A stretch of 64,000 nt of DNA from Candidatus Sulfopaludibacter sp. SbA3 (GTDB lineage Bacteria; Acidobacteriota; Vicinamibacteria; Vicinamibacterales; UBA2999). The stretch is from positions 62,001 through 126,000 of the forward strand of contig CAMDNQ010000002.1 of the NCBI GenBank assembly GCA_945903265.1, given 5' to 3'. Below the pieces are notes generated by a model. The model was given only the letters and a program-made list of their open reading frames with translations. It was not told where the DNA came from and searched no databases. The first letter of the stretch is position 1. Each line of letters opens with the position of its first letter. This document shows positions 1 through 64,000 of this stretch, piece by piece. The translations under genes were made by a program, and so were the position numbers.

Positions 1-89
1 TATTCAGCGGTGACGGAGTGATGCGCCGCCAGTGAACCGGCGCCGACGAGAACGACGCCGGCCAGTACCGCCCCGAGCTTCATTCCCAT
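1..89 (-). CDS. DUF6152 family exported protein, N-terminal fragment
   Basis: Only the first 29 codons are in the window; the gene runs off the left edge. The start at 89 is set by a GGAGG on the minus strand (about 95-100), five bases upstream. A second in-frame ATG lies two codons later. The visible part is a hydrophobic signal peptide followed by Ala-Ala-His-His-Ser. This is the same His-His immediately after the predicted cleavage site seen in the five complete DUF6152 genes of the window. Function is unknown. The family call rests on the signal plus His-His alone, because the diagnostic Asn-Pro-His region is beyond the edge. Confidence 0.6.
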   Translation of the reverse strand, partial: MGMKLGAVLAGVVLVGAGSLAAHHSVTAE

Positions 90-148
90 GACATCCTCCA
101 CGAGAAAACGAGCGCCCATGATGGCGACGGGCTGCTGCTTTTGTCAAG

Positions 149-1624
149 CTAACGAGTGACCTCGAACGCGAATCGCAGCGCCGGAATTTTGTTCCCCGGA
201 TGATCCTCCGCGTACGTGAGCTGCGGCAGCCGGTACAGCAGCTGCGGCTCCGTGGCCGGCCCCTGATAGATGCCAGGATACAGATCGATAAGGTGGATGC
301 CCGGTTCGCCCGACGCCGTGAAGTTGATGACCACGTCGCCGTTGGTGTTGAAGCCGCACGCGTAGCCCATATAGGCATTGTCGTAGGTGGCGACATAGAT
401 GTTGTCGTACTCCGTCCATCCGACGCCCTTGAGGTGGATCGTCACCGGCGTGCCGGCAGGACCGGAAGCGGGCGTCATGCCGACGATGCTCGTCTCGATG
501 ACGAAGTAGGTCTGCGCGAGCGTCCGGTCGCCGTCGCGCAGCACCAGTCCATGGAGGCCGCCGAGATCGTCTGGAATCGACACCGGGGCGTCGATGCGGC
601 CGTCGGCGCCAGCCGCCACGGTGCCGATCTCCCGCTCCTGCGGCTCGAATCCGTTGCCACTCACCCGGCTCCCCACGTATGTCTGCCAGATCAGCCGCAG
701 GGACGCGTTCCGCGGAAATCCGGCTCCGCGCAGTGTCGCCTTCGTCTGGACCGGGCCCTGCGTCGGGCTGAGTAAGAACGCCGCGCCGTCGATGGCGACG
801 GTCGTCGCGGGCACCGGCTGCCGCTGATACGGCTCCGCGTACGCCGCGTTGGGCGCCGGCCCAGGCGTCGTCTCGAACGTGAATTGCGGGCGCGGCAGGT
901 AGCTGTTGGGCGCCTGTTCGTGATTCAGATACCCCTGACCCTGGTAGCCGGTCAGCACATGAACGATGTGCTTTCCGGCGGGGCCGGTGGCGCGGAACCG
1001 CGCGATCGCGGATCCCTTCGATGACGCTGCCGACACGAATCCCAGTAGCGTGTTGTCCCAGTTCACGACCCAGGTGCTTTCCATCGTGCGCCACCCGAGA
1101 CCCGTGACTCGCAGCTGGATGGGCGTCCCGAGGGGACCCGATGCCGGGCTCATCTCGAAACTCTGCGTGACTTCGATGCCGTTCTGTGCGACGGCCACGC
1201 CGCCGATCGTGGCGACGACGTCGTGCACGCCGCCGAAGTCCTCAGGGACTGCGAAGCGGGCGTTGAGCGCTCCGTTCGCGTCCACGGTGAACCGGCCCAG
1301 GGAGACCGACGTCTCCGAGTACTTCTTGCCGCGGAAATGGTAGTAGTCCTCGATCACCCAGCCGCCCGAGACGGTGAGCCACTGCAGGTCGACTTCCCTC
1401 CCCGCGGGCAGGCCTTTCGCTGAGACGGCGACGTCGGTCCCGACGACCGCGGGCTTCCGGTATGTGAGCGTCAGCAAGTGGATGGCGGACGACTCGCCGC
1501 CGGTCATCGCGACGCCATCGGCGGCCGCGTCCTGCGTGCGTTCGGGTGGTGGGGAATTGTTCGTGCACGCGACCGCCGCGCCAACCGCCACCACGACCAG
1601 CAATGAGGCGATCTGGCGGCGCAC
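149..1624 (-). CDS. lipoprotein with repeated IPT/TIG-like Ig domains
   Basis: About 491 residues. From a GTG start the N-terminus is Val-Arg-Arg-Gln, a hydrophobic stretch and a lipobox ending at Cys20, so a lipid-anchored envelope protein is predicted. The body has at least two copies of a unit beginning with a 'P-A-S-G-P-x-G-T-P' turn (residues roughly 180 and 390). This turn is typical of IPT/TIG immunoglobulin-like folds. Each is followed by a 'W...N/Y-D-N' segment and a Gly/Tyr-rich strand. No catalytic motif is visible. A role in ligand binding or surface structure is inference. The open frame continues further upstream, but that part lies opposite the divergent cytochrome gene. The GTG has no Shine-Dalgarno, but TATGTT sits 11 bases upstream. 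Confidence 0.65.
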   Translation of the reverse strand: MRRQIASLLVVVAVGAAVACTNNSPPPERTQDAAADGVAMTGGESSAIHLLTLTYRKPAVVGTDVAVSAKGLPAGREVDLQWLTVSGGWVIEDYYHFRGKKYSETSVSLGRFTVDANGALNARFAVPEDFGGVHDVVATIGGVAVAQNGIEVTQSFEMSPASGPLGTPIQLRVTGLGWRTMESTWVVNWDNTLLGFVSAASSKGSAIARFRATGPAGKHIVHVLTGYQGQGYLNHEQAPNSYLPRPQFTFETTPGPAPNAAYAEPYQRQPVPATTVAIDGAAFLLSPTQGPVQTKATLRGAGFPRNASLRLIWQTYVGSRVSGNGFEPQEREIGTVAAGADGRIDAPVSIPDDLGGLHGLVLRDGDRTLAQTYFVIETSIVGMTPASGPAGTPVTIHLKGVGWTEYDNIYVATYDNAYMGYACGFNTNGDVVINFTASGEPGIHLIDLYPGIYQGPATEPQLLYRLPQLTYAEDHPGNKIPALRFAFEVTR

Positions 1625-1654
1625 GGGCGTAAAGTAACATACACGGACAATCCG

Positions 1655-2782
1655 ATGAGGGTCGACACACGATCCGCGCGCGTCGCGATGATCACGGCAG
1701 CCGCGTGTCTGTTGGCGGCGGTCTCGCTCCGCGGTCAGGCGGATCCCGCGCCGGCGATGGCCGAGACGGTGTTCAAGAACATCCAGGTGCTGAAGGGCAT
1801 TCCTGCTGACGAGTTCATGGACACGATGGGCATGTTCTCCGCCTCGCTGGGCTACGACTGCGTGAGCTGTCACTCCGACCAGATCTACACGGATCGGAGC
1901 GCATTCGCGATCACCACGCCGCTGATCCAGCGCGCGCGCCAGATGGTCGTGATGATGAACACGATCAACCGCACCTTCTTCGGCGCGCAGGCGCGCGTGA
2001 CCTGTTTCACCTGCCACCGCGCGCACTACCGCCCTGAAGTCATTCCGAGCCTGGCACTGCAGTACGGCGAGCTGCTGGACGACCCGAGCTCGATGCGCAT
2101 CTTTCCCGACCCGCGCGGCTCGGTCGATCAGGTCTGGGACAGGTACGTGGAGGCGCTCGGCGGGACCCAGCGGCTGGCGGCGCTTGGCGGCTTCGTGGCG
2201 CGCGGCACGTACGACGGGTTCAATACCGGAGGCAACCCGTTCCCCGTCGAGATCTACGCGCGCACACCGAACCAGCGCACACAGATCGTCCGCACGCCGG
2301 ACGGCAACGCGGTAAAAACCTTCGACGGCCGCCGCGCGTGGGCGTCGGAAGGATGGCGGCCGCTGCCGCTGCTTCAGCTGACCGGGGGCAACCTCGACGC
2401 CGCGCGCCTCGAGGCGATGATCGCGTTTCCGGCGACGATCCGCCCGGCCTTCACCCAGTGGCAGATCGCGAGCACGCTGATCGACGAGAAGCCCGTGCAG
2501 ATCCTGCAGGGCATGAACGAAGGCCAGCTGCCCGTGAATTTCTACTTCGACGCGTCGGGCCTGCTGATGCGGACGCTGGCGTGGAACCGCACTGCGGTCG
2601 GGACCGTACCGATACAGATCGATCTGTCGGACTACCGCGACGTGGCGGGCGTGAAGATGCCGTTCACGATCGTGTCAACGTGGACCGACGGCCAGAACAC
2701 CTACATCCTCAGCGACGTGCAGGCGAACCCGGCCATCGACGCCGGCCGCTTCGCGCGCCCGGCGCCGTTCCCGGGCAAGTAG
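1655..2782 (+). CDS. di-haem cytochrome c resembling the reaction-centre cytochrome subunit, with a C-terminal LolA-like domain
   Basis: 375 residues with a Sec signal (about 1-28). Two haem-binding motifs are visible, CVSCH (69-73) and CFTCH (117-121). The segment before the first, FKNIQVLKGIPADEFMDTMG, resembles the CytC_RC family (photosynthetic reaction-centre cytochrome subunit), which normally carries four haems. This protein has two. The last 200 residues form a beta-rich domain without cysteines, reminiscent of LolA/MucB-type lipid-binding barrels; that likeness is inference. A paralogue with the same layout is at 31137. Nothing here suggests photosynthesis, so a periplasmic electron carrier is the likely role. 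It is divergent from the lipoprotein gene with only 30 bp between starts. An alternative start is the ATG at 1688. Confidence 0.75.
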   Translation: MRVDTRSARVAMITAAACLLAAVSLRGQADPAPAMAETVFKNIQVLKGIPADEFMDTMGMFSASLGYDCVSCHSDQIYTDRSAFAITTPLIQRARQMVVMMNTINRTFFGAQARVTCFTCHRAHYRPEVIPSLALQYGELLDDPSSMRIFPDPRGSVDQVWDRYVEALGGTQRLAALGGFVARGTYDGFNTGGNPFPVEIYARTPNQRTQIVRTPDGNAVKTFDGRRAWASEGWRPLPLLQLTGGNLDAARLEAMIAFPATIRPAFTQWQIASTLIDEKPVQILQGMNEGQLPVNFYFDASGLLMRTLAWNRTAVGTVPIQIDLSDYRDVAGVKMPFTIVSTWTDGQNTYILSDVQANPAIDAGRFARPAPFPGK

Positions 2783-2810
2783 TCGCTAACAGCCGATCGG
2801 TTCGGCGTGG

Positions 2811-3614
2811 CTAGCGCGCTGCGGCTGGTTGCTCGACCTGGATTTCGTACTGGTTGTTCTCGATGCAGATGTATTCCATGATTTCGCTGCCCGGCTCGGC
2901 CAGCTTCGCGGTGTAGGTGACGGTGAACGGCTGCGTGAACGCGCCCGGGTCGGTGATCGTCACGTCGCGGCGGAGCGTATTGAAATCGGTCCGCGTCCAC
3001 CGTTCGACGAGATGCAGTTGCTCGGTGTGCGGCGTGCCCGCGCTGTCGAGCCAGAACCGGTTGTGGAGGCCGATCGTGTCGATCACGAGCGTCGCCCCCT
3101 CCCACCGGCCGATCGAGTGGCCGTACCACGTCGGGGTCGGATCCTCAGGATGCCTGCGGCCGTCCATGAAGATCTGCCGGTAGGTATGCGCGTTGCCTTC
3201 CTGCAGCATGAAGACGTGTGTGGCGTTCACGGTCGGATGCTGGACGAACCGCCACGCAAACCCACCGGTGATGCGCAGCGGCCCGCCGGGCATACAGTTG
3301 TTGTACGGGTCCTTGCTCTCGTCGCGCGAATCGTAGCGCGTCTGCGCCCACGGCAGCATGTTGGCCTTCAGCTCGCCGGGCTTGAGCAGCCCTTCGAGCG
3401 GCGCCGAGCCGCCATCGGTCCAGACGCCCGACAGATCGACGGTGCCGTCCGGCAGCGTCGGCACGGGACGGCCCGGCGCGTCGGCGGCCGCCGGCGGTCC
3501 ATTTGCGCCGCCGAGGCGCCGCGGAAGTTCCTGTGAGACAGCCGGCGCGGCGAGAATGACCGCCGCGATCGACGCGGCGAGGACTCGAGTCACGCGATGC
3601 CTCCTGCCGGCCAT
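2811..3614 (-). CDS. exported HTEQLH-family protein of unknown function
   Basis: 267 residues with a signal peptide to about residue 28. I do not recognise a characterised homologue. Family marks seen in several genes of this window are LPDGTVDLSGVW near residue 55, WYGHSIGRWEG with LVIDTIG in the middle, GTPHTEQLH followed by ERWTR, and an EYICIENNQYE tail. Clustered His, Glu and aromatic residues suggest a ligand or metal pocket, which is inference. The start codon overlaps the stop of the upstream DUF6152 gene by one base (TAATG), so translation is probably coupled. It is the last gene of the minus-strand run from 6480. Confidence 0.7.
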   Translation of the reverse strand: MAGRRHRVTRVLAASIAAVILAAPAVSQELPRRLGGANGPPAAADAPGRPVPTLPDGTVDLSGVWTDGGSAPLEGLLKPGELKANMLPWAQTRYDSRDESKDPYNNCMPGGPLRITGGFAWRFVQHPTVNATHVFMLQEGNAHTYRQIFMDGRRHPEDPTPTWYGHSIGRWEGATLVIDTIGLHNRFWLDSAGTPHTEQLHLVERWTRTDFNTLRRDVTITDPGAFTQPFTVTYTAKLAEPGSEIMEYICIENNQYEIQVEQPAAAR

Positions 3615-3994
3615 TACTGACCCGGCTTGCCGACGAACAGCTCACGGCCGTCGGCGGTCACCATCGAACTCGCGACGGCGTGCTCGAGCACCTTGCGCCC
3701 GCCGAACCCGCCGATCGTCACCTGGTCGCCGACCTGCAGCGTCTTACGCGTCCACCCTGCCCGCTCGAGCGCCAGCGTGCTCGCCATCTCGAAATTCCAG
3801 AGCGTCACCTTCCCGGTGCCGTCCTTGGCCTCGACATAGAAATGCGTGTGCGGATTGGTCCACTCCACCTTGACGATCGTGCCCTTGACGGTCACCGCCT
3901 TGCCGCCGTCGTACTCGGCGGTCCATGAATGATGGGCGCCGGCCGTGGCGGCCGCGAGGCCCACGGCGATCAGCGTCGCGTATGCCGTTCGCAT
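3614..3994 (-). CDS. DUF6152 family periplasmic protein
   Basis: 126 residues. Signal peptide about 1-19 ending Ala-Gly-Ala, so the mature chain is predicted to begin His-His-Ser-Trp. An Asn-Pro-His follows with the His at mature residue 29. A 'WNFEMAS' strand and an 'AGWTRKTL' segment come next, the usual small beta-barrel pattern of DUF6152. The function of the family is unknown. The His-His amino terminus plus the conserved third His could bind copper (see findings). The preceding gene, another DUF6152, ends nine bases upstream, and the next gene overlaps by one base. Confidence 0.8.
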   Translation of the reverse strand: MRTAYATLIAVGLAAATAGAHHSWTAEYDGGKAVTVKGTIVKVEWTNPHTHFYVEAKDGTGKVTLWNFEMASTLALERAGWTRKTLQVGDQVTIGGFGGRKVLEHAVASSMVTADGRELFVGKPGQ

Positions 3995-4003
3995 AGTTCG
4001 CGC

Positions 4004-4423
4004 TTACTGTCCGGGATATCCCTGCGACGCAGCCTCGGGCCCGCCCTGCACGAAGAGCGGCTTGTCGCGCGCGTCGAGCTTGGCAATCCTCGCGAGCGAC
4101 CCGCGGCTCTCCACGACCTTGCCCGCGTAGCCATCGAACACGACCTTCTCGCCCGGCACCAGGCTGCTGCGTCCCCACCCCTGGCGCTGCACCGAGTTGG
4201 GACTCGTCAGCTCCATGTTCCAGGTCGTGACGGCGCCCTTCGCGTCGGTCACGTCGATGTACACGCGCATGTGTGGATTGGTCCACGCCACCTGCTTGAC
4301 GACGCCTTCGAACGTCACCTTCTTCTTGGCGTCGTATTCGGTGTCGAACCCGTGATGCGCGAGCGCCGGCATGGTCGCGCTGAAGAGGACGGCCGCCGTC
4401 AGTATGCCGAATGTGCGTCTCAT
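4004..4423 (-). CDS. DUF6152 family periplasmic protein
   Basis: 139 residues. Signal peptide ends Ala-Leu-Ala, after which the mature chain starts His-His-Gly-Phe-Asp-Thr-Glu-Tyr-Asp. The Asn-Pro-His lies exactly at mature residues 27-29, as in the neighbouring copy. Later segments WNMELTS and QGWGRSSL match the family pattern. The C-terminus is extended by about 15 residues with no recognisable motif. It lies eight bases downstream of an HTEQLH-family gene and nine bases upstream of another DUF6152, in a same-strand run that is probably one transcript. Function unknown. Confidence 0.8.
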   Translation of the reverse strand: MRRTFGILTAAVLFSATMPALAHHGFDTEYDAKKKVTFEGVVKQVAWTNPHMRVYIDVTDAKGAVTTWNMELTSPNSVQRQGWGRSSLVPGEKVVFDGYAGKVVESRGSLARIAKLDARDKPLFVQGGPEAASQGYPGQ

Positions 4424-4431
4424 GCGCTCTC

Positions 4432-5262
4432 CTATTTATCCGGTTGCGCCGGCTGGAACCCGCCCGCGATGCCGTACTGGTTGTCCTCAAGGCAGATGAA
4501 TTCCATCAGGTCGAGGTCCGGGCGGATGTGCGTCGCCGTGAAGCGCAGCTGCACGGGACGCGAGTAGGCGCCCGGGTCGATCAGGGTGAAATCGTTGATC
4601 AGCGTGCCGAAGTTCGGACGCGAGAAGCGCTCAATCGTGTGGAGTTGCTCGGTGTGCGGCGTCCCGCGGCTGTCAAACCAGAACTTGTCGTTGTAGCCGA
4701 TCGTGTCGACGACGAGCGTGTCCTTCTCCCAGCGGCCGATGGAGTGGCCCCACCATGTGGGCACCGGATCCTTCGGATGGGGACGTCCGTCCATGTAGAT
4801 GACGCGGTGCGCGCCGGCGTCGCCCGTCTCGTGCAGCACGTAGATGTGGGTGAGCCCCTTCGGCGTGTAGCTCATGGCGAGCTTCCACGGGTACGGATTC
4901 ACGCGCGGGACCCCCATCGGGAGGCAGGCGGTATACGGCTCGTTCTCCGTCTTGCGCGAATCGCGGAGCTCCCTCGCCCACGGCAGGAGCGGCAGCTCGC
5001 CCGGTTTCAGTCCGCCGTCGCGCTCGATGTCCTGATTCGATCCGCCGCCGACCCACGGGCCCGTCAGGTCGATCGTGCCGTCCTGGAGGCGCGGGACCGG
5101 CTTCTTCGCGTCCTCGGGCGAAATCCGGGGCGTTCCTGGAATGATGTACGTGACGCGTTCCTGGGGGGCTGCGGTCTGCGGGGCGGCGGCCTGCGCGCCG
5201 GGGAATGCGTACGCCGCCAGCACCACGGAGCCCGACGCCAAGGCAAGGAGTCCAAGTTTCAT
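4432..5262 (-). CDS. exported HTEQLH-family protein of unknown function
   Basis: 276 residues from the ATG at 5262. The longer open frame upstream overlaps the preceding gene and lacks a signal, whereas this start gives a clean signal peptide MKLGLLALASG... to about residue 26. Motifs match its neighbours: LQDGTIDLTGPWVGGG, TWWGHSIGRWEKDTLVVDTI, then FWFDSRGTPHTEQLH and ERFSR, and a C-terminal EFICLEDNQYG. No characterised homologue is recognised. It is 13 bases downstream of a close paralogue (5276-6079), so the pair is probably a tandem duplication inside the operon. Confidence 0.7.
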   Translation of the reverse strand: MKLGLLALASGSVVLAAYAFPGAQAAAPQTAAPQERVTYIIPGTPRISPEDAKKPVPRLQDGTIDLTGPWVGGGSNQDIERDGGLKPGELPLLPWARELRDSRKTENEPYTACLPMGVPRVNPYPWKLAMSYTPKGLTHIYVLHETGDAGAHRVIYMDGRPHPKDPVPTWWGHSIGRWEKDTLVVDTIGYNDKFWFDSRGTPHTEQLHTIERFSRPNFGTLINDFTLIDPGAYSRPVQLRFTATHIRPDLDLMEFICLEDNQYGIAGGFQPAQPDK

Positions 5263-5275
5263 CACGCTGCGGTCC

Positions 5276-6079
5276 TCACTTCGCAAAGGGGTTCTGGTGG
5301 CCGCCGGCCACGCCGAACTGGTTGTTTTCCTGACAGATGTTCTCGATGATGTCGTCGTTGGGCGGGCTGAGCCGTGCGGTGAAGGTGACGGTGAACGGCC
5401 GTGAGAACGCACCCGGATCATCGATTGTCACTTCGTTCACCAGCGTCCCCATGTTGGTGCGCGTCCATCGCTCGATCGTGTGCAGCTGCTCCGTGTGTGG
5501 CGTGCCCTTCCGATCGAACCAGAACTTGTCGTTGTAGCCGCGCGTGTCGATGACGAGCGTGTCCTTCTCGTACCATCCGATCGAGTGCCCGAACCATGTC
5601 GGGTCAATCTCGGCAGGGTGCTTCCGGCCGTCCATGAAGACCTGTCTGTAGCTGTGGATGTTCCCCTCATGAAGGATGAAGAGGTGCGTCGGCTTCTTGT
5701 GTGTGTAGTTCTGCACGAAGCGGAACGGGTACGGCGTCGAACGCGGCACCCCCATCGGCAGGCACCAGAGATGCGGATCGTCGGTTTCGCGCTGTGCGCG
5801 CTCGGCCATGATCGCGACCGAGGCGGGAAGCAGCGGCAGCGTCTCGCCCTTCTTCAATCCCTGCGCGATGTCGTTGACCGGCCCGCCGCCGACCCAGATC
5901 CCGTCGCCGAGGTCGATGGTGCCATCCGGCAGCCGCGGCGGCGGCCCCGTGGGAGCCGGTGCCCGCCGTACCTCCTGGCCGAGCGCATTCACGGGACCAA
6001 GCGCGCCCTTCTCCTGAGCGACGAGGGGCACGATGCTGGCGGCGAGAGCGACCGCGACGAGGAGTCGACGCCCGGTCAT
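5276..6079 (-). CDS. exported HTEQLH-family protein of unknown function
   Basis: 267 residues with a signal peptide to about residue 22. Carries the complete family pattern: LPDGTIDLGDGIWVGGG, WFGHSIGWYEKDTLVIDTRG, FWFDRKGTPHTEQLH, ERWTR and NICQENNQFG. The ATG overlaps the upstream DUF6152 stop by four bases (ATGA), indicating translational coupling. Together with 4432-5262 and 2811-3614 it forms three family members interleaved with three DUF6152 genes. Role unknown; the co-occurrence suggests that the two protein types act together in the periplasm. Confidence 0.72.
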   Translation of the reverse strand: MTGRRLLVAVALAASIVPLVAQEKGALGPVNALGQEVRRAPAPTGPPPRLPDGTIDLGDGIWVGGGPVNDIAQGLKKGETLPLLPASVAIMAERAQRETDDPHLWCLPMGVPRSTPYPFRFVQNYTHKKPTHLFILHEGNIHSYRQVFMDGRKHPAEIDPTWFGHSIGWYEKDTLVIDTRGYNDKFWFDRKGTPHTEQLHTIERWTRTNMGTLVNEVTIDDPGAFSRPFTVTFTARLSPPNDDIIENICQENNQFGVAGGHQNPFAK

Positions 6080-6480
6080 TGGGGCGCTCCCGGACCATCG
6101 GTATCGTTTGCGGTGCCGGCGAACAGCGACCGCCCGTCGGCCACAATGACCGACCGCGCGTTGCCGCGTGTCGGCACCGCCTTACCCGAATAGCCTTCCA
6201 CGGTAACGGTGTCGCCGACCTTGAGCGTGCGGCTGGTCCACCCGTTGCGCACCAGCGCGCTGGGGCTGGCCAGTTCCATGTTCCAGGTCGTCACCTTCCC
6301 GTCCATCGTCACGTCGACGTAGAAGCGGACGTGAGGATTGGTCCACTCCATTTTCGAGACGACGCCCGTCACCTTGAATATGTTCTGCGGGTCGTATTCC
6401 GACGAGAAGCTGTGATGTGCGTCTACCGGGGCAACCGCAAGCAGCGCACACAGCGCCGCCATCCAGATCCACTGCTGCAT
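6076..6480 (-). CDS. DUF6152 family periplasmic protein
   Basis: 134 residues. The ATG at 6480 is preceded by GGGGAGGGGAT, an excellent ribosome-binding site eight bases away, so the 15-codon longer frame is rejected. The signal ends Val-Asp-Ala and the mature chain begins His-His-Ser-Phe-Ser-Ser-Glu-Tyr-Asp. Asn-Pro-His again falls at mature residues 27-29. WNMELAS and NGWTSRTL follow as in the family. First gene of the six-gene run (6480 to 2811) and 41 bases downstream of a TonB-dependent receptor, so it may be co-transcribed with the receptor. Function unknown. Confidence 0.8.
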   Translation of the reverse strand: MQQWIWMAALCALLAVAPVDAHHSFSSEYDPQNIFKVTGVVSKMEWTNPHVRFYVDVTMDGKVTTWNMELASPSALVRNGWTSRTLKVGDTVTVEGYSGKAVPTRGNARSVIVADGRSLFAGTANDTDGPGAPQ

Positions 6481-6521
6481 CGTGATCCCCTCCCCTACCC
6501 GTGTGGCGCCGATCATACCCG

Positions 6522-9500
6522 TCAAAAGCCGTATTTGATGCCGAACTGCAGAATCCGGGGGTCGCCCGTGTTCTCCTGAATCCGGCCGAACGTCCCGGCA
6601 TTGAAATTGACGCCTGGGTTGCCCCAGTTGAAGTGGTTTAGCAGGTTGAACGCCTCGAGCCGGAGCTCCACATTCTGCGTGGCTCCCAGGTCGATTAGCT
6701 TCGATAGCCCAAGGTCGATCGTCCAGAACGCCGGTCCGAGGATGCTGTTCCGCTGAAGGTCGCCGAAGGTCCCAAGGGCCGGCTGCGCGAACGCGCCCCG
6801 GTTCAGATAGGTACCCAGCGAGTCGCCGTAGATCTCATCGCTGACCTTGTTGACCCGCTGCTCCTGGAAGCGCTGGCCGTTGAGGGCGCGATCGCTGCCG
6901 GTCGTCACGTTCAGCCAGCTTCCCGAGCGCGCGTTGAAGATGCCAGAGATGCGCCAGTTCGACACGATGGCGCGCAGGGCGGCATTGGCGGCTTCCGGCG
7001 TCAGGTACCCCAGATTCAGATTGGCGAGGTGCCTCCGGTCCTGGTCGCAATAGCCGCGGTCCGCGTCGGGATCGTCGGGGTTTGTCGGCCCCTGCGCAAG
7101 CTGCGGGAACCCGCCCGTCGTGTTGTCGCCGAAGCACCGGCTGATCGTGTAGTTGGCGTTGAGGCTGATGCCGCTGGGCGACCGCCGGCGCATCGACAGC
7201 CGCAGGCCGCGATAGCTCTGCTCGCCGACACTCGTGTGCAGATCGAGGTTGCCGATGAGCGCCGCCGACGCGGGGTTCTGTCCCGACAGCGTGAGCCGGC
7301 GCCGCTGGTTCACGTTCGCGGCGGTACTGCAGACCAGGTAGCTGACGCCGTTGATCACGCAGGGCGCCGTGCCGAGGAACTCCGCGGGATTGAGCTGGAT
7401 CTGCATCCAGAGGCGATCGGTGTAGCTCCCCAGGTAACTCGCCGCCACGCCCCAGTCGGTGCCGATCTGCCGCTCCAGCGTGACGTTCCAGGACTGCACG
7501 CGCGGCGAATTGATGTCCGGATCGGTCGCGCCGTACGCGCCGAACGGAATGAACTGCACCTCGCGGCTCGTCAGGATCGGGTGTGGATCGCCCCCGAGGT
7601 GGCCATACGGATTGTCGAACCCTCCCGGGGGGTTCTCGAGGAGCGAGCGGTTGCCCCAGGGCGGCGACTGCGTGTTGATGTTGTGCCGCTCGGCGGTCGG
7701 AAAGTCATACGCGACGCCGTACGACGATCGCACCGCCGTGCGGCCGTCGCCGCCGACATCCCATGCGAGGCCGACGCGCGGCGAGAAGTTCAGCCACTGC
7801 CTGGTCAACCCCGTGTTGCCAGATGGGAAGCCGGAATCGCCCGGATAAATGAAGCCGGCGGGGGCATTGACGAAGACGCTACTGCGCGTATTGGTCCGGA
7901 AATTTTCCGGAATCCAGTTGTAGACCTGTGCGTTTTCGAGCTCCTGTCCCAGGAATGGCTCCCACCGCATGCCCGCATTGAGCGTCAGCCGGGACGAGAC
8001 GCGCCACGTATCCTGCGCATAGAGCCCGACGTACAGCATGTGCATCGGCATCTGCGCCGGCCCGCCGTGTTCGAGACGCGCCACGCGGCCGAGCATGAGG
8101 TCGGCGAGGCCAAGACCCGTCGCCTGGCCGTTGACGTTCCAGTCGCCGCCGGAGCGCGCGTGCGTGAGAAAGTCCATCTTCCAGTACGCGCCGTTGGCGC
8201 CGAGCGAAATCTGGTGGTTGCCGCGCACGAGCGACAGGTCGTCGCTCACCTGATACGTATTGGTGTTGAACCGGCCCGTCGTCGCCGTGCCGGCGGCGAT
8301 GTTGAACCCGCCGGTGACCGTGAGCACCATCTCGCCGGGCTGATAGCTGTACACGTTGGCGCCGAGGTCCTTCGGTGAGAACCATGCCGGACTGCTCCGG
8401 TCGATCGCCGTCCTGTTGAACGCGAAGCGGACTGAATTCACCATCGTGTTGCTGAAGACGACGGTGCTGCCGGCTGCAACGGACTGGGCAAGGTTATCCA
8501 GGCCCGGTGTGCCGGTCGTGAGCACGTTGCCGGGGTCCTGCGCGAACGGCGCCGGCTTCTGGTGAAACGTCATCATGTACCGGCCGAACAGCGAGTGGTT
8601 CTGGTTCAACTGGAAGTCGAGGCGCCCGACCGCCTGCCCTTCATCGCGGTCGTCCGACGTGGTGTACGTGATCTGCCCGCACGGGTCGGTCGTTGATGGC
8701 AGACGCCTCACCAGATTGAGCGCGGCCGGACTGAAGAGCGCCGGACTGATCTGGTTGCCCACAAACGGCGCGTTCAGCGTCACGTTTCGCCCCTGGCACG
8801 CGGTCGACGCGAACGCGGTGAAGTCGCCGGCGAGCATGGCCGGGGTCGGCACATACGCGATGTTGGCCGAGGGTTGCTGGCGCACGCGCGTGCCCTGATA
8901 GCCGCCGAAGAAGAACAGCCGATCGCGAACGATCGGTCCGCCGAGTGTCCCTCCGTACTGATGCCGGTTCAGGCCGTCGTCCACCCGCTTGGCGTCCGGA
9001 CCGGTGCGCGCGAACGGGTCGGTCGCGTTGAATCGGCGATCGCGCACGAACTCGAACAGGTTGCCGTGCACGCTGTTGGTCCCGGACCTCGTGACCGCGC
9101 TGACCGACGCTCCCGAGTGCATGCCGTTCTGCGCGCTGAGTCCGCTCGTCGCCACGCTGAACTCCTGCAGGGCATCGGGAAACGGCATCGGCAGGTTGGC
9201 GTTGTTCTGCGGGTTGTTGTGCATCGCGCCGTCGAGCAGGTAGGCCACGCCGAACGACAGCCCGCCGGCGACCGAAATGCTCACGCCGCCCTGCATGCTG
9301 CGGCTGTCAGATGTCGCGGTCTGCACCGCGGCGCCCGCCAGCACGATCAGGTCCGTGACCTGCCGGCCCTGGAGCGGGAGCTCGTGGACGTTCTGCACGA
9401 CGTCGCTGATGCCCGCGCTGCGGACGTCGATGATCGGCGCCGCCGCCTCGACCGAGACGGTTTCCTCGACACTGCCGACGGCCAGACTGGCGTTGAGGGT

Positions 9501-9809
9501 CGGCGTGGCCCCGACCTGCAGAATGATGCCCGTCTGGGCATACGAGCGGAAGCCCTGAAGCGATACCTCCAGCCGGTACGGGCCGGTGGGCATGTTGGGC
9601 ATCACCCAGCGGCCTTCGCCGTCGGTGACCGCCGTGCGCGACAACCCGGTCTCCGTCTGGGCTGCCGTGACGGTGACGCCCGGGAGGACGGCCCCGCTCT
9701 CGTCGGTGACGCGGCCAGCCAGCTCGCCGGTCGCCTGCGGGAATGCGGGCGAAGCCGTGAGCAGCACCAGGAAGACGCCGACGACAAGCCCGAAGGACCA
9801 ATGTCTCAT
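6522..9809 (-). CDS. Oar-like TonB-dependent outer-membrane receptor
   Basis: 1095 residues. Signal peptide (about 1-26), then a carboxypeptidase-regulatory-like Ig domain (GRVTDESGAVLPGVTVTA... about 30-110), a plug region (residues about 115-240, with LPLQGRQVTDL and YLLDGAMHNN), and a long beta-barrel ending in aromatic Phe, as expected for an outer-membrane barrel. Segments such as GGTLGGPIVRDRLFFFGGYQ are typical of the Oar/OmpA-related receptors abundant in Acidobacteriota. Function: energised uptake or binding of an unknown large ligand. GGAGG lies five bases upstream of the ATG. Downstream is the DUF6152/HTEQLH run, upstream a methyltransferase-like gene and a second receptor. Confidence 0.85.
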   Translation of the reverse strand: MRHWSFGLVVGVFLVLLTASPAFPQATGELAGRVTDESGAVLPGVTVTAAQTETGLSRTAVTDGEGRWVMPNMPTGPYRLEVSLQGFRSYAQTGIILQVGATPTLNASLAVGSVEETVSVEAAAPIIDVRSAGISDVVQNVHELPLQGRQVTDLIVLAGAAVQTATSDSRSMQGGVSISVAGGLSFGVAYLLDGAMHNNPQNNANLPMPFPDALQEFSVATSGLSAQNGMHSGASVSAVTRSGTNSVHGNLFEFVRDRRFNATDPFARTGPDAKRVDDGLNRHQYGGTLGGPIVRDRLFFFGGYQGTRVRQQPSANIAYVPTPAMLAGDFTAFASTACQGRNVTLNAPFVGNQISPALFSPAALNLVRRLPSTTDPCGQITYTTSDDRDEGQAVGRLDFQLNQNHSLFGRYMMTFHQKPAPFAQDPGNVLTTGTPGLDNLAQSVAAGSTVVFSNTMVNSVRFAFNRTAIDRSSPAWFSPKDLGANVYSYQPGEMVLTVTGGFNIAAGTATTGRFNTNTYQVSDDLSLVRGNHQISLGANGAYWKMDFLTHARSGGDWNVNGQATGLGLADLMLGRVARLEHGGPAQMPMHMLYVGLYAQDTWRVSSRLTLNAGMRWEPFLGQELENAQVYNWIPENFRTNTRSSVFVNAPAGFIYPGDSGFPSGNTGLTRQWLNFSPRVGLAWDVGGDGRTAVRSSYGVAYDFPTAERHNINTQSPPWGNRSLLENPPGGFDNPYGHLGGDPHPILTSREVQFIPFGAYGATDPDINSPRVQSWNVTLERQIGTDWGVAASYLGSYTDRLWMQIQLNPAEFLGTAPCVINGVSYLVCSTAANVNQRRRLTLSGQNPASAALIGNLDLHTSVGEQSYRGLRLSMRRRSPSGISLNANYTISRCFGDNTTGGFPQLAQGPTNPDDPDADRGYCDQDRRHLANLNLGYLTPEAANAALRAIVSNWRISGIFNARSGSWLNVTTGSDRALNGQRFQEQRVNKVSDEIYGDSLGTYLNRGAFAQPALGTFGDLQRNSILGPAFWTIDLGLSKLIDLGATQNVELRLEAFNLLNHFNWGNPGVNFNAGTFGRIQENTGDPRILQFGIKYGF

Positions 9810-9893
9810 TCCACCCTCCGATGACGCGGTTGCGCGCGCGGCCCGACTCAGTGACGGCCGAAACTACCGCCTGCCGGGCAGGCTGTCAATCAG

Positions 9894-9923
9894 ATTGGGG
9901 ATGGGGGATCGGGGATCAGGGAT
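9894..9923. repeat. short GGGGAT direct repeats
   Basis: Four near-identical hexamer units (GGGGAT, spaced by 0-1 base, the last degenerate) occupy part of the 119-bp gap between the receptor start at 9809 and the methyltransferase-like stop at 9929. The rest of the gap shows no clear promoter or terminator. Confidence 0.5.
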
Positions 9924-9928
9924 GGCGG

Positions 9929-11293
9929 TCAGCGACGCTCGTACCAGATGACCCGATCGCCGGTGTCGCCCACGCCCGGCAGCGCCATGTAGACGACGTC
10001 GGTATATCCGGCGCCCGTCAGCGGCACCGACGGCACTTCGAAGATCCGGTTGTTCGTCAGCAGCATGCCGCCGGGCCTGAGCATCCGCGCGATGTTGGCG
10101 GCGGCCAGCGACTGCTCGAACACATCGTAGTACAGGAAAAGATTCGTCACGACGACGAGATCGAACAACTCGCCGGGGGCAAGATCCAACCGGCCGGCGA
10201 CGATGTCGAGGTCGATGGGGACAATCGCCGAGACGATCGAGGGGCGCACCGCAATCGCCCGGACATCGACGGATCCGGCGGCCGCCGGCGGCGCAGGTGC
10301 GTTCACCGCTGGTCCGACGCGGGCTCCAGCCTGCCGCCAGTATTCGACAAGCCCCGGCGTCCACGGGCGGTCCGTGTTGCGCGGCAGCACCAGGGAATAC
10401 GGCGTGCCGGCGGCTGCACGGGTGCGCGCCGCGTCGAGGTGTGCGAGGACGCGCGGGCTGACATCGAACGCCGTCACGTGGAGGACGCGCTCGTCGGCGA
10501 GTTCCAGCCTCAGCAGCGAGTCGATCAGCGCGAACGGCTGGATCGTCTGTACAGGATAGAAGTCATGGCCTTCGAGCTTGTCGGCGAAGTCCAGGCCCGG
10601 GCCCACGATGGCGATCCGCTGCATCGTCGACGCGGCTCCCGCCTGTTTCATCGCCTGAAGCGCGCGATCGATGCCGAAGTTCACGAAGATCGCCGTATCC
10701 GTCGACAGCCCGCGATCGCGGAAGACGGTGAGTTTGTCCGCGAGCGCCGCGGAGGGATTGAGCAACCGGGCGTACTCGATGGACCCCCCCACGCTCGTCG
10801 TCCGCTCCTCGAGATACCGCCGCAGCCGCCCTGCCGATGCTGCCGGGTCGATGCCCCGCCGCTCGACGACACCGCGCGCGAATCGCAGGCGCTCGTCCTG
10901 CCCTGGTGAGGCAAGCGCGGCGGCGAAATCGTCGATGCGCGGCTTCAGCCCCGCGATCGCCTCCGCCGGGCGAGTCACCAGATTGGCAAGGTCCCGCTCC
11001 GAGGCGCGCGGGGCCCTGGTAAAGGCGGTGCCGAACAGCAGCAGATGGACGATTGAGTCTTCGTCACCTTCCTGGACGCGCGCACGGAGGGCCGCGTCAC
11101 GCTGGCGGATCCAGCCGGACCATGCCGCCTCGCGCGCCCGCGCATCGAGGTCTCGGAGTTCGACGGGGAGCAGGTCGGCGCGGAGCGCGTCGACGATCGG
11201 CTGGACCTCGGTATACGGGATGTCGCGCCTGGCGCCCTGGGCGCCAAGCGCGATCGGCAGCGCGACGAAAGCCGCGACGAGGATCCGCCTCAG
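9929..11293 (-). CDS. exported methyltransferase-like protein with an apparent CTG start
   Basis: About 454 residues. The C-terminal half looks like a Rossmann methyltransferase: a GPGLDFADK glycine motif, HVTAFDVSPRVLAHL, then FDLVVVTNLFLYYD and ARMLRPGGMLLTNN, resembling CheR-type SAM enzymes. The N-terminus from codon 11293 reads MRRILVAAFVALPIALGAQG, a textbook signal peptide. That first codon is CTG, overlapping the upstream receptor's TGA (CTGA). No ATG, GTG or TTG lies nearby in frame. An exported methyltransferase would be unusual because SAM is cytoplasmic, so the domain may be diverged or non-catalytic. Located between two TonB receptors and probably co-transcribed with them. Confidence 0.6.
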   Translation of the reverse strand: MRRILVAAFVALPIALGAQGARRDIPYTEVQPIVDALRADLLPVELRDLDARAREAAWSGWIRQRDAALRARVQEGDEDSIVHLLLFGTAFTRAPRASERDLANLVTRPAEAIAGLKPRIDDFAAALASPGQDERLRFARGVVERRGIDPAASAGRLRRYLEERTTSVGGSIEYARLLNPSAALADKLTVFRDRGLSTDTAIFVNFGIDRALQAMKQAGAASTMQRIAIVGPGLDFADKLEGHDFYPVQTIQPFALIDSLLRLELADERVLHVTAFDVSPRVLAHLDAARTRAAAGTPYSLVLPRNTDRPWTPGLVEYWRQAGARVGPAVNAPAPPAAAGSVDVRAIAVRPSIVSAIVPIDLDIVAGRLDLAPGELFDLVVVTNLFLYYDVFEQSLAAANIARMLRPGGMLLTNNRIFEVPSVPLTGAGYTDVVYMALPGVGDTGDRVIWYERR

Positions 11294-14235
11294 AAGGCCA
11301 GCCTGAACCCGAACTGCGCCGTGCGGTACTGCGCCGCGACACGCTTGCCGTAGTCGAGACTGCTCTCCTGCGTTTCGAGCGTCCAGTTGGGCCGGTTGAA
11401 CACGTTGAACGCCTCGGCCATCAGATCGACCGACAGGGTGCCGATCGTGACCCGCTGCTGCAAGCGGAGGTCGGTCCGGTTCTGCGCCGGCTGGAGGAAC
11501 GCGTTGCGCGGGACGATCGTGCCGTCGGGCCGCAGACGCTGCTCGCCGCCGGCCCCGACGCCCCGGCGATCGCCGCCGTAGTTGCTCGACGCACGGTTGC
11601 CGGCGCCGAAGTAGTGCAGGCCGCTGATCTGGAAGCCGCGCCCGAGCTGCCAGATGCCGTTGAAGACCGCGCGATGACGCTGGTCGCTCTGCGCCAGGCT
11701 CCACTCGGCGCCGAGGTCTGGCGCCACGGCAAACGGCACCTCGCTCGGCGTGGCGCCGCGGACGCCCATGAGCGGCTGTCCTTCGGCACTCCACAGACCG
11801 CTGAGCGTATACGTCGCCCCCGCCTGCCACCGGTTGCTCATGCGCTTGTTCCATGACGTCTGCAGCGCGTGATAGGCCGAGCGTCCGGTGAACGGCGTCA
11901 TCGCCACGATGCCGAACTCGGGATAGGCAAGCTGTCCGCGGTTCGCATTCGAGTACGGGACGTTGACGCCGATGCCGCTTGCATTCGTCCAGGCGAGGTT
12001 GACGTTTTCCTGGATGAACTTCTCGTCGCGGCCGCGCGCGTACACGTAGTCAGCCTCGACGACCATCGCGGCGCCAAGCTGGCGCTGCACGCCGATCGAC
12101 GTCTGCCACGTGTGCGGGACGTGCGCGTACTCGGCCGGAGGCGCCATTTCGCCGGCGCCACGTAACACGCACGGCGCGGCGCCGGCGAAATTGCGCGCGC
12201 TCCAGGCGGCGAAGTTCGCGGCCTGCTCCGGAGCGGAGCAGAAGCGCGTCAGCGCCTGCTCGAACGTCGGCGCGGGACCGTTGAACGGATTGGTCGCGAA
12301 GTCCGGCCGGCCGTCGTTGGCGACCTCGAGAATCGCGATCGTCGCCGGCTCGAGCGCGTAGAGCACCACAGGAGTGATGACCTCCGCGTAGTACTTGCCG
12401 GCACCGCCACGGATGACGGTCCGCTCGTCCCACTGATAGGCGAAGCCGAGCCGGGGCTGAATATTGTCGGCGTCCTGCGGCCGCCCCTTCTCCATGAACG
12501 GGAGGAACTCGCCGTACTGCGCGAAGGAATTGACGGTCAGGTCGTACCGGACGCCCAGGTTGAGCGTCAGCCGGTTCGTCATGCGCCAGTCGTCCTGCAC
12601 CCACCCCGCGTAGTACGGCAGATCGACGTCCTCGCGCCGCCCCTTGTGCACGCCGAGGCGGTAGGTCCGGATGAGCGGCGAGATCGCGTTCAGATTCCAC
12701 GTATCCACATTGAACGCGTCCGGGAAGATCGACTCGATGTTGGCGGGAAGCGGACCGCCGCGGGCGTCGATATTGCCCATGCAGTTGGTGCAGTTCGCGC
12801 TCATCTCGTGGTGCAGCAGGAACTCGAAGCCGGACTTCATGTCATGCCGGCCCTTCGCGTTGTACGACAGGGTGAAGTTGTCCTGGACGCTGTAGAGATC
12901 CTGGCTGCGGTGCCGCGGGTAGCCGTTGTTGCCGGTGATGTTGAACCCGGTGAACTGGATGCGCGGCGACCCGCTGGTGACCGGGCCGTAGGGACCGTTG
13001 ACCGCAGCCCAGTGGTTGGACCAGGTGGTCAGGTTCGCGTTGCGGAAGATGTAGCCGGCCCACGCCACGCGAATCTCGTTCAGCGCGCGGTTCGACAGCA
13101 CCTGGGTGAGCTGGGCCTGGGTCGTATTCTGTGTTTCCCCCGTCGACGCCGTGTTCGCCGGATGGTTGTTGTTGCTGCCGGGTCCGAACGGATCCCACGC
13201 GTGGGTCAGGTTCCCCTTCAGCATCAGGCGCATCTGCGGCGACACCTGGTAATCCAGACGCGCACCGCCAAGCTTCTTCGAGCGGATGCCCTGCAGCGAG
13301 ATGTTGAAACGTGGAAACGGCGTGTTCCAGATGCTCGTGCGCGGCTCGCGCTCGTACTCGTAGAAGCCGAAATAGTGCAGCCGATCGCGCATGATGGGGC
13401 CGCCCGCCGATCCGGCGTACTGCTGGTTGGAGATCGGCACCCGCCGCTCGAGCGCGGGATCCTCGGCGTTGAAGCGGTCGTCGCGGACGTTGGCCCGGAA
13501 CACGCCGGTCAGGCGGTTGGTCCCCGACTTCGTCACCACGTTCACCTGCACGCCCTGCGATCGGCCCTGGGTCGCGTCGAAGCGGTTCGAGATGAACTGG
13601 AATTCCGCGATCATCTCCTGGCTGAACGACGGCTGCCCGCCGCCGCCCAGACTGTTGGTGACCTGCATGCCGTCCAGGTTCGTCTGGTACTCGCGCACCT
13701 CCCCGCCGTTGCGATCGGGCAGCACCGAGGTGGGGTTGGTCGACGCCGTACGGCTCCCTGGCGCCAGCAGCGCCAGCGCCATCCAGTTGCGGCCGTCCAC
13801 CGGCAGCTCCTGCACCTGCACCGGATCGACGTTGCCGCCGAGACTCGACGTCGCCACGTTGAGCAGCGGCGCCTCGGCGGTGACCGTCACCGTCTCCTGC
13901 AGGGAGGAGGGGGGCATCTGCAGGTTGACGCCGGCGGTCTGCCCGACCAGAAGCTGAATCCCCCCGCGCGTCACGGTCGTGAATCCCGGCAGCTCCGCCG
14001 ACAGGGTGTACATGCCGACGCGAACCGCGACGCGATAGTTGCCGGCCGCATCCGTGATCGCTTCGAATCGGTTGCCGGTCGCATCGAGTACGGCGGTGAT
14101 CGTGACGCCGGGCAGCACGCCGCCCGTCGAGTCGGTCACGGTGCCGGTGAGCACCGCTTCCTGCGCGTAGGCATTGAGCGGAGACGCCAGAATCGCACCC
14201 GCGCAGAGCGCGGCTGCAGACAACCTTCGTAGCAT
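11290..14235 (-). CDS. Oar-like TonB-dependent outer-membrane receptor
   Basis: 981 residues from the ATG at 14235, which has GGAGG four bases upstream; the longer frame to 14289 lacks a signal. Signal peptide about 1-24, carboxypeptidase-regulatory domain (LTGTVTDSTGGVLPGVTITA, about 27-110), plug with VQELPVDGRNWMALALLAPG, and a barrel ending FGFRLAF. It contains GGPIMRDRLHYFGFYEYE, the Oar-family mark also present in the receptor at 6522. A Cys pair (NCTNCMGN) in the barrel near residue 480 may form a loop disulphide. The substrate is not readable. It heads the minus-strand series running to 2811. Confidence 0.85.
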   Translation of the reverse strand: MLRRLSAAALCAGAILASPLNAYAQEAVLTGTVTDSTGGVLPGVTITAVLDATGNRFEAITDAAGNYRVAVRVGMYTLSAELPGFTTVTRGGIQLLVGQTAGVNLQMPPSSLQETVTVTAEAPLLNVATSSLGGNVDPVQVQELPVDGRNWMALALLAPGSRTASTNPTSVLPDRNGGEVREYQTNLDGMQVTNSLGGGGQPSFSQEMIAEFQFISNRFDATQGRSQGVQVNVVTKSGTNRLTGVFRANVRDDRFNAEDPALERRVPISNQQYAGSAGGPIMRDRLHYFGFYEYEREPRTSIWNTPFPRFNISLQGIRSKKLGGARLDYQVSPQMRLMLKGNLTHAWDPFGPGSNNNHPANTASTGETQNTTQAQLTQVLSNRALNEIRVAWAGYIFRNANLTTWSNHWAAVNGPYGPVTSGSPRIQFTGFNITGNNGYPRHRSQDLYSVQDNFTLSYNAKGRHDMKSGFEFLLHHEMSANCTNCMGNIDARGGPLPANIESIFPDAFNVDTWNLNAISPLIRTYRLGVHKGRREDVDLPYYAGWVQDDWRMTNRLTLNLGVRYDLTVNSFAQYGEFLPFMEKGRPQDADNIQPRLGFAYQWDERTVIRGGAGKYYAEVITPVVLYALEPATIAILEVANDGRPDFATNPFNGPAPTFEQALTRFCSAPEQAANFAAWSARNFAGAAPCVLRGAGEMAPPAEYAHVPHTWQTSIGVQRQLGAAMVVEADYVYARGRDEKFIQENVNLAWTNASGIGVNVPYSNANRGQLAYPEFGIVAMTPFTGRSAYHALQTSWNKRMSNRWQAGATYTLSGLWSAEGQPLMGVRGATPSEVPFAVAPDLGAEWSLAQSDQRHRAVFNGIWQLGRGFQISGLHYFGAGNRASSNYGGDRRGVGAGGEQRLRPDGTIVPRNAFLQPAQNRTDLRLQQRVTIGTLSVDLMAEAFNVFNRPNWTLETQESSLDYGKRVAAQYRTAQFGFRLAF

Positions 14236-14298
14236 CGACCCTCCAAGTCTGTGTGGCCTGAAAGTAGGGTACTTACCGGAGGGAGTCAACTGTAAAGA

Positions 14299-15222
14299 TC
14301 AGCGCCGCCGGCGTCCGCGCGCGGGCCGGCGATAGTGGGCCATCTCCTCCAGCACCGCACAGACCGCGCCAGTGTCCTCGGCTCCGCGGCCGGCGGCCAG
14401 CGCCGCGATATAGAACGGAGCGGTCGTCGCGAACATCGGCGTCGGGCAGCCGACGTCCTTGGCAAAGTCGGCGATCGCCTTCATGTCCTTCTGCCAGACG
14501 TCGAGCTTCATCGTCGCGTCACGGTAGTCGCCTTTCACCATGAGCGGGCCGCGCACCTGGAGCATGCGCGAGCTGCCACCGCCGTCCCCGATCACCTGCA
14601 GCGTCAGCGCCGGATCGAGACCCGCCTTCATGGCCAGCACGAGCGCTTCAGCCGCCGCGACGTTATGAATCGCGACGAGCAGGTTCGCGACGAACTTCAT
14701 CTTCGAGCCGTCGCCGAACGGTCCGATGTAATAGTGTCCCCGCGCGAACCCATCCATCACCGGCGCGGCGGTCTTGTATGCGGCGCGAGGTCCGCTCACA
14801 TAGACCACGATGTCTTTCACCTTCGCCTGCGAGCCGGTGCCACTGAGCGGCGCGTCGAGCGCGGTGATGCCGGCGCGCGCGAGCAGCCGCCGTGCCTCGT
14901 CCTTCACGGCAATCGGCAGCGTGCTCGTTTCGACGAAAACGGGTCCGCCTGCCCCGCGGGTAGCCGAGCGGGGGTTCTTGAGCGCGGACAGCTCCGTGGC
15001 AACATCGATCAAGGCGCCAGGCGACGGCAGCGAGCAGATGATCACATCCGACCGGCGTCCGACATCGGAGACGGTGCGCGCGACCAGGCCGCCCGTGCGC
15101 TTGTGCGCGCTGCGCCGTGCCGGCACCACGTCGAAACCAAGTACTTGATGTCCGGCTTTCACAAGGTTCGCGGCCATCGCCGAACCCATGATGCCGAGGC
15201 CGATGACTCCGATGGTGGGCAT
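14299..15222 (-). CDS. 3-hydroxyisobutyrate dehydrogenase-like NAD(P)-dependent oxidoreductase
   Basis: 307 residues, the usual length. N-terminal Rossmann motif IGVIGLGIMGSAMAANL (residues 4-20) with GFDVV at the end of the second strand. The substrate-binding Ser/Thr-Gly region is seen as LDAPLSGTGSQAK (about 132-144), and the catalytic-lysine helix as GSKMKFVANLLVAIHNVAAAEA (about 180). The Lys of 'KMKFVANL' fits the family's catalytic Lys. The reaction class is oxidation or reduction of a short beta-hydroxy acid; the exact substrate is unknown. Cytoplasmic. Monocistronic by spacing, with a 15-bp palindrome upstream (15252-15266). Confidence 0.8.
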   Translation of the reverse strand: MPTIGVIGLGIMGSAMAANLVKAGHQVLGFDVVPARRSAHKRTGGLVARTVSDVGRRSDVIICSLPSPGALIDVATELSALKNPRSATRGAGGPVFVETSTLPIAVKDEARRLLARAGITALDAPLSGTGSQAKVKDIVVYVSGPRAAYKTAAPVMDGFARGHYYIGPFGDGSKMKFVANLLVAIHNVAAAEALVLAMKAGLDPALTLQVIGDGGGSSRMLQVRGPLMVKGDYRDATMKLDVWQKDMKAIADFAKDVGCPTPMFATTAPFYIAALAAGRGAEDTGAVCAVLEEMAHYRRPARGRRRR

Positions 15223-15251
15223 AGCAGTCTCTCGTCTTTAGTCTGTCGTCG

Positions 15252-15266
15252 TTACGGCTGCCGTAA
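15252..15266. promoter_or_regulatory. 15-bp palindrome, possible operator
   Basis: TTACGGC-T-GCCGTAA is a perfect 7-1-7 palindrome in the 157-bp gap between the divergent dehydrogenase (start 15222) and cupredoxin (start 15380). A related half-site TTACGGG begins at 15272, exactly 20 bp (two helical turns) after the first half-site. This spacing would suit a dimeric regulator. No regulator gene is nearby, so this is a weak call. Confidence 0.3.
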
Positions 15267-15379
15267 ACGGCTTACGGGTGGGGTAATGCCTTTACGCGCA
15301 AAAGGTTGCGATTCCCGTGAATTATGACGGGTACCTTGCTTGCACAGGCTACGATGCCGCCCCAGGCATTGATACCTCT

Positions 15380-15898
15380 ATGAACCTGATTCGACGTGCG
15401 TTCCTGCTCTTCTTCGCCGTCTTCTTTGCCATCGTCCCGATGGCGTGCGGCACCGACAGTCCGTCGCTGACTCCATCGGCGCTTGGCACAGCGCCGGGGC
15501 TGCGGCTGAATGCGACGGCGGGCCCCTCAACCCAGCACGAGCACAATCACACTGCGGTCACGTTGATCAGCATCGTCAGCAGCGCTGGTCCGGCCGGGTT
15601 TCTGCCGAACCCCCTCCAGACCGCCATCGGCTCGATGCTCGTCTGGATGAACAGTGACCTCGTGCCGCACAACATCGTGCTGGCGGATGGGACGCCTGTC
15701 GGCAGGATCAATCCCGGCGAAGTCACAGCGGCGATCATGATGAATACGCCGACGCTCGGGTACCGCTGCACCATCCATCCGGCGATGACCGGCGTCATCG
15801 CCGATCCGTCAGTGGCGCTACCCTCGCCCGCAACGCCCGCGCCGCCGCCGATGGATTACTATCCGCCCGATCCAGGCGACGGCTATTACGACTACTGA
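15380..15898 (+). CDS. cupredoxin-like (plastocyanin/azurin fold) lipoprotein
   Basis: 172 residues from the ATG at 15380; the longer frame to 15317 has no signal. The lipobox ends at Cys23 (VPMAC). A histidine-rich linker QHEHNH lies at 52-57. The cupredoxin core follows: VWMNSDLVPHNIV with His97, then YRCTIHPAMTG with Cys130, His133 and Met136. These four residues are the classic type-1 copper set. The C-terminus is a Pro/Tyr-rich tail. The likely role is electron transfer or copper handling at the membrane surface, in keeping with the many cytochromes nearby. The stop overlaps the convergent ABC ATPase gene by seven bases. Confidence 0.8.
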   Translation: MNLIRRAFLLFFAVFFAIVPMACGTDSPSLTPSALGTAPGLRLNATAGPSTQHEHNHTAVTLISIVSSAGPAGFLPNPLQTAIGSMLVWMNSDLVPHNIVLADGTPVGRINPGEVTAAIMMNTPTLGYRCTIHPAMTGVIADPSVALPSPATPAPPPMDYYPPDPGDGYYDY

Positions 15899-16704
15899 GG
15901 CGCAGGCCTCGCGTAGTAGTAGCCGTCGGCGGATTCCACGGTAATCGGCGCCGCGAACAGCGCCGACAGATTCGCATCGGCCAGCACCGCTGCCTTCGGA
16001 CCATCCTTCAGGATGCGCCCGTCGCGCAACAGGACCACCCGCCCAATCTCCGGCACGATCTCTTCGATATGGTGCGTGATCAGGATGATCGTCGTGCCGG
16101 CGCGGGCCACGTTCCGCACGCGTTCCATAAAGGCGTGGCGGGCCACGAGATCGAGGCCGGTGGTCGGCTCGTCCAGGATGAGTACTTTCGGCGCGGTCAC
16201 CATCGCGCGCGCCAGCAGGACGCGGCGGGCCTCTCCGCTTGACATCTCATCGAGCCGCCGGCTGGTCAGATGCGCCACGCCCATCCGCTCGAGAGCGTCG
16301 GCGGCCCGCGCGCGCATCTCCGGCGTCACGACGCCGTAGCGCAGGATGCCCTGCGTCGCGAAGAATCCTGAGAGCACGGCGGCCTCTGCGACGACGCGCC
16401 CTTCGTTGTTGCCGAAGACAAACCGGTGGTGCAGGTCCGATGAGACGATGCCCAGCTGCGCGCGCAGCTCGAAGATGTCCCAGCTCTCTTCGCCAAACAC
16501 GCGTATCGGCGGCGTGCCGTCGGACGTCGCGATCGGACGATCCTCGAGCGTGAGCAGCCGTACGAGCTCCGACTTCCCCGCCCCGTTGGGGCCGAGGATC
16601 GCCGTGTGCTCGTCGGACTGGATGGTCAGCGTGAGGCCGTCAAGGACGGCATGCTCGCCCTTGACGACCGTCGCGTTGTGAAGCTGAAGGACCGGGTGGC
16701 TCAC
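15892..16704 (-). CDS. ABC transporter ATP-binding protein
   Basis: 270 residues. Walker A GPNGAGKS (38-45), signature MSSGEARRVLLARAM (about 155), Walker B VLILDEPTTGLD (about 175) and the switch His in LITHHIEEI. Sequence style resembles stand-alone ModF/YlmA-type ATPases. No permease gene is adjacent, so the partner is unknown. It starts with GTG, which overlaps the TGA of the upstream MFS gene (GTGA), so the two are translationally coupled even though an ABC ATPase and an MFS carrier do not normally form one machine. Confidence 0.85.
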   Translation of the reverse strand: MSHPVLQLHNATVVKGEHAVLDGLTLTIQSDEHTAILGPNGAGKSELVRLLTLEDRPIATSDGTPPIRVFGEESWDIFELRAQLGIVSSDLHHRFVFGNNEGRVVAEAAVLSGFFATQGILRYGVVTPEMRARAADALERMGVAHLTSRRLDEMSSGEARRVLLARAMVTAPKVLILDEPTTGLDLVARHAFMERVRNVARAGTTIILITHHIEEIVPEIGRVVLLRDGRILKDGPKAAVLADANLSALFAAPITVESADGYYYARPAPQ

Positions 16705-18011
16705 GCGGGCAGCGGCTGTCCCCTGGTTTCCCTCGCGAACGGCAGCAGCAGGAGACCAATGATGAACGTGCAGCCGACGAACGCGACCGGCACCCCGAGA
16801 CTCCCATAGCTGGCGATCGCGGACCCGAGCACGAAGACCAGCGCGACGCCGACGAAGCGGCCGATCGAGCTGATGAACCCGATCGCGCTCGAGCGGCAGT
16901 CCGTGATGTACAGCTCAGGCAGCCAGATCGTGTAGACCGCAAAGTTCGCCCCGCCAAGCCCCATGAAGAACACGACGACGAAGAACGTCGAGAGCGGATC
17001 CGGCAGGTAGAAGACATAGCCGAATCCAATCGCCGCGCTGACGCCGAGCAGCGTCATGAAGAGTGCCATGGCGGTGCGGCGCCCGAATTGTTCCGCCAGG
17101 AATGGCGCGAGTACGCAGCCGATGATCGTGCCGATGGCCAGCACGATCGATCCGTACGAGGCGATGCGCGCCGCGTCGGCCGGCACATTCCCGGCGCGAA
17201 TGGCGAGCTGGGTGACCGCGGCCGGCACATAGACGGAACCCGCCCAGAGCATGATGATCGACACCATGAAGAGGCCCGACATCACGATCGTGTCGCGCTT
17301 GAAGCGGGGTGTGAACAGCGCGCCGAATGACTGCATCATGCTCGGACGCTTCGCCGGCGAATCCCCGAACTTGTCCTGCCACTTCTTCGATTCGTGGACG
17401 CCGAACCGGATGAACGCAATCATCAGTGCCGGGAGTCCGCCGAAGATGAACATCCAGCGCCACCCGTAATTCGCGCCGATGAAATAGTTCGCAACCGCCG
17501 CGAAGAAGAACCCGAAGTAGTAGCCGGTGTGCATCAGGCCGGCGCCCATCTTCCTGGTGTTCTCATCGAGCTCCTCGGCGATATAGGTGGCACCGACCGG
17601 CTGCTCGCCGCCGATGCCGATCCCGCACAGGACCCGCAGCACCGCGAGCTGCCAGATGTTCGTCACCAGGCCGCACAGGAACGTGAAGAGCGAGTAACAC
17701 AGGATCGTGAGCATCAGGGCGCGGACGCGGCCGATGCGATCGCCGATCGGTCCCCACACCATCGACATGCCCCACCCGGCCAGGAACAGCGCGAAGAGGA
17801 CGCTCCCGTAGTAGCCGATGTTGGCGGGCGTGGCCTGGATTCCTGAGGCCGGCAGCAGCTCGGTCAACGCGGGGACCAGGACGAGCGCATAGATGAACGA
17901 GTCCATGCCGTCGAGCGCCCAGCCGCCCCACGCCGCGAGGAAGCCTCGTTTCTGATTCGTCGTCGTCAGGCGGAAACTGAGCTTCGGAGCTGGAGCTACG
18001 GCAGTCGCCAT
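16701..18011 (-). CDS. MFS transporter, sugar/aromatic-acid symporter type
   Basis: 436 residues with about 12 hydrophobic segments. The MFS motif between helices 2 and 3 is present as GPIGDRIGRVRAL (about 86-98), and its second-half counterpart as AEQFGRRTAM (about 303). WRWMFIFGGLPAL after helix 6 is typical of the aromatic-acid:H+ symporter and sugar-porter subfamilies. An inner-membrane proton-coupled carrier for a small organic anion or sugar is the likely role. It overlaps the ABC ATPase gene by four bases. The upstream 51 bp to 18063 show no clear promoter. Confidence 0.85.
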   Translation of the reverse strand: MATAVAPAPKLSFRLTTTNQKRGFLAAWGGWALDGMDSFIYALVLVPALTELLPASGIQATPANIGYYGSVLFALFLAGWGMSMVWGPIGDRIGRVRALMLTILCYSLFTFLCGLVTNIWQLAVLRVLCGIGIGGEQPVGATYIAEELDENTRKMGAGLMHTGYYFGFFFAAVANYFIGANYGWRWMFIFGGLPALMIAFIRFGVHESKKWQDKFGDSPAKRPSMMQSFGALFTPRFKRDTIVMSGLFMVSIIMLWAGSVYVPAAVTQLAIRAGNVPADAARIASYGSIVLAIGTIIGCVLAPFLAEQFGRRTAMALFMTLLGVSAAIGFGYVFYLPDPLSTFFVVVFFMGLGGANFAVYTIWLPELYITDCRSSAIGFISSIGRFVGVALVFVLGSAIASYGSLGVPVAFVGCTFIIGLLLLPFARETRGQPLPA

Positions 18012-18062
18012 GGAGGTCCCTTTCAGATGCGTGCGGATGAGTAAGACGAGCGGGCCATTCTA

Positions 18063-21000
18063 CTACCGGCCACGTCGCTGCTGCACCATCGCCAGCGTGC
18101 GGCGTGCGTCCACCATCTGCGGATCGATCGCGAGCGCGCGCTCCAGAAAGGCGGCCGCCTCGTCGAACCGTCCCTGGACGGCGAGCATGAGCCCCAGATC
18201 GTTGAGCGCCCCGGGATTGTTCGGATCGAGCTCCACCGAGCGGGTGAAATGCGTGAGCGCCTCGTCGTTCGCCCCCTGCGCGGCCAGGGCAGCCCCCAGA
18301 TGCCAGTGCGAAGGCGCGTCGGCGGGATCGAGCGCGATGGCGTGGCGGAACGCCGTGATCGCGGCAGCCACGTCGCCCCCCTGCGCGTACGAGAGGCCAA
18401 GAATGGCGTAAGTCTCGGCGCTTTCGGGCACGATCGCCCCGAGATACGCGCTGCCGCCGATGCGCCGGTCGTCAGATTCCCACAGGCGACGCGCCTCAGC
18501 CACCTGCGCGGGCGTGGCGGCATAGGCGAGCGTGAGCAGCTCCATGTACAGGGGCAGCGCCGCTGCGGGCCCCGCGGGCTGTCCGTCCACAAAACACCGG
18601 GGGCACCACTCACCCACACTGCGGATGTCGACGACCGCCTCCGGCACGCCGTGCCCGAAATTGAGCATCGAGCGGACGCCGTACTCCTGCAGCGGACGGT
18701 CGTCCAGCACGGGCGGGACGGTGCGGGTCGCGTCCGACAGTGTGCGCGCCGATCCGACGAAGCTGCCGACGATCTCGTGCGGCGTCGCCAGGCTGACGCG
18801 GTCGAGATCGGCACGGACGTCCGGCGCCTGCGCCAGCGCCGATTCGACGCGCGCCGGATCGATGTCGATGTGGTCGCCGTTGATGCCGAGCAGGATCAGA
18901 TCGGCCTCTGCCCCGCTCAGAAGGACCGACTGCGGAAAGACGTCGACGAACGACCGGACCATCGCCAGCGCCGTGTCGTTCGGCACCTGGTAGGCCGGCA
19001 GCCACTGGCTGATGTATCCGTTCGGCTTCAGCCGCGATCGCACCAGCTCGTAGAACTCGCGGGAGTACAGCGCGCTGACACCGGCGTACGCGATCGGCGG
19101 CGGCTCGAGCACGACCAGGTCGTACGCGTTGGCCGGCTGCATCTGCAGGTGCTGCCGCCCGTCGTTGATGTGGACGGCCACCTTGGGATTCGACAGGACG
19201 CCGCCGTTCGCGTCGGCAAAGTAGCTCGCGTGGGCCAGGATGTCGCGCGACAGATCGGCCAGCTCCACGCGGCGGACGCTCGGGTGCAGCGTCGCGGCGT
19301 GTGTCGTATTCCCCACGCCGAATCCGATGACCAGCACCGACTCGGGCCGATCGATCGACAGGAGCGGAATGTGCGCGAGTGCGCGCATGTAGCGCTGCGA
19401 CAGCGGCAGCGTCGATGACATCGCATGCCCGTTGGTATGCAGCGTCCGGCCCTTGCCCTCGCTCTCCGTGACAGCAATCAACTCGGTCAAGCCGTCTTCC
19501 ACAAGAAGACGCCGCTCGCCGCTCGACGGTTCACTCAGCGCACGGTTGACGAGGAAGTCCGACGGGAGCATCAGCCAAAAGGCCAGCGCTGCCCCACAAC
19601 TTCCAACTCCCAAGACGCCAACTCCCAATGCGCTAACTCGAATTCTGGGAGTTGTGGAGTTGGGCGTTGGGAGTTGGGTGCGGACCGTGGCGAGCAAGGG
19701 AACGATGGCGAGAGTGGCGATCACCATCAGCACGGTCGTGCTCTGCTGCAATCCAAACGACGGCAGGAGCACGAACCCGGTGACGAGGCTTCCGGCGACC
19801 GCGCCAACCGTGTTCGACAGATACAGCACCCCCGCGCGGCGGCCGACCGATCGCTCGGCGCGCTGGATGACCGCGTTCCCCAGCGGAAAACTGAAGCCCA
19901 TGAGCAGCGCCGGCAGCGCGACTTCGAGCAGCATCGGCCTCGCGTTGAACCACAGCTCGGAGATCCCACCGACTGCGGCCTCGGCGCTCAAGACGGCGCT
20001 TGCCCCGACGGCCGCCGGCCCGGCGCGCGGCACGCCAACGGGATCGTTGTTGATGGCGTCGACATTCGCGGTCGCGATGCCGACGAGCGTCGTCAGCACA
20101 AAGAGCGCCTGCACGACGATCAGCAGTTCGGCGGGACGGCCGGTGCGGCGGTAGACGACGCCACCGAGGAGGGATCCTGCGCCGATGCCCAGCAGGATGA
20201 GCGCGAGCAGGAGTGAAAAGACCGCGCGGAAGCCGCCCAGGAGAATCGTGAAGTGGCGAAACCAGAGGATCTCCATGCCAAGCGCGGCGAGACCCGTCAT
20301 CGCGAGCGCCACGCTGGTCAGGATCACAACGCGTGTGTCAGTCGTCGATGGCTCCTCAGCCGCCTGGTCCGCCTGAAGGCGGACACTACGTACGTCTTTC
20401 TGCGGCCGTTTCTTCTTCGTCGTAGTGTCCGGCTTAAGCCGGACTTCAGAACGCCGGCTCAAGTACCACGCGCCCGCACCCGCCACCACGTTGAATCCCA
20501 CCGCGACCATCTGCGTTCCGAAGAGCCCCGCCGCCGGCACCAGCGTGAAATCCGTCAGCAGCGCCCCAAGCGCGGCGCCCGCCGTGTTGATCCCGTACAG
20601 CAGCGCAATGCGCCAGCTGCCGGTATCGACATCGCTGCGTACGAGGTGACGTATCAGCAGCGTGAGCGTGCCGCCCATCAGCACGGTAATCGGCGTCAGC
20701 AGCACCAGCGCAATCACCGCGCGCGCCACGTAGGACATCGCCGACAGCGCATACCACCCGGACGGCTCGCGCACGTACGACGACAGGGCGGCTGACACGG
20801 CGCCCAGGTGCGGCAGCACGAGCGCGATCGCGAGGCCGAGCGCCGCAATCGCCATCTCGAAGACGCCGTACGTCTTCAACAGCGACTCCGGCCTGCTCTC
20901 GTATCGCCGATCCGCCCACGCGCCGATCAGATAACTGCCCGCGCCGAGGCCGAGCATGAAGATCGCGACGACGATCGACGCCGAATAGATGGTGTTGCCG

Positions 21001-21083
21001 AAGACGTTCCCGAAGACGCGGACCCAGACGATCTGGTAGATGAGGCCGCTGAGGCCGGAGAGGAAGAAGAGGAGGTAAATCAA
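18063..21083 (-). CDS. membrane spermidine-synthase-like protein with C-terminal TPRs
   Basis: About 1006 residues. N-terminal half: two blocks of hydrophobic helices (MFS-like; FLSGLSGLIYQIVWVR... and ALGMEILWFRHFTILLGG...). A Rossmann domain of the spermidine-synthase type follows, with VLVIGFGVGNTTHAATLHP (about 600) and YDLVVLEPPPIAYAG. The chain ends in three TPR units (about 895-1000). This fused family is common in Acidobacteriota; its substrate is unknown. The start appears to be TTG at 21083, directly abutting a repeat, with no visible ribosome-binding site. Two palindromic repeats lie inside the reading frame without breaking it: at 20367-20444, giving the linker peptide EVRLKPDTTTKKK, and at 19596-19678. 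Confidence 0.75.
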   Translation of the reverse strand: MIYLLFFLSGLSGLIYQIVWVRVFGNVFGNTIYSASIVVAIFMLGLGAGSYLIGAWADRRYESRPESLLKTYGVFEMAIAALGLAIALVLPHLGAVSAALSSYVREPSGWYALSAMSYVARAVIALVLLTPITVLMGGTLTLLIRHLVRSDVDTGSWRIALLYGINTAGAALGALLTDFTLVPAAGLFGTQMVAVGFNVVAGAGAWYLSRRSEVRLKPDTTTKKKRPQKDVRSVRLQADQAAEEPSTTDTRVVILTSVALAMTGLAALGMEILWFRHFTILLGGFRAVFSLLLALILLGIGAGSLLGGVVYRRTGRPAELLIVVQALFVLTTLVGIATANVDAINNDPVGVPRAGPAAVGASAVLSAEAAVGGISELWFNARPMLLEVALPALLMGFSFPLGNAVIQRAERSVGRRAGVLYLSNTVGAVAGSLVTGFVLLPSFGLQQSTTVLMVIATLAIVPLLATVRTQLPTPNSTTPRIRVSALGVGVLGVGSCGAALAFWLMLPSDFLVNRALSEPSSGERRLLVEDGLTELIAVTESEGKGRTLHTNGHAMSSTLPLSQRYMRALAHIPLLSIDRPESVLVIGFGVGNTTHAATLHPSVRRVELADLSRDILAHASYFADANGGVLSNPKVAVHINDGRQHLQMQPANAYDLVVLEPPPIAYAGVSALYSREFYELVRSRLKPNGYISQWLPAYQVPNDTALAMVRSFVDVFPQSVLLSGAEADLILLGINGDHIDIDPARVESALAQAPDVRADLDRVSLATPHEIVGSFVGSARTLSDATRTVPPVLDDRPLQEYGVRSMLNFGHGVPEAVVDIRSVGEWCPRCFVDGQPAGPAAALPLYMELLTLAYAATPAQVAEARRLWESDDRRIGGSAYLGAIVPESAETYAILGLSYAQGGDVAAAITAFRHAIALDPADAPSHWHLGAALAAQGANDEALTHFTRSVELDPNNPGALNDLGLMLAVQGRFDEAAAFLERALAIDPQMVDARRTLAMVQQRRGR
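19596..19678. repeat. imperfect inverted repeat inside a coding region
   Basis: The left arm carries CCAACTCCCAA and CGCCAACTCCCAA, and the right arm carries TTGGGCGTTGGGAGTTGGG. The two arms could pair over roughly 25-30 bases with mismatches. It is in frame within the spermidine-synthase-like gene, where the minus-strand product reads QLPTPNSTTPRIRVSALGVG. The same AACTCCCAA core occurs at 21091-21160. Confidence 0.65.
20367..20444. repeat. REPIN-like doublet of palindromes inside a coding region
   Basis: Two 18-bp palindromes, GTCCGCCTGAAGGCGGAC (20367-20384, one mismatch pair at the centre) and GTCCGGCTTAAGCCGGAC (20427-20444, perfect), face each other. The inner flanks are ACTACG and CGTAGT, separated by a 30-bp centre. 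This is the inverted-pair layout of REP doublets. It is read through in frame by the 18063-21083 gene, in a linker between two membrane blocks. Confidence 0.8.
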
Positions 21084-21090
21084 AAAGAAT

Positions 21091-21160
21091 CAACGCCCAA
21101 CCTCCAACGCCCAACTCCCAACGTAATTGGGAGTTGGGGATTGGGAGTTGGGAATTGGGC
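21091..21160. repeat. inverted repeat filling the gap upstream of the spermidine-synthase-like gene
   Basis: The left arm is CAACGCCCAA...CCAACTCCCAA and the right arm TTGGGAGTTGG, repeated as GATTGGGAGTTGGGAATTGGG. It occupies nearly all of the 85 bp between the NHL gene stop (21169) and the TTG start at 21083. It shares its core with the copy at 19596-19678. Confidence 0.7.
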
Positions 21161-21168
21161 CTTGCGGG

Positions 21169-22455
21169 TTAGTTCGTTCCCCAGCCCGGCGTCACTTGCT
21201 TGCCGAGGAGGAAATTCGGGTTCGCGCCGGGACGCGGCGTGAACTTCTGCGCGCCGCCGCTGTCGACCGCCGCGGTATAGACGTTCCCCGCTGAATCCAC
21301 GGCCATGCCATGGACGCCCCAGAAAGCGCCGGGGAAGTCGCCCCACGTGCCCCACTGGTAGAGGAACTTCCCGTCGAGGCTGTACTTCAGCATCTTCGAC
21401 GTGCCGCGATCGAACGCCCAGAGGTTGCGGTCGCTCGGAATGATGAACAGATGGATGTCCGAATACGTCCGCGGACCGAAGCTCCACTGGTCGAGGAACT
21501 TGCCGTTCTCGTCGAACACCTGGACGCGGCCGTTGTTACGGTCGTTGACGAACACGCGCCGCGTCTGCGGATCGACCGCCACGCCGTGCACGTTGTTGAA
21601 GTAGCCGGGACGCGATTCCTTGCCGCCGGCCTCGCCCCGCTCGCCCCACGCCATGAGGAACTTGCCATCGCGATCGAATTTCACGACGCGCGTGTTCTGG
21701 TAGCCGTCCGCGACGAAGAACTCGCCGCTCGGCAGCCACGCCATGAATGTCGGCCGATAGAAGCGCGTGGAGTCGTTGCCCGGCACGTTCGGCGTGCCGA
21801 GCGTCTGCAGCAGCTTCTTGCCGTCGTTCGAGAACTTGAACACGGAGTGGCGGTAGTCGTCGACGATGTAGATGTGCTTCTGCGGATCGTAGGGGCTCAT
21901 GTACACCGCGTGCGGACGGCGGAACATCTTGTCCCACTGCGTCCAGTCCTCAACCAGGTCGCCCTGCGCGTTGAACACGGTGACGATGTGTTCCCAGCGC
22001 CAGTCGGTGCCGGGCGTGCCAGTATCGAGATCGTCACCCGGCTCCTGCGTCCCCTGCTTGAAGAGCGCTCCGGGCGGGCTCGCCGACGTGGCGTCGCGCA
22101 CCGGCAGGCGTCCGATCGGGAACTCGATGCTCGGCGCGACCTTGATGGTCGCGGGCCGCTTGTGGATCGTCGGCAGCTCGCCGCGCTGGAGCACGAACAC
22201 GCGGTCCGGGCTCTCCGCAAAGACGCCCTGGCCGGCGCCCCACGTCCAGTCGCCATGGCCCGACAGCGCCGTCAACGGCTTCGGCCAGTTGGCGACGGTG
22301 TAGGCGCCAAACACGTCCTGGCCGCCCTTTCCTCCGGGGACGGCGGAGGTGTCAGCCACCTGTCCCTGGCCTTCCACGATCGTCATCTGCGTGCCGAGCA
22401 CGAAGGTGACGGCGAGCGCCGCGACGACGCCGACGATGAATGTTGCGCGTTTCAT
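21169..22455 (-). CDS. exported NHL-repeat beta-propeller protein
   Basis: 428 residues with a signal peptide (about 1-29). A series of propeller blades is visible: RRPHAVYMSPYDPQKHIYIVDD, KFSNDGKKLLQTLG, PTFMAWLPSGEFFVADGY, VHGVAVDPQTRRVFVNDRNN, and WGVHGMAVDSAGNVYTAAV near the end. These resemble NHL repeats of the peptidylglycine-lyase or 6-bladed lactonase type. No complete catalytic set can be confirmed by eye, so a binding or hydrolytic role in the periplasm remains open. It is followed by a repeat and then the spermidine-synthase-like gene, and starts seven bases after the double hydrolase gene ends. Confidence 0.75.
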   Translation of the reverse strand: MKRATFIVGVVAALAVTFVLGTQMTIVEGQGQVADTSAVPGGKGGQDVFGAYTVANWPKPLTALSGHGDWTWGAGQGVFAESPDRVFVLQRGELPTIHKRPATIKVAPSIEFPIGRLPVRDATSASPPGALFKQGTQEPGDDLDTGTPGTDWRWEHIVTVFNAQGDLVEDWTQWDKMFRRPHAVYMSPYDPQKHIYIVDDYRHSVFKFSNDGKKLLQTLGTPNVPGNDSTRFYRPTFMAWLPSGEFFVADGYQNTRVVKFDRDGKFLMAWGERGEAGGKESRPGYFNNVHGVAVDPQTRRVFVNDRNNGRVQVFDENGKFLDQWSFGPRTYSDIHLFIIPSDRNLWAFDRGTSKMLKYSLDGKFLYQWGTWGDFPGAFWGVHGMAVDSAGNVYTAAVDSGGAQKFTPRPGANPNFLLGKQVTPGWGTN

Positions 22456-22462
22456 GTGTCTC

Positions 22463-24802
22463 CTACCTCGTGCCGGTCACCGTCGCCGGCGCGTTGTCTT
22501 CAATCCACTCGATCACGAACTCGATGATGTCGTCGCTGTTCTTCTCCGACATCATCATGTGGCTGTTGCCGCGAAGGCCGGCGTCCTCGAGACGGACAAA
22601 CTCCGCCGGGACACCCGCCTGCTTGAGAAACCGCGGAATGCACGGATCGTAGACGCGGTGATACGTGCCGTTGGCCGAGATGGCGAGCACCGGAATCTTC
22701 TGCCACCGCACCAGCTTGCGCGCCGGCTCCACCTGCATCCAGCAGCGGACTTCATCCGGGCGCTCCGACTTCTCTTCGAGCGCCACCTGAATCTCCGCGG
22801 GCGCATTCGCCGGCGGGTCGTACTCGTACTTCATGTTCGTCAGGCCCCACGAGTTGGGGTTCCGCGGGCCGGGCGTGACTTTCGCCGTGTCGGCGCCGCC
22901 GAACTGGGGACCGCCCGGTTCGGCCGTCACCATCGCGCGCACCAGATTCGGACGCGACTCGGTAATCTCGAATCCGAAGCCGCCGCCCTGCGAGTGCGTG
23001 AACATGATGACCGGCGTCGCGATCATGTCGAGCAGCGCAATGCCGGCGGGACGCACCAGCTGTCCCGTCGCTCCTGCGAACTGCACCTGCGTCTTCATGA
23101 AGAAGTCGAACGCCGGCTCGCCCATCTTGCCGGGGCCGGGCCACTGCGTGTGATTCATCTTCAACGGGAAGTCGCCGCGCTCGCGCGCATTGGTCCAGAT
23201 GCGCTCGATCTCGAGCGCCGTGCGGATATTGAGGTTGCCGTCGAGCGGCGTCTTGCCATCCGCGCCGGGCAGCGGCACATAGGCCGACCGGCCGCGCGCC
23301 GGGTAATCGACCATGTAGACGACGAAGCCTTCTTCGATCAGCTTGTAGGCCCAGCCCGCGCGTCCGTCGGGCGTCTGGTGCCAGTCGACGCCCGTCTGGC
23401 CGTTGCCGTGCCACAGCACGATCGGGTTCGGATGCCGAATCTGACGCGGCACCCAGACTTCGGTGTACATCGCGCCGCGCATCACGCGGCGATCGCCTTC
23501 AAGCGCGTATTCGCCGCCGGCGTAGAAGACGCCCTTGCGCGCGATGTCGTCCACCTCGAACGTTGGAATCGTCTTCGGCGGCATCGCCTTCGACGCGTTC
23601 TCGCCGCGGCCGGGGCGCGCGTTGCGCGTGAACCAGCTGCCGAGATACTTCGCGATCTCCGCGCTGTTCTTCTCGAGCATCATCATGTGGCCGTTGCCCG
23701 GCAGGCCGACGGTCTCCATCTCGACGTACTCGGTCTTCACGCCCGCCTGATTCAGCCACTTCGCAAGGCAGTGGTCGTACTGACGGTGGTAGCTGCCCTC
23801 GCCGACCATCAGCAACACCGGAATGTTCTGCAGGTTCTTCAGCTTGCGGGCCGGCTCCGGCTGGACGTAGCACGCGACCTTATCGGCGGCCGGCGCCGTC
23901 GTCTCGAGCACCGCCGCCAGTTCCTTCGCGTCGCTGATCGCGGGCTCGTACGTGATGGGGTTGTTTGCGACACCCCAGCTCAGGCCACCGCCCTGCTGAT
24001 AGGCGACCTTGGCCGTGTCGACGCCGCGGATCGGCGGCGCCGCGGGCTCGAGCGTCGCAATCGCCTTCACCAGGTTCGGGCGCGCGTCGGCCACGAGCCA
24101 GCCGAACGATCCGCCCTGCGAATGTGTCAGCAGGATGACCGGCGTGTTGATGGCGTCGAGGAGCGCGATGTACGCGTCACGGGTCAGCGTTTCCTGGCGC
24201 GGTCCCTGGAGGAACTGCACCTGCGTCTTGACGAAGTCGTCGAACACCTTATCGCCAATCCGTCCGGTGCCGGGCCACTGCGTGTGCTTCTTGCCCTGCG
24301 GGAAGTTGCCCCGCGTGGCGCCCGCCGTAAAGATCTCTTCGAGGTTCGGCGCGGTCCTCATCGTCAGGTTGCCGTCTACGCCGGGCACGAACTGCGACCG
24401 CCCGCGTGCCGGGAAGTCGGTCATGTAGACGACGTAGCCCATGTCGAGGAAGTTGAAGGCCCAGCCCGGACGTCCATCCGGCGTCTGGAGCCAGTCGACG
24501 CCGGTCTGGCCGGCGCCGTGGAACAGCACAATCGGATACGGCGACCGAATCTGCTTCGGCACCATCACTTCCACGTACATGGCGCCACCCATCGTGGCTT
24601 CCTTGTCTTCGCCCAGCTCGCCGACGTACTTCCCTCCGGCGAACCAGAAGCCCTGGCGGGCGACGTTCGACAGCGAGACGGTCGGAATGGCGGCGGGCGG
24701 CGCGGCCTTGGCCGCGGCGCTTTGCGCGGCCGCGGCGGCCGGAAGACCGGCAATCACCGCGGCGAGAAGTAATAGTACGAGCCCGATTGTGCGCAGCTTC
24801 AT
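22463..24802 (-). CDS. secreted protein with two fused alpha/beta-hydrolase domains
   Basis: 779 residues from the ATG at 24802, giving signal MKLRTIGLVLLLLAAVIAGL. Two homologous hydrolase domains follow, roughly 45-415 and 430-779. Each has an oxyanion region (FHGAGQTGVDW; WHGNGQTGVDW), a nucleophile elbow (THSQGGSFG with Ser228; THSQGGGFG in the second), and a C-terminal His in 'NGHMMMLEKNS' or 'NSHMMMSEKNS'. Both halves keep the apparent Ser and His, so both are probably active esterase-like units. The substrate is unknown. The frame stays open far upstream, but that part lies opposite real genes. Just downstream is the NHL propeller gene. Confidence 0.82.
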   Translation of the reverse strand: MKLRTIGLVLLLLAAVIAGLPAAAAAQSAAAKAAPPAAIPTVSLSNVARQGFWFAGGKYVGELGEDKEATMGGAMYVEVMVPKQIRSPYPIVLFHGAGQTGVDWLQTPDGRPGWAFNFLDMGYVVYMTDFPARGRSQFVPGVDGNLTMRTAPNLEEIFTAGATRGNFPQGKKHTQWPGTGRIGDKVFDDFVKTQVQFLQGPRQETLTRDAYIALLDAINTPVILLTHSQGGSFGWLVADARPNLVKAIATLEPAAPPIRGVDTAKVAYQQGGGLSWGVANNPITYEPAISDAKELAAVLETTAPAADKVACYVQPEPARKLKNLQNIPVLLMVGEGSYHRQYDHCLAKWLNQAGVKTEYVEMETVGLPGNGHMMMLEKNSAEIAKYLGSWFTRNARPGRGENASKAMPPKTIPTFEVDDIARKGVFYAGGEYALEGDRRVMRGAMYTEVWVPRQIRHPNPIVLWHGNGQTGVDWHQTPDGRAGWAYKLIEEGFVVYMVDYPARGRSAYVPLPGADGKTPLDGNLNIRTALEIERIWTNARERGDFPLKMNHTQWPGPGKMGEPAFDFFMKTQVQFAGATGQLVRPAGIALLDMIATPVIMFTHSQGGGFGFEITESRPNLVRAMVTAEPGGPQFGGADTAKVTPGPRNPNSWGLTNMKYEYDPPANAPAEIQVALEEKSERPDEVRCWMQVEPARKLVRWQKIPVLAISANGTYHRVYDPCIPRFLKQAGVPAEFVRLEDAGLRGNSHMMMSEKNSDDIIEFVIEWIEDNAPATVTGTR

Positions 24803-24865
24803 AAGCTCTTCCCTTCTAGAAGGTGGTTCGGTTGAAGAATATACTCTGTCCACCGGAGGGTCTCG

Positions 24866-25873
24866 ATGCGCCTTTTTGCCACGCTTTTTGGGATCGGTGT
24901 CGCCACTGTCGTCGCCACTGTCCTCGCTACCGCGCAGGTGCCCGCACCTGCGCCCGCCGCAGCGTCCACCACGGCGCCCGCGCCGATTCCGCAGACCGGC
25001 GCCTGGGCGGAACGCTCGCGGTCGGCGGAGTTCCGCAGCGAAGCGGCGACCGCCGTCCTGAACGGCAAGGTCTATCTGTTCGGCGGACTCGCGCGCGGCC
25101 GGGAGTCGCACGAACTGACCACCGAATTCGATCTCGCCACCAGCATGTGGCGCGAGCGGGCGCCGATGCCGGGACCGCTGAGCCATCCGGCAGCCGTCGT
25201 GCTCAACGGCAAGGTCTACGTCGTCGGCGGGTTCCTCGCGCAGGTCCACGCGCAGGCGCAAAACGCCGCGTATGAGTACGACCCCGCGGCGAACAGCTGG
25301 CGGACGTTGCCGCCCATGAAGGGGCCGCGCGGCTCGGTGGCGCTCGTCGCCATCAACAACAAGATTCATGCAATTGGCGGCCGGAATCCCGAGCGCGTCA
25401 CGATCAACACCCACGAAGCCTACGACCCGGCGACGAACCGCTGGGCCGAGCTGGCGCCGCTCCCCGAACGGCGCGACCACCTGTTTGCCGGCGCCGCCAA
25501 CGGCCGGATTCATGTCATCGGCGGGCGTGTCGACACCCCGCTCGACAACAGCGCGCGCCACGACATCTATGACGTCGCGGCCAATACCTGGTCCGCCGGT
25601 CCCCCGCTCCCCACACCGCGCAGCGGCGGCGCCTCCGCGTTTCTCAAGGGGATGATCGTCGTCGCGGGCGGCGAATGCCGCAACACCGCGCCCTTCAATA
25701 CGGTGGAAGGGTTCGACGTCAAAGCGAACCGGTGGGTCAGCCTCGCCCCGATGCCGGTGGGCAAACACGGGATTATCGGCGCCTCGGACGGGCAGATGCT
25801 GTTCATTGGCGGGGGCAACCCGGAGTGCGGGATGTCGTTCTCGGACCGTCTGGTGACGTTTACCCTCCCCTGA
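24866..25873 (+). CDS. exported Kelch-repeat beta-propeller protein
   Basis: 335 residues with a signal peptide to about residue 24. It carries a run of Kelch blades with the double-glycine mark: GKVYLFGGLARG, GKVYVVGGFLAQ, NKIHAIGGRNPE, GRIHVIGGRVDT, GMIVVAGGECRN and GQMLFIGGGNPE. Each is followed by a 'YDPATNRWAELAPLP'-type strand. Six blades suggest a complete six-bladed propeller. Such proteins bind carbohydrates or proteins, or are galactose-oxidase-like; no copper-site residues stand out. GGAGG lies six bases before the ATG. It is divergent from the double hydrolase gene across 63 bp, where TATACT (24840-24845) could be a -10 element. Confidence 0.82.
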   Translation: MRLFATLFGIGVATVVATVLATAQVPAPAPAAASTTAPAPIPQTGAWAERSRSAEFRSEAATAVLNGKVYLFGGLARGRESHELTTEFDLATSMWRERAPMPGPLSHPAAVVLNGKVYVVGGFLAQVHAQAQNAAYEYDPAANSWRTLPPMKGPRGSVALVAINNKIHAIGGRNPERVTINTHEAYDPATNRWAELAPLPERRDHLFAGAANGRIHVIGGRVDTPLDNSARHDIYDVAANTWSAGPPLPTPRSGGASAFLKGMIVVAGGECRNTAPFNTVEGFDVKANRWVSLAPMPVGKHGIIGASDGQMLFIGGGNPECGMSFSDRLVTFTLP

Positions 25874-25942
25874 AGTCTTCATGCAGGCTTCATGGGTTCG
25901 GGTGTAGAGTTCGACGGTTCTCACCTCATAAGGAGCGCCTTC

Positions 25943-27013
25943 ATGTCTAATCGACGGGATTTTTTCAAGAAAGTCGCGGGTGCCACCGCTGGCGCCTACG
26001 TTGCCGGCCACGGCGCGTCGGCCCTCATCGCGCAGGCGCCTCCTGCACGGCGCCAGGTCAGCATCGCCGGACGCCGCATCCGCACGATTGACATCCACGC
26101 GCATACCGAAGTCCCCCTCCTCGACGTCGTCAAGGGCACGCCGTTCGAAAGTCAGGGCAAGGCGGAGCCTGGCCTCGTCGAGCGCATTGCCGACATGGAC
26201 AAGAACGGGCTCGACACCCAGGCGCTCAGCATCAACGGCTTCTGGTGGTACGAGATCAAGGACCGCGGGCTCGCGCGCGCCGTGTGCAACGCGCAGAACG
26301 AACAGATGGCCGGCTGGGTGAAAAAGTACCCCGGCCGCTTCTTCGCGATGGCGTCGGTGCCGTTGCAGTTTCCCGACCTCGCGGCTGAAGTGCTGCAGGA
26401 CGCCGTCACGCGTCTGGGGGCGCGCGGCACGACGCTCGGCGGCCACGTGAACGGCGAGGACCTCTCGCTGCCGAAGTTCGATCCGTTCTGGGGCAAGGCG
26501 GCCGAGATGAACGAGCTCGTGTTCATGCACCCGGGCGGCGCGGAGAACATCATCAAGGAAGGCGCGTGGCGTGGACGAGGGGCGCTCGGCAACATCATGG
26601 GCAACCCGCTCGAGACAACGTACTTCCTGTCCCGGCTGATCTTCGACGGCGTGTTCGATCGGCACCCGCGCCTCAAGGTGTGCGGCGCGCATGCCGGCGG
26701 CTACCTGCCGTCCTACTTCCAGCGGACCGAAGTGGCCTGCGACGTCCGGGGCAACGCGAACTGCGCCAACAAGAAGCGGCCGCGCGAATATCTGCGCTCG
26801 CAGATCCTCGTCGACACGATGGTGTTCTCGGAGGAAGGCCTCCGGCATCTCGTCGCCGAGTGCGGCATCAGCCAGGTCGTGTACGGCACCGACAATCCGT
26901 TCAACTGGCCTGTCACGGTTGACCTCGTGCTGAACGCGCCCTTCCTCAGCAACGCCGAAAAGGAACAGATCCTGAGCGGCAACCTGATGAAGCTGCTGCG
27001 GATTACGTCCTAG
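25943..27013 (+). CDS. Tat-exported amidohydrolase (amidohydrolase_2/ACMSD-like)
   Basis: 356 residues from the ATG at 25943, preceded by AAGGAG. The N-terminus MSNRRDFFKKVAG is a twin-arginine signal. The TIM-barrel metal set is intact: DIHAHTE, FMHPGGAEN, CGAHAGGYLPSY and VYGTDNPFNW, with His-x-His, two single His and Asp. The family includes hydrolases and non-oxidative decarboxylases such as ACMSD and gamma-resorcylate decarboxylase, which are normally cytoplasmic. A folded, metal-loaded enzyme sent to the periplasm by Tat is noteworthy. First of three tandem paralogues; the reaction and substrate are unknown. Confidence 0.85.
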   Translation: MSNRRDFFKKVAGATAGAYVAGHGASALIAQAPPARRQVSIAGRRIRTIDIHAHTEVPLLDVVKGTPFESQGKAEPGLVERIADMDKNGLDTQALSINGFWWYEIKDRGLARAVCNAQNEQMAGWVKKYPGRFFAMASVPLQFPDLAAEVLQDAVTRLGARGTTLGGHVNGEDLSLPKFDPFWGKAAEMNELVFMHPGGAENIIKEGAWRGRGALGNIMGNPLETTYFLSRLIFDGVFDRHPRLKVCGAHAGGYLPSYFQRTEVACDVRGNANCANKKRPREYLRSQILVDTMVFSEEGLRHLVAECGISQVVYGTDNPFNWPVTVDLVLNAPFLSNAEKEQILSGNLMKLLRITS

Positions 27014-27034
27014 TCGGTAGTCGGTAGTCGGTAG
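27011..27034. repeat. TAGTCGG x3 direct repeat
   Basis: Three perfect 7-bp units start at the stop codon of the first amidohydrolase and fill most of the 27-bp gap to the next. They separate the second gene from any good ribosome-binding site. Confidence 0.6.
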
Positions 27035-27040
27035 CAGAAA

Positions 27041-28102
27041 ATGGCTAATCGCAGGACGTTCCTGAAATCGATCGGCGGCGCCGCCGCGGGCGCGTACGTC
27101 GCCGGTCGTGGCCTGTCCGGCTTCGCACAGCAGGCCCCGGCGCGCCGCCAGCTCACGATTGGCGGCCGCCGCGTCCGCGTCATCGACATTCACAACCACT
27201 GGGACATGCCGATCCCGATGGCGATCGTGAAGGGGACGCCGTTCGAGGAACGCGCGAAGGGCCCCGGGCTCGACGAGCGCGTGGCGATCCTCGACAAGTG
27301 GGGCATCGACATCGCCGTCGTCAGCGTCAACGACTTCTGGTGGTGGGACGCGAAGGATCGCGGCCTCGCGCGCGCGATCTGCGCGTACCACAACGAGACG
27401 CTCGCAGGCTGGCACACGAAGCATCCCGATCGGCTCTACGCCATGGCGTCGGTGCCACTGCAATTTCCCGATCTCGCGGCGGAGATGCTGCAGGAAGCCG
27501 TGTCGAAGTACGGCGCGCGCGGCGTGACCGTCGGCGGCCACGTGGCCGGCGAGAGCCTCTCGCTGCCGAAGTTCGATCCGTTCTGGGCGAAGGTCGCGGA
27601 GATGAACGAGCTGGTGTTCATGCACCCGAACGGCTCGGCGAACCTGCTGAAGGACGGGGCGCTGGCCGGTGCGGGCGGCCTCGGGAACATCGTCGGCAAC
27701 CCGCTCGAGACGACGGTCTTCCTCTCACGCCTCATCTTCGACGGGACGCTCGACAAGTTCCCCACGCTGAAGGTGTGCGGCGCGCACGGCGGGGGCTTCC
27801 TGCCCTCGTACGTCGGCCGCACCGAAGTGGCCTGTCAGCGGCCCGGGCAGAAGTGCGCGATCAAGAAGAAGCCGACCGACTACCTGAAGACGCAGATCCT
27901 GGCGGACACCATGGTGTTCACCGACAATGCGCTGCGTCATCTCGTCGCGGAGATGGGCGTCAGCCAGGTGGTCTACGGCACGGATATCCCCTTCAACTGG
28001 CCGGCGCCGATCGATTTCATCGTGAACCACCCGACGCTCACCAATGCCGAGAAGGAACAGATCCTGAGCGGCAACCTGATGAAGCTCTTCCGGATCACTT
28101 AG
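27041..28102 (+). CDS. Tat-exported amidohydrolase, second tandem copy
   Basis: 353 residues. Tat signal MANRRTFLKSIGG, then the family metal set: DIHNHWD in place of DIHAHTE but with His-x-His kept, FMHPNGSAN, CGAHGGGFLPSY and VYGTDIPFNW. The changes HAHT to HNHW and DNPF to DIPF near the metal site suggest a different substrate from its neighbours. No good Shine-Dalgarno precedes the ATG; the 27-bp gap is mostly a TAGTCGG repeat, so translation may depend on coupling. Substrate unknown. Confidence 0.83.
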   Translation: MANRRTFLKSIGGAAAGAYVAGRGLSGFAQQAPARRQLTIGGRRVRVIDIHNHWDMPIPMAIVKGTPFEERAKGPGLDERVAILDKWGIDIAVVSVNDFWWWDAKDRGLARAICAYHNETLAGWHTKHPDRLYAMASVPLQFPDLAAEMLQEAVSKYGARGVTVGGHVAGESLSLPKFDPFWAKVAEMNELVFMHPNGSANLLKDGALAGAGGLGNIVGNPLETTVFLSRLIFDGTLDKFPTLKVCGAHGGGFLPSYVGRTEVACQRPGQKCAIKKKPTDYLKTQILADTMVFTDNALRHLVAEMGVSQVVYGTDIPFNWPAPIDFIVNHPTLTNAEKEQILSGNLMKLFRIT

Positions 28103-28114
28103 AGAGGTCCTTCT

Positions 28115-29188
28115 ATGTCCAACCGCAGACATTTCTTCAAGACCGTTGCAGCCGCCGCTGCCGGTGCGTACGCACTCGGGCGCGGAAGCGCCTCCGCTGT
28201 GCAGGCCCCTGCCGCGCGCCGCCAGGTATCGGTTGGCGGCAAGCGGGTCCGGGTGATCGACATCCACGCCCACGCCACGGTGCCCGAAGTCGACCCGGTC
28301 GTCGCCGGAACCGAATGGGCGAAGCAGGGCGGCGGCCGGCCGCTCGGGGCGGATCGCATCGCGCTCATCGACAAGCAGGGCATCGACATGCAGGTGCTCA
28401 GCATCAACGGCTTCTGGTGGTACGAGGTCAAGGATCGCGCGATGGCGGACCGCATCGTGCGCGCGCAGAACGAAGGCCTTGCCAGATTCGTCGCGCAGTA
28501 CCCGGATCGCTTCGTGGCGATGGCCTCCTCGTCGCCGCAGTTCCCGGATCTGGCGGCGCAGCAGCTCGAAGACGGCGTCAAGCGCCTCGGCCTCCGCGCG
28601 GCGGCGATTGGCGGTCACGTGAACGGCGAAGACTTCTCGCTGCCGAAGTTCGACCCGTTCTGGGCGAAGGCGGCGGAACTGAACATCGTGCCGTTCATGC
28701 ATCCCGGCGGCGCCGAAAACATCATCAGGACCGACGCGCTCGACGGGCGCGGCGATCTCGGCAACATCCTCGGCAACCCGCTCGAAACGACGTATTTCCT
28801 GTCACGGCTGATCTTCGACGGTGTGTTCGATCGCCATCCGAACCTGAAGGTCGCGGCGGCGCACGGCGGCGGCTATCTGCCGTCGTACCTGATGCGCACC
28901 GATGTGGCCTGCGAGGTCCGTGGCAACGCGAACTGCGCCAACAAGAAGCGCCCGAAGGAATACATGCGGTCGCAGATCATCGTCGACACGATGGTGCTGA
29001 CCGACGAAGGACTGCGCCACATCGTGAACGAGATGGGCGCCGGCCAGATTGTGTACGGCACGGACAATCCGCTGAACTGGCCGGTCACGGTGGACCTGGT
29101 CCTGAATGCGGCCTGGCTGAGCAACGCCGACAAGGAAGCCATCCTCGGCGGCAACCTTGCGCGGCTGCTGCGTATCAGCGCGTCATAG
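28115..29188 (+). CDS. Tat-exported amidohydrolase, third tandem copy
   Basis: 357 residues. Tat signal MSNRRHFFKTVAA, then DIHAHAT, FMHPGGAENI, AAHGGGYLPSY and VYGTDNPLNW, so all expected metal ligands are present. It is closer to the first copy (25943) than to the second, sharing 'INGFWWYE' and 'GGHVNGEDFSLPKFDPFW'. GAGAGG lies upstream of the ATG, 12 bases after the previous stop. The MBL-fold gene follows 22 bases later, so the four genes from 25943 to 30131 are probably one operon. Confidence 0.84.
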   Translation: MSNRRHFFKTVAAAAAGAYALGRGSASAVQAPAARRQVSVGGKRVRVIDIHAHATVPEVDPVVAGTEWAKQGGGRPLGADRIALIDKQGIDMQVLSINGFWWYEVKDRAMADRIVRAQNEGLARFVAQYPDRFVAMASSSPQFPDLAAQQLEDGVKRLGLRAAAIGGHVNGEDFSLPKFDPFWAKAAELNIVPFMHPGGAENIIRTDALDGRGDLGNILGNPLETTYFLSRLIFDGVFDRHPNLKVAAAHGGGYLPSYLMRTDVACEVRGNANCANKKRPKEYMRSQIIVDTMVLTDEGLRHIVNEMGAGQIVYGTDNPLNWPVTVDLVLNAAWLSNADKEAILGGNLARLLRISAS

Positions 29189-29210
29189 AAAGCGAATCGG
29201 AGATATCCAC

Positions 29211-30131
29211 ATGAAGAGAATGATTCTGCTCGGCGTCCTGCTCGGCGCGGGCGCGTTGTCGTTACCGCTCACCGCGATGCAGCAGCCCGCCGGGCAGCAG
29301 GCACCGCGCGTCGTCGAAGTCCAGAAGGTCAAGGACAACCTGTTCATGATGACGGGCGGCGGCGGCAACAGCTCGGTCTTCGTCACCGCGGCGGGCGTCA
29401 CCGTCGTCGACACGAAGAACCCCGGGTGGGGACAGCCGCTGCTCGACGCGATCAGGAAGGTGACCGACAAGCCGGTCACGATGATCATCAACACGCATAC
29501 GCACGGCGATCACGTCAGCGGCAACGTCGAGTTCCCGGCCGAGGTCGACATCGTCACGCATGCGAATACCGCGGCGAACATGAAGGAGATGCGTCCCAAC
29601 TCCTCCGCGGCGCCGAACCCGAATCCGCCGAACATCTTCCGCGACAACAACGGCAAGGGACTGGCGAAGCGGACGTTCACGGACCGCATGACGCTCGGCC
29701 GCGGCGCCGACCAGATCGACCTCTATTACTTCGGCCGCGCGCACACCAACGGTGACGCGATGGCCTACTTCCCGGCGCACCGCGTCTTCCACATCGCGGA
29801 CGTGTTTCCGGGCAAGGAGCTGCCGATCATGGACTCGAACAACGGCGGCACCGGCGTGGGCTACGCGGACACGCTCTCGAAGGCGCTGTCGTTCACGTCG
29901 AAGAATGCGGACACCCTGATCAGCGGCCACTTCGCCACGCCGACGACGAACGCCGATCTCAAGGACTACATCGCGTTCATTCAGGGATACGTGAAGGACG
30001 TGCAGGCCGCGAAAGCCGCCGGCAGGACCGTCGACGACTTCGCGATGGGCTGGAAACCGCCGACCGGCTACACGGCGCAGCCGGCCAGGGTCCTCGGGAA
30101 CGCGCGAACGATCTACAACGAGACGAAATAG
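29211..30131 (+). CDS. exported MBL-fold metallo-hydrolase
   Basis: 306 residues from the ATG at 29211, with GGAG eight bases upstream; an earlier in-frame start overlaps the previous gene and lacks a signal. Signal peptide about 1-22. The zinc motif is canonical, NTHTHGDH (residues 94-101). It is followed by GRAHTNGDAMAYFP, HIADVFPG (Asp) and ISGHFATPT (His). The overall layout is closest to subclass B3/quinoprotein-relay-type hydrolases. It ends one base before the convergent cytochrome gene ends. The likely role is periplasmic hydrolysis of an ester, lactone or amide produced by the amidohydrolases upstream; this link is inference. Confidence 0.83.
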   Translation: MKRMILLGVLLGAGALSLPLTAMQQPAGQQAPRVVEVQKVKDNLFMMTGGGGNSSVFVTAAGVTVVDTKNPGWGQPLLDAIRKVTDKPVTMIINTHTHGDHVSGNVEFPAEVDIVTHANTAANMKEMRPNSSAAPNPNPPNIFRDNNGKGLAKRTFTDRMTLGRGADQIDLYYFGRAHTNGDAMAYFPAHRVFHIADVFPGKELPIMDSNNGGTGVGYADTLSKALSFTSKNADTLISGHFATPTTNADLKDYIAFIQGYVKDVQAAKAAGRTVDDFAMGWKPPTGYTAQPARVLGNARTIYNETK

Positions 30132-31070
30132 CTAGTTAATCGACCCCAGATACGCCGCGATGGCCACGATATCCTCGTCGGCCAGCGCGGCGATCACCAG
30201 CTTCATCTGCGCCGCCATCGCCCCGTTGCGCGTGCCGTCCTTGAACCAGTACATCTGCCGCGCGGTGTAGACCGGATGTGCGCCGGCAAGCGCCGGGATC
30301 GAGCCGAAACCCTTCAAATCACCGCCGTGGCAGATCGTACAGGCGAGCGTCTTGCCGCCGCCCGTCTCGACGAGCGCCTTGCCGCGCGCCAGGCTGCCGA
30401 CCGGCGCGTATGTCACGAAACCCGAGAAGGGATCGCGCTGCCGCGCGCGCTCCGCGTTCTCGGGCACGGTGATCACCCGGGTGCCGATCGGCTCGGTGCC
30501 GCCACCCTCCGCGACGTACCGCATGCGGCCGTTGCGCAGAATGGTGTTCGGCACGTCGGCCGCTTCCGTGACCTTGTTGAACGGACGCCGCGGCAGCGAC
30601 GCGAAGTACTTCGCGGCTTCCGCGGCCTGTTCGTCGGTCACGGCCTTCGCGATGCCGCTCATGCGCATCGGATCGACGCGGGCGCCGCTCCGGAAATCCT
30701 TGATCTGCTGGAGGATGTAGTCGGCCGACAGCCCGGCGAGATTGGCGGACTCGGGATGTCCGAGGCCGGACATCAGGTGGCAGGCGCCGCACGCCAGCCT
30801 CGCCCCCTCGCCCTTCACCACCACTGCGGGCGGCGCCGGATGCTGATCGGGATACCAGTCGGGCGGATTGGCGAGATCGTCCACCTGCGCCATCGTGTAT
30901 GTGCGCGTGCTGCCCGGAAGCGATCTCGGGGCGGGATCTTCCGGGAAGGGCTTTTCAACCTTGGCGGGAAACGCCCATGGTTTGTCGGGATGCATCTGGC
31001 CCTGCGTAGCAACGCCAATCGAGAACACGGTCACGAGTAACGCCACGAGCAGCCGGGGAACATTGCGCAT
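30132..31070 (-). CDS. exported di-haem cytochrome c
   Basis: 312 residues from the ATG at 31070, which has GGAGG five bases upstream. Signal peptide about 1-24. Two haem motifs: CGACH at 94-98 and CTICH near residue 245. Each is followed by a methionine-bearing segment (RMSGIAKAV; AAQMKLVIAAL) that could supply the sixth ligand. The second half ends in a helix LADEDIVAIAAYLGS typical of class I cytochrome c. A longer relative with the same layout is at 61165-62289. The likely role is electron transfer between the periplasmic enzymes and the respiratory chain. Confidence 0.83.
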   Translation of the reverse strand: MRNVPRLLVALLVTVFSIGVATQGQMHPDKPWAFPAKVEKPFPEDPAPRSLPGSTRTYTMAQVDDLANPPDWYPDQHPAPPAVVVKGEGARLACGACHLMSGLGHPESANLAGLSADYILQQIKDFRSGARVDPMRMSGIAKAVTDEQAAEAAKYFASLPRRPFNKVTEAADVPNTILRNGRMRYVAEGGGTEPIGTRVITVPENAERARQRDPFSGFVTYAPVGSLARGKALVETGGGKTLACTICHGGDLKGFGSIPALAGAHPVYTARQMYWFKDGTRNGAMAAQMKLVIAALADEDIVAIAAYLGSIN

Positions 31071-31136
31071 TCCACCCTCCATACGTGGGGCCATCATAAC
31101 AAAAGGGATGCGCTAGACTGGATTCACGGAGGAATC

Positions 31137-32318
31137 ATGAGGGTCGGATCGAAGAGCATGCTCGGCGCGGCCGCAGGCATCGCCGTCGTGTGGATGGTGG
31201 CAGTCGCGTGCGTGAGCGCCCAGGCGCCGAAGCCGGCGGCCCCGGCAGCCGCCGCACCGGCGCAGGTTCCAGGATCGAATCAGCTGCTCGCCGAGAACGT
31301 CTTCAAGAACGTGACGGTGCTGCGCGGAATTCCCGTCGACGAGTTCATGGGGACGATGGGGGTCTTTTCGGCGGCGCTCGGCATCTCCTGCGAGGACTGC
31401 CACACCGCATCGTCCAATGACTGGGCCAATTACGCGACGGACACGAGCCCGCGAAAGATGATGGCGCGGCAAATGGTGGTCATGATGACCACGCTCAACA
31501 AACAGTTCTTTGGAGGACGGCAGGTGGTGACCTGCTATTCCTGCCATCGCGGCGCGCTGCGTCCCCGCGTCACGCCCAGCCTCGTCCAGTTGTATGCGTC
31601 GGTCTCGGCCGACGAGCTCGACGTCCTGCTCCCGCCCGCGCCGCCCGGCACGCCGACGCCGGCGCAGATTATCGAGAAGTACACGAAGGCCGTCGGAGCC
31701 AGCGCCGCAAAGCTTCGAAGCTATACGGTGAAGGGCTCCTACACCGGATACGGACCCGAAGGGTTTCCGCGTCCGTTTGAGCTGTACGCCAACGCGCCGA
31801 ACCAGAAAGCGCTGATCGTGCGCGACAACGAGGCGGGCGATTCGACCACGATCTTCAGCGGAACCGCCGGCTGGGTGTCTGCGCCATTCCGGCCCGTGGC
31901 GGTGCTCGAGCTGCACGGCGCCGAGCTGGATTCCGCGCGGGCCGACGCCGAGATGATGTTCCCCGTGAACGTCAACCTGAAGGCGCTGACGAACCTCCGA
32001 AGCAGCATCGATTTCATCAACGACCGCACGGTGCTTGCCGTCCAGGGCAACAAGGGGAACGCCCTCGTCACGATGTACTTCGACGAGGAGACGGGCCTCA
32101 TGACCCGGCTGGTCCGGTCGACGGGATCGCCGGTGGGCCGGCTGCCCGTGCAGACCGACTTCTCGGACTTCCGGGACGTGGCCGGCGTGAAGCTCCCGTT
32201 CAAGTGGACGACGACCTGGCTGGACGGGCGTGCGAACTATGAGGCGACCGAAATCCAGGCGAATGTGACGATTCCGGCCACCCGGTTTGCCCGGCCGGCG
32301 CCCGCGAAACCGTACTAG
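31137..32318 (+). CDS. di-haem cytochrome c resembling the reaction-centre cytochrome subunit, second paralogue
   Basis: 393 residues; GGAGG is four bases before the ATG. Signal peptide to about residue 29, an Ala/Pro-rich linker, then FKNVTVLRGIPVDEFMGTMG and haem motifs CEDCH (85-89) and CYSCH (133-137). The C-terminal 200 residues repeat the beta-rich domain of the protein at 1655, ending with the same 'FSDFRDVAGVKLPFKW' strand. Two-haem variant of a four-haem family, fused to a possible lipid-binding barrel. Divergent from the di-haem cytochrome at 30132 across 66 bp. Confidence 0.78.
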   Translation: MRVGSKSMLGAAAGIAVVWMVAVACVSAQAPKPAAPAAAAPAQVPGSNQLLAENVFKNVTVLRGIPVDEFMGTMGVFSAALGISCEDCHTASSNDWANYATDTSPRKMMARQMVVMMTTLNKQFFGGRQVVTCYSCHRGALRPRVTPSLVQLYASVSADELDVLLPPAPPGTPTPAQIIEKYTKAVGASAAKLRSYTVKGSYTGYGPEGFPRPFELYANAPNQKALIVRDNEAGDSTTIFSGTAGWVSAPFRPVAVLELHGAELDSARADAEMMFPVNVNLKALTNLRSSIDFINDRTVLAVQGNKGNALVTMYFDEETGLMTRLVRSTGSPVGRLPVQTDFSDFRDVAGVKLPFKWTTTWLDGRANYEATEIQANVTIPATRFARPAPAKPY

Positions 32319-32324
32319 GTGCTC

Positions 32325-32353
32325 TTGCTGTCGAGGCAACCAGGGCGTATATT
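32325..32353 (+). promoter_or_regulatory. sigma-70-type promoter for the DUF6152 gene
   Basis: TTGCTG (32325-32330), a 17-bp spacer and TATATT (32348-32353) lie just after the cytochrome stop and 31 bp before the ATG at 32385. Spacing and sequence fit a housekeeping promoter, so this DUF6152 gene can be expressed independently of the cytochrome. Confidence 0.5.
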
Positions 32354-32384
32354 GAAAAAACAGTCCGCCAGGAGGGCTTTCGCC

Positions 32385-32804
32385 ATGAAAAAGAGCGCAT
32401 TATTCGCAGTTTCTTTCGCAATTGCATCGCTGGCCCTCGCGGGTGGCGCGGTGGCGCACCACGGTGACGCCGGCCGCTATATCGAGGAGGTCGTCGAGCT
32501 GAACGGCACAGTCGTCGAGACCCAGCTGGTCAACCCCCACTCCATCCTGGTCGTCGACGTCGACACGAACGGCAAGATGGTGCGGTGGCAGGCGGAGATG
32601 GGCGGCGCCCAGCAGTTGATCCGCAGCGGGTGGACGGTGGACGTAAAGCCGGGCACCAAGGTGACCCTGACGGGCCGTCGCCTCAAGAGTGGCGCTCCGT
32701 ATATGAACCTCACCGAGCGCGCGCGCGTCGTGCTGGCGGACGGCGGCAAAGTCGTTCACCAGACCGCGAACTTCGGGCAGCCGGCGGCGACTGCCGCTCC
32801 GTAA
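32385..32804 (+). CDS. DUF6152 family periplasmic protein, divergent copy
   Basis: 139 residues from the ATG at 32385, which follows GGAGG by nine bases. Signal ends Ala-Val-Ala and the mature chain begins His-His-Gly-Asp. Asn-Pro-His is present with the His at mature residue 28 rather than 29. The WQAEMGG and SGWTVDVK segments follow. It lacks the Glu-Tyr-Asp after the His pair found in three other copies and is the only complete copy not beside an HTEQLH-family gene. It is followed by a strong intrinsic terminator. Function unknown. Confidence 0.75.
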   Translation: MKKSALFAVSFAIASLALAGGAVAHHGDAGRYIEEVVELNGTVVETQLVNPHSILVVDVDTNGKMVRWQAEMGGAQQLIRSGWTVDVKPGTKVTLTGRRLKSGAPYMNLTERARVVLADGGKVVHQTANFGQPAATAAP

Positions 32805-32814
32805 CGTCTTCTTC

Positions 32815-32847
32815 CGGGCGGGCCTTGACGGCCCGCCCGTTCTGCTT
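32815..32847 (+). terminator. intrinsic terminator
   Basis: CGGGCGGGCC, loop TTGAC, GGCCCGCCCG form a perfect 10-bp GC stem followed by TTCTGCTT. It sits 10 bp after the DUF6152 stop and 15 bp before the next gene. Confidence 0.75.
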
Positions 32848-32861
32848 AATAACACCTCTAC

Positions 32862-34445
32862 ATGATTCGCATTCTTCTGACTCTGGCCGTGGTGTGCGCG
32901 GGCATCGCCGCCGTACGTGCGCAAGGCCCCGCAGCCGTCCGTGAAATCGCAATGCTCAAAGCGTCAAACGCCGAGGCATACGACCACCTGGGCGAAGGCG
33001 GCGCGCTGCCTGGGCACACCGGCAACACCGTCGCCCTGAGCCGCGACGGCGGCACGATCGCCGTCGGGGCGCCGCATGAAGCGAGCGGCTCCGCGGGTAT
33101 CAATCCGAGTCAGTCGGATAACTCGACGATGAACGCCGGCGCCGTGTACATCTACACACGAGGCGGTAACAACTGGACCCAGCAGGCGTACCTGAAGCCG
33201 TCGAATCCGCACCGCAACGCGCACTTCGGAACGGCCGTCGCCCTGAGCGACGACGGGAATACGCTGGCGGTGGCCGCGGTATGGGAATCGAGCGCGGCGA
33301 CCGGCATCAACGGCAATCAGAAGGATCTGACGATTCCGCAGGCGGGCGCGGTGTACGTCTTCGTACGGACCGGCGGCCGCTGGCTGCAGCAGGCATACGT
33401 GAAGGCCTCGAACACCGGCAAGCGCGGCGAGAGCGCCGAAGACCCGGGCGAGGGTGACCAGTTCGGTTTCTCACTTGCGCTGAGCGGCAACGGCAACACG
33501 CTTGTGGTCGGCGCTCCGAGCGAGGACAGTTCGGCGATCGGCGTGAACGGCAACCAGGCTGACGACGGGTTCAATTCAGCGGGGGCGGTATATGTCTACA
33601 CGCGCAATGGCAGCGCGTGGTCGCAGCAGGCATACCTCAAGGCCGATGCGCACACGAACACGGGCCTCGGCGACCAGTTCGGTTTCTCGGTCGCGCTGAG
33701 CGACAACGGCGACACGCTGGCCGTCGGCGTCTACGACGAGTCGGGAAACGGCCGGACGGTCAATGCGCCCATCAATCGGGAGCGTGGCGGCTCGGGGGCT
33801 GTGTACGTCTGGACGCGGTCCGGAAACGCGTGGGCGAAGCAGGCGTACCTGAAGACGTGGAACGCGGAAGGCGGGGACTCGTGGGGCTCGGTCGTCTCCC
33901 TGAGCGGAGACGGCAACACGCTCGCCGTCGGGTCGCTGGATGAGGACTGCCTCTGCCCCGGCGTCCACACGAATCCCGAGATCGGCATCGGCGATCAGAA
34001 AGCCGACATGTCATCCGGGGGCGCCGCGGTGTTCATCCGCAACGGCACGACCTGGTCGCAGCAGGCGTACCTCAAGGCGTCAAACCCCGGACAGGACGAT
34101 TGGTTCGGCGTGCGTCTCGCGCTGAGCGGCGATGGCAACAGTCTCGTCGTCGCGGCGCCCAACGAGGACAGCAACGGACGTGGCATCAATGCGCCCGTCA
34201 ACGAGGGCGCGGGTGAATCCGGCTCGGCGTATCTGTTTGTGAGAGCGGGTGGCGCCTGGAAGCAGGCGGCCTACATCAAGGCCGGCAATGCCGATCAGTA
34301 CGACGAGTTCGGCACCTCGGTTGCGTTTGCACGTGACGGCCGCACGTTCGTCGTGGGCGCGCGTGGAGAGGACAGCGGTCCGAAGGGTGGACCGGCCGAC
34401 AATTCGGTCGACGAAGCCGGCGCGGTCTACGTGTTCACGCGATAA
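32862..34445 (+). CDS. exported FG-GAP-repeat protein
   Basis: 527 residues with a signal peptide (about 1-20). About seven repeats of 55-65 residues have the pattern 'D-x-FG-x-x-VALS-x-DG-N-T-LAVGA', followed by 'AGAVYVYTR...W-x-QQAYLKASN'. These are FG-GAP/integrin-alpha-like blades, expected to fold as a seven-bladed propeller with calcium sites in the DG turns. The likely role is extracellular adhesion or ligand binding. A full-length paralogue is at 53721-55385. Located directly after a terminator, so it has its own transcript. Confidence 0.8.
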   Translation: MIRILLTLAVVCAGIAAVRAQGPAAVREIAMLKASNAEAYDHLGEGGALPGHTGNTVALSRDGGTIAVGAPHEASGSAGINPSQSDNSTMNAGAVYIYTRGGNNWTQQAYLKPSNPHRNAHFGTAVALSDDGNTLAVAAVWESSAATGINGNQKDLTIPQAGAVYVFVRTGGRWLQQAYVKASNTGKRGESAEDPGEGDQFGFSLALSGNGNTLVVGAPSEDSSAIGVNGNQADDGFNSAGAVYVYTRNGSAWSQQAYLKADAHTNTGLGDQFGFSVALSDNGDTLAVGVYDESGNGRTVNAPINRERGGSGAVYVWTRSGNAWAKQAYLKTWNAEGGDSWGSVVSLSGDGNTLAVGSLDEDCLCPGVHTNPEIGIGDQKADMSSGGAAVFIRNGTTWSQQAYLKASNPGQDDWFGVRLALSGDGNSLVVAAPNEDSNGRGINAPVNEGAGESGSAYLFVRAGGAWKQAAYIKAGNADQYDEFGTSVAFARDGRTFVVGARGEDSGPKGGPADNSVDEAGAVYVFTR

Positions 34446-34448
34446 AGA

Positions 34449-35198
34449 TTATTTATTCTTCGCGGCCTCGAGAAACGGCGCGCATTCGTACTCGAGCAGC
34501 TGCGCGTTCGGCTCGACGTCCCGATAGAGCGTCATCCGCATCTTCCACGGACGGCTGAAGACTTCTTTGTCTTCGATCGTCGCCTCATAGAGCATGTGGT
34601 CCGGACCGGTACGCGTGTACCGCTCGACCACGTGCATCGCCGGGCTGTGAAAGTTGCCCGATCGATCCAGCCACGTCTGGTCGGTGAAATGGACGACGTC
34701 CACCACCAGCGTCTCACCTTCCCACTTCGCGCGGGAGTCCCCGTTGTACCAGGCGATGCCCTCGGGCGGATGCTGGCCGGTCAGGCGGATGTTGCGGATG
34801 GTATGGGCGTATTCCGACACCATCACGATCTGATCGCGTGACTGGAAGATTTGAAACGGGTACGGCATGTAGACGATGCGCGGCACGCCGACCATCGCGC
34901 AGCGCGCCTCGTTGTCCTGCGTCGCGCGGTTTTTCAGGTTCGCCATGCGCTGCTTCAGCGCGGCGGGCAGGTAGGGCAACTCGTTGCCGTCAACGATCCC
35001 CTGCCCCGCCGGGATGCCCGGCTCCGCACTGTGATCCTGAATGTTCCAGACGGCGGTGTTCATCGCCTTCCAGATGCCCTGCAGGTCGGGATGGCCGTCC
35101 GGGGTGCGCGGCGCCTGAAAGGGTGTCTGCGCGAAGGCGATGCCTTGAAGGATCGCCGCAGCCGCCAGCGTGCAGATGACACGTCGCGTCATGATCAT
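34449..35198 (-). CDS. exported HTEQLH-family protein, diverged copy
   Basis: 249 residues, signal peptide to about residue 23. Keeps the family frame: TPDGHPDLQGIWKAMN, KWEGETLVVDVVHF, TWLDRSGNFHSPAMH and ERYTR. The His-Thr-Glu-Gln-Leu-His motif has become His-Ser-Pro-Ala-Met-His, retaining both His. The start overlaps the stop of the upstream DUF6152 gene by four bases (ATGA). Third gene of a tightly coupled operon, 36513 to 34449. Function unknown. Confidence 0.68.
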   Translation of the reverse strand: MIMTRRVICTLAAAAILQGIAFAQTPFQAPRTPDGHPDLQGIWKAMNTAVWNIQDHSAEPGIPAGQGIVDGNELPYLPAALKQRMANLKNRATQDNEARCAMVGVPRIVYMPYPFQIFQSRDQIVMVSEYAHTIRNIRLTGQHPPEGIAWYNGDSRAKWEGETLVVDVVHFTDQTWLDRSGNFHSPAMHVVERYTRTGPDHMLYEATIEDKEVFSRPWKMRMTLYRDVEPNAQLLEYECAPFLEAAKNK

Positions 35199-35587
35199 CG
35201 TCCCGGCGCCGAGCCGGCGAAGAGCGTCCGGCCGTCGGCCAGCTTCACGTCGGTGGCCCCGAGAATCCGCGACCCGTCGCGCGAGACGTAGCCGCTCACC
35301 GTGACGCTTGCACCGATCGGGAGATCTTCACGGCGCCATCCGCGGCGGTAGAGGGCGTTGGCGGATCCGAATTCAATCGACCACTGCGCCACCTGCCCGC
35401 TCGCGTCTTTCCCCTCGAGGTAGAGCCACGCGTGCGGGTTCTTGAACTCCATCCTGGTGATCGTCCCGACGACGGTGTTCGTTTTGTCGAGATGAAACTG
35501 CGCGGCGATCGAGTGGTGCGCGTTCACCGGCAGGTAGGCAGCGCTGACCAGCAGCGCCACGGTCACGGTCAGCAGTCGAACGTTCAT
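35195..35587 (-). CDS. DUF6152 family periplasmic protein
   Basis: 130 residues. Signal ends Val-Asn-Ala and the mature chain begins His-His-Ser-Ile-Ala-Ala-Gln-Phe-His, with a third His at position 9. Asn-Pro-His is at mature residues 27-29. WSIEFGS and RGWRREDL follow as in the family. Both ends overlap neighbours by four bases (ATGA upstream and downstream), so it is sandwiched between two HTEQLH-family genes. This is the tightest evidence for a joint function. Confidence 0.8.
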   Translation of the reverse strand: MNVRLLTVTVALLVSAAYLPVNAHHSIAAQFHLDKTNTVVGTITRMEFKNPHAWLYLEGKDASGQVAQWSIEFGSANALYRRGWRREDLPIGASVTVSGYVSRDGSRILGATDVKLADGRTLFAGSAPGR

Positions 35588-36513
35588 CGCGCGCCTCCCT
35601 TGTCAAACGCCTGGCGCAGCGCCCTCGCTTCGGCGCCGGTGATGCCCGGGTACGTCTGGTATCCGATCTTCCGGAAGTGTCCCATACTCTCGGTGTTGTC
35701 CTCGTAGCACGCCTCTTCCCACAACTCGACGTTCGCCGCCGCATTCCGCCGAAGCGCGACCGCAATGGTGAAGGGACGCGTGTAGACATTCGGGTCGTCG
35801 ATCGTCGCCTGGTAGTGCATGGTCCCGGCGTCGAGCATCGTGAAGCGCTCGGTCACGCGCGCTTCGTCGGTATAGAAACGGCCGCGCTGATCGAGGAAGA
35901 TCTGCGCGCGCTGATTCGTCGTGTCCACCACGAGCGTATTGCCCTCCCAGCGTCCGCGCGAATCACCCTGCCACAGCTTGATGTCGCCCCCGACGTGCGG
36001 ACGCGGGTTCAGCGGAATGATGCGCACCGCGTGCGACTCTTCCGACTGAATGAGCAGGTGGTCGCCCGTCTGCGTAAGCTGGAACAGGCCCGTCATGTAC
36101 ATCGTGGTGGGGACGCCCGAAAGAAAGCACGCCGCGTTGTGGTGCAGAAATTTCTGCGCATTCTCCTTCGCCCGCGCGACCGCCCACGGCTGCATCGGCA
36201 CCAGTCCATCGGCCGGATCGACGACGGCGCTCGACGCGCCCGCGTCGTCTGCGGTCTTCGGATGCGCCTGCAGGTCCTCATGCGCCGCGGCGCGGCGCCG
36301 CCAGAGACCGCTCAGATCCGGATGGCCGGCAGCCGTCTTCGGCGGCGTAAAGGCGGTCAGGCGCGCGGTGGCGCACGCATGGAACGCCGCGTGGTTGTCG
36401 TCCGCGCACACCGACGTCGTCACATAGTTCTGTCCGCTGACAGTGACCGGAACGAGCAGGCAGGCGAGGGTCGCCGCTGCTGCGCCCGCGACCGCGAATC
36501 GAAGTCTGTGCAC
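35584..36513 (-). CDS. exported HTEQLH-family protein, strongly diverged copy
   Basis: 309 residues from the GTG at 36513, which has GGAG eight bases upstream and yields a signal peptide; the upstream ATG frame has none. Family features: HPDLSGLWRRR, GRWEGNTLVVDTTN and IFLDQRGRFYTDEARVTERFT. The HTEQLH motif has become Tyr-Thr-Asp-Glu-Ala-Arg, losing both His, so any metal or catalytic role may be lost here. Extra cysteines after the signal (VCADDNHAAFHACAT) could form a disulphide. First gene of the three-gene operon. Confidence 0.68.
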   Translation of the reverse strand: MHRLRFAVAGAAAATLACLLVPVTVSGQNYVTTSVCADDNHAAFHACATARLTAFTPPKTAAGHPDLSGLWRRRAAAHEDLQAHPKTADDAGASSAVVDPADGLVPMQPWAVARAKENAQKFLHHNAACFLSGVPTTMYMTGLFQLTQTGDHLLIQSEESHAVRIIPLNPRPHVGGDIKLWQGDSRGRWEGNTLVVDTTNQRAQIFLDQRGRFYTDEARVTERFTMLDAGTMHYQATIDDPNVYTRPFTIAVALRRNAAANVELWEEACYEDNTESMGHFRKIGYQTYPGITGAEARALRQAFDKGGAR

Positions 36514-36572
36514 CTGAAATTCTCCCTGTGTGAACACCGTAACACGAGCCGGGGATACGGCTGTGCGGCGCG

Positions 36573-36601
36573 TTGACACGCCTCTGTGGGTCGCCTATTG
36601 T
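36573..36601 (+). promoter_or_regulatory. consensus sigma-70 promoter
   Basis: TTGACA (36573-36578), a 17-bp spacer and TATTGT (36596-36601). This is the best promoter match I saw in the window. It lies 22 bp before the start at 36624 and should drive the propeller/monohaem gene and the following PHP-like gene. Confidence 0.72.
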
Positions 36602-36623
36602 TCCAGAGCTGTACGGAGGATTG

Positions 36624-38804
36624 ATGAAGAATCGCGCGTTTTCGTTCGGTTTGATGGGCACCGCGGTCGCCCTTGTGATGGTCGCTGTGATGGCGGCGAC
36701 CATGACCCGCCCGGCGGCGCAGGGCGGCGATGCTCCCCGCATCGACAACGACGACATCGGCGGCGTCGTCACGAGTACCAAAGGGCCCGAGGCCGGCGTC
36801 TGGGTGATTGCCGAGACCACCGACCTCCCTACGAAGATGTCCAAGACCGTCGTGACCGACGATCGCGGCCGGTACGTGGTGCCCGACCTTCCCAAAGCCA
36901 ACTACAACGTCTGGGTGCGCGGTTACGGGCTCGTCGACTCGCCAAAGGTGATGTCCGCGCCGGGACGCGTCGTGAATCTCTCGGCCACACTCGCGCCGAC
37001 TCCGCGCGCGGCCGCCGAGTACTACCCGGCCAATTACTGGTATGCCCTGCTGAACGTTCCCGACAAGAGCGAGTTCCCCGGCACCGGCCCGAAGGGCAAC
37101 GGCATCGCGGAGACGCTGCGCACGCAGGCCCAGTGGATCAACAACGTCAAGACGACGAGCTGCACGCCGTGTCATCAGATGGGCAACAAGGCGACGCGCG
37201 AGATGCCGGCGAACTTTCCGCCGTTCGCCTCGTCGGTGGAGGCATGGGATCACCGGCTGAAGTCGGGGCTGGACGGCGCGGCCAACATGTACGCCTACAC
37301 CAATCGCTTCGGCCGCGATCGGCTGCTGCGGCTGTATGCGGACTGGACGGATCGGATCAAGGGCGGCGAGTACCCGCAGGAGGCGCCCCCGCGGCCGCAG
37401 GGCGTCGAGCGCAACTTCGTCATCACGCAGTGGGACTGGGCCGACGATCGGCGCTACTTCCACGACGCGGTCGCGACCGACAAGCGCAACCCGACGGTCA
37501 ACGCCAACGGACAGATCTTCGGTGTGGAAGAAAACGCGTCGGACTTCATGAGCGTGCTCGACCCGAAGACGAACACCGCTACGCAGATGACCATCCCGAT
37601 CCTGGATCCGAAACTGCCCATCGCGAGTCCCGCGAAGATTGGCGTCCCGTCGCCGTACTGGGGTGAAGAGGTCTACTGGAACAGCAAGGTCATCGCGCAC
37701 AGCAACGTGATGGATCACAAGGGGCGGCTCTGGAATACGTCGCGCACCCGTCCCCCGGCCCAGCAGCCCGAGTTCTGCAAGGAAGGCTCGAGCCATCCGT
37801 CGGCAAAGCACTTCCCGCTCAACACGAGCGGACGCCAGTACACCGTCTACGATCAGCAGACGAAGAAGTTCACCATCGTCGATACCTGCTTCGGCACGTT
37901 CCACCTCAATCTCGCGCACGACGCGAACAACACCATGTGGTCGGGTGAAGGCGGCGTCGCCGGATGGGTCAATCTCAAGGTGCTCGACGAGACCGGCGAT
38001 GCGCAGAAGGCGCAGGGCTGGGCGCCGCTCATCCTCGACACCAACGGAAACGGCCGGCAGGACGCCTGGGTCGATCCCGACCAGCCCGTCGATCCCACCA
38101 AGGACAAGCGGATCGACGCGAGCTTCTACGGCATCGCGGTCAGTCCGGTCGATGGCGCCGTCTGGGGCAACATCAACGCCTTCCCCGGCGCGGCGGTCCG
38201 CGTGATGCCCGGCCCGAATCCGCCGATGACGACGATCGCGGAAATTTACGAAGTGCCGTACGGCCAGGTGCCCGGGCACGTCTACAACCCGCGCGGCATG
38301 GACGTGGACGCGAACGGCGTGTTCTGGACCGTGCTCGCGAGCGGCCACTACGCCAGCTTCGATCGCCGGAAGTGCAAGGGCCCGCTGAACGGCCCCAACG
38401 CCACCGGCAAGCACTGTCCCGAAGGCTGGGCGTTCTATCCGGTGCCCGGCCCGAACTTCAAGGGGAACCCGGAGAGTGCCGCCGCGGATTCCAACTATTA
38501 CAACTGGGTCGACAAGTACGACACGCTCGGTCTCGGCAAGAACGTCCCCATCGCCACAGGCAACCTCTCCGACTCGCTGCTGATCCTCCGCGACGGCAAG
38601 TGGGTCGTGCTGCGGGTCCCCTATCCGATGGGCTTCTTCGTGAAACAGCTCGACGGCCGCTTCGACGATGCGCGCGCGGGGTGGAAGGGACGCGGACTCT
38701 GGACGACGTCCGCGAACCGCACGCCGTGGCATCTCGAAGGCGGCAAGGGCACGCGGCCCAAGGCGATCAAGTTCCAGTTCCGGCCGGATCCGTTAGCGCG
38801 CTAG
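36624..38804 (+). CDS. exported carboxypeptidase-regulatory/beta-propeller protein with one haem-c motif
   Basis: 726 residues from the ATG at 36624 (GGAGG upstream). Signal or membrane anchor about 1-34. An Ig-like carboxypeptidase-regulatory domain follows ([19 protein letters not shown]... [23 protein letters not shown], about 43-120). A haem motif CTPCH lies near residue 187. A long propeller resembling virginiamycin-B-lyase-type blades fills the rest (DHKGRLWNTSR; DANNTMWSGEG; DVDANGVFWTVLASG). A monohaem domain between an Ig domain and a propeller is unusual. Paralogue at 59015. Function unknown, possibly a periplasmic redox lyase or sensor. Confidence 0.75.
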   Translation: MKNRAFSFGLMGTAVALVMVAVMAATMTRPAAQGGDAPRIDNDDIGGVVTSTKGPEAGVWVIAETTDLPTKMSKTVVTDDRGRYVVPDLPKANYNVWVRGYGLVDSPKVMSAPGRVVNLSATLAPTPRAAAEYYPANYWYALLNVPDKSEFPGTGPKGNGIAETLRTQAQWINNVKTTSCTPCHQMGNKATREMPANFPPFASSVEAWDHRLKSGLDGAANMYAYTNRFGRDRLLRLYADWTDRIKGGEYPQEAPPRPQGVERNFVITQWDWADDRRYFHDAVATDKRNPTVNANGQIFGVEENASDFMSVLDPKTNTATQMTIPILDPKLPIASPAKIGVPSPYWGEEVYWNSKVIAHSNVMDHKGRLWNTSRTRPPAQQPEFCKEGSSHPSAKHFPLNTSGRQYTVYDQQTKKFTIVDTCFGTFHLNLAHDANNTMWSGEGGVAGWVNLKVLDETGDAQKAQGWAPLILDTNGNGRQDAWVDPDQPVDPTKDKRIDASFYGIAVSPVDGAVWGNINAFPGAAVRVMPGPNPPMTTIAEIYEVPYGQVPGHVYNPRGMDVDANGVFWTVLASGHYASFDRRKCKGPLNGPNATGKHCPEGWAFYPVPGPNFKGNPESAAADSNYYNWVDKYDTLGLGKNVPIATGNLSDSLLILRDGKWVVLRVPYPMGFFVKQLDGRFDDARAGWKGRGLWTTSANRTPWHLEGGKGTRPKAIKFQFRPDPLAR

Positions 38805-38811
38805 GAGATTT

Positions 38812-41097
38812 ATGAAAACACCGTTCGCCACCGCGTTTCTCGGGGTTCTGCTGTCCGCGTCGATCGCGGCCGCGGATCCATTGACCTGTTCGCTCACGGA
38901 GTACCGGGCCACACCCGGACTCGCCGCCGCCGTCGCGAACGACGCGCTGACGGTGACCTGGGACGGCGACACCGGTCAGCAGGTCCGGCTTCGCTTCACG
39001 GTCAATGCCGGCGTGCCGACCATCGCGGAGCTGGCCGTCCGTCCCGCGCGCGGCGACTGGAAAGTCGTCGCCTCCGGCCTCACGCCCGACTATCGCGTCG
39101 TCAGCGGCATCCGCCGCGTGACCGAGCAGCAGCTGCAGCCGCTGCGGGGGCTCAAGACCGAGCTGACCAAGGAACTGATCGACAGCATCAAGTGGGACGC
39201 GTTCTGGGACGCGCCGCTCAATACCGAATCACTCGAGAACACACGGTTGAATGCGATTCCGCCGCCGAAGGGGATCCTCGACCAGCCCGGGCTGCCGCGG
39301 AAGCCTGAGGAGATCAATCGGTCGTCCGCCGTGTTCTCGACGAAGGCGTGCGACGTCAAGACGAACGGCACGCGTCTCGACGTCAGCTTTGACGGCGTGC
39401 GGCTCGGCGTCTTCGCCGGAAAACTTCAGTACTCGATCTACAAGGGGACGAACCTCTTCGAGCAGGAAGTGATCGCGAGCACGATGGTCGATTCGGTCGC
39501 CTACAAGTACGAAGCGGGCCTCAAGGGCTTCCGCGTCGAGCCCTCGTCACGCGTGGCGTGGCGCGATGTATCCAATGTCTGGCAGGACAACCGGCTGGGC
39601 GGCGCGAAGAACACCGACTTCGTGCCGCTCCGCGCGCAGAACCGGCTCGTCGTCGCGGAAACGGCCGGCGGGTCGATCGCCGCCTTCCCTCCTCCGCACA
39701 ACTTCTTCTGGTCGCGCGAAGTCTCGTACAACCAGGGCTACGTCTACTTCAAGAAAGAAAGCGACACGAACTTCTCGTTCGGCGTGCGCCAGCCGGAAGC
39801 GGAATCGCATCCCGAAGACATGGGGCGCGGTGAAGAAGACACGCGGCAGAACTTCGCGCTCCGCAGCGCGCGGCCCGGCACGCAGCAGCGGATGCCGATC
39901 TACCTGTATCCGAGCGCCACGCCGGCCGAGGGTGCGGCAACCGGCGCGCTCGCGTTCACGCGCAACGACAAGTTCAAGGCGCTCCCCGGCTATCAGGTGA
40001 TGGCCACGCACTTCCACAGCGCGCTTGTCGGCCGCATCCGCCGCCAGGGCGGCAGCCTCGATACCCGCCTGCACGACTTCGACGTGATGAAGGCGGCGGG
40101 CGTGAACATCTACGGCCCGATCGACGGCAGCGGCCTCGGCTTCGGCCTGCCGCGCGAGGATCGTCTCAAGACGCTCGCCGATTACTACGAGGTCGCGCGC
40201 CGCCACTCGGACAAGAACTTCCTCATCATGCCGAACGAGGAGGGCGCCGCGGGCGGCATCGGCGGACACAACGACCTGCTCCTGTCGAAGCCGGTGTACT
40301 GGATCGCCGGCCGCGAGGCGAACGAGAAGTTCGTCGAGAACCATCCGACCTACGGCAAGGTCTACCGCATCGGCGGACCCGACGAGATGATGCAGATGGT
40401 GAAGGCGGAAAACCTCCTGATCTACATGCCGCATCCGCGCTCCAAGGGCTCGACGGGCTATCCCGACGCCATCAAGGACAAGAGCTATTTCCTCGACGAC
40501 AACTACCGCGGGATCGGCATGCGCTGGGGCATGGGCGTCGACGGCTCCGAGCAGCGGCTGTGCGAGCTGCGCTGCCAGGTCCTCCTGGACGACATGAACA
40601 ACTGGGTCGCCGACAAGCCGGTCCAGCTGAAGTACATCCAGGCGATCACCGAGACCTACGAGCAGGGACCGGGCGACGACTTCTACGCCAACAGCCCGGT
40701 GCAGTACGTGAAGCTCGACACGCTGCCGCTGGCGAGCAGCGGAAGCTGGGATCCAGTCGTTGACGCCATCAAGCGCGGCGAATACTTCTGGACGTCAGGT
40801 GAAGTGCTGATCTCGAACTACTCCGTGCAGGGCGCCGGCGCCAAGCGCACGGTGGTCGCCGACCTCGAATGGACCTTCCCGCTCGAGTTCATGGAAATTG
40901 TGTGGGGCGACGGTGTGAAGACCGAACGCCAGATCATCTCCGCGACCGACCTCGGCCCGATGGGCAAGAAGCGCATCGAGCTCCCGTTCGATGCGACGGG
41001 CAAGAAGTGGGTCCGGTTCGCGGTGTGGGATACGGCGGGCAACGGCGCCATGGTGCAGCCGGTGCGCGTCTCTACCGCGGCGACGTCGACGCGGTAA
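38812..41097 (+). CDS. exported protein resembling CehA/McbA-type PHP hydrolases
   Basis: 761 residues, signal peptide about 1-20. The first 300 residues are beta-rich with no recognised domain. From about residue 395 the pattern fits the CehA/McbA branch of the PHP superfamily: MATHFHSALVGR (His-x-His-Ser), FLIMPNEEGAAGGIGGHND (acidic pair and His), LIYMPHPRS, then YFWTSGEVLI and a C-terminal strand KWVRFAVWDTAGNGA. Some usual PHP histidines are not obvious, so activity is uncertain. It follows the propeller/monohaem gene by seven bases and is probably co-transcribed. Confidence 0.55.
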   Translation: MKTPFATAFLGVLLSASIAAADPLTCSLTEYRATPGLAAAVANDALTVTWDGDTGQQVRLRFTVNAGVPTIAELAVRPARGDWKVVASGLTPDYRVVSGIRRVTEQQLQPLRGLKTELTKELIDSIKWDAFWDAPLNTESLENTRLNAIPPPKGILDQPGLPRKPEEINRSSAVFSTKACDVKTNGTRLDVSFDGVRLGVFAGKLQYSIYKGTNLFEQEVIASTMVDSVAYKYEAGLKGFRVEPSSRVAWRDVSNVWQDNRLGGAKNTDFVPLRAQNRLVVAETAGGSIAAFPPPHNFFWSREVSYNQGYVYFKKESDTNFSFGVRQPEAESHPEDMGRGEEDTRQNFALRSARPGTQQRMPIYLYPSATPAEGAATGALAFTRNDKFKALPGYQVMATHFHSALVGRIRRQGGSLDTRLHDFDVMKAAGVNIYGPIDGSGLGFGLPREDRLKTLADYYEVARRHSDKNFLIMPNEEGAAGGIGGHNDLLLSKPVYWIAGREANEKFVENHPTYGKVYRIGGPDEMMQMVKAENLLIYMPHPRSKGSTGYPDAIKDKSYFLDDNYRGIGMRWGMGVDGSEQRLCELRCQVLLDDMNNWVADKPVQLKYIQAITETYEQGPGDDFYANSPVQYVKLDTLPLASSGSWDPVVDAIKRGEYFWTSGEVLISNYSVQGAGAKRTVVADLEWTFPLEFMEIVWGDGVKTERQIISATDLGPMGKKRIELPFDATGKKWVRFAVWDTAGNGAMVQPVRVSTAATSTR

Positions 41098-41124
41098 AGA
41101 CGCGGCGTCGTTCACCCTTCTGTG

Positions 41125-41199
41125 TTCTCGCTGCTCGGTTCGTGTTCAACTTCGAACTTCGGTTCGAACGGAACCTGAACACGAACTGAGCAGCGAGAA
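41125..41199. repeat. long near-perfect inverted repeat between convergent genes
   Basis: The outer arms TTCTCGCTGCTC(G/A)GTTCGTGTTCA match at 23 of 24 positions, and the inner part GTTCGAAC pairs again. The 75-bp element lies in the 117-bp space between two convergent stops (41097 and 41215). It could act as a bidirectional terminator, but it lacks T-tracts and looks more like a mobile palindromic repeat. Confidence 0.75.
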
Positions 41200-41214
41200 G
41201 TTCAGAAGCGTGAA

Positions 41215-42264
41215 CTACGAGGTGGCGATGCCGAGCGCAGCGAGGCGCCCACGCCCACACTCGATCATGATGTCCATCCACCGGGAGAACTTCGCCGGCC
41301 CATAGAGATACGGGTTCGGGCCGTTCGGGTTCTTTCGGATCTGCTCCAGGAACTCCAGGTCGCTCTGCACGCCGTTGGCGTGCATGTTGAGCGACGCCTC
41401 CACCTTCGCCGGCTTGGCGAAGTCGTTGAACACCTTCTCGAACTGAATCAGCGACTCGCGCGTCGGCATCTGCGTGGCCGCCAGCACGATGACCGCCTTC
41501 GACTCTCCGCGGACCTTCACCGGCACGATGACGCCCATCGTCCCCGGCGTGTGGCCGGGAATGTGGACCAGGGTCAGCGTCGTATCGCCCAGCGTGAGCT
41601 TCTGTCCGTGTGACGCGTCGATGTCCGGAACCGCCAGCGGCCGGTCGGCGCGCTGCGTCGGGAGCACGAGCTTCGCGTCGATCGGATTCATGATCACCTT
41701 CGCGCCGTACGTCTTCTGCAGGTAGAGCGCGCCGCCCGTGTGGTCGGACTGCCCCGGATGGCCGTGGCCGACGATGATGTATTTGATCTGCGCGGGATCG
41801 AGACCGACTTTCTTCAGGCCCGGCACGATGACCTCGCGCGCTTCGGCCTCGCTGTTCATCGTGTCGAGCATGATGATGCCGTCGCTCGTCGTGATCGCCC
41901 AGACGTTCTGCGACGTCATTCCGATCCAGTACATGTTGTCGAAGACCCGCGTCGGCTCGACGACGACGTTCGGCATCGGCGGGAGGCCGGCAGCCTGCCG
42001 CGCCAGCGCCATGCGCTGCGGTCCAGTCGCGGTGCAGAACATCTTCGCCTGGGCCTGCATGTCGGACCCGCCGATCTTCATCGCATTGGCGACACGCCGT
42101 TTCGTCTCTTCGTTGGTCGACCACTGCAGCTCGGTCGGGAACTCGGGCTGATTGCCACGCCCGCCGGCGCCGCGTCCACGTCCGCCGGGTTCCTGCGCGG
42201 AGGGAGACGCGATTGAGATCAGGATGGCTGCCGCAACAATTCCGGTAACACGCGTCATCATCAT
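41215..42264 (-). CDS. exported MBL-fold metallo-hydrolase with an altered zinc motif
   Basis: 349 residues with a signal peptide (about 1-24) and a Gly/Arg-rich linker (27-38). MBL features: VFDNMYWIG, WAITTSDGIIMLDT, and VHIPGHTPGTMGV with the HTPG mark. The first zinc motif reads HGHPGQSDH (167-175), that is His-x-His-x4-Asp-His instead of His-x-His-x-Asp-His, a three-residue expansion inside the metal loop. The third-ligand region may be LNMHANGV. Three ATGs are stacked at the start; the first overlaps the upstream cytochrome stop. Last gene of the operon 43765 to 41215. Confidence 0.78.
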   Translation of the reverse strand: MMMTRVTGIVAAAILISIASPSAQEPGGRGRGAGGRGNQPEFPTELQWSTNEETKRRVANAMKIGGSDMQAQAKMFCTATGPQRMALARQAAGLPPMPNVVVEPTRVFDNMYWIGMTSQNVWAITTSDGIIMLDTMNSEAEAREVIVPGLKKVGLDPAQIKYIIVGHGHPGQSDHTGGALYLQKTYGAKVIMNPIDAKLVLPTQRADRPLAVPDIDASHGQKLTLGDTTLTLVHIPGHTPGTMGVIVPVKVRGESKAVIVLAATQMPTRESLIQFEKVFNDFAKPAKVEASLNMHANGVQSDLEFLEQIRKNPNGPNPYLYGPAKFSRWMDIMIECGRGRLAALGIATS

Positions 42265-42686
42265 TTCGTCCTCATGATCGAGATAGTGTTCTGCGCCGCC
42301 GCGTCCGCCGGGAGTTCCGCGGCGCCCGTCGGAAACCGGTTCACCTGAAGCATGTAGGCGACGATATCCGCATTGGCCTCTGGGGAGAGCGTCCCCGGCG
42401 CGTCCTGCGGCATGGTCTTCGCGACGCGGTCGACGAGATCGCTCATCGGCCGGTCGTTCCAGAGGAGCAGGAACTCATCGCCCTTGAGCGCCGGCGCCAG
42501 GTCGGCGCCCTGCATGCCTTCCTGATGACAGGCCGCGCAGCTCGCGATGTACAGCTTCTTGCCCCGGCCGGCCTGCGCTTCCGTGTAGACGCCATCCCAC
42601 ACGGTCTTGCCCGCCTGGGCCGACATGTGCGCCGCAGCGGCGACCGCCCACACGATCGCTATCGCTCCGATCCCTGAAACCTTCAT
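42261..42686 (-). CDS. exported monohaem cytochrome c
   Basis: 141 residues, signal peptide about 1-24. Haem motif CAACH (50-54). A methionine in KTMPQDAPGTLS (about 90) is the likely sixth ligand, in the pattern of small class I cytochromes such as PQQ-dehydrogenase partners. The C-terminal helix NADIVAYMLQVNRFP is typical. It overlaps the alpha/beta-hydrolase gene upstream by four bases and the MBL-fold gene downstream by three or four, so the three are translationally coupled. The likely role is periplasmic electron acceptor. Confidence 0.85.
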   Translation of the reverse strand: MKVSGIGAIAIVWAVAAAAHMSAQAGKTVWDGVYTEAQAGRGKKLYIASCAACHQEGMQGADLAPALKGDEFLLLWNDRPMSDLVDRVAKTMPQDAPGTLSPEANADIVAYMLQVNRFPTGAAELPADAAAQNTISIMRTK

Positions 42687-43765
42687 TCCTGCCCGCCCCC
42701 CAGAGTGCTCATGAATTCAGCCAGATGCCGCTTCCACATCGCGGCCTGCATGTACGTGAAATGCCCGTGCGTCTCGGGCCCTGCCGGAATCAGCACGTGC
42801 TTCGCATTCGGGATCCGGCGGATCGCGGGCTCGAGCACATTCAGTTCCGGCGGATTCAGGGCATCGTCGGCAAAGTTGATGGCGAGCAGTCGCGCGCGGA
42901 TCTTCTCCAGGTCCTTCGACGGGTCGTAGTCCATGACCGCTTCGGTGGCGTACAGCTGGTTGTTCGCATCGTTGCGCCGCGCATCGTCCACGAGCTTCTG
43001 ATAGAACGCGTCGGCTGACTCGCGCGTGGGCGCCATTTCCTGCAGGCGGACCACGTTTTCGGTCATCAATTGCGCGAGCGGCAGCGTGTAGACATAGCGC
43101 GTGGGGTTCTTCTCGTAGTTGCCGCCGTTCCAGTCGGGATCGTTGCGAATGGCTTCGATGCGGATCCGCCGCGTAATCCAGTTGCGGCCGCTCATGGCAA
43201 TCGGCTGGCTCGCGATCGGCACCAGTCCATCCATGAACGTCGGATACATCTCGCCCCACATCCACGTCTGCATGCCGCCCATCGACGTGCCCAGCACCAG
43301 CCGCAGGTGGCGGATGCCAAGCGCTTCGGTGACGAGGCGATACTGCGCCTCGACGGCGTCGCGATAGCGATAGTGGGGAAACTTGCCCCGGAGGCCGTCG
43401 CTCGGCTTGCTCGATCCACCGGCGCCGATCCCATCCGGAATGACGATGAAATACTGCGTCGCGTCGAGTGACTGCCCTTTCGCAAACAGCTCACCGGCGA
43501 GCGTCGCCTGCAGCCACGAGGCGCTCGACCCGCTTGTGCCGTGCAGCAGCAGGACGCCGTTCGTGATGCTGCCAGCCGCGTTCCGTCGTGGTGTTCCCAG
43601 CGTGATGTAGTGAAGCCGCAGGTCGGGAAGCGTCTCACCGCTCGCGAAACGGAAGTCCTTGAGGATGAAATTGTCCTCGCGCTGGTTCGGCCAGGTCGTT
43701 TGGGCGCCTGCGGAATCGCCGCCGAAAAGCAGCATCGCAGCCACGACGAGAGCCTTCAGCCTCAT
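42683..43765 (-). CDS. exported alpha/beta-hydrolase of the MetX-like type
   Basis: 360 residues from the ATG at 43765, giving a signal peptide to about residue 22. Fold marks: LLLHGTSGSSASW, the nucleophile elbow LGTSMGGMQTWMW (Ser151), INFADDALNPPE (Asp) and a catalytic His in PETHGHF. This arrangement matches the homoserine O-acetyltransferase-like branch. Being exported, it is more likely an esterase or acyl hydrolase than a methionine-pathway enzyme. First gene of a tightly overlapping three-gene operon with a cytochrome c and an MBL-fold protein. The start has no clear Shine-Dalgarno. Confidence 0.82.
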   Translation of the reverse strand: MRLKALVVAAMLLFGGDSAGAQTTWPNQREDNFILKDFRFASGETLPDLRLHYITLGTPRRNAAGSITNGVLLLHGTSGSSASWLQATLAGELFAKGQSLDATQYFIVIPDGIGAGGSSKPSDGLRGKFPHYRYRDAVEAQYRLVTEALGIRHLRLVLGTSMGGMQTWMWGEMYPTFMDGLVPIASQPIAMSGRNWITRRIRIEAIRNDPDWNGGNYEKNPTRYVYTLPLAQLMTENVVRLQEMAPTRESADAFYQKLVDDARRNDANNQLYATEAVMDYDPSKDLEKIRARLLAINFADDALNPPELNVLEPAIRRIPNAKHVLIPAGPETHGHFTYMQAAMWKRHLAEFMSTLGGGQE

Positions 43766-43816
43766 AGGGCGTTCATCATATTCCGCCAGCCAGCTCATCC
43801 GGTAGACTGGGGCCGC

Positions 43817-44608
43817 ATGCCTCTGTTTCTTTACGATCTCCCGAACTGGCTCGTTGGATTGGTCATTTCCGGCACCTTGGTACTGCTATCGCTTGGTGGA
43901 TATTTCCTCTTCCGGCGGCTGTACCAGCACGAGTTTGACAGCGAGGAACGCGACATCGCGATGTCGGTTCTCGGGGTCGTCGCGACGATCAACTCACTGC
44001 TGCTCGCGTTTTCCGCCGTGTCGGTCTGGGAATCGTTCGGCTCGGCCGAAGAGGCTCTCGTGCGCGAAGCGGACACGATTGGCGAGCTGGCGCGCGACCT
44101 TGCCGTCTTCGGCAGCCCCGAAGCGACCGGAGCGCGGGTCCTGCTCCTCGACTACGCCGGGATCGTCGTCAACAGCGAATGGGAGGCGATGCGCGGCGGT
44201 GAAGCCGACATGACGGCGTGGACCACCATCGACAATCTGTTCCGTGCGGTCGGGACCATCGAACCGGATAACCCTCGACGCGTGGCGCTCCTTCCCGAGA
44301 TCTGGGCTCGGACGAACGAGCTGCTGGTCCATCGCCGGGACCGGCTTCACGCAAGCCAGGCCGAGGTCCCCTTCACGTTGTGGATGGTCGTCTTCGTCGG
44401 GACCGTGATGACAATGCTCACCATGTACGTACTGCCTCCGACGCGATTCAACCTCGCGATGATTAGCTCGATCGCGTTGTGCATGGGGCTCGTGCTCTAC
44501 TTCATCGTCGCCATGGATCATCCGTTCGCTGGCGAGGAGAGCATTTCGCCCGAGCCGTTCCAGTCGGCAATCGGCAACATGCAGCGCTGGGATCTCGAAT
44601 CGCGCTGA
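43817..44608 (+). CDS. DUF4239 (bestrophin-like) inner-membrane protein
   Basis: 263 residues with four predicted membrane helices: about 10-32, 48-68, 185-205 and 212-232. A charged central domain lies between helices 2 and 3. The segment AMSVLGVVATINSLLLAFSAVSVWESF is characteristic of the DUF4239 family. Function unknown; the likeness to bestrophin channels is distant. The ATG has no Shine-Dalgarno, but TAGACT lies eight bases upstream (43803-43808), so the transcript may be leaderless. Divergent from the hydrolase operon across 51 bp. Confidence 0.78.
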   Translation: MPLFLYDLPNWLVGLVISGTLVLLSLGGYFLFRRLYQHEFDSEERDIAMSVLGVVATINSLLLAFSAVSVWESFGSAEEALVREADTIGELARDLAVFGSPEATGARVLLLDYAGIVVNSEWEAMRGGEADMTAWTTIDNLFRAVGTIEPDNPRRVALLPEIWARTNELLVHRRDRLHASQAEVPFTLWMVVFVGTVMTMLTMYVLPPTRFNLAMISSIALCMGLVLYFIVAMDHPFAGEESISPEPFQSAIGNMQRWDLESR

Positions 44609-44612
44609 CCGC

Positions 44613-45821
44613 TCAGTACTGCATCCCGAAGCGATCGGGCGCATCGAGCGTCGGACCGAAGGGAGCCGTGTCGAGCCATTTGCCGAGACGGGGCACGACA
44701 GGGGCGAGCACCGCGGCGGAGCGGCGAATCAGTTTCCTGCCCGGAGAGGCTGCCTGCAGGTGACGGAGGGCAGCCGAGGACGCCGCCCGATTCCGCGTCG
44801 CCGCCGCAACACGCGCCGCCGCGGCGTCATCGATGACCGCGAGCCGCTTGGCCTCTGTCTCGCACCTCAGTGCTGAATTGATCGCGCGCGCGGCGACCCG
44901 GGCGTCCGCCACGCCCGAGTTCAGGCCGCGTGCGCCGAACGGCGCGAACACGTGGCCCGCTTCTCCCGCCAGCAACACCCGCCGGTTCGCATCGGTGAAG
45001 GCGGTCGCAATCGCCTGCCGGAAGACGTAGGTGGACACCCACGTCACGCGATCGGCGTACTTCGCGGGCATGACCTTCACCAGCCAGTCGCGTACGCCAG
45101 CCTCCGACCCGAAGTCGTCAGGGTTGTCATCCGGGTGGCACTGCAGGTCGACGCGCCAGTGGCCGGCGAACGGCACGAACAGCACGTTGCGGAATCCGAC
45201 TGCCGGATGTTCATAGTGGAACACCCGTTCGAGCGGCAGCGGGTCGCCAGCGTCTTCGGCGATATCGACGATGACGTACGCGTTCGATGTCCGTGGCCCT
45301 TCGAGGTGCAGACCGAGCGACTCGCGAACGGCTGACCGCGAGCCGTCGGCGGCGATCACGTAGCTGGCGGTGAACTGACGCCCGTCGGCAATGTCGAGCC
45401 GCACGCCGTCAGCGCCAGAGGATGCCCCGGTGACTTCGGCTTCCCAGATGAAATCAACGCCCGCATGCGTGCAGGCGTCGAGGAGGATTCGCTCCGTGAC
45501 CACCTGCGGCAGGCTGGTGGCGGCCGGCAGGACATCCGCGCGCGGCGGCGGATAGGTGCGGCGATACACGTCGCGGCCGCGATAGACCGTCCGCTTGGTG
45601 CTCCATCCGAGGCCATGGCGCGCGAGCTCGAGACCCAGCCCGGGACGAATCCGGTCGAGCACGTTCAGCGTGACCCTGTGCAGGAAAATCGCCCGGCTCC
45701 CCGGCCGCACGCGATCCGCGGCGCCCGCTTCAATGACGGTCACCGGGCGTCCCGTGGCGCGTACGGCAAGCGCGGCCGTCAGCCCCACCGGTCCAGCGCC
45801 GACCACGACAATCTCAGTCAC
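44613..45821 (-). CDS. FAD-dependent aromatic-ring-type monooxygenase
   Basis: 402 residues. GAGPVGLTAALA near the start (dinucleotide fold), VIAADGSRSAVRESLG (DG motif, about 150) and RVLLAGEAGHVFAPFGARGLNSGVADA (GD motif, about 285). This is the three-motif pattern of class A flavoprotein monooxygenases such as phenol and salicylate hydroxylases. In the GD motif the usual Gly-Asp is Gly-Glu. It probably hydroxylates an aromatic or quinone-like substrate in the cytoplasm. GTG start; only 19 bp separate it from the divergent 4Fe-4S/NrfD gene. Confidence 0.82.
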   Translation of the reverse strand: MTEIVVVGAGPVGLTAALAVRATGRPVTVIEAGAADRVRPGSRAIFLHRVTLNVLDRIRPGLGLELARHGLGWSTKRTVYRGRDVYRRTYPPPRADVLPAATSLPQVVTERILLDACTHAGVDFIWEAEVTGASSGADGVRLDIADGRQFTASYVIAADGSRSAVRESLGLHLEGPRTSNAYVIVDIAEDAGDPLPLERVFHYEHPAVGFRNVLFVPFAGHWRVDLQCHPDDNPDDFGSEAGVRDWLVKVMPAKYADRVTWVSTYVFRQAIATAFTDANRRVLLAGEAGHVFAPFGARGLNSGVADARVAARAINSALRCETEAKRLAVIDDAAAARVAAATRNRAASSAALRHLQAASPGRKLIRRSAAVLAPVVPRLGKWLDTAPFGPTLDAPDRFGMQY

Positions 45822-45840
45822 GCACTATTATTGTGGCCAC

Positions 45841-47349
45841 ATGCACCGCGAGCCGGCCTGGATCAAAGTCATCGACCAGACCCGGTGCATCGGCTGTCAC
45901 GCCTGCAGTACGGCCTGCAAGTCAGAGAATCAGGTTCCGCTGTCGGTCAACCGCACCTACGTCAAGTCGGTCGACGTCGGCGTGTTTCCAACGGGCCGCC
46001 GCGCGTTCCAGGTCACGCGCTGCAACCAGTGCGCCGATGCGCCCTGCGTCGCGGCCTGCCCCACCAGCGCGATGTACCAGCGGCGCGACGGCATCGTCGA
46101 TTTCGACAAATCGATCTGCATCGGGTGCAAGGCGTGCATTGCCGCCTGCCCCTACGACGCGATCTTCATCAACCCTGACGACCACTCCGCCGAGAAGTGC
46201 AATTTCTGCGCGCATCGCCTCGACGTCGGCCTGCAGCCCGCCTGCGTCGTCGTCTGCCCGACGCAGGCGATCATCGTGGGCGACCGGCACGACGAGGGAT
46301 CGCAGGTGGCGCAGATACTTCGCGGGAGTGCGGTCGCTGTCCGCAAACCTGAAAAACAGACGCGGCCGCAGCTGTTCTACAAGGGCGCCACGGCCGCGAC
46401 GCTCGATCCGCTCGTGGCGCGACGGCCCGCCGGTGGCTTGTTCATGTGGAGCCAGCAGTTCCTCGGCGAGCACGCGGTCGTCTCGGGGCATCCGCATCCT
46501 CAGAATTCGGCTGCGGCCGTGCTGTCGTATGACGTCGGACACCGCGCGCCGTGGGACTGGCGCGTGAGTCTCTACACGTGGACCAAGAGCATCGCGGCTG
46601 GTGTGTATCTCGCGGCATTGATACTTGTCGCGATGGGGGTGCTCGCCGCTGACGATCTCCTCTGGCGCTGGGTTGCGCCTGTGGCTTCGCTGGTGTTCCT
46701 GGGCCTTACAGGCCTGCTGTTGATCTCGGACCTCGAGCACCCGGGACGTTTCTACATGATTTTCACGAGGCCGCAGTGGCGCAGCTGGCTCGTTCGCGGG
46801 GCCTTCATCATCGGAGCCTATGCGGCTGTCCTCGTGCTCCACGCGGCCCTGAACGTCGCCGGCCAGGCGAGCTGGCAGATGCCGCTCGCCATCGCCGGGG
46901 TCCCGCTCGCGATCATGGCGGCGATCTACACCGCCTATCTGTTCAAGCAGTCGCGCGGACGCGAATTGTGGCAGAGCGCTCTGCTCGCGCCGCACCTGCT
47001 CGTGCAGGCCCTGCTCGCGGGCGCCGCGTCGCTGGCGGCGTGTGCGTGGGTGATTGCACCGGAGGCGGTGCCCGCGCTGCTCCAGATGGTGGCATCCTCC
47101 GCGGTTGCGCATCTGGGGCTCGTCGCGGCCGAAACGCTCCATACGCGCGGAACGGTCCATGTCCGCCTGGCGATTCACGAAATGGTCAGCGGCACGTACC
47201 GTGGATTTTTCATGGCCAGTATCGCGGCGGTCGCAGCCGGTGTGCTCGTGCCCTGGATTGGCGTGCCACTCGTCGCGCTCCCGCTTCTCGGATTGATTGC
47301 CTACGAACATGCCTACGTACAGGCAGGACAGGCTGTTCCCCTTGCCTGA
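45841..47349 (+). CDS. fusion of a 4Fe-4S ferredoxin subunit and an NrfD membrane subunit
   Basis: 502 residues from the ATG at 45841. Residues 1-200 hold four cysteine clusters (CIGCHACSTAC, CNQCADAPCVAAC, CIGCKACIAAC and CNFCAHR...CVVVC), as in DmsB/PsrB-type electron-transfer subunits. Residues about 235-500 form roughly eight membrane helices of the NrfD/PsrC type that exchange electrons with the quinone pool. These two are usually separate proteins. No Tat or Sec signal is present, so the Fe-S domain probably faces the cytoplasm. TATTAT lies nine bases before the start and suggests a leaderless transcript. It overlaps the catalytic-subunit gene by 41 bases. Confidence 0.85.
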   Translation: MHREPAWIKVIDQTRCIGCHACSTACKSENQVPLSVNRTYVKSVDVGVFPTGRRAFQVTRCNQCADAPCVAACPTSAMYQRRDGIVDFDKSICIGCKACIAACPYDAIFINPDDHSAEKCNFCAHRLDVGLQPACVVVCPTQAIIVGDRHDEGSQVAQILRGSAVAVRKPEKQTRPQLFYKGATAATLDPLVARRPAGGLFMWSQQFLGEHAVVSGHPHPQNSAAAVLSYDVGHRAPWDWRVSLYTWTKSIAAGVYLAALILVAMGVLAADDLLWRWVAPVASLVFLGLTGLLLISDLEHPGRFYMIFTRPQWRSWLVRGAFIIGAYAAVLVLHAALNVAGQASWQMPLAIAGVPLAIMAAIYTAYLFKQSRGRELWQSALLAPHLLVQALLAGAASLAACAWVIAPEAVPALLQMVASSAVAHLGLVAAETLHTRGTVHVRLAIHEMVSGTYRGFFMASIAAVAAGVLVPWIGVPLVALPLLGLIAYEHAYVQAGQAVPLA

Positions 47350-50191
47350 CAAAGCGCCTGACAAAGCGCCTGACAAGAAGCCGGATCTGATTTCCTCGCC
47401 GCCGAAAGAGCGGTGGGACAACTGGGTAGAGCTCGACTCGAAGGCGTGGCCAGAGCGCGTCGAGAAGCGCTACGACCTCGTGCCGACGACCTGTTTCAAC
47501 TGCGAGTCGGCGTGCGGGCTCCTTGCGTACGTCGACAAGGACACGCAGGAAATCCGGAAGTTCGAGGGCAACCCCGAGCATCCGGGCTCACGGGGACGTA
47601 ATTGCGCCAAGGGCCCGGCGACGCTCAACCAGGTCATGGACCCGGACCGCATCCTGTACCCGCTCAAGCGGGCCGGCAAACGCGGCGAGGGCAAGTGGGA
47701 GCGCGTCAGCTGGGAGACGGCGCTCGAGGACATCGCCACCCGCATCCGTCGCGCGCTGCGCGAGAAGCGCCCGAACAACGTCATGTACCACGTCGGACGC
47801 CCCGGCGAAGACGGCTTTGCCGAACGGATCCTGGCGGCCTGGGGCGTTGACGGCCATAACTCGCACACCAACATCTGCTCGTCGAGCGCGCGCGCCGGGT
47901 ACGCGTACTGGATGGGCCTCGATCGCCCGAGTCCGGACCACGCCAACGCGGAGGTCATCCTCCTGATCAGCGCGCACCTCGAGTCGGGCCACTATTTCAA
48001 TCCGCACGCGCAGCGGATCATGGACGCCAAGCAGAACGGCAAGAAGGTCATCGTGTTCGATACGCGGATGTCGAATACCGTCACCCACGCCGACCACTGG
48101 CTGGCGCCCTACCCCGGTTCCGAAGCCGCCATCCTTCTCTCCATCGCCAACTACCTGATTCAGCACGGGCTCTACAACCGCGCGTTCGTCGAGCGCTGGT
48201 GGAACTGGGCGGAATACATGGAGGCCGTCGAACGGCAGCCAGGCGCGACGTTCGCGGCATTCGAGGAGACGCTGAAGCGGCGCTACAGCGAATACACGTT
48301 CGCGTTTGCGGCGGCGGAAGCGGGCGTTGATGCCGCCGCCATCGAAGAGGTCGCCAAGGTGGTGGCCACGGCGGGGACAAAGCTGGCCACGCACACCTGG
48401 CGCAGCGCCGGGTCAGGGAATCTCGGCGGCTGGAGCGTGTCGCGCTGCCTGTTCATGCTGAACGCGCTGCTCGGCGCGATCGCGACCGAGGGCGGCACGT
48501 ATCCGAATGCCTGGAACAAGTACGTGCCGAAGCCCGTTCACGTGCCGCCGCACCCGGACGTCTGGAACGGACTGACGTGGCCGGATGAATATCCGCTCGC
48601 GATGCACGAGATGTCGTTCCTGCTGCCGCACCTGCTCAAGGATGGACGCGGGCGGCTGGACGTCTACTTCACGCGCGTCTACAACCCGGTCTGGACGAAC
48701 CCCGACGGCTTCTCCTGGATCGAAGCGCTCACCGACGAATCGATGATTGGCCTGCACGTCGCGCTGACGCCCACGTGGAGCGAGACGGCGTACTTCGCCG
48801 ACTACGTGCTGCCCATGGGCCATGCCTCGGAGCGGCACGACATCCATTCGTACGAGACGCACGATGCCCAGTGGATCGGGTTCCGGCAGCCGGTCATGCG
48901 CGCGCTGCGGACGCGAAACGGCGAGACCGTCGCCGACACGCGCGAGACGAACCCTGGCGAAGTCTGGGAAGAAAATGAGTTCTGGATCGATCTCACCTGG
49001 CGGATCGATCCGGGCGGCGACCTCGGCATCCGTCACCACGTGGAATCCCCCGCCGATCCGCACACGAAGCTGACGGTCGATGAGTATTACCGCCACATCT
49101 TCGAGCGCTCGGTGCCGGGACTCCCCGAGGCGGCGGCGGCCGCGGGTCTCGATCCGCTCGAGTACATGCGCCGGTTCGGCGCCTTCGAAGTACGAAAGCG
49201 CGTCGGCCAGCGGCACGAGCAGCCGGTGCCCGCGCAGGAGCTCAAGGACGTCGCCGAGTCACCACTGGGCCGCGTGTACACCGCGACCCCGCGTCCCCTC
49301 GATTCGAACATCGTTCCGCTGCCGACGCCGGAGCCAGACAGCGAGGGCCGGCGCGCCGTTGGCGTCACGATCGACGGCCAGATCCTCCAGGGATTTCCGA
49401 CGCCGAGCGGCCGGCTCGAGTTCTATTCGAGCACGCTCGACCGATGGGGCTGGCCGGAGTACGCGCTGCCGACCTACATCCACAGCCACATCCATCCGTC
49501 AGTGATGACGGCTGGAGAGATGCCGCTCATCTCGACGTTCCGGCTGCCGATGCACATCCACACGCGAAGCGCGAACGCGAAGTGGCTCGACGAAATCGCG
49601 CACACGAATCCTCTCTGGATTCATCCGACCGACGCGCAGCGCCTCGGCGTCGATACGGGCGACCTCCTCCGTGTCGAAACGCGGATCGGGCATTACGTGA
49701 TCGCCGCGTGGGTCACCGAAGGCATCCGCCCTGGCGTCGTCGCCTGCAGCCATCACATGGGTCGGTGGAAGCTGCGCGAGTCGGAAGGCCAGCGCCAGTT
49801 CATGCGCACCGTCGGCCTGACGCAGACCTACCACTCCTGGCAGATGACAACGAGCGAGAAGGTCAAGCCGTTCGAGTCAGCAGACGCCGACACGAGCCGG
49901 ATCTGGTGGACCGATGTCGGCGTGCACCAGAACCTCACGTTCCCGGTCCAGCCCGATCCGATTTCAGGGATGCACTGCTGGCACCAGGCGGTGCGGGTCG
50001 TGAAGGCGCAGCCTGGGGATACCGCGGGCGACATCAGCGTCGATACGAATAAATCGCGCGAGGCGTTCCGCGAGTGGATGGAGAAGACGCGTCCCGCCAG
50101 CACGCACAGTCCCGACGGCAACCGGCGCCCCTACTGGCTGCTGCGTCCGTTGAAGCCGTCGAAGAACGCCTACCGGCTGCCCTCGCGGTAG
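47309..50191 (+). CDS. molybdopterin oxidoreductase catalytic subunit, DMSO-reductase superfamily
   Basis: 960 residues from the ATG at 47309; a TTG at 47297 is the alternative. N-terminal 4Fe-4S site CFNCESACG with a fourth Cys in GRNCAKGP. The molybdenum-ligand region is probably NICSSSARAGYA, giving Cys, as in Nap or PsrA. The pterin-binding C-terminal domain is seen in TAGEMPLISTFRLPMHIHT and later IHPTDAQRLGVDTGDLLRVE. There is no twin-arginine signal, so a cytoplasmic active site is likely. It partners the Fe-S/NrfD fusion to make a quinone-linked complex; the substrate is unknown. The N-terminus contains DKAPDKAPDKKPD from a 12-bp tandem repeat. The 3' end overlaps the convergent SulP gene by 22 bases. 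Confidence 0.85.
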   Translation: MPTYRQDRLFPLPDKAPDKAPDKKPDLISSPPKERWDNWVELDSKAWPERVEKRYDLVPTTCFNCESACGLLAYVDKDTQEIRKFEGNPEHPGSRGRNCAKGPATLNQVMDPDRILYPLKRAGKRGEGKWERVSWETALEDIATRIRRALREKRPNNVMYHVGRPGEDGFAERILAAWGVDGHNSHTNICSSSARAGYAYWMGLDRPSPDHANAEVILLISAHLESGHYFNPHAQRIMDAKQNGKKVIVFDTRMSNTVTHADHWLAPYPGSEAAILLSIANYLIQHGLYNRAFVERWWNWAEYMEAVERQPGATFAAFEETLKRRYSEYTFAFAAAEAGVDAAAIEEVAKVVATAGTKLATHTWRSAGSGNLGGWSVSRCLFMLNALLGAIATEGGTYPNAWNKYVPKPVHVPPHPDVWNGLTWPDEYPLAMHEMSFLLPHLLKDGRGRLDVYFTRVYNPVWTNPDGFSWIEALTDESMIGLHVALTPTWSETAYFADYVLPMGHASERHDIHSYETHDAQWIGFRQPVMRALRTRNGETVADTRETNPGEVWEENEFWIDLTWRIDPGGDLGIRHHVESPADPHTKLTVDEYYRHIFERSVPGLPEAAAAAGLDPLEYMRRFGAFEVRKRVGQRHEQPVPAQELKDVAESPLGRVYTATPRPLDSNIVPLPTPEPDSEGRRAVGVTIDGQILQGFPTPSGRLEFYSSTLDRWGWPEYALPTYIHSHIHPSVMTAGEMPLISTFRLPMHIHTRSANAKWLDEIAHTNPLWIHPTDAQRLGVDTGDLLRVETRIGHYVIAAWVTEGIRPGVVACSHHMGRWKLRESEGQRQFMRTVGLTQTYHSWQMTTSEKVKPFESADADTSRIWWTDVGVHQNLTFPVQPDPISGMHCWHQAVRVVKAQPGDTAGDISVDTNKSREAFREWMEKTRPASTHSPDGNRRPYWLLRPLKPSKNAYRLPSR
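47344..47379 (+). repeat. 12-bp tandem repeat at a gene junction
   Basis: GCCTGACAAAGC is present twice, plus a third partial unit. In one frame the first unit supplies the TGA stop of the Fe-S/NrfD gene. In the other frame the units encode DKAP repeats in the oxidoreductase N-terminus. Copy-number change would keep frame. Confidence 0.7.
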
Positions 50192-51786
50192 CTGGTCAGC
50201 GCGCTCCGTCCCGGAATCGGATCCGCCATCGTGTAGGGCAGATGCGTGCCTGCCCGTGTCAGCAGCTCGCCGACCTCGGGAGTCACACCAGCCAGGCGGA
50301 CGCGAATCCCGCGTCGCTCCAGATCGCCCGCCCACGCTTCGAGCGCGCGGAGACCGGTAAAGCGCAATTCGTGCGCGTGCGACAGATCGACGATGACCAG
50401 ACGCGCCGAGGGGGGAAGGGCGCGGTCCATTTCCGTCAGCATCGGCTCGACTGCCGCGTAGTGCACCGTTCCTGAGACTTCGAGCACCGCGACGTCCGCG
50501 TCCCGATCCTCCACCGGCACCAGCCGTTCGTCGTCGAATGTGAGCGCCCGCACCCGCGGCGATCCCGTGCGTGCCAGGTGAATCACCAGACCGAGGGCAG
50601 CGCCGGTCAAGACCGCCCACGCCAGCGGCAGCACCAGCGTGGCCACGAGCGTCACGCCCAGCAGCACGCGACTGACCGTTGACGCATTCCAGAGACGGGC
50701 GAGCATCGGCCGCCTGATCATGGCGGCGGCAATCACGAACAGAATGCCGGCCAGGCATGCGACCGGAATATGTGCGATCAGCCCTGATCCAAAGAGCAGC
50801 ATCGGCACGATCAGGAGCGCCGCCACGACGGCCGCGAGCCGGCTGTGCGGCTGTCCCATGCGCAGTAGCACGGAGCGCGTGAGGCTGGCAGAGGCCGGAA
50901 AGCACCCGGTGAGCGCTCCCGCGATGTTGCCGGCCCCCTGCGCAGCAATTTCACGGCGCAGGTCCGCGCGCGGATCCTCGACGCGGATGGTGGCGATCAA
51001 CTCGAGCGTCCCCAGGAGCACCATGGCAAGAGCCGGCACCAGAAGCTGTGCGACGACGCCGGGATCGAAAATGGGCAGCGCCACTGGAGGCCATCCGGAC
51101 GGCACCGACGCACGGTCGCCCACGAGCGGCAGCCCACTGGCGGCGTCCAGCCCGAACGCCCAGGCCAGCGCCGCGCCGCCGAGGACGACGGCGAGTGCCA
51201 CCGGCAGTTTCGGCGAGTATCGCTGGCCTGCGGCAACAGCCGCGACGCTGGCGAGCGTCACCGCCATGGCGGGCACCGAAGGGAACGCGCCGCCCTGCAC
51301 GGCGGCAAGAAGTCCCGCTGCTTCCTCTGCCGCGCCGATTGCGGTGATGGCGGGAAGCCCCAGTGCCTCGTCGACCTGCATCAGCGCGATCAGGATTCCG
51401 GCGCCGGCAATGAATCCGGTCAGAACAGACTCCGGGATGTACCGCAGCAGCACGGCGCCGCCGCCGTATGCGGCCACGAAACGCAGCACCCCGCACAGCA
51501 GGGTCAAGGTGGCCACCCATGCCAGAGCGCCAGGCTCGAGCCCCGACGTGGTGACGAACGGCAGTACAACCGGCAGGATCAGCAGGCTGGTGGTGTTGGT
51601 GGGGCCGGTGACGACGGTCGGACTGCGGCCGGCGAGGGCGGCGACGAGTGCCGGGACGATCGCGGTGGCGAGCCCGTATGCGGGCGGAAGGCCGGCGATG
51701 GTCGCGTACGCCAGGCACTGGGGAACAGCAACGAGCGCGACCGTGGTCCCCGCCAGCACGTCGGCGCGAAGATCGTCACTTTTCAC
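50170..51786 (-). CDS. SulP/SLC26-family anion transporter with STAS domain
   Basis: 538 residues. Ten or more membrane helices carry the SulP signature near the start (VAVPQCLAYATIAGLPPAYGLATAIVPALVAAL). A cytoplasmic C-terminal STAS domain follows (about 430-525: VAVLEVSGTVHYAAVEPM... LVIVDLSHAHELRFTGLRALE). The probable cargo is sulphate, bicarbonate or a dicarboxylate. The STAS Ser/Thr that is phosphorylated in anti-sigma antagonists is not in its usual place. The first helix follows the start after only about ten residues. Divergent from the amidohydrolase-like gene. Confidence 0.85.
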   Translation of the reverse strand: MKSDDLRADVLAGTTVALVAVPQCLAYATIAGLPPAYGLATAIVPALVAALAGRSPTVVTGPTNTTSLLILPVVLPFVTTSGLEPGALAWVATLTLLCGVLRFVAAYGGGAVLLRYIPESVLTGFIAGAGILIALMQVDEALGLPAITAIGAAEEAAGLLAAVQGGAFPSVPAMAVTLASVAAVAAGQRYSPKLPVALAVVLGGAALAWAFGLDAASGLPLVGDRASVPSGWPPVALPIFDPGVVAQLLVPALAMVLLGTLELIATIRVEDPRADLRREIAAQGAGNIAGALTGCFPASASLTRSVLLRMGQPHSRLAAVVAALLIVPMLLFGSGLIAHIPVACLAGILFVIAAAMIRRPMLARLWNASTVSRVLLGVTLVATLVLPLAWAVLTGAALGLVIHLARTGSPRVRALTFDDERLVPVEDRDADVAVLEVSGTVHYAAVEPMLTEMDRALPPSARLVIVDLSHAHELRFTGLRALEAWAGDLERRGIRVRLAGVTPEVGELLTRAGTHLPYTMADPIPGRSALTSYREGSR

Positions 51787-51816
51787 AGAGTCTTCATGAC
51801 GTCAGGGGTAGTGTAA

Positions 51817-51846
51817 TTGACCGCCATTCCGGCGGTTGACCATAAT
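51817..51846 (+). promoter_or_regulatory. possible promoter overlapping a candidate start codon
   Basis: TTGACC (51817-51822), an 18-bp spacer and CATAAT (51841-51846). If used, transcription would begin near 51853, which excludes the ATG at 51845 and favours the ATG at 51857 with a leader of about four bases. Confidence 0.4.
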
Positions 51847-51856
51847 GGCGCTCCCT

Positions 51857-53719
51857 ATGAACACCACCTGCCGCCTTCTTGCCGCTCTGCCCGCCGCACT
51901 GATCGTCGCCGCCATTCCGATGCTGGTGTCCGCGCGGCAGGCGCCGCCGCTGGTCATCGACGGCGGCACGCTGATCGACGGCAACGGCGGCGCCCCGATC
52001 ACCGACGCTGTGGTCGTCATCCAGGGGGATCGCATCACGACCGTGGGCCGGCGCGGCCAGACGACGATTCCCGCCAATGCGCAGGTCATCCGCGGCGACG
52101 GCAAGTTCATCCTCCCGGGGCTGTGGGATTCACAGGTCAGCTACCAGTGGTACTACGGCGAAGTGATGCTGAACTACGGCATCACCTCCACGATCGATGT
52201 CGGCATTGCCGGAGAGATCGGCGCCCCGCACCGCGATGCCGTCATGAAAGGTTACGTGCGGGGACCGCGTCCGTTCACCGGGATCTCGCGATTCACGGAT
52301 ACCCCGGTCGGCGGCACCGGACTCGAAACGCCGGGAACCCCCGGCCGCTCACCCAAGACCGCGCAGGAAGCGCGCGAGCTGGTTCGCACCTGGTCGGAGC
52401 TGGGCGCCGACATGATCCAGGTGGCCGAAGGCGGCCTCCCGGCGGAGATCAATCGCGCGGTCGCCGAGGAGTCCAGAAAGCTCGGCAAGCCGACATTCAT
52501 GCGCGCCTACGGCCCTATTCTCGGGCCGCGCGAGGCCGCCGCGCTCGGCACCACCAACCTGCCCCACTCCGCCGGGATCGGGCGGACCGTCGCACGCATG
52601 GAGCCGACGAGCGAAGACGATCCACGCAACGAGGCCGACCTCTACTCGGAGATGGACGAGGCGAAGGCCAAGGAGCTCATTCAGCTCCTCGTGAAGAACA
52701 ATGTCGCGCTGACGCCGACGTTCCGTGCCGGCTTTGCGGGATTCTCACGCGACTGGGACAAGTTCGCGCAGGAGGATCGACGCTTCTTCGAGACCGCCGA
52801 TCCGGCGCTCCTCGCGTACTACCCGCCCGAGCGCATCGAGAACGCGATGGCGATCTATCGCAACCGGCCAGGGGGCCAGGGCGCCGTACGCGAGCGGCGG
52901 CTGGCCGGCTATCGGAACGCGCTCCGCTTCCACAAGATGTTCGCCGACGCCGGCGGCCACGTGGTACCGGGCGCGAATACCAATCCGGGGCGCGTGCCGG
53001 GCAACAGCCTGATCCACGAAATGCTGATCTTCGTCGAGGCCGGCATCACGCCGATGCAGATCATCCAGGGCGCCACGAAATGGTCGGCCGAGATGATCCA
53101 GCGCCAGAAGGATCTCGGCACCGTTGAAGCCGGCAAGCTTGCGGACATCGTCATGGTCAACGCGGATCCGTTGCAGAACATCGAGAACCTGCGCCAGGTC
53201 GATACGGTGATTTTCGGCGGTAAACGCGTCGCACTCGGCTACAGCGCCGGCTACTACCCGGTCTACAAGCGCGACTCCGAGATGAATCCGCCGGTTGAAG
53301 CGCTTCCGTGGGTCCAGGCGTTCAAGATGGTCGCCTTGACCGGCAGCGGCGGACGGTTCAACGGTCAGCGGCCGGTCGCGGCGGGACAACCGCTTCCCAA
53401 TCCGGCTGAATCCCCGCATCCCGCCATCGAGGCGATCAGCCCGCTCATGGTCACCGAAGGCAGTCCGGCGACCACGGTCACCTTGAAGGGCTTCAACTTC
53501 GTGCGCCGCTCTCAGGTCCTCTTCAAGGGCGTACCGGTGCCCTACAAGGTGGTCAGCGGGTCGGAACTCCAGGTGACGGTTGATTCGATGCTGCTGCGCG
53601 AGCCCGGGTGGCACGAGTTCGTCGTGCGAAACCCGTGGCCGCTGCATCCGGAGATCGGCCAGCACTGGGGCAACGGCACGTCAAATCGCGCGCGGCTCAT
53701 CGTGAAGTTCCGGGACTGA
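51857..53719 (+). CDS. exported amidohydrolase-like protein lacking metal ligands, with C-terminal IPT/TIG domain
   Basis: 620 residues from the ATG at 51857; ATG 51845 and TTG 51836 are alternatives. Signal peptide about 1-26. The overall pattern is an imidazolonepropionase-like amidohydrolase: VIDGGTLIDGNGGAPITDAVVVIQGDRI, LPGLWDSQ and later GTVEAGKLADIVMVNADPL. However, the His-x-His expected after LPGL-x-D is Gln93-Val-Ser95. The usual His before the barrel centre reads MRAYG, and the Gly-Thr-Asp region reads VPGANTNPG. All or nearly all metal ligands are therefore missing. Residues about 525-600 form an IPT/TIG Ig domain (ISPLMVTEGSPATTVTLKGFNF). Probably a binding protein rather than an enzyme. 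Confidence 0.72.
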   Translation: MNTTCRLLAALPAALIVAAIPMLVSARQAPPLVIDGGTLIDGNGGAPITDAVVVIQGDRITTVGRRGQTTIPANAQVIRGDGKFILPGLWDSQVSYQWYYGEVMLNYGITSTIDVGIAGEIGAPHRDAVMKGYVRGPRPFTGISRFTDTPVGGTGLETPGTPGRSPKTAQEARELVRTWSELGADMIQVAEGGLPAEINRAVAEESRKLGKPTFMRAYGPILGPREAAALGTTNLPHSAGIGRTVARMEPTSEDDPRNEADLYSEMDEAKAKELIQLLVKNNVALTPTFRAGFAGFSRDWDKFAQEDRRFFETADPALLAYYPPERIENAMAIYRNRPGGQGAVRERRLAGYRNALRFHKMFADAGGHVVPGANTNPGRVPGNSLIHEMLIFVEAGITPMQIIQGATKWSAEMIQRQKDLGTVEAGKLADIVMVNADPLQNIENLRQVDTVIFGGKRVALGYSAGYYPVYKRDSEMNPPVEALPWVQAFKMVALTGSGGRFNGQRPVAAGQPLPNPAESPHPAIEAISPLMVTEGSPATTVTLKGFNFVRRSQVLFKGVPVPYKVVSGSELQVTVDSMLLREPGWHEFVVRNPWPLHPEIGQHWGNGTSNRARLIVKFRD

Positions 53720-53720
53720 C

Positions 53721-55385
53721 ATGCGGCGCAGCCTCATTCTTTCAAGCGCGCTGGTCGTGTCGCTGACGTCGCTGGCGGCGCAGGAGCAGCGCCCTGCTGC
53801 TCCGATGATCCCGTTAAAGCAGACGGCGTATATCAAGGCATCGAATGCGGACGCGTACGATCACTTTGCCTGCGGCGGCGCCAACCAGGGGCACAGCGGC
53901 AATTCGGTGGCCCTGAGCGGCGATGGCACGACGATGATCGTGGGGGCGCCGTACGAAAGCGGCGGCGCCACCGGCATCAACGGTAATCAGAACGACAACT
54001 CCGCGTACGCCTCGGGCGCCGTCTACGTGTACGTGCGTCAGGGAGACGGCTGGGTCCAGCAGGCGTACGTCAAACCGTCGAACACGGGCCAGAGCGATCA
54101 CTTCGGCTCGTCGGTCGCCGTGAGCCGCGACGGCCACACGATGGCGATCACGGCGCACTGGGAGGCCAGCGCCGCGACCGGCGTCAACGGCAACCAGAAC
54201 GACGAATCGATCCGGCAGGCCGGCGCCGTATATGTCTTCACGCGAACCGGATCGACCTGGTCGCAGCAGGCCTACATCAAGGCGTCGAATACGGGACGCC
54301 CCGGCGAAGGCGGCATGCCCGGCGACGGCGATCAGTTCGGCTACGCCGTGGCGCTCAGCGGCGACGGGAATACGCTCGCCGTGGGTGCGATCGCCGAGGA
54401 CAGCGCGGCGCAGCAGATCAACGGCGATCAGAACGACGACTCGCAGGCGACCGCCGGCGCCGTCTACGTCTATAGCCGTACCGGCACGAACTGGGCGCAG
54501 CAGGCGTATGTCAAAGGCTCCCATGTGGAGACCGGCGACATGCTCGGATTCGCTGTCGCGCTGAACTACGACGGCAATACGCTCGTCGCGAGCGCCTTCG
54601 ACGAACGAGGGTCAGGACGCGGCATCAACGTCCCGCACGACAACCGCGCAAACGGATCGGGCGCGCTGTATGTGTTCAGCCGTCGAGGCGGCGCCTGGTC
54701 CCAGGACGCCTATATCAAGGGCTCGAAGACCGAGGCCACCGATCAGCTCGGCTATTCAGTGGCGATCAGCGACGACGGCAATACGATCGCGTCGGGGGCG
54801 GGTGATGAGGATTGTCTGACGCCCGGCATCAATCCTCCTGGGTGCGACAACGATTCGCCTCCGCTCGGCAACGCCAACATCTGGGTTGGCGCCGCGTATG
54901 TGTTCGTGCGCACCGGTGCCGGGGCCAGCGCCGTCTGGAGCGAACAGGCGTTCATCAAGGCCAATAATGCCCGGCCGTACAACTCATTCGGCGTGAAGCT
55001 GGCCCTGAGCGGCGACGGCAACACCCTGGCGGTCGCGTCGTATGTCGAAGATTACGCAGGGCGCGGCGTTCGCCCTCCCGATCCGCGGCCGTTTCTGGTC
55101 GTCGACCACCTGGATCCGTGGCGCGAGGAGCAGAACCAGGCGCTCGAGTCAGGCGCCGTGTATTTCTTCACGCGCGCGGGGACCACGTGGTCGCAGCGCG
55201 CGTACATCAAAGGGTCGAATACCGACGCCGGGGATGAGTTTGGCAGCGCGGTGGCGCTGAACGGGGACGGGCGGCTCCTGGCGATCGGCGCGCACAACGA
55301 AGATGGCAACGGGCGCGGGATGAACGGGAACCCGGCGGACAACAGCGCGGACGACTCCGGCGCCGTGTACGTGTTCACGCATTAG
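53721..55385 (+). CDS. exported FG-GAP-repeat protein, second paralogue
   Basis: 554 residues, signal peptide about 1-20, starting two bases after the previous stop, so it is co-transcribed with the amidohydrolase-like gene. About seven FG-GAP blades with 'FG-x-x-VALSGDGNTLAVGA' and 'GAVYVYSRTGTNWAQQAYVKGS'-type strands. It is the full-length paralogue of 32862-34445, with an extra insertion of about 30 residues in one blade (LTPGINPPGCDNDSPP). Predicted calcium-binding propeller for surface binding; no catalytic motif. Confidence 0.8.
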   Translation: MRRSLILSSALVVSLTSLAAQEQRPAAPMIPLKQTAYIKASNADAYDHFACGGANQGHSGNSVALSGDGTTMIVGAPYESGGATGINGNQNDNSAYASGAVYVYVRQGDGWVQQAYVKPSNTGQSDHFGSSVAVSRDGHTMAITAHWEASAATGVNGNQNDESIRQAGAVYVFTRTGSTWSQQAYIKASNTGRPGEGGMPGDGDQFGYAVALSGDGNTLAVGAIAEDSAAQQINGDQNDDSQATAGAVYVYSRTGTNWAQQAYVKGSHVETGDMLGFAVALNYDGNTLVASAFDERGSGRGINVPHDNRANGSGALYVFSRRGGAWSQDAYIKGSKTEATDQLGYSVAISDDGNTIASGAGDEDCLTPGINPPGCDNDSPPLGNANIWVGAAYVFVRTGAGASAVWSEQAFIKANNARPYNSFGVKLALSGDGNTLAVASYVEDYAGRGVRPPDPRPFLVVDHLDPWREEQNQALESGAVYFFTRAGTTWSQRAYIKGSNTDAGDEFGSAVALNGDGRLLAIGAHNEDGNGRGMNGNPADNSADDSGAVYVFTH

Positions 55386-55394
55386 GAGACTCCT

Positions 55395-56495
55395 ATGAAA
55401 CGCGTTCTGACAGCACTCGCTCTCATCGTCGTGACGGTCCTCGCGCTGCAGGCGCAGGCGGGCGGGCCGCGATACAAGGTGGATGCCGACTGGCCGAAAC
55501 GTCCGCTCCCGAACAAGTGGTTCTTTGGCGGGATCACCGGCCTTGACGTCGACAGCAACGACAACATCTGGGTGCTGAGCCGTCCGGCCGATCTCGACGA
55601 AACCGAAAATTACGCCACGCTGAAACCGGCGACAGCGGAGTGCTGCATTGCCGCCCCGACCATCGTCGCCTTTAATCCTGCCGGCGACGTCATCGCGTCG
55701 TTCAGCGCACAGCAGGGGCACGGCATGGTGGTCGACCGCCAGGGGAACGTCTGGATTGGCTCCGACCGCGTGCGCAAGTACACGCGCGACGGCAAGCAGA
55801 TCGGCGAGATCGGCCGCGTGCCGGAGAACCAGCCGCCCGGCAAGGACGTCGAGGGCGTGAAGGCATTCCGCACGAAGTACCCGCCGACCACGCCGCTCAT
55901 CGTCGGCGGACTCGAGGAGCTGCGTACCGATGACGATCGGAAGGAAATCTACGTGATCGACAGCTATCTGGGTGGCCGGGTGCTCGTCTATGACATGGAC
56001 ACGATGCAGCTGAAGCGCGGGTGGGGCGCGTACGGCAAGCCGCTGGCCGAGATCAGCACGACCACCGGCGGACAGTACAACCCGAAGGAGCCCGCGAAGG
56101 ACTTCCTCGGGCATGTCACGCTGAACGTGGCGCGCGATGGAACGGTGTACGCAGCGGACCGTCCGAGCAATCGGATTCAGGTCTACACGCGCGAGGGAAA
56201 GTACCTGAAGGAATTCTTCATCGCCACCGAGACGCTCGACCGCGGCTCCGCCGGCGGCGTCGCGTTCTCCGCCGATCCGCAGCAGCGCTACATGTTCATC
56301 TCGGACATCCAGAACAATACGATCTGGATCCTGAACCGCCAGGACGGCAAGCTCCTGAGCCGTATCGGCAGCACGGGCAACTGGGCCGGCCAGTTCCACG
56401 GCCTGCACATGATCGCGACCGACTCGAAGGGGAACATCTTTACGGGAGAGGTCCAGGCGGGCGAACGCGTCCAGAAGTTTGTGCCTGTAAACTAA
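55395..56495 (+). CDS. exported NHL-repeat beta-propeller protein
   Basis: 366 residues; AGGAG lies six bases upstream of the ATG. Signal peptide about 1-22. Blades: GITGLDVDSNDNIWVLSRP, GHGMVVDRQGNVWIGSD, LGHVTLNVARDGTVYAADRP, AGGVAFSADPQQRYMFISD and GLHMIATDSKGNIFTGEV. A vicinal Cys pair in ATAECCIAAP may be structural. It is smaller than the NHL protein at 21169 and only distantly similar to it. Role unknown; it follows the FG-GAP gene by nine bases, making a three-gene run of surface proteins. Confidence 0.78.
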   Translation: MKRVLTALALIVVTVLALQAQAGGPRYKVDADWPKRPLPNKWFFGGITGLDVDSNDNIWVLSRPADLDETENYATLKPATAECCIAAPTIVAFNPAGDVIASFSAQQGHGMVVDRQGNVWIGSDRVRKYTRDGKQIGEIGRVPENQPPGKDVEGVKAFRTKYPPTTPLIVGGLEELRTDDDRKEIYVIDSYLGGRVLVYDMDTMQLKRGWGAYGKPLAEISTTTGGQYNPKEPAKDFLGHVTLNVARDGTVYAADRPSNRIQVYTREGKYLKEFFIATETLDRGSAGGVAFSADPQQRYMFISDIQNNTIWILNRQDGKLLSRIGSTGNWAGQFHGLHMIATDSKGNIFTGEVQAGERVQKFVPVN

Positions 56496-56497
56496 CG

Positions 56498-56583
56498 TAA
56501 CCACGAAGACACGAGGGGTACGAAGGGCACGAAGATGTTTTAGTACTTTCGTGTGCTTCGTCCCCTTCGCGCCTTCGTGGTTA
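56498..56583. repeat. imperfect inverted repeat (CCACGAAG family)
   Basis: The left arm begins TAACCACGAAGACACGA and the right arm ends GCGCCTTCGTGGTTAA. The arms pair with several mismatches around a short AGTAC centre. It fills the 122-bp gap between the NHL gene and the lyase small subunit, followed by an ACCACCA direct repeat up to the start codon. Confidence 0.65.
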
Positions 56584-56617
56584 AGAGCCAGAAACCACCA
56601 ACCACCAACCAGGACCC

Positions 56618-56905
56618 ATGGCAACAACCGATTTCATCGTGCACGACAAGGCTGACACCGTCGGCGTCGCCGTTGTCGAAGACATCCAGCCCAACAAGGA
56701 ACTCACCGGCTGGATCATGGAAACCGACGAGACCATCAAGATGAAGGCGCTCGACGCGGTGCCGCTCGGACACAAGATCGCGCTCACGGACATCAAGAGC
56801 GGCGACACCGTCCTGAAGTACGGCTACGACGTCGGCAAGGCCGTGGCGGCCATCCCGAAGGGACGCCACGTGCACGTGCATAACTGCAAGACGAAGAGGT
56901 GGTAA
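56618..56905 (+). CDS. UxaA/SuyA-type lyase small subunit (SAF domain)
   Basis: 95 residues, cytoplasmic. This single SAF domain matches the N-terminal part of altronate dehydratase UxaA and the separate small subunit SuyA of sulpholactate sulpho-lyase. Marks: [35 protein letters not shown] and a final HVHVHNCKT. The His-Val-His-Val-His near the C-terminus is the likely metal or substrate region. It overlaps or abuts the large-subunit gene. Whether the substrate is an altronate-type sugar acid, sulpholactate or a related hydroxy acid cannot be decided here. Confidence 0.78.
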
Positions 56906-56907
56906 CG

Positions 56908-58070
56908 GTGGGACGCTTTGATTTTTACGGCTATCGCCGGGAGAACGGCCGCGTGGGCATTCGCAACCACGTGGTCATCCTGCCGCTCGACGACCTCTCG
57001 AACGCCGCCTGCGAGGCGGTGGCGAACAACATCAAGGGCACGCTCGCTCTCCCCCATGCCTACGGGCGCCTCCAATTCGGCGAAGACCTCGAGCTGCACT
57101 TTCGAACGCTGATCGGCACCGGCGCCAACCCGAATGTCGCCGCCTGCATCGTCATCGGCATCGAGCCGAGCTGGACCAATCGCATCGTCGAAGGCATCGC
57201 GAACACCGGCAAGCCCGTCGCCGGGTTCTCCATCGAGGAGAACGGGGACATCTCGACAATCGCGAGCGCGTCGCGGAAGGCATTCGAGTTCATGCAGTGG
57301 GCTTCGGAACGGCAGCGCGAGAAATGCCCGATCGAGGACCTCTTCATCTCCACCAAGTGCGGCGAGAGCGACACGACATCAGGCCTCGCGTCCTGCCCGA
57401 CGGTGGGCAACCTGATCGACAAGCTGGACCCGCTGGGCGCGACGACCTGTTTCGGTGAAACGTCCGAACTGACCGGTGCTGAAATGGTGTGCGCGACCCG
57501 CGCCGCGACGCCGGAGGTCGGCGAGCGGTTCATGCAGGTGTTCAACGCCTACCAGGACGTCATCAACCGGCACAAGACGAGCGACCTCTCCGAGTCGCAG
57601 CCGACGAAGGGCAACATTGCCGGCGGCCTGACGACCATCGAGGAAAAGGCGTTCGGCAACCTGCAGAAGATCGGCAAGAAGGTGAAGTTCATCGACGTAC
57701 TGAAGCCAGCGGAAGCGCCGGCGAAAGGCGCCGGCCTGTACTACATGGACACCTCCTCGGCGGCGGCCGAGTGCGTGACGCTGCAGGCCGCAGCCGGATT
57801 CGTAGTGCACCTGTTCCCGACCGGCCAGGGCAACGTCATCGGCAATCCGATCGAGCCGGTCATCAAGCTCACCGCCAATCCCCGCACCGCCCGGACGATG
57901 GTCGAGCACATCGACCTCGACGTCTCGGGGATCCTGCGCCGGGAGCTCACGCTGGACAAGGCCGGCGATCAGCTGATCGACATGGTGATCCGCACGTGCA
58001 ACGGGCGGCTCACCTGCGCCGAGGTGATGGGTCATCGGGAGTTCGTGCTGACGAAGCTGTATCAGTCGGC

Positions 58071-58074
<4 letters not shown>
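56908..58074 (+). CDS. UxaA/SuyB-type lyase large subunit
   Basis: 388 residues from the GTG at 56908, with AGAGGTGG just upstream; a GTG at 56899 is the alternative. Matches the C-terminal catalytic part of altronate/galactarate dehydratases and SuyB, and its length is typical of SuyB. Visible: [19 protein letters not shown] near the start, [23 protein letters not shown] with conserved Cys, and [19 protein letters not shown] with a late catalytic region. Reaction class: elimination from a hydroxy acid (water or sulphite). It is coupled by ATGA to the malate dehydrogenase gene, which could consume or supply a C4 or C3 acid. Confidence 0.78.
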
Positions 58075-59014
<940 letters not shown>

Positions 59015-59018
<4 letters not shown>

Positions 59019-61162
59019 AGCACAGAAACGCCCTCTTCGGCGCGTTCGTTGTCACGGCAGCCGCCGCGCTGCTGATGGCCGGCGGTGTAGCGCCGCAGGC
59101 ACAAGGTGCGGCGCCGGCCATCGACAACGACGACATCGGCGGCGTGGTCACCAGCGCACGGGGACCCGAAGCCGGCGTGTGGGTCATTGCCGAAAGCGGC
59201 GACTTCCAGACCCGCTTCGCCAAGATTGTCGTCACCGACGACCGCGGCCGGTTCGTCGTGCCTGATCTGCCGGAAGCGAGCTACACCGTGTGGGTACGCG
59301 GCTACGGACTCATCGATTCCGCGAAAGTCGCGGCGAAGCGCGGCGCGCGCGTCAATCTGACGGCGACGGCCGCGCCGAATGACGCCGCAGCCGCCGACGT
59401 CTATCCGGCGATCGCCTGGTTCTCGATGCTGCACCTGCCGACCGACGCCGAAGTGGCGAAGCTTCCGGGCGGCATGAACCGATACGCCTCGAACCTGAAA
59501 AGCGCCGGCTGCGTCGGATGCCATCAGCTCGGTCACAAGTACACGCGCACGCTGCCTCAGGAGCTCGGATCGTTTCCGTCGCACGAGCTTGCGTGGATGC
59601 GGCGGCTCGGATCTGGCCAGGCGGGCCAGCAGATGGTGAACATGGCCGCGAACAACATGGGCGGCCTCCCCTTCAAGTACCTGTCCCAGTGGTCTGACAG
59701 CATTGCGAAGGGCGCGCTGCCGACATGGAAGCCGCCGAGGCCCTCGGGCATCGAGCGCAACGTCGTCGTGACCGTCCGCGACTGGATGGGACCGAAGAAT
59801 TACGTGCACGACCTGACCACCACCGACTGGCGCAATCCGACGGTCAACGCGAACGGGCTGATTTACGGCGCGCCGGAACTGAGCACCGACGACTATCCGA
59901 TTCTGGACCCGAAGACGAACACGGTGACGACGTTCAAGGCGCCGGTGCGCGAGCAGATGCCGCCGGCGGCCGGCGCGGTGTTCCAGCCGTCACCGGCCTG
60001 GGGCGATGAGCGGATCTGGACGAGTCTCACCAATCCGCACAACCCGATCATGGACCAGCGCGGACGCGTCTGGTACACCGCTCGCGTGCGTGCTGCCGCC
60101 AACAATCCGGACTTCTGCAAGGCCGGCTCGGAGCATCCATCGGCGAAGCTGTTTCCGATGAACGACTCGGGGCGGCAGCTCTCGTACTACGACCCCAGGA
60201 CGAAGAAGTACGAGTTCGTCGACACCTGCTTCTCCACACAGCACCTGCGATTTGCCGAGGACGCCAGCAACACCCTCTGGACGAGCAACGACCGCGCGGC
60301 GCAGCTCGGGGTCACGGTCGGCTGGTTGAATACGAAAGTTCTCGACGAGACAGGCGATGCGGCGAAGGCTCAGGGATGGACCGTTCTCGTGCTCGACACG
60401 AACGGCAACGGCCGGCGCGACGCCTACGTCGAGCCCGACCAGCCGATCGACGCCGCGAAGGACAAGCGCATCGTGGCCGATTTCTACGCGGTGATGCCGA
60501 ATCCGGCCGACGGATCCGTCTGGGGCTCGTATCGCTTCTATCCGGAACGGGCGACGCAGGACGGCGCCATTGTGCGTCTCATGCCGGGACCGAATCCGCC
60601 GGCCACCGCGCTGACCGAGATCTACAACATTCCGCTGCCGGGCTACGGCATCCGCGGCGCCGACATCGATCGGAACGGCGTCGTCTGGACGTCGCTGGCG
60701 AGCGGACACATCGGCCAGTTCGATCGCCGCAAGTGCAAGGGGCCGCTCAACGGACCGAAGGCCACCGGTGATCACTGTCCGGAAGGGTGGACCTTCCACC
60801 GCCTGCCGGGTCCCGGTTTCCCCGAGCGGCCGATGGAAAGCGCGGAGTCCAGCTACTACACGTTCGTGGATCAGCAGAATGTGTCAGGGCTCGGCGCGAA
60901 CACGCCGATCGCGACCGGCAACCTCTTCGACGGCGTGCACGCACTGGTGGACGGTAAGTTCGTGACGCTGCGAGTCCCGTATCCGATGGGACTCTTCGCA
61001 AAAGGATTCGAGGGGCGCATCGACAACCCGCGCGGCGGCTGGAAAGGGCGCGGCCTGTGGGTCGCGAGCGGCGACCGCACGCCATGGCAGTATGAGACAG
61101 GCAAGGGAACGAAGCCGCTGGTGACGCACATCCAGGTCCGGCCAAACCCGCTCGCGAAGTAA
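59015..61162 (+). CDS. exported carboxypeptidase-regulatory/beta-propeller protein with one haem-c motif, second paralogue
   Basis: 715 residues, the same layout as 36624-38804: signal about 1-32, Ig-like domain ([25 protein letters not shown]), haem motif CVGCH near residue 167 and a long propeller. The C-terminus ([25 protein letters not shown]) nearly repeats the paralogue's. The Cys in [13 protein letters not shown] is shared by both proteins. The ATG overlaps the mdh stop by four bases, coupling a periplasmic redox protein to cytoplasmic enzymes. A di-haem cytochrome follows two bases later, a plausible electron partner. Confidence 0.77.
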
Positions 61163-61164
61163 TC

Positions 61165-62289
61165 ATGAAGCATCTTCAGCTCGCCGTCGCGTTCGCGGTG
61201 CTCGCCTTCGCCGGGGTGTACGTCAGCGCACAGCAGGCGCCGCCGAAGGAGATTCCGCCGGCGCTGCACTGGGCATACGGCTACTCCGCCGGCGCGGCCC
61301 CGCTGAACAACAACGCCCGTCCGGGCGCCACGCCCGCGGCCGTTGTCGATCCGAACGAACTCGTGAAGATCCCGGGGAGCACACAGGCGCTCCCGCGCTC
61401 GATCTTCCGGCGCGCGAAAGGCGACGAGGGGGTCAAGCCCGTGCCCGACTGGGCGCCGGATTCGCATCCGCCGATGCCCGACATCGTCAGGTTGGGCCGC
61501 AGCATCCGGGACGCAAGCGGCAACTACCTGAGCCCGACCGATGGCAACGGCAACATCGTGTACGCGGCAGGCGGTGTCGAGGACGGCGGTATCCGCGCGT
61601 GCGGCTTCTGCCACAGCGCGCACGGCATGGGACACCCGGGGAATGGCGCGATCGCCGGACTCCCGGCCAGTTACCTGATGCAGCAGATGGAGGATTATCG
61701 CAACGGCCTCCGCAACAGTTCCGATCCGTCCAAGGGCAACACGAAACGCATGGCGTGGTACGCCACGCGCATGACGCCCGCGGAAACGAAAGCGTCAATC
61801 GACTACTTCAGCAAGCTGCCCTATCCGAAGAGTTACCGCGTCGTGGAAGCGACGATGGTTCCGACGACGCGCATCACCGAATACTTCATTCCGGCGACCG
61901 GCGCCGTGGCGGGCACCGAGCCGATCGACGGACGGATCATCGAAGTGCCCGAACATCCCGAGCTCACCGAGCTGCGCGCGCCGAACGCCCCGTTCGTCGC
62001 GTACGTACCACCGGGCGCGCTGGCGAGGGGCCAGCAGGCCGCCGTGACATTCCAGTGCGCCACCTGCCACGGCGCATCTCTGAACGGCATGACGATGGCG
62101 GAGTGGGGCGAGGTCCCCGCGATCGCAGGGCGCTCACCCGCGTACGTCGTGCGTCAGATGTTCGACATGAAGACGGGCTCGCGCCGCGGCACGAACGCGA
62201 AGTCGATGAAGGCCATCGTCGATCGGATGACGCCAGAAGACATGATTCACGTCGCCGCATATGTGGCGTCCCAGGCACCTCAGCCCTAA
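61165..62289 (+). CDS. exported di-haem cytochrome c
   Basis: 374 residues, signal peptide about 1-22. Haem motifs CGFCH (146-150) and CATCH (about 297). GHPGNGAIAGLPASYLMQQMEDYRNG after the first and MTPEDMIHVAAYVAS at the end are like the protein at 30132-31070, with a longer N-terminal region. A class I type di-haem carrier, co-transcribed with the propeller/monohaem gene two bases upstream. Probably passes electrons from that protein to the respiratory chain; the pairing is inference from position. Confidence 0.84.
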   Translation: MKHLQLAVAFAVLAFAGVYVSAQQAPPKEIPPALHWAYGYSAGAAPLNNNARPGATPAAVVDPNELVKIPGSTQALPRSIFRRAKGDEGVKPVPDWAPDSHPPMPDIVRLGRSIRDASGNYLSPTDGNGNIVYAAGGVEDGGIRACGFCHSAHGMGHPGNGAIAGLPASYLMQQMEDYRNGLRNSSDPSKGNTKRMAWYATRMTPAETKASIDYFSKLPYPKSYRVVEATMVPTTRITEYFIPATGAVAGTEPIDGRIIEVPEHPELTELRAPNAPFVAYVPPGALARGQQAAVTFQCATCHGASLNGMTMAEWGEVPAIAGRSPAYVVRQMFDMKTGSRRGTNAKSMKAIVDRMTPEDMIHVAAYVASQAPQP

Positions 62290-62332
62290 GCACCGGGCAC
62301 CATCATTGCGTCATCCGCCCGTGGAGGTTGAG

Positions 62333-62656
62333 ATGACCCACAACATAGGAACCGTCGAGCGCTACGCACGACTCGCCGCGGGGATTGCGGCGGCGTACGC
62401 GGCGACGAGGACGACGGGCTGGAAGCGCTCGGCGCTCAGCAGCATGGCTTTTTCCGGTATTGGCACCGGCCTGACCGGCTATTGCCCGATCAACGAAGCG
62501 ATCGGCCGCCACCCGGAGTCAATCGACGAGCAAGGCGAGCGGGATACGGAGCTGCGGCGGCAGATGGCCATGGCGAGCGCGCTCGGCACCAAACCGTCGA
62601 GCTATGCGCCGATGCCGGCGGTCACCCGGCAGAACGACTCGTTCGGCGGAGCGTAG
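62333..62656 (+). CDS. DUF2892-like small membrane protein
   Basis: 107 residues; GGAGG lies five bases before the ATG at 62333. N-terminal MTHNIGTVERYARLAAGIAAAYAAT and a second hydrophobic segment with GTGLTGYCPINEAIG match the YgaP-like DUF2892 pattern, including the conserved GYCP. The C-terminal 45 residues are charged and polar with no recognised motif. Function unknown. Confidence 0.7.
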   Translation: MTHNIGTVERYARLAAGIAAAYAATRTTGWKRSALSSMAFSGIGTGLTGYCPINEAIGRHPESIDEQGERDTELRRQMAMASALGTKPSSYAPMPAVTRQNDSFGGA

Positions 62657-62680
62657 TCCACACCTGATATAAACGGCGGC

Positions 62681-63781
62681 GTGCGAACAGCCATCTGGCT
62701 CGTCGCCGCCTGTTCAGCAGCGATGCTTGCTGCGCCCGCCGCGCCTCTGGGCGCTGCGGGCGGTCCCCCCGGCTCAGCTCGGGGCAGGCAGCAGGCCGCG
62801 TTGCCCTCGGCGCTACCGTCGGTCCGGCTGGTCAGCGCCCCTCCGCTCGTCATGCCTGGAGCGGTGGACTCGAACATTCCGATGGCGTGGAGTCTCGTCG
62901 AGGGACGCTGGGAGCTCTCTGCGCTCGCGTCGTGGGGCGGTATCCCCGCGCTTCTGACCGGACCTTCAGTCGACCAGATGCACAGCGTCGGCAATGTGAC
63001 CATCGAGCCGCATCCCGGAGACGGCATCTGGATCGAGAGCGTGATTCCCGACGAGAGCGGCACGTGGTACGGCTACTACCATCACGAGCGTTCGGCGGAC
63101 GAGTGCGGGCGCCCGGACCGGTTTATCCCCCGAATCGGCGCCGCCCGGTCGACCGACCGTGGAGCGACGTGGGAGGACCTCGGCATCATTCTCGAGGGGC
63201 CGCCGGGCGGCATCGCGTGTGCGTCGACGAACCGCTACGTCCTTGGCGGCGTCGGCGACGTCAGCGCGATCCTGAGCGCCGACCACTCCGACCTGTTCCT
63301 GTACTTCACGCAATATCCGCGGTCGGCATCGGCCCAGGGGGTTGCCGTCGCGCGGCTGGCGTGGGCGGACCGCGATGCACCGGCCGGGCGCCTCACGATC
63401 TGGAACGAGGGTGCGTGGCTGCCGGGTGTGGAAGGGACGCCGCTGGTCGCTCCGGGGCGCCCGTGGCACGACGGCAACGCCGCCGCCGACGCGTTCTGGG
63501 GACCATCGATCCACTGGAACGCGTACCTGGACCGCTACGTCATGCTGATCAACCGGGCGCGCGACGAATCGTTCAACAACGAAGGGATCTACGTGTCGTT
63601 CGCGGGCCGGCTCGACGATCCGCGCGGGTGGAGCGCGCCGCGAAAGTTCATGAATGGCGGCGGATGGTATCCGCAGGTGGCTGGACTCGAGATCGGCAGC
63701 GGTACGGACAAAGAAACGGGCCAGCGGGCCCGCTTCTTCCTGACCGGACGTTCAGAGCACTACATCGAGTTCACGAAGTAA
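62681..63781 (+). CDS. exported sialidase-like beta-propeller protein
   Basis: 366 residues from a GTG start. Signal peptide about 1-25. Asp-box-like and propeller features: IPRIGAARSTDRGATWEDLG (a BNR/Asp-box), DVSAILSADHSDLFLYFTQYP, WGPSIHWNAYLDRYVMLINRA and RDESFNNEGIYVSFAGRLDD. These resemble DUF4185 or GH43/sialidase-like propellers. The catalytic acids cannot be assigned with confidence. There is no Shine-Dalgarno; an A/T-rich TGATATAAAC lies seven to ten bases upstream. Probably acts on a glycan outside the cytoplasm. Confidence 0.65.
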   Translation: MRTAIWLVAACSAAMLAAPAAPLGAAGGPPGSARGRQQAALPSALPSVRLVSAPPLVMPGAVDSNIPMAWSLVEGRWELSALASWGGIPALLTGPSVDQMHSVGNVTIEPHPGDGIWIESVIPDESGTWYGYYHHERSADECGRPDRFIPRIGAARSTDRGATWEDLGIILEGPPGGIACASTNRYVLGGVGDVSAILSADHSDLFLYFTQYPRSASAQGVAVARLAWADRDAPAGRLTIWNEGAWLPGVEGTPLVAPGRPWHDGNAAADAFWGPSIHWNAYLDRYVMLINRARDESFNNEGIYVSFAGRLDDPRGWSAPRKFMNGGGWYPQVAGLEIGSGTDKETGQRARFFLTGRSEHYIEFTK

Positions 63782-64000
63782 CTACCTGGTGCCCGGCGCG
63801 AACAGCCGGACCCACGGTCCGTTCAGAATCACCTGTTCCCCGGTGTTGTCGCGACCCTTGAACCGCGTCTGGGCGTAGTGGAAGGTCGGCACGCCGCTGC
63901 ACCAACGCGTATGCAGGATGACCGTGTCGTACTTGCCGATGTTGATCCGCTCGGTGTTCCTGCTGGTGAACCGTCCGTCAAAGAAATTCTCCCGCTCCAT
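63782..64000 (-). CDS. C-terminal part of an unidentified protein, cut by the window edge
   Basis: 72 residues are visible, ending just after the convergent sialidase-like gene stops. The frame is open to the edge, so the ATG at 64000 may be internal. Sequence includes ERINIGKYDTVILHTRW and FHYAQTRFKGRDNTGEQVILN. I do not recognise the family. No signal, membrane segment or catalytic motif is visible in this part. Confidence 0.55.
   Translation of the reverse strand: MERENFFDGRFTSRNTERINIGKYDTVILHTRWCSGVPTFHYAQTRFKGRDNTGEQVILNGPWVRLFAPGTR

Follow-up and report, generated by a model that had tools for sequence, protein, structure and literature searches.

Metal sites built around an N-terminal histidine are of a known kind. 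In Bacillus subtilis, the CopC domain of the membrane protein YcnJ exchanges Cu(II) with YcnI, an N-terminal-histidine protein (PMC8424229, PMC12362106); the CopD domain is taken as a copper importer, and the CopD family is associated with copper import (PMC8424229). A survey of “signal-strapping” proteins discarded candidates with a second ligand at position 2, so that families that start with His-His are easy to miss, and it does not mention DUF6152 (PMC12537917). Neither DUF6152 nor DUF6644 was found to be mentioned in the literature that we searched, and the DUF6152 family, its OB fold and the link between DUF6644 and CopD are absent from it.

We analyzed DUF6152 starting from a stretch of 64,000 nt of contig CAMDNQ010000002.1 of Candidatus Sulfopaludibacter sp. 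SbA3, here called “the window”, and extended the analysis to the whole genome and to further loci and genomes.

DUF6152 genes of the window and their neighbors

The DUF6152 genes and their neighbors are listed in Table 1. All five complete copies match PF19649 (64.5-99.5 bits, cut-off 27), and the sixth, cut by the window edge at 1-89, is present as a whole in the genome (L011; G000:C2:61778-62050). A sequence-only reading of the window had claimed that the mature proteins start with His-His after a typical A-x-A site. In all six copies the pair indeed lies directly behind the signal peptidase site, whereas the strict A-x-A is confined to three of them (AGA, ALA, AVA); the other three have V or L at -3 (VDA, VNA, LAA), which also fits signal peptidase I. 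The copy at 32385 has the histidine of an Asn-Pro-His (NPH) motif at mature residue 28 and the other four complete copies have it at 29, as the sequence-only reading had stated; also confirmed was the Glu-Tyr-Asp at 7-9 shared by the copies at 3614, 4004 and 6076, which is also found in the sixth copy (HHSVTAEYD). The start of the gene at 6076 is more likely the internal ATG (MQQWIW) than the upstream TTG.

Most of these genes lie next to genes for a secreted protein that we call LSGVW after the motif of its family, which no Pfam or NCBIfam model names despite its high abundance. Overlaps are frequent: the start of the LSGVW gene at 2811 overlaps the stop of the DUF6152 gene at 3614, the LSGVW genes at 5276 and 34449 overlap the stops of the DUF6152 genes at 6076 and 35195, respectively, and the LSGVW gene at 35584 overlaps the start of the DUF6152 gene at 35195. 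The region from 9809 to 2811 (minus strand) is apparently a single operon with the order TonB-type receptor, DUF6152, LSGVW, LSGVW, DUF6152, DUF6152, LSGVW. The receptor gene, apparently the first of the operon, overlaps the start of the DUF6152 gene at 6076, which suggests that it is cotranscribed with the DUF6152 and LSGVW genes.

Table 1. Features of the window, with the evidence for each assignment (positions in nt; NPH His, position of the NPH histidine in the mature protein)
Feature	Position	Strand	Basis
DUF6152 gene, N-terminal part, cut by window edge	1..89	-	sequence (SLAA/HHSVTAEY; slash, cleavage site)
LSGVW family secreted protein	2811..3614	-	own HMM match 4e-122; no Pfam/NCBIfam match
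DUF6152; mature HHSWTAEYD, NPH His at 29	3614..3994	-	PF19649 84.8 bits; AF2 of mature form
DUF6152; mature HHGFDTEYD, NPH His at 29	4004..4423	-	PF19649 91.4 bits
LSGVW family secreted protein	4432..5271	-	own HMM; start inferred within longer ORF 4432-5421
LSGVW family secreted protein	5276..6079	-	own HMM; AF2 model of mature part
DUF6152; mature HHSFSSEYD, NPH His at 29	6076..6525	-	PF19649 87.6 bits
TonB-dependent-receptor-type outer membrane protein, CarboxypepD_reg domain	6522..9809	-	PF25183, PF13620, PF00593
DUF6152; mature HHGDAGRYI, NPH His at 28	32385..32804	+	PF19649 64.5 bits
LSGVW family secreted protein	34449..35198	-	own HMM
DUF6152; mature HHSIAAQFH, NPH His at 29	35195..35587	-	PF19649 99.5 bits
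LSGVW family secreted protein	35584..36579	-	own HMM

The sequence-only reading had also named a cupredoxin and cytochromes as neighbors. The c-type cytochromes were found, but none of the 18 scanned window genes other than DUF6152 encodes a cupredoxin. Two window genes (1655-2782 and 31137-32318) match PF02276, the photosynthetic reaction-centre cytochrome c family, and the former also has a DUF6544-like C-terminal part.

Conserved histidines and predicted fold

His-His and a Pro-His at 27-30 are present in each of the 92 non-identical DUF6152 proteins that were extracted. Because the PF19649 model covers the His-His region, we built a second model from the part of DUF6152 downstream of the NPH motif, which is thus blind to the N-terminus, and used it to search 14 whole genomes and to re-score all collected loci. 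His-His occupies mature residues 1-2 in 305 of the 306 distinct domains that were retrieved; the sole exception is an ORF cut by a locus edge, so that the fraction is 305/305 for complete domains. An artefact of the Pfam model is thereby ruled out, and the conservation of the pair claimed from the window copies extends to every complete member. A third histidine is found at 27-31 in all 305 complete domains, as Pro-His in 304 and as Asn-His in one (L068). For the window’s own genome this search gave 45 matches, compared with 43 otherwise; the two extra matches are weak.

The histidine pair is directly preceded by a signal peptidase motif, with Ala (299), Gly (4) or Ser (2) at -1 in the 305 complete domains, and a home-made signal-peptide predictor called cleavage at His-His for 70 of the 92 proteins. 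Judged by motif and predictor, the first residue of the mature protein, which has to be His in a histidine brace, is His in 305/305 cases. For comparison, among 362 other frames with signal-peptide-like starts from the window and the loci, seven have His at +1 and none has His-His, while His is at +1 in 2.6% of the signal-peptide proteins of the SignalP 6 training set (PMC12537917). Chance is excluded by these values.

In an alignment of 77 sequences with a mean identity of 33%, only H1, H2, P28 and H29 are invariant; Gly18, Trp46, Gly60 and Gly69 are nearly as conserved. The invariant residues are also retained (AHHGWSWAE; PPH or NPH) by proteobacterial DUF6152 proteins that share about 30% identity with an Acidobacteriota copy.

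The mature 3614 protein was modelled with AlphaFold2 together with 76 relatives, resulting in a predicted OB fold (pLDDT 92.9, pTM 0.84) with strands at 8-24, 31-37 and 43-49, a helix at 53-58, and strands at 71-79 and 85-93, i.e. in OB order. The best structural matches of the model are the OB-fold protein PriB and SSB proteins (Z 9.5, rmsd 2.4, 81 residues); CusF is absent among the fold matches listed. Neither the DUF6152 nor the LSGVW alignment retrieved a relative from the PDB sequences.

Mean-field direct coupling analysis (DCA; 304 sequences, Neff 214, near-invariant columns dropped) recovered all five strands, with the pairs b1-b2, b2-b3, b1-b4, b4-b5 and parallel b3-b5, and OB pairings made up 16 of the top 40 pairs, compared with a background of 5.5%. 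The five-stranded barrel of order 1-2-3-5-4-1 that defines an OB fold is thus found in the AlphaFold2 secondary structure, the PriB match and the covariation. In a first DCA run, couplings among invariant columns (1-28, 1-29 etc.) had appeared, which were pseudocount artefacts; these columns were dropped later.

Residues 3-8 couple with 79-88 (7-87 in 40 of 40 bootstraps, 3-80 in 38, 5-79 in 28) and with 31 and 33 (8-31 in 37 of 40, 3-33 in 21), and residue 30 couples with 80. The N-terminus and the loop of H29 would therefore face each other across the cleft between loops L12 and L45, which is a common binding site for ligands or proteins in OB folds. The covariation supports a convergence of the N-terminus and the H29 loop in the sense of proximity, not of a distance. 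Conservation, cleavage motif and covariation proximity are all in agreement with the N-terminal-histidine metal site that the sequence-only reading had proposed.

Partner families and copy numbers

In Paracoccus, Azospirillum, Comamonas and Sinorhizobium, the DUF6152 gene is followed by a DUF6644 gene (DUF2214 in one of the annotations) that overlaps it or lies within a few bases. In the window’s own genome the two genes are side by side at two loci (L071, L059), and at a third (L388) DUF6152 is followed by two DUF6644 genes; a tandem pair of DUF6644 beside DUF6152 is often observed (G000:C13:32876-33331, G000:C3:49554-50435, G000:C4:108721-109592). The window itself yielded no DUF6644.

The small membrane protein DUF6644 has three invariant residues, His, Gly and Lys. 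Its profile matches CopD with 91.4% probability and a score of 44 over 98 columns, compared with 3.2-3.4% and a score of 20 for reversed controls. No DUF6644 sequence exceeds the cut-off of the CopD model PF05425 (32.1 bits), and one protein (G019:C37:1939-2205) matches both the DUF6644 model and, below this cut-off, PF05425 (23.9 bits). DUF6644 thus appears, from its profile, to be a distant relative of CopD. No CopD was detected in the own genome, and no plain copper genes were present among the predicted frames around its DUF6644 loci. With its likeness to CopD, the partner points to copper, though without proving it, and to trafficking more than to catalysis.

The partner in the window’s lineage is LSGVW. 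In the named genome set it was located no more than 1.5 kb from DUF6152 in 83 of 91 cases, and in two loci (L002, L139) it appears to be fused to DUF6152, with one open frame that holds both domains. The same 15 of 21 genomes carry both families (Fisher p 1.8e-5, phylogeny ignored), and their copy numbers are correlated (Spearman 0.95; 0.87 among carriers). The AlphaFold2 model of the mature 5276 protein (pLDDT 89.4) has mostly FABP/CRBP proteins as top matches, with middling values (Z 7.7-8.3, rmsd 3.3-4.1), and Foldseek alone gave nothing at E<=0.001. The predicted fold resembles a calycin barrel of the fatty-acid-binding type.

The own genome contains 43 DUF6152 copies in 3.5 Mb, and relatives have up to 86. 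The family is present in 39 of 297 genomes of the phylum, and it also occurs on plasmid records of Sphingomonadales, Rhodobacterales, Rhodospirillales, Hyphomicrobiales and Burkholderiales. For LSGVW, we counted 49 genes in the own genome and up to 115 in relatives.

Possible roles and comparison with known systems

A metal site is the best explanation for a free amine and invariant imidazoles that covariation places close together. In the reading that we regard as fairly probable, DUF6152 is an OB-fold metal protein with an N-terminal histidine, probably for Cu(II), that captures its ion and hands it over in the manner of CopC or YcnI. Signal peptidase I would free the N-terminal His-His of the small exported protein, and the amine and side chain of His1, possibly His2, and the (N)PH histidine, carried by the loop that connects strands 1 and 2, would form a putative, histidine-brace-like site in the barrel's L12/L45 cleft. 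The ion, most likely Cu(II), would be captured or held outside the cytoplasm and passed to a partner, which in the wider family would be the CopD-like DUF6644. We infer the metal and its exact ligands, as well as metal binding and hand-over themselves, from these data.

In Acidobacteriota, DUF6152 has multiplied to tens of copies, usually together with the secreted, calycin-like LSGVW, and the two (in the window also with the TonB-type receptor) would probably constitute modules for the uptake or processing of particular ligands. Carriage of copper alone hardly accounts for tens of copies in one genome, and the many paralogues with a partner of the ligand-binding type are what fits a simple copper carrier worst. 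The main way in which the carrier reading could be wrong is an enzyme or chelate-uptake role in this phylum.

The same N-terminal site might serve nickel, zinc, cobalt or iron in a sequesterer or transporter, which we consider unlikely. The N-terminal-histidine families DUF4198 and DUF6702 prefer nickel, and the model of PaDUF6702 has His1, His28 and His32, spaced much as in DUF6152 (PMC12537917); in addition, genes for iron or siderophore transport lie near the Azospirillum and Comamonas DUF6152 loci. A metal other than copper is disfavored by the kinship of the partner DUF6644 with CopD, whose family has been associated with the import of copper (PMC8424229).

Rather improbable is a copper enzyme in Acidobacteriota, i.e. 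a small, LPMO-like oxygenase or peroxygenase that would act on a ligand held by LSGVW and receive electrons from the neighboring c-type cytochromes. The large co-expansion of the two families, their fusions, the calycin-like model of LSGVW and the cytochromes in the window are compatible with such an enzyme. However, the calycin match is middling (Z ~8), oxidase or peroxidase activity is weak or absent in DUF4198 and DUF6702 (PMC12537917), no observation points to a substrate or a reductase, and in the wider family the place of LSGVW is taken by a CopD-like partner. Of the copper-redox histidine brace that the sequence-only reading had envisaged, the metal site formed by the N-terminal and a second histidine is supported, while the redox chemistry based on cytochromes is weaker than trafficking, because the tight partner outside the Acidobacteriota lineage is the CopD-like DUF6644 and not a redox enzyme. 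A more far-reaching version, and a decidedly speculative one, is that DUF6152 represents a new OB-fold class of copper proteins with an N-terminal tri-histidine site, and that each Acidobacteriota module of DUF6152 and a calycin-like protein acts on a different small molecule or metal-ligand complex that enters through a TonB-type receptor of its own, possibly as a copper oxygenase.

A structural role of the invariant residues, or one as an epitope for protein binding, with no metal in vivo, is very improbable: the use of the L12/L45 cleft by OB folds in general, the turn shaped by Pro-His and the near-invariance of Gly18, Trp46, Gly60 and Gly69 would suit it, but a histidine pair strictly kept at the cleavage site of very divergent proteins would be unexpected of a folding motif, and three invariant imidazoles together with a free amine are the signature of a metal site.

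With the carrier reading, an unnamed family becomes a testable candidate metalloprotein family, with named putative ligand residues and a named membrane partner that is itself near CopD. To our knowledge, the OB fold would be a new scaffold for an N-terminal-histidine metal site. CusF is also a small periplasmic OB-fold metal protein; however, its Cu(I) site of His, Met, Met and Trp is inside the barrel and not at the N-terminus, and no Pfam match connects the two families. LPMOs and PmoB have an N-terminal and a further histidine as copper ligands, as the putative site of DUF6152 would, but have other folds, a much longer spacing and demonstrated copper enzyme chemistry, and the five complete window copies gave no Pfam match to LPMO families at E<=1.

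DUF6702 and DUF4198 are, like DUF6152, exported domains of unknown function with a conserved N-terminal histidine, and the modelled three-histidine set of DUF6702 resembles that of DUF6152 (PMC12537917). In contrast to DUF6152, they have beta-sandwich folds and a preference for nickel, only 65% and 79% of their members, respectively, have the N-terminal histidine (305/305 for DUF6152), and a histidine at position 2 is not reported as a feature (PMC12537917).

The closest likeness in function would be to copper carriers. CopC/PcoC proteins have a periplasmic Cu(II) site with an N-terminal histidine and a CopD partner; their fold differs from that of DUF6152, the partner of which is only distantly related to CopD, and the CopC family model gave no Pfam match at E<=1 with the five complete window copies. 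The DUF1775 (YcnI) model likewise gave no match at E<=1 for the window copies. Nevertheless, YcnI of B. subtilis is, like DUF6152, exported and encoded next to a CopD-type membrane protein (YcnJ, CopC-CopD), chelates Cu(II) with its free N-terminal histidine and belongs to a family with a conserved Trp (PMC8424229, PMC12362106). The two differ in that YcnI has a cupredoxin fold and a mono-histidine brace of His, Glu and a nearby Trp, whereas DUF6152 combines a predicted OB fold with an N-terminal His-His and the (N)PH histidine.
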